From: Dehalococcoidia bacterium
GTDB taxonomy: Bacteria; Chloroflexota; Dehalococcoidia; SM23-28-2; RBG-16-64-32
Reading direction: 5' to 3'
Length of the DNA stretch: 15,956 nucleotides
Assembly (NCBI GenBank): GCA_030690405.1
Contig: JAUYGU010000139.1
Location: 1-15,956, forward strand
The position numbers were made by a program, and so were the translations under genes. Shown here one piece after another: positions 1 to 15,956 of the stretch; positions within the stretch are counted from its first letter, which is position 1, and each line of letters starts with the position of its first letter. Under the pieces are notes generated by a model that did not search any database, was not told where the DNA came from, and saw nothing but the letters and a program-made list of their open reading frames with translations.

Positions 1-526
1 AGATGCGCGCGCCGTCCAGGTACACCGGCAGGCCGAACTCATCGGCCAGGGCGCGTGTGGCGGCGAGGTCGTCTGCGCTCAGGACGCTGCCACCACAGCT
101 CATATGGGTGTTCTCCAGGCATACGAGTCCGGTTGGCGGGAAGTGGACATCCTGCGACCGGACCGCCCGGCGCACGGCAGCGAGGTCGAGTCGGCCCTGC
201 TCGTCATTCGGCACGGTGCGCAGGCCCAGGCCGCCGAGGGCGAAGGCGCCGCCCACCTCGTGATACAGGATGTGTGACTCGCTGCCGACGATCACCTCGT
301 CGCCCCGCTGGCAGTGGGAAAGCATCGCCGTAAGGTTGCTCTGCGTGCCGCTGGTTGTGAGGATGGCCGCTTCCTTCCCCATCACCGCCGCCGCCAGCGC
401 CTCCAGCCGGTTGACGGTGGGGTCGTCGTGGAAGACGTCATCCCCGAGCTCGGCCTCCGCGATCGCCCTGCGCATCTCGGACGGCGGCAGGGTGACCGTG
501 TCGCTGCGCAGGTCTACGGTCTTCAT
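1..526 (-). CDS. ltaE: Low-specificity L-threonine aldolase, N-terminal part (cut by window edge)
   Basis: A PLP-dependent fold-type I lyase of the threonine aldolase family, which cleaves L-threonine or L-allo-threonine to glycine and acetaldehyde in the cytoplasm. The 175 visible residues start MKTVDLRSDTVTLP, the family's characteristic opening. Further signatures are GDDVFHDDPTVNRLE (residues 28-42), TSGTQSNL (58-65), LENTHMSCGG (137-146, where the usual form is LENTHNxxGG) and YLDGARI (169-175), whose Asp and Arg contact the cofactor. The PLP lysine lies beyond the window. The start is the ATG at 526; no Shine-Dalgarno is seen, and a run of ten G precedes it by about 20 bases. It lies 68 bp downstream of the unknown gene at 595-1032 on the same strand and may be cotranscribed with it. 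Family assignment is firm; substrate preference is not visible. Confidence 0.93.
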   Translation of the reverse strand, partial: MKTVDLRSDTVTLPPSEMRRAIAEAELGDDVFHDDPTVNRLEALAAAVMGKEAAILTTSGTQSNLTAMLSHCQRGDEVIVGSESHILYHEVGGAFALGGLGLRTVPNDEQGRLDLAAVRRAVRSQDVHFPPTGLVCLENTHMSCGGSVLSADDLAATRALADEFGLPVYLDGARI

Positions 527-545
527 CGTCTCAGCAAAAGGAGAA

Positions 546-555
546 CCCCCCCCCC
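546..555. repeat. Homopolymeric tract of ten C (G on the minus strand)
   Basis: Ten consecutive C bases lie 19 bp upstream of the ltaE start codon on the coding (minus) strand, in the 68-bp gap after the 595-1032 gene. It is the longest mononucleotide run noticed in the window. Tracts of this length slip readily, so copy number could vary between cells, or the run could be an assembly inaccuracy. Confidence 0.8.
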
Positions 556-594
556 GCCGGCGCGGGCGGCCCCGGTCTCACAGGCGTCCTTCGC

Positions 595-1032
595 CTAACC
601 GGAGCGTTCCCACAGGGACTGGTACGTCTCTCCACCCCGGATCGCGGCTACCACTTCCGCCTTCTCCTCCTGCTCGAGCTCATTGAACACGCTCTCGCAG
701 ATCTGCAGCATCTCCTCGCCGCCCAGGCTGACCAGCCGCGCTTCGATCTTGTCCCACAGCCCGGAGGCCCGGAACGTCTCCATCTGGCGGGGCCACATGA
801 ACGACATGATCTTGTCCGGCAGGGGCAGTCGCGGCCGCATCTTCTTCAGCGCCTTGAAGCGCTCCTCAACGGACGACGCCTTGGGGACGATGGTGATGAG
901 CGGCCCTTCGTTCTCACCCGTCCGGGCGTCGATAAGGAGGCGCTTGTCGAGGATGGCGAAGCGTACAACCAGGACTTCCGCGGCGTCGATGACCCGCGCC
1001 ACTTCGTCCAGGTCGAGTCCGTAGTCGTCCAT
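595..1032 (-). CDS. Conserved-looking hypothetical protein, 145 aa
   Basis: I do not recognise a characterised family. The predicted protein is soluble and acidic with no signal peptide or membrane segment. It opens MDDYGLDLDEVARVID, continues into a hydrophobic strand (AEVLVVRFAILDKRLLID) and a middle part rich in proline and basic residues (KKMRPRLPLPDKIMSFMWPR), and ends in a helical, charged C-terminal third. I chose the ATG at 1032 because a well-formed promoter places the -10 box about 8 bases upstream, giving a nearly leaderless transcript. A TTG at 1041 in the same frame would add three residues but falls inside the -10 box. Codon use matches the flanking genes and the reading frame is clean, so it is probably real. 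It lies between the TrpD2-like gene and ltaE on the same strand. Confidence 0.75.
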   Translation of the reverse strand: MDDYGLDLDEVARVIDAAEVLVVRFAILDKRLLIDARTGENEGPLITIVPKASSVEERFKALKKMRPRLPLPDKIMSFMWPRQMETFRASGLWDKIEARLVSLGGEEMLQICESVFNELEQEEKAEVVAAIRGGETYQSLWERSG

Positions 1033-1040
1033 ACGCGCCA

Positions 1041-1070
1041 ATTCTACCGACAGCCGTCTGCGAGGGTCAA
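1041..1070 (-). promoter_or_regulatory. Sigma-70-type promoter for the 595-1032 gene
   Basis: On the minus strand TTGACC (1070-1065) and TAGAAT (1046-1041) are separated by 18 bp. The -35 box overlaps the stop codon of the TrpD2-like gene. The expected start of transcription, around 1034, is within a few bases of the ATG at 1032, so the mRNA would be essentially leaderless. Confidence 0.7.
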
Positions 1071-2155
1071 ACGGCGGCGCGGGCCCTGGCGCGCTCCCGA
1101 AGCGCCTCCAGCTTCCGCCGCGCGGCCCCCGAGTCGATCGCTTCCCGCGCCTGCGCGATCCCCTCGGCAGTGTCCGCCGCGCGCTCCGCCAGGTAGAGAC
1201 GCAGCCCCGCGTTCAGGCAGACGAGATCGCGGCGCGGCCCGGCCTCGCCCTCCAGGACGGCCTCGCAGGCCCCGGCGTTGTAGGCGGCGTCACCGCCCGC
1301 CATCTCCTCCGGCGAGGCCGCATCGAGGCTGTAGGCGCTTGGCTCCAGACGGTACTCCCGCATCTCGCCGCCCGCCCACTCGAACACCCGGCAGGGGCGG
1401 GAGGTCGGCGCGTCCTCATTGCCCTCTATCCCCTGCACGATCATCACCCGCTTGAAGCCCATCTGGGTGGCCGCCGCCAGCATCTTCTCCAGGTACGGCA
1501 TGTGGGTCAGCCCGATGAGGCTGTAGGCCGCCCCCGCCAGGTTGTACAGCTTCTCCACCGTGTGGATGTTACTGCGCAGCGCGATCTCCTCCCGCACCTC
1601 TTTCAGCGCGTAGAGGGCGGGCACGAAGCGAGCGGAGCGCATGTAGCCGAACCCTTCCGCCTCGATGCTGCTCTCGACCTCCTCCGGTTCCGCGTCGACG
1701 TCCACGCCCAACGCCTCCAGCACGTCGCCGACGGGGACGCCGTGCTTGGGGCCGAGACCCTTCTCGCCGTGCATCACGACGGGCAGGCCGGCCGCGCAGG
1801 CGACGAGGGATGCCGCCGGGCTGATCACGAGGCTACGCTTGCGGCCGTCGTAGGGGCTGCCGATGTCCAGCAGCCCTTCGACCTTAGGGGAGATGCGCTT
1901 GGCGTGGGCGCGAACTGCCTCGGCGAAGCCCAGCAGCTCCTCCGCCGACTCCCCCTTGAACCGCTCGATGAGGAGGAACCCGCCAATCTGGGCGCGGGTG
2001 GCCTCCTGCCGGAGGATCGTGTCCATCGCGTCCCGCGCCTCGTCGCGCGTCAGGTCGCGGGCCGCCTTCGGCCCCTGACCGATCTCGCGGATGTAGTAGC
2101 GCATCCGCTCGAAGGGCGTATCGTCGGTGGGTTGGTCCTTCGCGTAGCCGCTCAT
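1067..2155 (-). CDS. TrpD2/YbiB-like glycosyltransferase family 3 protein (anthranilate phosphoribosyltransferase homologue)
   Basis: A 362-residue protein with the two-part fold of anthranilate phosphoribosyltransferase. A helical N-terminal domain (about 15-90, with ARDLTRDEARDAMDTILR and a QIGGFLLIERFKGES segment) is followed by an alpha/beta domain. True TrpD enzymes bind PRPP with a GTGGD motif. Here the equivalent is DIGSPYDGRK (97-106), which resembles the YbiB/TrpD2 form (PxYxGxR). The downstream VVMHGEKGLGPKHGVP segment (126-141) matches the family's HG loop. YbiB of E. coli is reported to bind nucleic acid and not to act in tryptophan synthesis, so trpD should not be assigned. The ATG follows the preceding stop codon by one base, so translation is probably coupled to the siroheme decarboxylase gene. 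No tryptophan genes are nearby. An unknown phosphoribosyltransferase activity remains possible. Confidence 0.8.
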   Translation of the reverse strand: MSGYAKDQPTDDTPFERMRYYIREIGQGPKAARDLTRDEARDAMDTILRQEATRAQIGGFLLIERFKGESAEELLGFAEAVRAHAKRISPKVEGLLDIGSPYDGRKRSLVISPAASLVACAAGLPVVMHGEKGLGPKHGVPVGDVLEALGVDVDAEPEEVESSIEAEGFGYMRSARFVPALYALKEVREEIALRSNIHTVEKLYNLAGAAYSLIGLTHMPYLEKMLAAATQMGFKRVMIVQGIEGNEDAPTSRPCRVFEWAGGEMREYRLEPSAYSLDAASPEEMAGGDAAYNAGACEAVLEGEAGPRRDLVCLNAGLRLYLAERAADTAEGIAQAREAIDSGAARRKLEALRERARARAAV

Positions 2156-2156
2156 G

Positions 2157-3149
2157 TCAGCCCGCGTAGTACTTGACCCGTTCCTTCTTGTACTCTTTGG
2201 TGCTGTAGAGGATCGCGTAGTCGCTGATGCCGATCTCCTCGGACATCTGGCGGGCGATCTCCTCGCACTTCTCGCGGCTGAGCGCGTGCACCATGGAGAA
2301 CACGCTGTAGGGCCAGTCCGGGTAGACGGGGCGCTGGTAGCAGTGGCTCACCTGGGGATAAGCGGCGAGCTGGTGGCCCAGGTCGGGCAGCTTCTCCTCG
2401 GGGATGCGCCAGCAGATCATGCCGTTGGCGGTGAAGCCGGCCCTCTGGTGGCGGATGACGGCGGCGAACCGCCGCATCACGCCGCACTCCTCGAGATCCT
2501 TCGCCCGCGCGAACATCTCCTCCTCGGAGACGCCCAGGCTCTCCGCCCAGCCGCGGAACGGCTCCGGCTCCAGCGGCAGATCCTGCTGGAGGACGCGGAC
2601 GTAGCCCAGGTCCTCCTCGCTGAAGCTCTTCGGCGGCTCCTTGGTAAGCTGCCGCTTCTCGGCGGTGTTAGTGCCCTGCTCCAGGTCCAGCTCCACGCCG
2701 ATCTTGAACAGCCGCAGCGCCGGCAGGATGCGCGCCCTTCGCGCCTTCGCCTCCTCCGCCAGCCGCTGCACCTCCGCCTCGAGGTCGACGCCCGGTGGCA
2801 GGGTGAGCGTGAACCAGAGGTTGAACGGGTTGTCCCGCTTGTAGTTGTGGCTGACCCCCGTGTGCTCCGAGATGCGGCCCGCGGACTCCTCGATGATCTC
2901 CTCCGGGATGTCCATCGCCACCAGGGTGCTGGAGTATCCCAGGCGGCGGCTGTCGAAGATGGCGCTTATCTGGCGGATGATCCCGTCTTCCTTGAGCCGG
3001 CGCGCCCGCGAAAGCACCTCGTCCTCTCCCATGCCCAGACGCTCGCCGAGAACGGCGAACGGCCGCGACACCAGCGGAACGTCTTTCTGCATGAGATTGA
3101 GCAGCCGCCGGTCGGCGGCGTCCATTGTGGCGGCGGCCGTGGCGCTCAC
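2157..3149 (-). CDS. Fused two-module siroheme decarboxylase (AhbA/AhbB, NirD-type, Lrp/AsnC fold)
   Basis: A 330-residue protein built from two tandem Lrp/AsnC-like modules. Each has a winged-helix N-terminus (residues 9-65 and about 175-230) followed by a ferredoxin-like half. AhbA and AhbB, or NirD, L, G and H in heme d1 synthesis, decarboxylate siroheme to 12,18-didecarboxysiroheme in the cytoplasm. Both modules keep the family's histidine motif: VSHNYKRDNPFNLWFTL with H101, and VSHCYQRPVYPDWPYSVF with H269. These are not expected in amino-acid-responsive Lrp regulators. I chose the GTG at 3149 because AGAGGAG lies 8 bases upstream and the GTG overlaps the preceding TGA stop as GTGA; an ATG eight codons later is the alternative. 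It is coupled to the molybdoenzyme upstream and the TrpD2-like gene downstream. Whether it serves heme d1 or the alternative protoheme route cannot be told here. Confidence 0.87.
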   Translation of the reverse strand: MSATAAATMDAADRRLLNLMQKDVPLVSRPFAVLGERLGMGEDEVLSRARRLKEDGIIRQISAIFDSRRLGYSSTLVAMDIPEEIIEESAGRISEHTGVSHNYKRDNPFNLWFTLTLPPGVDLEAEVQRLAEEAKARRARILPALRLFKIGVELDLEQGTNTAEKRQLTKEPPKSFSEEDLGYVRVLQQDLPLEPEPFRGWAESLGVSEEEMFARAKDLEECGVMRRFAAVIRHQRAGFTANGMICWRIPEEKLPDLGHQLAAYPQVSHCYQRPVYPDWPYSVFSMVHALSREKCEEIARQMSEEIGISDYAILYSTKEYKKERVKYYAG

Positions 3150-3748
3150 GAGTAGCGCTCCTCTTTCCAGGGATCGCCCCGCATGTGGTAGCCGTACATC
3201 TCCCAGAATCCCGCCTCCTCCTTCTCCATGAACTCCAGTCCTCGCAGCCACTTCGCGCTCTTCCAGAAGTAGAGGTGCGGCACAACGAGGCGCACCGGCC
3301 CGCCGTGGGAGGGCGCCAGCTCCTTGCCATCGTGCTTGCAGGCCAGGAGAACGTTCTCCCGCATGAGGTCTGACAGCAGCACGTTCGTCGCGTAGCCACC
3401 GTAGCAGTGCGCCATCACCTGCGTCGCGCTGGGCAGCGGCTTGAAGTGGTTCAGCAGCTCCTGGAACAACACGCCCTCGAACTCGTTGTCCATCCGGCTC
3501 CAGGAGGTAACGCAGTGGATATCGCACTTCACGGTGGCGGCGGGCAGCGCCCGAAACTGCTCCCAGCTGAACTCCACGTCCCGCTCGACGGCGCCGTGGA
3601 TTCGCAGCCGCCAGGTGGCGGGGTCGACGCGCGGCGTGCCCCCGTAGGTGAGCACGGGCCAGTCCTCCACGACCTTCTGGCCGGGGGGCAGCCTGTTCCC
3701 GTACTTCTCGCGGTCTCTGGTGCGGCGAGACAGCAGGTCGAAAGCCAA
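3146..3748 (-). CDS. Sulfite-oxidase-fold molybdopterin oxidoreductase, cytoplasmic
   Basis: A 200-residue protein of the oxidoreductase molybdopterin-binding family (sulfite oxidase / MsrP-YedY group). The motif CDIHCVTSWS (75-84) carries the cysteine expected to ligate molybdenum (C79). HCYGGYATNV (114-123) and PSHGGPVRLVVPHLYFWKSAKWL (146-168) are further family signatures. It has no Tat or Sec signal and no dimerisation domain, so it is a minimal cytoplasmic form; MsrP and most sulfite dehydrogenases are exported. The substrate is not evident. The start is a TTG at 3748, the first possible start after an in-frame TGA, with AAGG about 9 bases upstream. It heads the leftward operon and overlaps the siroheme decarboxylase start by 4 bases. 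It is divergent from lspA. Confidence 0.85.
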   Translation of the reverse strand: MAFDLLSRRTRDREKYGNRLPPGQKVVEDWPVLTYGGTPRVDPATWRLRIHGAVERDVEFSWEQFRALPAATVKCDIHCVTSWSRMDNEFEGVLFQELLNHFKPLPSATQVMAHCYGGYATNVLLSDLMRENVLLACKHDGKELAPSHGGPVRLVVPHLYFWKSAKWLRGLEFMEKEEAGFWEMYGYHMRGDPWKEERYS

Positions 3749-3786
3749 CGTTGAAGCCTTTCCAGCGAACGACGCCTGTCAGATTG

Positions 3787-3815
3787 AGGATAGCAACCGC
3801 GTATACCTCCGTCAA
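3787..3815 (-). promoter_or_regulatory. Promoter of the molybdoenzyme/siroheme decarboxylase operon
   Basis: On the minus strand TTGACG (3815-3810) and TATCCT (3792-3787) are 17 bp apart, about 38 bases upstream of the TTG start at 3748. It points away from lspA. Confidence 0.6.
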
Positions 3816-3853
3816 ACCTGTGCGTACCTCAACGCTAATCCCCACCGCCGTGC

Positions 3854-3859
3854 TATCAT
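3854..3859 (+). promoter_or_regulatory. Probable -10 box of lspA-rluD (leaderless start)
   Basis: TATCAT ends 7 bases before the lspA ATG, so transcription would begin at or next to the start codon. No convincing -35 box and no Shine-Dalgarno are present. The placement resembles the other near-leaderless promoters in this window. Confidence 0.45.
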
Positions 3860-3866
3860 CGAATCG

Positions 3867-4406
3867 ATGCGCACAGTCGAAGCCGCTAACCCTCCGGCGC
3901 GGGGAAAGACCGCGCCCTGGCTGCGTCGCACCCTGTTCTTCGGCGCGGCGCTCGCCGTCCTCGCCCTCGACCAGGCCACAAAGGCGATCGTGCGCGCTTT
4001 CCTGGACCGCGGCGAGGCCTGGCCGGGCGATTCGTTCCTGCGCCTGCATTATGTCACCAACACCGGCGCGGCGTTCGGCATCCTCCAGGATCAAACCGGC
4101 TTCCTCATCGTCACCACAGTCGTCGGCCTCGCCGCCATCTACCTCTATTACCACTACCCGCCGTTCGACCACATCGCTGCGCCGATCGCCATCGGCATGA
4201 TGCTCGGAGGCGCTGCCGGCAACCTCGTCGACCGCCTCCGCCTGGGCGAGGTCACTGATTTCATCGACTTCCGGTTCTGGCCGTCCTTCAACATGGCCGA
4301 CTCCTCCATCACTGTCGGCATCATCGTCCTCCTCATCGGCTACGCCCTGTTCGCCGAGCAGCCGCCGCCGAAAGCGGAACGCGATGCCGGAGCTGACGGC
4401 GGATAG
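3867..4406 (+). CDS. lspA: Lipoprotein signal peptidase II
   Basis: An inner-membrane aspartyl protease that removes the signal peptide from prolipoproteins after lipidation. The 179-residue protein has four hydrophobic segments (about 22-37, 77-94, 101-118 and 146-163). The conserved blocks are NTGAAFGIL (65-73), GGAAGNLVDRL (114-124, catalytic D122), VTDFIDF (129-135) and FNMADSS (141-147, catalytic D145). Length is typical of the family. The open frame extends further upstream, but the ATG at 3867 fits: the first membrane segment begins about 20 residues later and a -10 box lies just upstream. The last 23 bases overlap the rluD-type gene, a gene order common for lspA in many bacteria. Its presence implies that lipoproteins are processed in this organism. 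Confidence 0.96.
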   Translation: MRTVEAANPPARGKTAPWLRRTLFFGAALAVLALDQATKAIVRAFLDRGEAWPGDSFLRLHYVTNTGAAFGILQDQTGFLIVTTVVGLAAIYLYYHYPPFDHIAAPIAIGMMLGGAAGNLVDRLRLGEVTDFIDFRFWPSFNMADSSITVGIIVLLIGYALFAEQPPPKAERDAGADGG

Positions 4407-5274
4407 GCCGGGCGAACGGCTCGACGTCTTCCTGTCTCGCGCCGTCGCCGGCCTCTCCCGCAGCCGGGCCCGCCGCCTCATCGATGACGGGCTCGTGACC
4501 GTGGACGGCACGCCGGAGCGGCCGTCCTACAGCCTCCCCGGCGGCGCACACGTCACCGCCAAGCTCCCGCCTCCCGAGGCGGCGCAGCCGGCGGCGGAGC
4601 GCATTCCCGTGACGGTCATCTACCAGGACGAAGACGTCATCGTCGTGGACAAGCCGCCAGGCCTTACCGTCCACCCGGCGCCCGGCCACCCCAGCGGCAC
4701 GCTCGTCAACGCCCTCCTCGCCCTCGCCCCTGAGCTGGCGGACGTCGGCGACAAGATTCGGCCGGGGATCGTCCACCGGCTGGACCGGGACACCTCCGGC
4801 CTCCTCGTCGTCGCCCGCACCGAGCGCGCGAGGGCCGGCCTCACCCGCCAGCTCAAGCAGCGAGAGGTCTCGAAGACGTACCTGGCGCTCGTGCAGGGCG
4901 TGCCAAAGCCGCCCCAGGGCACCATCGAGGCGCCCATCGGCCGCCACCCCCGCAACCGCAAGAAGATGGCGGTTATCGCCGGCGGCCGCGAGGCGGAGAC
5001 GCGCTACAGGCTACGAGAGACGGTAGACGGCTTCGCTCTGCTGGAGGTGGAGCCGGTGACGGGCCGCACGCACCAGATCCGCGTCCACCTCGCCGCCATC
5101 GGCCACCCCGTCGTGGGGGATGCGGTCTATGGAAAGCGCTCCGAGCTTGTCGGGCGGCAGTTCCTGCACGCCTGGCGGCTGGCGTTCGACCTTCCGTCGA
5201 GCGGCCGCCGGGTCGAGTTCGAGTCGCCGCTGCCGGCGGACCTGCGGGCGGCGCTGGCCCGGCTGCGCGGCTAG
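4384..5274 (+). CDS. rluD: 23S rRNA pseudouridine synthase, RluD/RluA family
   Basis: A 296-residue RNA-modifying enzyme that isomerises uridine to pseudouridine, probably in 23S rRNA. An N-terminal S4 RNA-binding domain (about 10-60, RLDVFLSRAVAGLSRSRARR) is joined to the catalytic domain. The catalytic aspartate is D134 in HRLDRDTSGLLV (131-142), and the C-terminal signature is GRTHQIRVHLAAIGHP followed by GDAVYG. The ATG at 4384 overlaps the end of lspA by 23 bases, so the two are cotranscribed and probably translationally coupled. Only two bases separate its stop from that of the convergent 95-residue gene. RluD is the closest match by architecture, but the exact target uridines cannot be read from sequence. 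Confidence 0.92.
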   Translation: MPELTADRPGERLDVFLSRAVAGLSRSRARRLIDDGLVTVDGTPERPSYSLPGGAHVTAKLPPPEAAQPAAERIPVTVIYQDEDVIVVDKPPGLTVHPAPGHPSGTLVNALLALAPELADVGDKIRPGIVHRLDRDTSGLLVVARTERARAGLTRQLKQREVSKTYLALVQGVPKPPQGTIEAPIGRHPRNRKKMAVIAGGREAETRYRLRETVDGFALLEVEPVTGRTHQIRVHLAAIGHPVVGDAVYGKRSELVGRQFLHAWRLAFDLPSSGRRVEFESPLPADLRAALARLRG

Positions 5275-5276
5275 CG

Positions 5277-5564
5277 CTACTTCTTGGCGCCGATGGGCGT
5301 GACGCCCGTCGCGTAGATGTAGATGCGGTCGAAGAAGCGGGCGAGGACGGCCTTCTTCCCCTCCGCCTCCAAGGCCCGCACGTGGCGCGCCATCACCGCG
5401 CCGTATCCCTTGATGGGCAGCGTCCGCACGTACCAGTAGTCCTCGCCGCCGTAAACGAGCTTCAGCGCCGGTTCCGCGCTGCCGAACTCCACGTACGGCA
5501 GCTCCAACCCGTTCGCGTACAGGACCTCCAGCCGCTCCGTGTTGAGCTCAATCACGCCTTCCAT
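5277..5564 (-). CDS. Hypothetical protein, 95 aa
   Basis: An unrecognised small cytoplasmic protein, opening MEGVIELNTERLEVLYANGL and ending YIYATGVTPIGAKK. The sequence is mixed and protein-like: VEFGSAEPALKLVYGGEDYW reads as beta strands, followed by the helix GAVMARHVRALEAEGKKAVLARFFDR. I placed the start at the ATG at 5564, where a promoter ends ten bases upstream and would give a leader of about three bases. The open frame continues upstream to 6008, but that part lies opposite gltX and is compositionally a shadow. The gene is convergent with rluD and divergent from gltX. No membrane segment, signal peptide or cysteine motif is present. Confidence 0.7.
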   Translation of the reverse strand: MEGVIELNTERLEVLYANGLELPYVEFGSAEPALKLVYGGEDYWYVRTLPIKGYGAVMARHVRALEAEGKKAVLARFFDRIYIYATGVTPIGAKK

Positions 5565-5574
5565 GTCGAACCCC

Positions 5575-5603
5575 AAGGTAGCGGCTGCCGCGCGTTCGTT
5601 CAA
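5575..5603 (-). promoter_or_regulatory. Promoter of the 95-residue hypothetical gene
   Basis: On the minus strand TTGAAC (5603-5598) and TACCTT (5580-5575) are 17 bp apart. The -10 box ends 10 bases before the ATG at 5564, so the transcript would be nearly leaderless. Confidence 0.55.
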
Positions 5604-5629
5604 GGGCTGCGGATTGAAGTTCCGTAGCT

Positions 5630-5647
5630 GCAGGGCTTCAGCCCTGC
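5630..5647. repeat. Palindromic intergenic repeat (GCAGGGCT-tc-AGCCCTGC)
   Basis: An 8-bp perfect stem with a two-base spacer, preceded by GTAG, in the gap between the 95-residue gene and gltX. It resembles in layout the element at 15053-15072 (GTAG then a GC-rich stem with a TTCA or TGAA tip). Together they suggest a dispersed family of short palindromes in this genome. Confidence 0.6.
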
Positions 5648-5668
5648 CTTCTCTCCCGAGGGTTCTGC

Positions 5669-5674
5669 TAGAAT
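5669..5674 (+). promoter_or_regulatory. Probable -10 box of gltX (near-leaderless)
   Basis: TAGAAT ends 10 bases before the ATG at 5685 and overlaps an earlier in-frame ATG at 5673. If it is the -10 box, transcription begins around 5681, so the 5673 ATG would not be in the mRNA. The -35 region is weak (TGCCTT at about 18 bp). Confidence 0.5.
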
Positions 5675-5684
5675 GAGCCCCGCC

Positions 5685-7175
5685 ATGTCCGTCCGCGTCC
5701 GCTACGCACCCTCCCCCACCGGCGAGCCCCACGTCGGCAACATCCGCACCGCCCTCTTCAACTGGCTGTTCGCCCGCCACGAGGGCGGCGCCTTCATCGT
5801 CCGCTTCGAGGACACCGACCGCGCCCGCTACGTGGAGGGCGCCGAGCAGGCGATCCTGGAGTCGCTCGCCTGGCTGGGGCTGGACTACGACGAAGGACCG
5901 GACCCCGCGGACACCAGCCGCGACATCGGCGACTACGGACCGTACGTCCAGTCGCGCCGTGCTGAGACGTACCGCGGCTACGCCGAGCGGCTCATCGCGG
6001 GGGGCCACGCCTATCGCTGCTACTGCACGCCCGAGCGGCTGGACGAGGTCCGCAAGGAGATGCAGAGCCGCAAGCTACCCCCGAAATACGACCGCCACTG
6101 CCGCGACCTGTCCCCCGAAGAACGCGAGAGGCTTGCCGCCCAGGGACTCCCCGGCGTCGTGCGCTTCAAGACGCCGCTCACCGGTCAGACGGCGTTCCAC
6201 GACCTCGTGCGCGGCGACATCACCTTCGAGAACGACACCCTGGACGACTTCGTCCTCCTGAAGTCGGACGGCTTCCCCGTCTACCACCTGGCGAACGTCG
6301 TGGACGATACGCTCATGGAGATCACCCACATCCTCCGCGGCGACGAGTGGCTCTCCAGCACCCCCAGGCACGTCCTCCTGTACGCGGCGTTCGGCTGGGA
6401 GCCGCCCGCCTTCGCCCACCTGCCGATGATCCTGGGGCCGGACCGCTCCAAGCTCTCCAAGCGCCACGGCGACACCTCCGTCCTCGAGTTCCGCGAGCGT
6501 GGCTTTCTGCCCGAGGCGCTGTTCAACTTCCTCGGCCTCCTCGGCTGGTCCCTGGACGACCGCACGGAGATCATCGACCGCGACACCTTCGTCCGCCAGT
6601 TCAGCCTGGACCGCGTCCTCGCCAACCCTGCCGTATTCAACTTCGAAAAGCTCACCTGGATGAACGGCGTCTACATCCGCGGGCTGACCGACGAGGAGCT
6701 CGCGGAGCGGACTGCCCCCTACCTTGAGCGCGCCCTCGGCAGGCCGGTGGACCGCGACGTGCTGGCCCGCATCGCCCCCCTCATCCGCGAGCGCATCAAG
6801 CTCCTCGCGGAGGCCGCCGAGATGGCGGACTTCTTCTTCGTGGAGGGGGAGTTGGACTACGCCACGGAGACGCTGCTGGGGAAGAAGTTCGCGGGTGACA
6901 CCCCCGGCGCGGCGGCGGCGCTTCAGGCCGTGGTCGTGCGAGTCGAAGGCAGCGAGCCCTGGCAGCACGAGGCGCTGGAGGGGGTGATCCGCCCCCTTTC
7001 CGAGGAGCTGGCGCTGAAGGCCGGCGACCTGTTCGGCCTCATCCGCGTCGCCGTAAGCGGCAAGACCGTCTCGCCGCCCCTGTTCGAGACGATGGCCATG
7101 CTGGGACGCGAGCGCACGCTGGAGCGGCTCGCCTCAGCCGTCAGGCGGCTTCAGGCCATCACGGCGGCGGACTAG
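5685..7175 (+). CDS. gltX: Glutamate--tRNA ligase
   Basis: A class I aminoacyl-tRNA synthetase that charges tRNA-Glu using ATP. The protein has 496 residues, a normal length. The HIGH-type signature is PHVGN (15-19) after RYAPSPTGE, and the KMSKS-type loop is KLSKRHGDTS (256-265). A CYC motif followed by KYDRHCRDLS resembles the zinc-binding insertion of some GluRS, with the final ligand less clear. The C-terminal third is the helical anticodon-binding region. I chose the second ATG (5685) because the first one lies in the -10 box; the difference is four residues. Both tRNA-Glu genes and a tRNA-Gln gene are in this window. Whether the enzyme also mischarges tRNA-Gln (the indirect GatCAB route) cannot be decided by eye. 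Confidence 0.97.
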   Translation: MSVRVRYAPSPTGEPHVGNIRTALFNWLFARHEGGAFIVRFEDTDRARYVEGAEQAILESLAWLGLDYDEGPDPADTSRDIGDYGPYVQSRRAETYRGYAERLIAGGHAYRCYCTPERLDEVRKEMQSRKLPPKYDRHCRDLSPEERERLAAQGLPGVVRFKTPLTGQTAFHDLVRGDITFENDTLDDFVLLKSDGFPVYHLANVVDDTLMEITHILRGDEWLSSTPRHVLLYAAFGWEPPAFAHLPMILGPDRSKLSKRHGDTSVLEFRERGFLPEALFNFLGLLGWSLDDRTEIIDRDTFVRQFSLDRVLANPAVFNFEKLTWMNGVYIRGLTDEELAERTAPYLERALGRPVDRDVLARIAPLIRERIKLLAEAAEMADFFFVEGELDYATETLLGKKFAGDTPGAAAALQAVVVRVEGSEPWQHEALEGVIRPLSEELALKAGDLFGLIRVAVSGKTVSPPLFETMAMLGRERTLERLASAVRRLQAITAAD

Positions 7176-7180
7176 CCCGC

Positions 7181-7198
7181 ATAGCGAGCGCTTTCTCG
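7181..7198. promoter_or_regulatory. Degenerate TetR operator-like site A
   Basis: Matches 14 of 18 positions of the perfect palindrome ATAGCGAGCGCTCGCTAT found at the TetR gene's own promoter; the left twelve bases are identical and the right half is degenerate. It starts 6 bases after the gltX stop and lies exactly 20 bp from site B. Confidence 0.6.
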
Positions 7199-7200
7199 GT

Positions 7201-7218
7201 ATAATGAGCGCTCGCTAT
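7201..7218. promoter_or_regulatory. TetR operator-like site B
   Basis: ATAATGAGCGCTCGCTAT matches 16 of 18 positions of the palindrome at 8271-8288. The two sites A and B are spaced by about two helical turns, an arrangement suited to cooperative binding by two TetR dimers. A TATAAT hexamer overlaps each edge of the site, but no suitable -35 box goes with them. Confidence 0.72.
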
Positions 7219-7246
7219 ATAATGCTTGCTTTTCACCCCAAACCTC

Positions 7247-7274
7247 TTGACTGGGGGCGCGTGCGTCCTACAAT
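7247..7274 (+). promoter_or_regulatory. Orphan plus-strand promoter downstream of the operators
   Basis: TTGACT (7247-7252) and TACAAT (7269-7274) are separated by 16 bp. The predicted start is around 7281. No convincing reading frame follows. The transcript would run through the hairpins at 7462-7577 and, if not stopped, antisense into the TetR gene. Confidence 0.6.
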
Positions 7275-7461
7275 GAGTCATGATTTCAAATGCATGATAT
7301 TGATGAAATGATTGTGAGAACAAGCAAGCAACTTCCAGTCCCGGCCGCCGATGATCATCCCACTTCAGTCTTCGTGGTGGCGGTGGCGCCGTCTTGGACG
7401 CACGGCGGCCGTGCCGCTTCCTGGCTTTGGCGTCTCGAAACAGGGGTCGCCGCACCCCCAA

Positions 7462-7475
7462 TGGGGCTTACCCCA
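7462..7475. repeat. Small hairpin TGGGG-ctta-CCCCA
   Basis: A 5-bp stem with a CTTA loop. The string GGCTTACCCC across its loop recurs at the tip of the much longer hairpin 20 bases downstream, which hints at duplication or a shared fold. Confidence 0.5.
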
Positions 7476-7482
7476 GCCCCCG

Positions 7483-7530
7483 ACGACTGTGAGGCCGCCG
7501 CGGCTTACCCCGCGGCGGCCTCACAGTCGT
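7483..7530. repeat. Long perfect inverted repeat, 21-bp stem, 6-base loop
   Basis: The arms 7483-7503 and 7510-7530 are perfect reverse complements around a CTTACC loop. The arm begins ACGACTGTGAGG and ends CCGCCGCGG. It is far more stable than a typical terminator and has no following T-run on either strand. Its last 3 bases belong also to the next hairpin, so the two structures compete slightly at that edge. Confidence 0.88.
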
Positions 7531-7577
7531 GGTCCGAGCCGCAGCCCAAAGGGAGGAGCTAGGCGGCTCGGACCACG
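7528..7577. repeat. Second inverted repeat, 15-bp perfect stem, 20-base loop
   Basis: CGTGGTCCGAGCCGC (7528-7542) pairs with GCGGCTCGGACCACG (7563-7577). It lies 19 bases beyond the TetR stop codon on the minus strand, so it may protect or end that mRNA, although no T-run follows. The loop holds GGGAGGAG, a Shine-Dalgarno-like string on the plus strand. Confidence 0.85.
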
Positions 7578-7596
7578 CCCTCCATCGTTCCTCTCA

Positions 7597-8253
7597 CTAG
7601 CTTCGGCCGGCGGCCGGCGCCTCTGGCGCCAGTTCCACGTGGTTCCCGTTCGTCAGCCGGCCGGTCGTCATCAGCACCAGTGCCTTCAGGGCGCCGTCCA
7701 CATCGAAGTCGTCCCGCCAGAGCAGGCGGCCCAGGCGCAGCCCGTCGAAGATCGACATGATGAGGTTCGCCAGCCCTCTGGGATCGACGTCCTTCGTGTA
7801 CACGCCCTCGTCGACAGCGCCGCGGATCAGGGACTCCAGCCACCGCCGGCGTAGCGCCCGGCTCTCACGCGCGATGCCGGCCAGCTTCTCGTTCCGCAGT
7901 GATTCAGCCCAGATCTCCATGTCCAGCCGTGTCACATTGTCCAGCTGCGGATCACGGATCCACTGGAAGAACAGCGAGGCGAGGGCCTGGACCGCGGTGC
8001 GCACGTCCCCGGACGCCTCGGCTGCCGAGCGCAGGTTCTGGACGGTGGTGTGCGCCGCGTCCTCGATGACGGCGCTGATGATCTCTTCCTTGCTGCCGAA
8101 GTAGTGGTAGAGCCCGCCGGGCGTGATGGCGGCCTCGCGGCAGATCTCGTCGGTCGTCGTCTGGTGGAAGCCGTTGCGCAGGAAGCAGATGCGGGCCGCT
8201 TCGATTATCTCCCGCTTGCGTTGCTCGATCTCTTGAGGCTTCAGCTTCGACAT
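7597..8253 (-). CDS. TetR/AcrR-family transcriptional regulator
   Basis: A 218-residue repressor-type protein. The N-terminal helix-turn-helix spans about residues 14-60 (REIIEAARICFLRNGFHQTTTDEICREAAITPGGLYHYFGSKEEI), a textbook TetR domain. The C-terminal ligand-binding half is helical, with IRDPQLDNVTRLDMEIWAESLRNEKL resembling the C-terminal domain found in many TetR proteins. The ATG at 8253 has GGAGG about 8 bases upstream. A perfect 18-bp palindrome sits directly after the -10 box of its promoter, so it probably represses itself. Two related sites lie beyond its 3' end near gltX. No transporter or enzyme gene is divergent from it; its upstream neighbours are tRNA genes. The ligand and main target are unknown. 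Confidence 0.93.
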   Translation of the reverse strand: MSKLKPQEIEQRKREIIEAARICFLRNGFHQTTTDEICREAAITPGGLYHYFGSKEEIISAVIEDAAHTTVQNLRSAAEASGDVRTAVQALASLFFQWIRDPQLDNVTRLDMEIWAESLRNEKLAGIARESRALRRRWLESLIRGAVDEGVYTKDVDPRGLANLIMSIFDGLRLGRLLWRDDFDVDGALKALVLMTTGRLTNGNHVELAPEAPAAGRS

Positions 8254-8270
8254 CGGCCCCTCCGCGGCTC

Positions 8271-8288
8271 ATAGCGAGCGCTCGCTAT
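8271..8288. promoter_or_regulatory. Perfect 18-bp palindromic operator of the TetR gene
   Basis: ATAGCGAGCGCTCGCTAT is its own reverse complement. On the minus strand it begins immediately after the -10 box, covering the transcription start, and ends 17 bases before the ATG. Position and symmetry fit an autorepression operator. Confidence 0.82.
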
Positions 8289-8318
8289 ACTATAGTCCCG
8301 CGATTCCCGAACTGTCAA
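8289..8318 (-). promoter_or_regulatory. Promoter of the TetR regulator
   Basis: A consensus -35 TTGACA (8318-8313) and -10 TATAGT (8294-8289) are 18 bp apart on the minus strand. This is one of the closest matches to sigma-70 consensus in the window. Confidence 0.78.
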
Positions 8319-8344
8319 TCCGTGTCGCGGGCGCTGTCACCCGT

Positions 8345-8374
8345 TTGCCGCCTGTAAGCCCCGTCTGTTACAAT
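8345..8374 (+). promoter_or_regulatory. Promoter of the tRNA-Gln/tRNA-Glu pair
   Basis: TTGCCG (8345-8350) and TACAAT (8369-8374) are 18 bp apart. The -10 box ends 11 bases before the mature tRNA-Gln. Confidence 0.65.
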
Positions 8375-8385
8375 CGCCCTGGTTC

Positions 8386-8459
8386 TGCGGGATGGTGTAA
8401 CGGTAGCACGGCTGACTCTGGATCAGTTAGTTTAGGTTCGAATCCTAGTCCCGCAGCCA
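8386..8459 (+). tRNA. tRNA-Gln (anticodon CUG)
   Basis: The acceptor stem TGCGGGA (8386-8392) pairs with TCCCGCA (8449-8455), followed by discriminator G and an encoded CCA (8457-8459). The anticodon stem GCTGA/TCAGT encloses CTCTGGA, giving CUG at positions 34-36. The T-loop is TTCGAAT. Only 4 bases separate it from the following tRNA-Glu, so the pair shares one transcript. Confidence 0.95.
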
Positions 8460-8463
8460 GTCT

Positions 8464-8540
8464 GGCGCATTCGTCTAGCGGCCCAGGACACCGCCCTCTC
8501 AAGGCGGAGATCACGGGTTCGAATCCCGTATGCGCCACCA
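8464..8540 (+). tRNA. tRNA-Glu (anticodon CUC)
   Basis: The acceptor stem GGCGCAT (8464-8470) pairs with ATGCGCC (8530-8536), then discriminator A and an encoded CCA. The anticodon stem CCGCC/GGCGG encloses CTCTCAA, giving CUC. The T-loop is TTCGAAT. Confidence 0.96.
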
Positions 8541-8552
8541 CTACGCAAGCTG

Positions 8553-8604
8553 ACGGCGGTCTCCGGAGGCGACTCGCCTAGGCGAGAGCTCCCGGCTCCG
8601 CCGT
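8553..8604. terminator. Large imperfect hairpin between convergent tRNA-Glu and aldolase genes
   Basis: Nested complementary pieces are ACGGCGG with CCGCCGT (outer, 8553-8559 and 8598-8604), CCGGAG with CTCCCGG (middle), and a perfect 14-bp palindrome CTCGCCTAGGCGAG (8573-8586) at the tip. It lies 13 bases after the tRNA and abuts the stop of the minus-strand aldolase, so it could end both transcripts. Only a short TTTCT follows on the plus strand. Confidence 0.6.
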
Positions 8605-8606
8605 TT

Positions 8607-9398
8607 CTACTGGTAGGCGCTGCCGGATTCCCTGCCCGGCTCCTTCTCGCGCACGGCGCGGATGTCCTCCCGCGCCGCCCGCGCCAGGCCGCCGGCGTCC
8701 CCGGTCACGAGGACGAACCGGAACCCCTCCTCGATCCGCTTCACCGCCGTGCGCGCCGTGGAGTTCACGCCCGCAACCACCCCGTGCCTGCGGCAGCCCT
8801 CCACGATGCGCTGGCGCGCCCGCGCGTACTCCGGCGCCTCGCCGTCCATCTCCGGCGTGATACCCAGTGAGATGCTCAGGTCCATCGGCCCGATGTAGAC
8901 CGCGTCGATGCCGGGCACGCTCAGGATATCGTCCAGGTTCTCCAGCGCCTCCACCGTCTCGATCTGCGGAATGCACAGCAGTTCGTCGTTCGCGTGGGCG
9001 AAGTAGTCGAAGCCCGCGTAGTAGGCGGCCCGCGTCGGGCCGTAGCTGCGGATCCCGCGGGGCGGGTAGCGGCACGCCTGCGCCGCCGCTTCCGCCTGCG
9101 CGCGGTTGTTCACCAGCGGAACGATCACGCCGTACGCTCCCGCGTCCAGCATCTTCATGATGATCGAGGGCTCGTTCCAGGGCACGCGCACGATCGGCGT
9201 GACCTTCGACGTCGAGATCGCCTGGAGCATAGGCACCGCCGCGTCGTAGCCGATCACCCCGTGCTGGGTATCCACGCACAGCCAGTCGAGGTCCTGGTTC
9301 GCCATGATCTCCGCCGAGAACGAGCTCGGGATGGAGAGCCAGCCACCCAGCGCCGGTTTGTCCTGCTGCCACAACCGCTTCACGGCGTTCTCGCGCAT
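8607..9398 (-). CDS. HpcH/HpaI-family class II aldolase (2-oxo acid aldolase or citrate-lyase-like)
   Basis: A 263-residue metal-dependent TIM-barrel aldolase. Family members reversibly cleave 4-hydroxy-2-oxo acids to pyruvate plus an aldehyde. Visible landmarks are the catalytic base H46 in DTQHG (43-47), substrate arginine R71 in IVRVPW, and the metal ligands E147 in PQIETVEAL and D173 in IGPMDLSISLG. GYGxx-type GIRSYGPTRA (115-124) matches the loop of the YfaU/RhmA and HpaI group. I chose the ATG at 9398 because GGAGG lies 7 bases upstream; the longer frame adds 16 unlikely residues. It is divergent from a benzoylformate-decarboxylase-like gene, 126 bp apart, and the two probably belong to one catabolic pathway. 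The precise substrate is not determinable from sequence alone. Confidence 0.9.
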   Translation of the reverse strand: MRENAVKRLWQQDKPALGGWLSIPSSFSAEIMANQDLDWLCVDTQHGVIGYDAAVPMLQAISTSKVTPIVRVPWNEPSIIMKMLDAGAYGVIVPLVNNRAQAEAAAQACRYPPRGIRSYGPTRAAYYAGFDYFAHANDELLCIPQIETVEALENLDDILSVPGIDAVYIGPMDLSISLGITPEMDGEAPEYARARQRIVEGCRRHGVVAGVNSTARTAVKRIEEGFRFVLVTGDAGGLARAAREDIRAVREKEPGRESGSAYQ

Positions 9399-9438
9399 TC
9401 CGTTTCCTCCAGGCTGCTGCCTCTCCGACTGCCTCACC

Positions 9439-9465
9439 AGTATCACGGCCCCGAGCGGCTGTCAA
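9439..9465 (-). promoter_or_regulatory. Probable promoter of the HpcH/HpaI-type aldolase
   Basis: A consensus TTGACA (9465-9460) on the minus strand is followed after 15 bp by GATACT (9444-9439). The spacing is short, so the -10 assignment is tentative. Confidence 0.45.
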
Positions 9466-9524
9466 CGCCGCTCCCGGCGGGCGGCGCCGCCTATGGTATC
9501 CTCTTGCCGAAAGGAGCCCTCGCC

Positions 9525-11207
9525 ATGCCCAGACTGACCGGCCGCTACGCCCTCGTCGACCAGCTGATCGCCGACGGCGTAACTCACGTATTCGGTAACC
9601 CCGGCACCACCGAGGAGGCGTTCATGGACGTCCTCCAGGAGTACCCGCAGCTGCAATACGTCCTCGCCCTTCACGAGTCCGTGGCCACCGGCATCGCGGA
9701 CGGCTACGCCAGGGCCTCCGGCCGTCCGTCCTTCCTCCAGCTCCACATCAACCCCGGCCTGGGCAACGCTATTGGCATGCTCTACAACTCCTACCGTACA
9801 CGCACTCCGATGGTGGTGTACGCCGGCCAGCACCCGCAGCGCGGCGGCTCCCAGGACCCGATCCTGGCCGGCGATCTCGTGCGCATGGCGGAGCCCGTCA
9901 CCAAGTGGGCGGCCCACGTGGAGGACGCCGCCGAGCTGCCCGTCCTCCTCCGTCGCGCCTTCAAGGTCGCGATGGAGCCGCCGCGAGGGCCGGTGTTCCT
10001 CTCCGTGCCGATGAACGTCATGGACGAGGAGGCCGACGTGGAGATCATCCCCACCGCCTACACCAACACCCGCGTCCGGCCCGACCCCGAGGCGGTCGAA
10101 CGTGTGGCCGAGGTGCTCGCCGCCGCCCAATCGCCGGTGATCGTCTGCGGGGACGGCGTCGCCACCTCCGGCGCCGTACCGGAGCTGGTCCGGCTGGCGG
10201 AGGCGCTGGGCGCCCGCGTCCACGCCTCCTTCTCCGCCGAGCTCCCCTTCCCGGCCGACCACCCACTCTACGCGGGCCTTGTCAACGTCATCTCGGAGCC
10301 CGCCCTCAAGGGGCAGTTCGCCGCCGCGGACGCCATCTTGGCGATCGGCACGCCGGTCCTCCGCCTCCTCTTCCCGCTCAACGAGCCGCCGTTCCCGCCC
10401 CAGGCTACCGTCATCCACATCGACCTCAACACCTGGGAGATTTCGAAGACCTGGCCCGTCCACCACGGCATCATGGCCGACCCGAAGATGGCTCTCACCG
10501 ACCTGCTGGCCGCCCTCCAGAAGCACCTTTCGCCGGCGCACGTGGAGGCGGCCCAGCGCCGCGCCGGGGCGATCCAGACGATGGCCCAGCAGTTCATGCA
10601 GGCGATGGACGCCTCGGCGCAGGCCCGCTGGGACAGCGTGCCCATCGCACCGGCGCGTATGGCGAAGGAGCTCGCCGGCGCCCTCGCCCCCGGCACCGTC
10701 CTCTTCGACGAGTCGATCACCGCCGGCGGCCACCTCATGCGACACGCCCGCATGTCGGAGCCGGGCACCCACTACCGCGCGGCGGGCGGCGGCCTCGGCC
10801 CCGGCATGCCGAATCCGATCGGTATCAAACTGGCGCGCCCGGACAGGCCGGTACTCTCCGTCATCGGCGATGGCGCTGCCCTATACACCATCCAGGCGCT
10901 CTGGACCGCCGCCCACCACCGCGTGCCCGTGACCTGGGTCATCGCCAACAACAGCTCCTACCGCATCCTCAAGCTCAACATGCTCGAATACCTCGGCGAG
11001 GGGGCGGCCGGCCGCAAGTTCGTCGCCATGGACCTCACCGACCCGCCCCTGGACTTCTCCCGCATCGCCGCCTCCTTCGGCGTCAAGGGCGTCCGCATCG
11101 AGCACCCCGACCAGATCGGCGACGCCGTGCGCGAGGCGCAGGCGGCGGACGAGCCGCGCCTCGTCGACATCGTCATCGACGGCGATATCCGTTCCCGCTG
11201 GCTGTAG
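9525..11207 (+). CDS. Thiamine diphosphate-dependent 2-oxo acid decarboxylase, benzoylformate-decarboxylase-like
   Basis: A 560-residue member of the acetolactate synthase/pyruvate decarboxylase superfamily with the usual three domains (Pyr about 1-170, central about 190-320, PP about 365-555). The opening FGNPGTTEEAF, the cofactor glutamate E51 in LHESVATGIADGYARASG, and H74 in LQLHINPGLGN align with benzoylformate decarboxylase, whose E47 and H70 occupy these places. The ThDP/magnesium motif is GDG (448-450) through NN (475-476). The benzoylformate decarboxylase catalytic serine is replaced by threonine (GNPGT). The ATG at 9525 has AAAGGAG about 8 bases upstream. The frame extends far upstream, but that part is opposite the aldolase gene. 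The neighbouring aldolase suggests catabolism of a 2-oxo acid, possibly aromatic. Oxalyl-CoA decarboxylase or acetolactate synthase is less likely because their signatures are missing. Confidence 0.88.
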   Translation: MPRLTGRYALVDQLIADGVTHVFGNPGTTEEAFMDVLQEYPQLQYVLALHESVATGIADGYARASGRPSFLQLHINPGLGNAIGMLYNSYRTRTPMVVYAGQHPQRGGSQDPILAGDLVRMAEPVTKWAAHVEDAAELPVLLRRAFKVAMEPPRGPVFLSVPMNVMDEEADVEIIPTAYTNTRVRPDPEAVERVAEVLAAAQSPVIVCGDGVATSGAVPELVRLAEALGARVHASFSAELPFPADHPLYAGLVNVISEPALKGQFAAADAILAIGTPVLRLLFPLNEPPFPPQATVIHIDLNTWEISKTWPVHHGIMADPKMALTDLLAALQKHLSPAHVEAAQRRAGAIQTMAQQFMQAMDASAQARWDSVPIAPARMAKELAGALAPGTVLFDESITAGGHLMRHARMSEPGTHYRAAGGGLGPGMPNPIGIKLARPDRPVLSVIGDGAALYTIQALWTAAHHRVPVTWVIANNSSYRILKLNMLEYLGEGAAGRKFVAMDLTDPPLDFSRIAASFGVKGVRIEHPDQIGDAVREAQAADEPRLVDIVIDGDIRSRWL

Positions 11208-11326
11208 CGAGGCCCAGATGACGTTACGCCACCCTTTGCCCAGAAGTGCCACCGTCCGCGCGGCGAAGGCTGCCCTTTCCTTGCGCGCCCGCAGCGGTTA
11301 CTATTGCAGCGTGATTCCGCTTGCCC

Positions 11327-11524
11327 ATGCAGGACCGTAAACGGGACTACCTGGATGCCTACGAGGCCTGGCAGACGCAGCTACAGGCACTCCATCGCGT
11401 GATGCTGGAGGGAGACCGCCTGGAACCGCCGAAGCTCAAGGCGCTGCTGAACCGTGAGGCCCTTCTGAAGGAACGCTATGACCGCGCCCGCCGTTCGCTT
11501 CTGGGCCTCGGCGAGGAAGCGTAG
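11327..11524 (+). CDS. Small charged helical protein, 65 aa, unknown function
   Basis: A short, highly charged protein (MQDRKRDYLDAYEAWQTQLQ at the N-terminus, ending SLLGLGEEA) predicted to be almost all helix with heptad-like spacing of Leu and Ala, so a coiled-coil hairpin is plausible. No signal peptide or membrane segment is seen. The ATG at 11327 lacks a clear Shine-Dalgarno; a TTG six bases upstream is the alternative start. TACTAT at 11299-11304 is a possible -10 box. It lies 56 bp upstream of the sigma-factor gene on the same strand and 119 bp after the ThDP enzyme. I do not recognise a family. Confidence 0.65.
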   Translation: MQDRKRDYLDAYEAWQTQLQALHRVMLEGDRLEPPKLKALLNREALLKERYDRARRSLLGLGEEA

Positions 11525-11560
11525 GTTGCCGTGAGATTGACCCGTATCCACACGAACTCT

Positions 11561-11586
11561 CCGCACGTTCTGTTAGTAGCGTGCGG
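11561..11586. promoter_or_regulatory. Inverted repeat overlapping the sigma-factor start
   Basis: CCGCACG (11561-11567) and CGTGCGG (11580-11586) form a perfect 7-bp inverted repeat around 12 bases. The right arm contains the GTG start at 11581. It could be a protein-binding operator or an mRNA hairpin that hides the start codon. Confidence 0.55.
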
Positions 11587-12216
11587 TATATGTACGTTCA
11601 GGCGTTGTCAGGGTTAGCCGAAAAGCCCCGGGACCTGCCGGCCGGCAAAGAGGAGGCCGGCGCTCCCAGCGACCACATCCTTCGGGAGTGGCAACTGGTC
11701 CAACGTGCCCAGGCCCTGGAGGAGTCCGCCCTCGCCTCCCTCTACTCCACCTACTACCCGCGGATCTACAACTACGCCTTCCTCCACCTCGGCGACGTCC
11801 AGGCCGCTGAGGACCTGGCGTCCGAAGTGATGCTCAAGCTGCTGGAGTCCATTCAGAAATACCAGTTCAGGGGTATGCCGTTCTCCGCCTGGGTGTTCCG
11901 CATCGCCCGCAACAAGCTGATAGACCTCCACCGCCGCCGCAGTCGTCGCGGCGAGGTCGACCTCACGGAGCCCCTTGCCGCCGTTCAGATCAGCCCCCAG
12001 GCCCTCGCCGAACGCGCCCTCGACCGCGGACAGCTCCAACTCGCCCTCAAGTACCTGACGGAAGAGCAGCGGCAGGTGATCGTCCTCAAGTTCATCGAAG
12101 GCTTCGACAACGGCTCGATCGCCCGCATCCTCGGCCGCAGCGAAGGCGCGGTGAAATCGCTCCAGCACCGCGCGCTCCACTCTCTGCGCCGGATCATGAC
12201 GGCGGAGGCCCACTGA
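11581..12216 (+). CDS. RNA polymerase sigma factor, sigma-70 family (ECF-type)
   Basis: A 211-residue alternative sigma factor with two conserved regions. Region 2 spans about 52-118 (LASLYSTYYPRIYNYAFLHL through EDLASEVMLKLLESI to SAWVFRIARNKLIDLHRRR). Region 4 spans about 158-205 (LTEEQRQVIVLKFIEGFDN, then the helix-turn-helix IARILGRSEGAVKSLQHRAL). The spacing is that of ECF-like sigma factors without a region 3. The N-terminus is uncertain: GTG at 11581 or ATG at 11590, neither with a Shine-Dalgarno. The stop overlaps the next gene's ATG (TGATG), so the sigma factor and its membrane partner are translationally coupled. This pairing fits a membrane-tethered control of the sigma factor. The signal and target promoters are not visible. 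Confidence 0.92.
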   Translation: MRYMYVQALSGLAEKPRDLPAGKEEAGAPSDHILREWQLVQRAQALEESALASLYSTYYPRIYNYAFLHLGDVQAAEDLASEVMLKLLESIQKYQFRGMPFSAWVFRIARNKLIDLHRRRSRRGEVDLTEPLAAVQISPQALAERALDRGQLQLALKYLTEEQRQVIVLKFIEGFDNGSIARILGRSEGAVKSLQHRALHSLRRIMTAEAH

Positions 12217-14003
12217 TGGCGCGCAGGTTCGCCTCCATCCTCGATGAGTGCTTCGCCGCCCTCAGCCAGGGCGAGACGCTGGAGGCCTGCCTGGCACGTT
12301 ACCCCAAGTACGCCGAGGAGCTGCGCGCGCACCTCCTCCTCGCCCAGCGCCTTGTCCTGACACCGCCGCACCAGCCACGCCCCGCGGCCCAGGCTATCGG
12401 CTGGCATCAGTTCCGGGCACAGGCCCAGGACAAGCGCCTGGGTCACAAGCCGCTCCTTTCCGTCGGCTTGGGCTGGCTGCGTCCCCTGACCATCGCTGCC
12501 GCCGTCGCCTTCGCCCTCCTCGGCGCCGCCGGCGGCACCATCTACGCCTCCCAGGACGCGCTGCCGGATAACCCCCTCTACCGCGTCAAGCTCGCCACCG
12601 AGGACGCCCGCGTCTGGTTTACCTTCGACGACAGTCGCAAGGCCGAGCTCCTGCTCGACCAGTCAAGCGAGCGCACCAATGAGATCATGGAGATGCTCGG
12701 CGGGGGCAATGCCGTCCCCGGCAACGTCCTCTCGGCGATGCGTGACCGCAACGCCAGGGCGGTGCGCATCCTGGCAGACAACCCGCACGAGCTGGACCTA
12801 GTGACCCGCGCCCGCGAGCAATCCGCGGAGCAGGAGGACCTCCTGCTGGTCCTCTGGGGCGACCTCGAACCGTCCGCCCAGGACGACTACGCGGAGGCCG
12901 TGGCTACGCTGCACAACGCCCAACTGCGCACGAGCGGCATACCCGGCTCCGTCAAGCCAGACGACGTGGCAGCGGGCGTCATCAACATCTCCGGCCCGGC
13001 GGAACCGGCCACGGAAGGCGTCTGGCTGCTCGGCGGCGTCGAGGTCAGGCTCGATACGCGCACGCTGGGAGGGGCGGGGCTTCAGCCCGGCCAGCCCGTC
13101 AGCGTCATCGCCGCCAGGGGTGCCAACGGCCGCCTCTTCGCCCTCAGCGTCACGCCCAGCGACGGCGACCAGCCCGATCAGAAGTACGTCGTCTCCGGCA
13201 CCGTCGAAGACGTGGGAGACAACGAAGTCGTGATCGCCGGTCAGCGCATCACCATTACCGAGAGGACGCTCCTCAAGCTCAAGCTCCAGCGCGGCAAGAA
13301 GGTCGAAATCAATGTAGAGGACGTCGGCGGGCAGGCCGTCGCGGCCAGCGTGGCGGGGCCGGGGGACGCTGGACAGTCGGCCCCCGCTGTGCTCGCCTAC
13401 GAAGGAGCCATCGAGAGTTCGGTCAGCGCAGAGGGCCTGCCGAACGACCTGGTCGTCGGCGGCCAGGAGTTCACGGTCACCGCGGCCACCGATATTGACG
13501 TCCGGGCCGGAACGCTCAAGAAGGGCGCGCTGGCCCGGGTGGAGGCCGCTGCCGCTGATGGTGAGATCGTCGCCAAGCGCGTCGTCGTCCTCGGCACGGA
13601 GAACGACGAATCCGCCGTCCACGTCGAAGGTGTCCTCGAGAAGAGCGGCGACGGCAGCTGGACAGTGAGCGGCGTAGAGGTCGTCGCCCCGGCCACTGCC
13701 GAAGCACCGGATGTTGGGAGCCTCGTGACCCTGGACGGCCACCGCAAGGACAAGCGGCTCGTGGCCGAGAAGCTGATCACCACCTACCACCTGGGACGCG
13801 GCGGCTTCGCCCTCATCCGCGGCCCGCTGGTTCGGATCGGCCAGGACGGCACCTGGCAGATCGGCCTCGTGCCCATCGGAGTGCCGGCGGATGCGGTGAT
13901 CAGGGGCGAGCCCCAGGTAGGCAGCCGTACATTCGTCTGGGCCAACCGCGACGACGACGGCGCGCTCAAGGCGCTGTTCATCAACGTCCTCCAAGCAGAC
14001 TGA
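12216..14003 (+). CDS. DUF5667/DUF5666-type membrane protein, putative anti-sigma partner
   Basis: A 595-residue, one-pass membrane protein coupled to the sigma factor. The N-terminal cytoplasmic part (6-48, ILDECFAALSQGETLEACLA then RYPKYAEELRAHLLLAQRL) is a helical segment common in proteins next to Chloroflexota sigma factors and is the likely sigma-binding region. A transmembrane helix spans about 91-110. A DUF5667-like helical segment follows (about 115-215, DALPDNPLYRVKLATEDARV and DQSSERTNEIMEM). The outer part consists of about five beta-rich repeats of DUF5666 character (each a GxV or GPL opening, a vvvGG strand and a T-x-(I/V) strand), at about 250-310, 325-375, 390-445, 455-510 and 525-590. 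The repeats may act as an extracytoplasmic sensor or adhesion module. The anti-sigma role is inferred from layout and operon position; no zinc motif is present. Confidence 0.8.
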   Translation: MARRFASILDECFAALSQGETLEACLARYPKYAEELRAHLLLAQRLVLTPPHQPRPAAQAIGWHQFRAQAQDKRLGHKPLLSVGLGWLRPLTIAAAVAFALLGAAGGTIYASQDALPDNPLYRVKLATEDARVWFTFDDSRKAELLLDQSSERTNEIMEMLGGGNAVPGNVLSAMRDRNARAVRILADNPHELDLVTRAREQSAEQEDLLLVLWGDLEPSAQDDYAEAVATLHNAQLRTSGIPGSVKPDDVAAGVINISGPAEPATEGVWLLGGVEVRLDTRTLGGAGLQPGQPVSVIAARGANGRLFALSVTPSDGDQPDQKYVVSGTVEDVGDNEVVIAGQRITITERTLLKLKLQRGKKVEINVEDVGGQAVAASVAGPGDAGQSAPAVLAYEGAIESSVSAEGLPNDLVVGGQEFTVTAATDIDVRAGTLKKGALARVEAAAADGEIVAKRVVVLGTENDESAVHVEGVLEKSGDGSWTVSGVEVVAPATAEAPDVGSLVTLDGHRKDKRLVAEKLITTYHLGRGGFALIRGPLVRIGQDGTWQIGLVPIGVPADAVIRGEPQVGSRTFVWANRDDDGALKALFINVLQAD

Positions 14004-14034
14004 CCCGGCGATCCTCCCGCGGCTGCGTCGCCGT

Positions 14035-14064
14035 TTGTCACCCGGCCTCCGCATCTCGTAGAAT
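14035..14064 (+). promoter_or_regulatory. Promoter of tRNA-Glu(UUC)
   Basis: TTGTCA (14035-14040) and TAGAAT (14059-14064) are 18 bp apart. Transcription would start near 14071, leaving a 5' leader of about 40 bases before the mature tRNA. Confidence 0.68.
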
Positions 14065-14073
14065 TCGTTCGGG

Positions 14074-14096
14074 CCGGCCCGCGCTTTGCGGGCCGG
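14074..14096 (+). repeat. GC-rich hairpin in the tRNA-Glu leader
   Basis: CCGGCCCGC (14074-14082) and GCGGGCCGG (14088-14096) form a 9-bp perfect stem around GCTTT. It lies after the promoter and 14 bases before the tRNA, so it is transcribed in the pre-tRNA. No T-run follows. It could be a processing or stability element. Confidence 0.7.
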
Positions 14097-14110
14097 AGCC
14101 GGCAGGGGAT

Positions 14111-14187
14111 GCCCCCATAGTCTAGCGGCCTAGGACGCCACCCTTTCAAGGTGGAGACCGCGGGTTCGAATCCCGCTGGGGGCACCA
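14111..14187 (+). tRNA. tRNA-Glu (anticodon UUC)
   Basis: The acceptor stem GCCCCCA (14111-14117) pairs with TGGGGGC (14177-14183), then discriminator A and an encoded CCA. The anticodon stem CCACC/GGTGG encloses CTTTCAA, giving UUC. The T-loop is TTCGAAT. With the CUC species at 8464-8540, both glutamate codons are covered in this window. Confidence 0.96.
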
Positions 14188-14232
14188 AGTGCGCATAATC
14201 CATCTCAGCATCCGTCTGCTTTGGGGGACATC

Positions 14233-15030
14233 ATGAACGAATATCGGGAGATCATCTACCAGAAGCACCAGCGCGTCCGCGGCGCCGCCTGGATCACCAT
14301 CAACCGGCCGGAGGTGATGAACGCCTTCACCGGCCAGACCCTGGCCGAGATGCGGCAGGCCGTCGAGGACGCCTGCGCCGACCCGGAGGTCGGCGTCATC
14401 GTCATCACCGGCGCCGGTGAGCGCGCCTTCTGCGCCGGCGGCGACGTGCGCTGGCTCCAGGAGGTCCAGCGGGAAGGCGCCGCCGGACCCGCTCCCATGG
14501 ACCCGCACGCCGGCATCGAGGACTGCATGAAGCCGGTAATCGCACGCGTGAACGGCTACGCCATCGGCGGCGGCAACCACCTGGCGTACTTCTCGGACTT
14601 CACGATCGCCTCTGAGAACGCGACCTTCGCTCAGGTCGGTCCGCGCATCGGCAGCCCGGCCTCCGGCTACCTCGTCTCCTACCTCACGCACGTCGTCGGC
14701 GCCAAGAAGGCCAAGGAGATATGGATGCTCTGCCGCCGCTACAGCGCGCGGGAGGCGCTGGAGATGGGCCTTGTCAACGCCGTCGTCCCGCCCGACAAGC
14801 TGGACGAGGAGGTAGACCGCTGGTGCGCCGAGCTGATGCAGAAGAGCCCCGGCTGTCTAAAGATACTCAAGGCCTCTTTCCGCACGCTCTACCAGCCGCT
14901 ACGCGACGCCTCCCGGCGCGACTGGGTCGGTGAGCTGGCGCCCGACTTCTTCGCCAGCGGCGAGGCCGACGAGGGGAAGACCGCATTCCTGGAGCGCCAC
15001 GAGCCCGACTTCTCCCGCTTCCCGCGCTAG
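14233..15030 (+). CDS. Crotonase-superfamily protein of the MenB/BadI type
   Basis: A 265-residue enoyl-CoA hydratase-fold protein. INRPEVMNAFTGQTLAEM (23-40), GERAFCAGGD (62-71, oxyanion hole), VNGYAIGGGNHLAYFSDFT (106-124) and FAQVGPRIGSPASGYLVSYL (132-151) match best, from memory, to 2-ketocyclohexanecarboxyl-CoA hydrolase (BadI) and naphthoate synthase (MenB), which open or close rings on CoA thioesters. The C-terminal FLERHEPDFSRFP is the same tail type. Both families carry a catalytic Asp two residues after the Ser in GS(F/V)D; here the sequence is GSPASGY, with Ala at 143. This argues against assigning either name. The ATG at 14233 has GGGGGA about 6 bases upstream; a TTG at 14221 is unlikely. 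It follows tRNA-Glu by 45 bp, with no clear promoter of its own. Confidence 0.85.
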   Translation: MNEYREIIYQKHQRVRGAAWITINRPEVMNAFTGQTLAEMRQAVEDACADPEVGVIVITGAGERAFCAGGDVRWLQEVQREGAAGPAPMDPHAGIEDCMKPVIARVNGYAIGGGNHLAYFSDFTIASENATFAQVGPRIGSPASGYLVSYLTHVVGAKKAKEIWMLCRRYSAREALEMGLVNAVVPPDKLDEEVDRWCAELMQKSPGCLKILKASFRTLYQPLRDASRRDWVGELAPDFFASGEADEGKTAFLERHEPDFSRFPR

Positions 15031-15052
15031 GCACGGTGGTCCGCCAATGTAG

Positions 15053-15072
15053 GGGCGACCTGAAGGTCGCCC
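15053..15072. repeat. Palindromic intergenic repeat (GGGCGACCT-ga-AGGTCGCCC)
   Basis: A 9-bp perfect stem with a two-base spacer, preceded by TGTAGG, 22 bases after the crotonase stop. The design parallels the element at 5630-5647. It may help end the crotonase transcript, but no T-run follows. Confidence 0.65.
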
Positions 15073-15111
15073 GAGGGGGTGGGGCGCGGCGGGCGGGTCA
15101 GACGCCCTCGG

Positions 15112-15140
15112 TTGAACCACGCCTGGCCCTCTGCTAGACT
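15112..15140 (+). promoter_or_regulatory. Promoter of the membrane pyrophosphatase gene
   Basis: TTGAAC (15112-15117) and TAGACT (15135-15140) are 17 bp apart. GGAGG at 15149-15153 follows, 11 bases before the ATG at 15165, a slightly long spacing. Confidence 0.65.
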
Positions 15141-15164
15141 GGGCCGTCGGAGGTTTAGTGAAAT

Positions 15165-15956
15165 ATGGAACTAATCTGGTTGGTCCCCGTCGCCGGCTTC
15201 GCCGCCATCCTCTACGCTCTCTGGCTGGCCTGGGACGTCCTCCGCCGTGATCCCGGCACCCCCGAAATGCAAGACGTGGCCTCAATGATCTTCGAGGGGG
15301 CGATGGCGTTTCTCAGGCGGCAGTACGGCACAATTGCGATGCTGGCGCTGGTCACCGCGGTCGTCATCTTCTTCATCGTCGGCGGCGTGTCGGAGGGCGT
15401 GAAGGAGATCATCAACGACGGCGGTGACATCAAGTACGGCAGCAGGGTGGTCGGCCGCTGGGAGGAGGGGCTGCTAACCAGCATCGCCTTCCTGGTGGGC
15501 GCGGCCGCTTCCGGGCTGTCCGGCTACATCGGCATGTACATCTCGGTGCGCTCCAACAGCCGCACCGCCTCCGCCGCCACGCGCTCCCTGAGCGAGGCGA
15601 TCACCGTTTCGCTGCGCGGCGGCGCCGTATCCGGCTTCCTCGTCGTCGCCCTGAGCCTCCTGGGCGTCTCCGGCATCTTCCTCGTCTACAGCCGGCTGCT
15701 GGGCAATCCGGACTCGATCACCCCCTTCCTCATCGTCGGCTTTGGCTTCGGGGCCAGCTTCGTGGCGCTGTTCGCACAGCTTGGCGGCGGCATCTACACG
15801 AAGGCCGCCGATGTCGGCGCGGACCTGGTCGGCAAGGTGGAGAGCGGCCTCGAAGAGGACGATCCGCGCAACGCCGCCGTTGTCGCCGACCTCGTCGGCG
15901 ACAACGTGGGTGACTGCGCCGGCCGTGGCGCCGACCTCTTCGAGTCGATGTCGGCC
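15165..15956 (+). CDS. hppA: Membrane-bound ion-translocating pyrophosphatase, N-terminal part (cut by window edge)
   Basis: An integral membrane pump that couples pyrophosphate hydrolysis to export of H+ or Na+. The visible 264 residues contain hydrophobic segments at about 4-23, 57-74, 105-126, 152-176 and 187-206. After these comes the active-site block GGGIYTKAADVGADLVGKVE, then EDDPRNAAVVADLVGDNVGDCAGRGADLFES, whose Lys and Asp residues bind magnesium pyrophosphate. This block is diagnostic of the family. The family protein is about 650-800 residues, so roughly two thirds lies beyond the window. The residues that decide K+ dependence and the pumped ion are not in view. The gene has its own promoter and ribosome binding site. 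Confidence 0.95.
   Translation, partial: MELIWLVPVAGFAAILYALWLAWDVLRRDPGTPEMQDVASMIFEGAMAFLRRQYGTIAMLALVTAVVIFFIVGGVSEGVKEIINDGGDIKYGSRVVGRWEEGLLTSIAFLVGAAASGLSGYIGMYISVRSNSRTASAATRSLSEAITVSLRGGAVSGFLVVALSLLGVSGIFLVYSRLLGNPDSITPFLIVGFGFGASFVALFAQLGGGIYTKAADVGADLVGKVESGLEEDDPRNAAVVADLVGDNVGDCAGRGADLFESMSA

What the first reader, a model, noticed from the sequence alone, without database searches (positions are those of the whole stretch)
7176..7596. TetR-linked orphan promoter feeding a highly structured non-coding stretch
Two operator-like palindromes 20 bp apart precede a good plus-strand promoter (TTGACT, 16 bp, TACAAT). No convincing gene follows. Instead there are three hairpins, including a perfect 21-bp stem and a perfect 15-bp stem that share 3 bases. 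One reading is a TetR-controlled small structured RNA of about 300 bases that ends near, or runs antisense into, the TetR gene's 3' end. The other reading is a relic of a lost target gene.
Basis: partly seen in the sequence, partly recalled or inferred. Interest (0 to 1): 0.72.

Follow-up and report, generated by a model that had tools for sequence, protein, structure and literature searches.

The report
TetR regulator's dedicated structured RNA
Beside a TetR-type switch gene, uncultured Chloroflexota bacteria carry a conserved RNA gene that seems to make no protein and to be the switch's main outside target, a new family of regulatory RNA whose own target is unknown.

Summary
7176-7596 lies between gltX and a convergent tetR in an uncultured Chloroflexota. 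Ten relatives keep a homologous structured core beside tetR; the nine whose promoter is readable, and the window, share a 20-bp-phased operator array and a TTGAC promoter. Two of the ten lack gltX nearby, so the unit is RNA plus tetR. The core has a closing stem, an inner stem, CCGCACCCC (11 of 11 sequences) and two GC hairpins, with compensatory changes mainly in the hairpins. No frame shows coding constraint, while tetR does. A covariance model built from these sequences finds no further copy in 383 other class genomes or 399 others of the phylum; Rfam has no match. Of 22 near-exact operator sites in 15 family genomes, 18 lie at tetR or RNA promoters. At tetR the operator sits just after the -10 (autorepression, inferred). 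At the RNA promoter operators are centred exactly 37 and 57 bp upstream of the -35 in 10 of 10 sequences, the geometry of an activator rather than of a blocking repressor. Transcription is not shown. Pattern searches for a target found none.

The parts
7182..7197 (+). TetR operator 1 of the RNA promoter (centre 57 bp upstream of the first base of the -35)
   Evidence: same spacing in 10 of 10 sequences (window and nine relatives)
7202..7217 (+). TetR operator 2 (centre 37 bp upstream of the -35)
   Evidence: 10 of 10 sequences
7247..7274 (+). promoter of the RNA: TTGACT, 16 bp, TACAAT; start near 7281 (estimated)
   Evidence: TTGAC kept in the 10 sequences that cover it (masked in G002)
7281..7590 (+). 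predicted non-coding transcript (both ends estimated)
   Evidence: no RNA data available
7431..7485 (+). core: P1 7431-7434/7482-7485, P2 7443-7447/7470-7474, P3 7455-7458/7463-7466
   Evidence: P1 and P2 are short in the window, P1 competes with the lengthened P4, and the minimum-energy fold of the window core shows local hairpins instead of P2/P3
7450..7458 (+). CCGCACCCC, identical in 11 of 11 aligned sequences
7483..7530 (+). P4 hairpin (21-bp stem here, about 11 bp in relatives, with compensatory changes)
7528..7577 (+). P5 GC-rich terminal hairpin, terminator-like; loop CCAAAGGGAGG shared within the window's clade
7597..8253 (-). TetR-family regulator (TetR_N; BetI-like C-terminal domain)
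   Evidence: in the ten unit loci 42-74% identical
8272..8287 (-). exact operator just downstream of the tetR -10: autorepression (inferred)
8289..8318 (-). tetR promoter TTGACA, 18 bp, TATAGT

Best explanation
The interval is the gene of a non-coding regulatory RNA of about 300 nt, controlled by the neighbouring TetR-family protein. SHOWN BY COMPARISON: RNA core and convergent tetR are conserved together in ten genomes of one Chloroflexota family; the operator array and TTGAC promoter are seen in the nine of them whose promoter is readable; the RNA is structured, shows no coding constraint and ends in a GC hairpin; most near-exact operators (18 of 22) lie at the tetR or RNA promoters. INFERRED: TetR represses its own gene, because an operator lies just after the tetR -10, and switches the RNA from the 20-bp-phased array at -37/-57(/-77) relative to the -35. 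That geometry fits activation by contact with RNA polymerase upstream of the -35 slightly better than repression (about 55:45). The RNA then acts in trans, most likely by offering the invariant CCGCACCCC to a partner, an mRNA (preferred) or a protein. The convergent layout would also let read-through RNA meet the 3' end of the tetR mRNA, which could close a feedback loop.
For: Synteny and conservation. gltX not found near the unit in 2 of 10 loci, L025 and L026. Among the family's 15 genomes 11 have a TetR match at E<=1e-30, and all 10 with the RNA are among them. Covariance model R1, built from the window and these ten (so the ten match by construction): no other of 25 order genomes, 393 class genomes or 400 phylum genomes. 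Compensation in P1 plus P4: 18 cells changed on both sides, 0 of 500 shuffles reach this; covariation score 0.320 against 0.173, 0 of 500. P2 flanking pairs differ yet pair: UAC/GUA (G010, G008), AA/UU (G001, G003), GA/UC (G006) and, in the tentative G015, CA/UG. Coding test: 7 pairs, six frames, synonymous share scattered round expectation; tetR control 0.57-0.75 against 0.25-0.27 in 5 pairs. Operators within one mismatch: 18 of 22 at tetR or RNA promoters, 14 sites against 2 for the reversed pattern. Array spacing identical in 10 of 10 while the -35 to core distance varies from 151 to 192. Precedent: LuxR, a TetR-type protein, directly activates qrr2-4 (PMC2680268, passages seen).
Against: No transcript data. 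No T-run terminator in the window. Two covariation measures are not exceptional: pairs changed on both sides (30 of 500 shuffles reach it) and further pair types (275 of 500); P1 alone has one such pair and 84.6% of cells paired. Minimum-energy folds of the core show the nested P2 form in 6 of 12 sequences (G001, G011, G012, G006, G007, G015) and not in the window, G003, G002, G014, G010, G008. No conserved target found. G015 has a TetR match but only a weak RNA candidate without recognised operators. Direction of control is inferred from geometry alone, and the LuxR paper calls LuxR's qrr sites too far upstream for an ordinary activation mechanism and TetR-type proteins otherwise repressors. 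At two mismatches operator counts do not exceed the control (104 against 115).
Confidence: 0.8

Rival explanations
1. The RNA works by binding a protein or a small molecule (a sponge or aptamer) through the conserved loop, not by base pairing.
For: CCGCACCCC is kept inside closing stems that vary; complements of the P4 loop and of the motif gave no conserved gene-start site.
Against: No known aptamer family reaches its Rfam score; C-rich motifs also suit pairing to G-rich ribosome-binding sites, and seeds of 6-8 nt would escape these searches.
Confidence: 0.3
2. It acts mainly in cis: the RNA or its read-through is antisense to the tetR mRNA 3' end, and the hairpins end both convergent transcripts.
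For: Convergent, 19 nt between P5 and the tetR stop in the window; tetR follows on the opposite strand in all ten relatives.
Against: Antisense needs no conserved motif or compensatory stems; the invariant motif ends 138 nt before the tetR stop; T-rich tails after P5 lie on the + strand in G008 and G010.
Confidence: 0.12
3. A small protein gene, or the decayed target gene of TetR.
For: The window has a 90-aa ORF 7290-7562; relatives have + strand ORFs of about 50-96 aa. In the three closest pairs some frames have a synonymous share above expectation (up to 0.43 against 0.27, on 14-28 substitutions).
Against: In the four more diverged pairs (50-58 substitutions) the largest shares are 0.35-0.36 against 0.27-0.29, and no frame does so consistently, while the tetR control gives 0.57-0.75; the invariant motif is read in three frames by the relatives' ORFs; no Pfam match for the 90-aa ORF; frame-breaking indels.
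Confidence: 0.03
4. Only the terminator or 3' untranslated region of gltX.
For: Directly downstream of gltX in the window and with gltX in 8 of 10 fetched unit loci.
Against: Own promoter and operators; no gltX found in the fetched stretches of G006 and G007.
Confidence: 0.04

Closest known systems
Vibrio LuxR (TetR family) and the Qrr sRNAs
   Same: A TetR-family protein binds upstream of sRNA promoters and activates them in a feedback loop (PMC2680268, passages seen)
   Different: Qrr genes also need LuxO~P and sigma-54 (same passages) and LuxR has other target genes; here the promoter is sigma-70-like, the regulator is adjacent, and few other near-exact sites exist.
Regulator-adjacent sRNA pairs such as OxyR-OxyS, GcvA-GcvB, SgrR-SgrS (recalled, no call)
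   Same: Regulator gene next to the sRNA gene it controls
   Different: As recalled those are divergent and under other regulator families; here convergent and TetR-type.
6C / B11 sRNA of actinobacteria (features recalled; papers seen in a search listing only)
   Same: Structured RNA with C-rich stretches
   Different: No Rfam match here; different architecture and regulator.

Membership tests
TetR family regulator (7597-8253) | TetR_N domain above the gathering score | tested here: met
   60.2 bits against cut-off 24
Bacterial regulatory sRNA (as a class) | own promoter and conserved, structured, non-coding sequence | tested here: met
Bacterial regulatory sRNA (as a class) | intrinsic terminator | tested here: inconclusive
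   GC hairpin in all; none scored in the window; T-rich tail by eye in G008 and G010; relatives were not scanned
Bacterial regulatory sRNA (as a class) | observed transcript | not testable with these tools
   no RNA data held
Any Rfam 15 family | score at or above gathering | tested here: not met
   window: only three tRNAs pass; on 7482-7544 the best are MIR5534, 26.5 bits against 79, and Ms_IGR-8, 26.2 against 44; 7 relatives' loci: only two tRNAs in L023 pass
Qrr sRNA | Rfam match | tested here: not met
   no such match listed at E<=1 in the window or E<=2 in 7 relatives
6C / B11 sRNA | Rfam match | tested here: not met
   no such match listed at E<=1 in the window or E<=2 in 7 relatives
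Riboswitch or cis leader | controlled gene directly downstream on the same strand | tested here: not met
   tetR follows on the opposite strand in the window and all ten relatives

The most novel reading that the evidence does not exclude
A two-part regulator: a TetR-type protein that activates one RNA from a rigid 20-bp operator array and otherwise controls little but itself, with the RNA, not the protein, carrying the regulon, possibly through a new aptamer-like loop that binds a protein, perhaps TetR itself.
Probability: 0.2. Interest if true: 0.85.

Novelty: new variant of a known kind. Interest (0 to 1): 0.62.

Why it matters
It is a structured RNA family without a match in Rfam 15, in an uncultured lineage. 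TetR proteins are usually thought of as repressors of protein genes; one whose only clear outside target is an RNA would mean that its response is post-transcriptional. The strict operator array makes the question of TetR-type activation directly testable.

Tried and rejected
Small protein gene: disfavoured by the frame test with tetR control and by frame disagreement at the invariant motif. gltX 3' region: disfavoured, since no gltX is found in the fetched stretches of G006 and G007. Known RNA family: none in Rfam.

Targets. P4-loop complement GAGCCCATGW, 5 genomes: 45 sites, five of them the RNA itself; 27 of the other 40 were examined. G006 has only two, both examined, neither at a convincing gene start, so no 10-nt target is shared by all five. 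Motif complement AGGGGTGCGGC, 15 genomes: 40 sites against 44 for the reversed control; 30 examined; some recur between genomes, also in genomes without the RNA, none as a shared gene-start site. Two sites stand just before ORFs of G007 and G002 that look secreted by eye; the proteins look unrelated, and I treat this as chance. GGGGTGCGGN{1,7}ATG: 74 sites in the ten genomes with the RNA (about 23.9 Mb; 27 of them in G014, largely one repeat) and 18 in the five without a clear RNA (about 9.4 Mb), that is 2.3 per Mb leaving out G014 against 1.9; only counted, loci not examined.

Wider regulon. Of 22 sites with at most one mismatch in 15 genomes, four lie elsewhere: a tetR-promoter fragment at a contig end (G002), a tetR paralogue's promoter (G003), a site inside a long helicase-like ORF (G008), and one in G009, which has no TetR match.

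Two local GC hairpins instead of nested P2/P3: this is the minimum-energy form in the window, G003, G002 and, inside P1, G014; G010 and G008 show yet another fold. I prefer the nested form for the flanking pairs, but it is not settled.

G015 candidate: 19.7 bits is below four - or opposite-strand matches (22.1-27.4 bits) that only reflect the palindromic hairpin, so it stays tentative.

Full report
WHAT IS THERE. The window comes from an uncultured Chloroflexota (the three gltX relatives found are Chloroflexi MAGs). gltX (5673-7175, +) is followed by 7176-7596 and then by a TetR-family gene on the opposite strand (7597-8253, TetR_N 60.2 bits) and tRNA-Gln and tRNA-Glu genes. The + strand folds 6.4 sd below shuffles and the - strand 6.2, so the strand must be decided by other evidence.

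RELATIVES. A gltX scan of genome contigs gave three loci at 79-80% identity. All three have a homologous interval with convergent tetR; operators and -35 are readable in L001 and L003 and masked in L002. A DNA search of the 15-genome family matched 4 of 15, adding G012. A search of 393 class genomes with the TetR protein gave 17 with E<=1e-30, of which 11 are in the family; six more of these 11 carry a homologous interval (G014, G011, G010, G006, G007, G008). The RNA core is therefore seen in the window and ten genomes. gltX is found in 8 of these ten loci and not in the fetched stretches of G006 and G007: what stays together is RNA and tetR.

STRUCTURE. The eleven sequences share, from 5' to 3', a variable leader and a core with P1 (GCGUCU/AGACGC), P2, CCGCACCCC (identical in 11 of 11), a short P3, then hairpin P4 and the terminal hairpin P5. 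On the MAFFT alignment A2, P1 plus P4 form standard pairs in 93.5% of cells against 86.3% in shuffles; 18 cells are changed on both sides (0 of 500 shuffles reach this) and the covariation score is 0.320 against 0.173 (0 of 500). The number of pairs with such a change (6) is reached by 30 of 500 and the number of further pair types by 275 of 500, so those two measures do not discriminate. Slid controls pair 29-50% of cells. P4 has five of the six pairs changed on both sides, P1 one. P5 shows such changes within the window's clade of four sequences. P2 lies in G and C runs: the nested form is the minimum-energy fold in 6 of 12 sequences and not in the window. In its favour, the flanking pairs change and still pair: UAC/GUA in G010 and G008, AA/UU in G001 and G003, GA/UC in G006, CA/UG in G015. 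In the window P4 has grown to 21 bp, takes bases from P1 and touches P5; this overlap is a local peculiarity.

NO CODING CONSTRAINT. In seven sequence pairs the share of synonymous substitutions in the transcript lies round expectation in the six frames. In the four more diverged pairs (50-58 substitutions) the largest values are 0.35-0.36 against 0.27-0.29 expected. In the three closest pairs (14-28 substitutions) single frames reach 0.43 against 0.27; these say little alone. tetR in five of the same pairs gives 0.57-0.75 against 0.25-0.27 in its own frame. The invariant motif is read as AAP, PHP or RTP by the ORFs of different relatives.

DISTRIBUTION. A covariance model of P1 to P4 (R1) was built from the window and the ten genomes, so those ten match by construction. 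What the searches add is that no other genome matches: 10 of 25 in the order, the same 10 of 393 in the class, and only G001 of 400 in the phylum (the last two with stricter filters). One match per genome at these thresholds, each beside tetR. G015 has a TetR match at 47% identity and a weak RNA match in the right place (L027 1227-1321, 19.7 bits, E 0.017, 0.048) that folds into the nested shape with a 10-bp P1, but without recognised operators; opposite-strand matches to the palindromic hairpin score 22-27 bits, so it is tentative. G004, G005, G009 and G013 show neither RNA nor TetR match (that one search covered all 15 family genomes follows from its handle numbers); completeness is not told. 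Rfam 15 has no match.

REGULATION. In the ten sequences that cover the promoter (window and nine genomes), operators are centred exactly 37 and 57 bp upstream of the first base of the -35, with a third in eight of them (at 77 in seven, 78 in G008) and a fourth at 97 in G007 (the scan asked for the GAGCGC core). The distance from -35 to core varies from 151 to 192 in the same sequences (coordinates) and the -35/-10 spacer from 15 to 17. At the tetR promoter one operator lies downstream of the -10 in the listed sequences. Sites within one mismatch: 22 in 15 genomes, 18 of them at the tetR or RNA promoters; in the eight genomes, 14 sites against 2 for the reversed pattern. At two mismatches counts do not exceed the control (104 against 115), so weaker targets cannot be excluded. 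The tetR site suggests autorepression. The rigid upstream array with a weak -10 suggests activation more readily than occlusion (class-I activator geometry, recalled). LuxR of Vibrio is a TetR-type precedent for direct activation of sRNA genes (PMC2680268, passages seen); the same paper says that well-characterised TetR-type proteins are otherwise repressors and that LuxR's sites there are too far upstream for an ordinary activation mechanism.

FUNCTION. No target is known. Complements of the P4 loop and of the motif give no shared gene-start site among those examined, and GGGGTGCGGN{1,7}ATG is about as common with as without the RNA (2.3 against 1.9 per Mb leaving out G014). I prefer a trans-acting base-pairing RNA (about one half), then a protein- or ligand-binding RNA (0.3), then cis antisense (0.12). 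Paper searches for a TetR-controlled RNA in Chloroflexi or a TetR-adjacent sRNA (listings only) showed no report of this one; most subscription papers are not held.

VERDICT. A conserved, family-restricted structured RNA gene with an almost private TetR regulator. As a regulated RNA gene: about 0.8 to 0.9 likely on comparative grounds; activation over repression: about 0.55; mode of action: open.

Noticed in passing
L035 (G003:C59): A second tetR paralogue (60% identical to the window's) with the exact same operator at its own promoter; R1 finds no RNA beside it: possible cross-regulation.
   Followed up: partly
L002 about 8730-8780: The tRNA-Gln sequence present in the window breaks off in the middle and the following sequence differs; ARAGORN finds no tRNA in L002. 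Either an assembly break or an insertion into the tRNA.
   Followed up: no
window 11581-14003 and L001 8701-11132: A sigma-factor-like gene (by eye) and the gene next to it lie 3.3 kb beyond tetR in the window but directly beside tetR in L001 and L003: local rearrangement.
   Followed up: no
G014:C34:67145-67515 and other contigs: GGGGTGCGGGCGAATG recurs many times, four of the copies at 118-119-bp steps: a repeat unrelated to this finding.
   Followed up: no
L042 (G009:C9:9956): A one-mismatch operator between two ORFs that look divergent by eye, in a genome without a TetR match.
   Followed up: partly
window 7543-7562: The P5 loop of the window's clade shows CCAAAGGGAGG, a Shine-Dalgarno-like stretch, in five of the eleven sequences and not in the other six.
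   Followed up: partly
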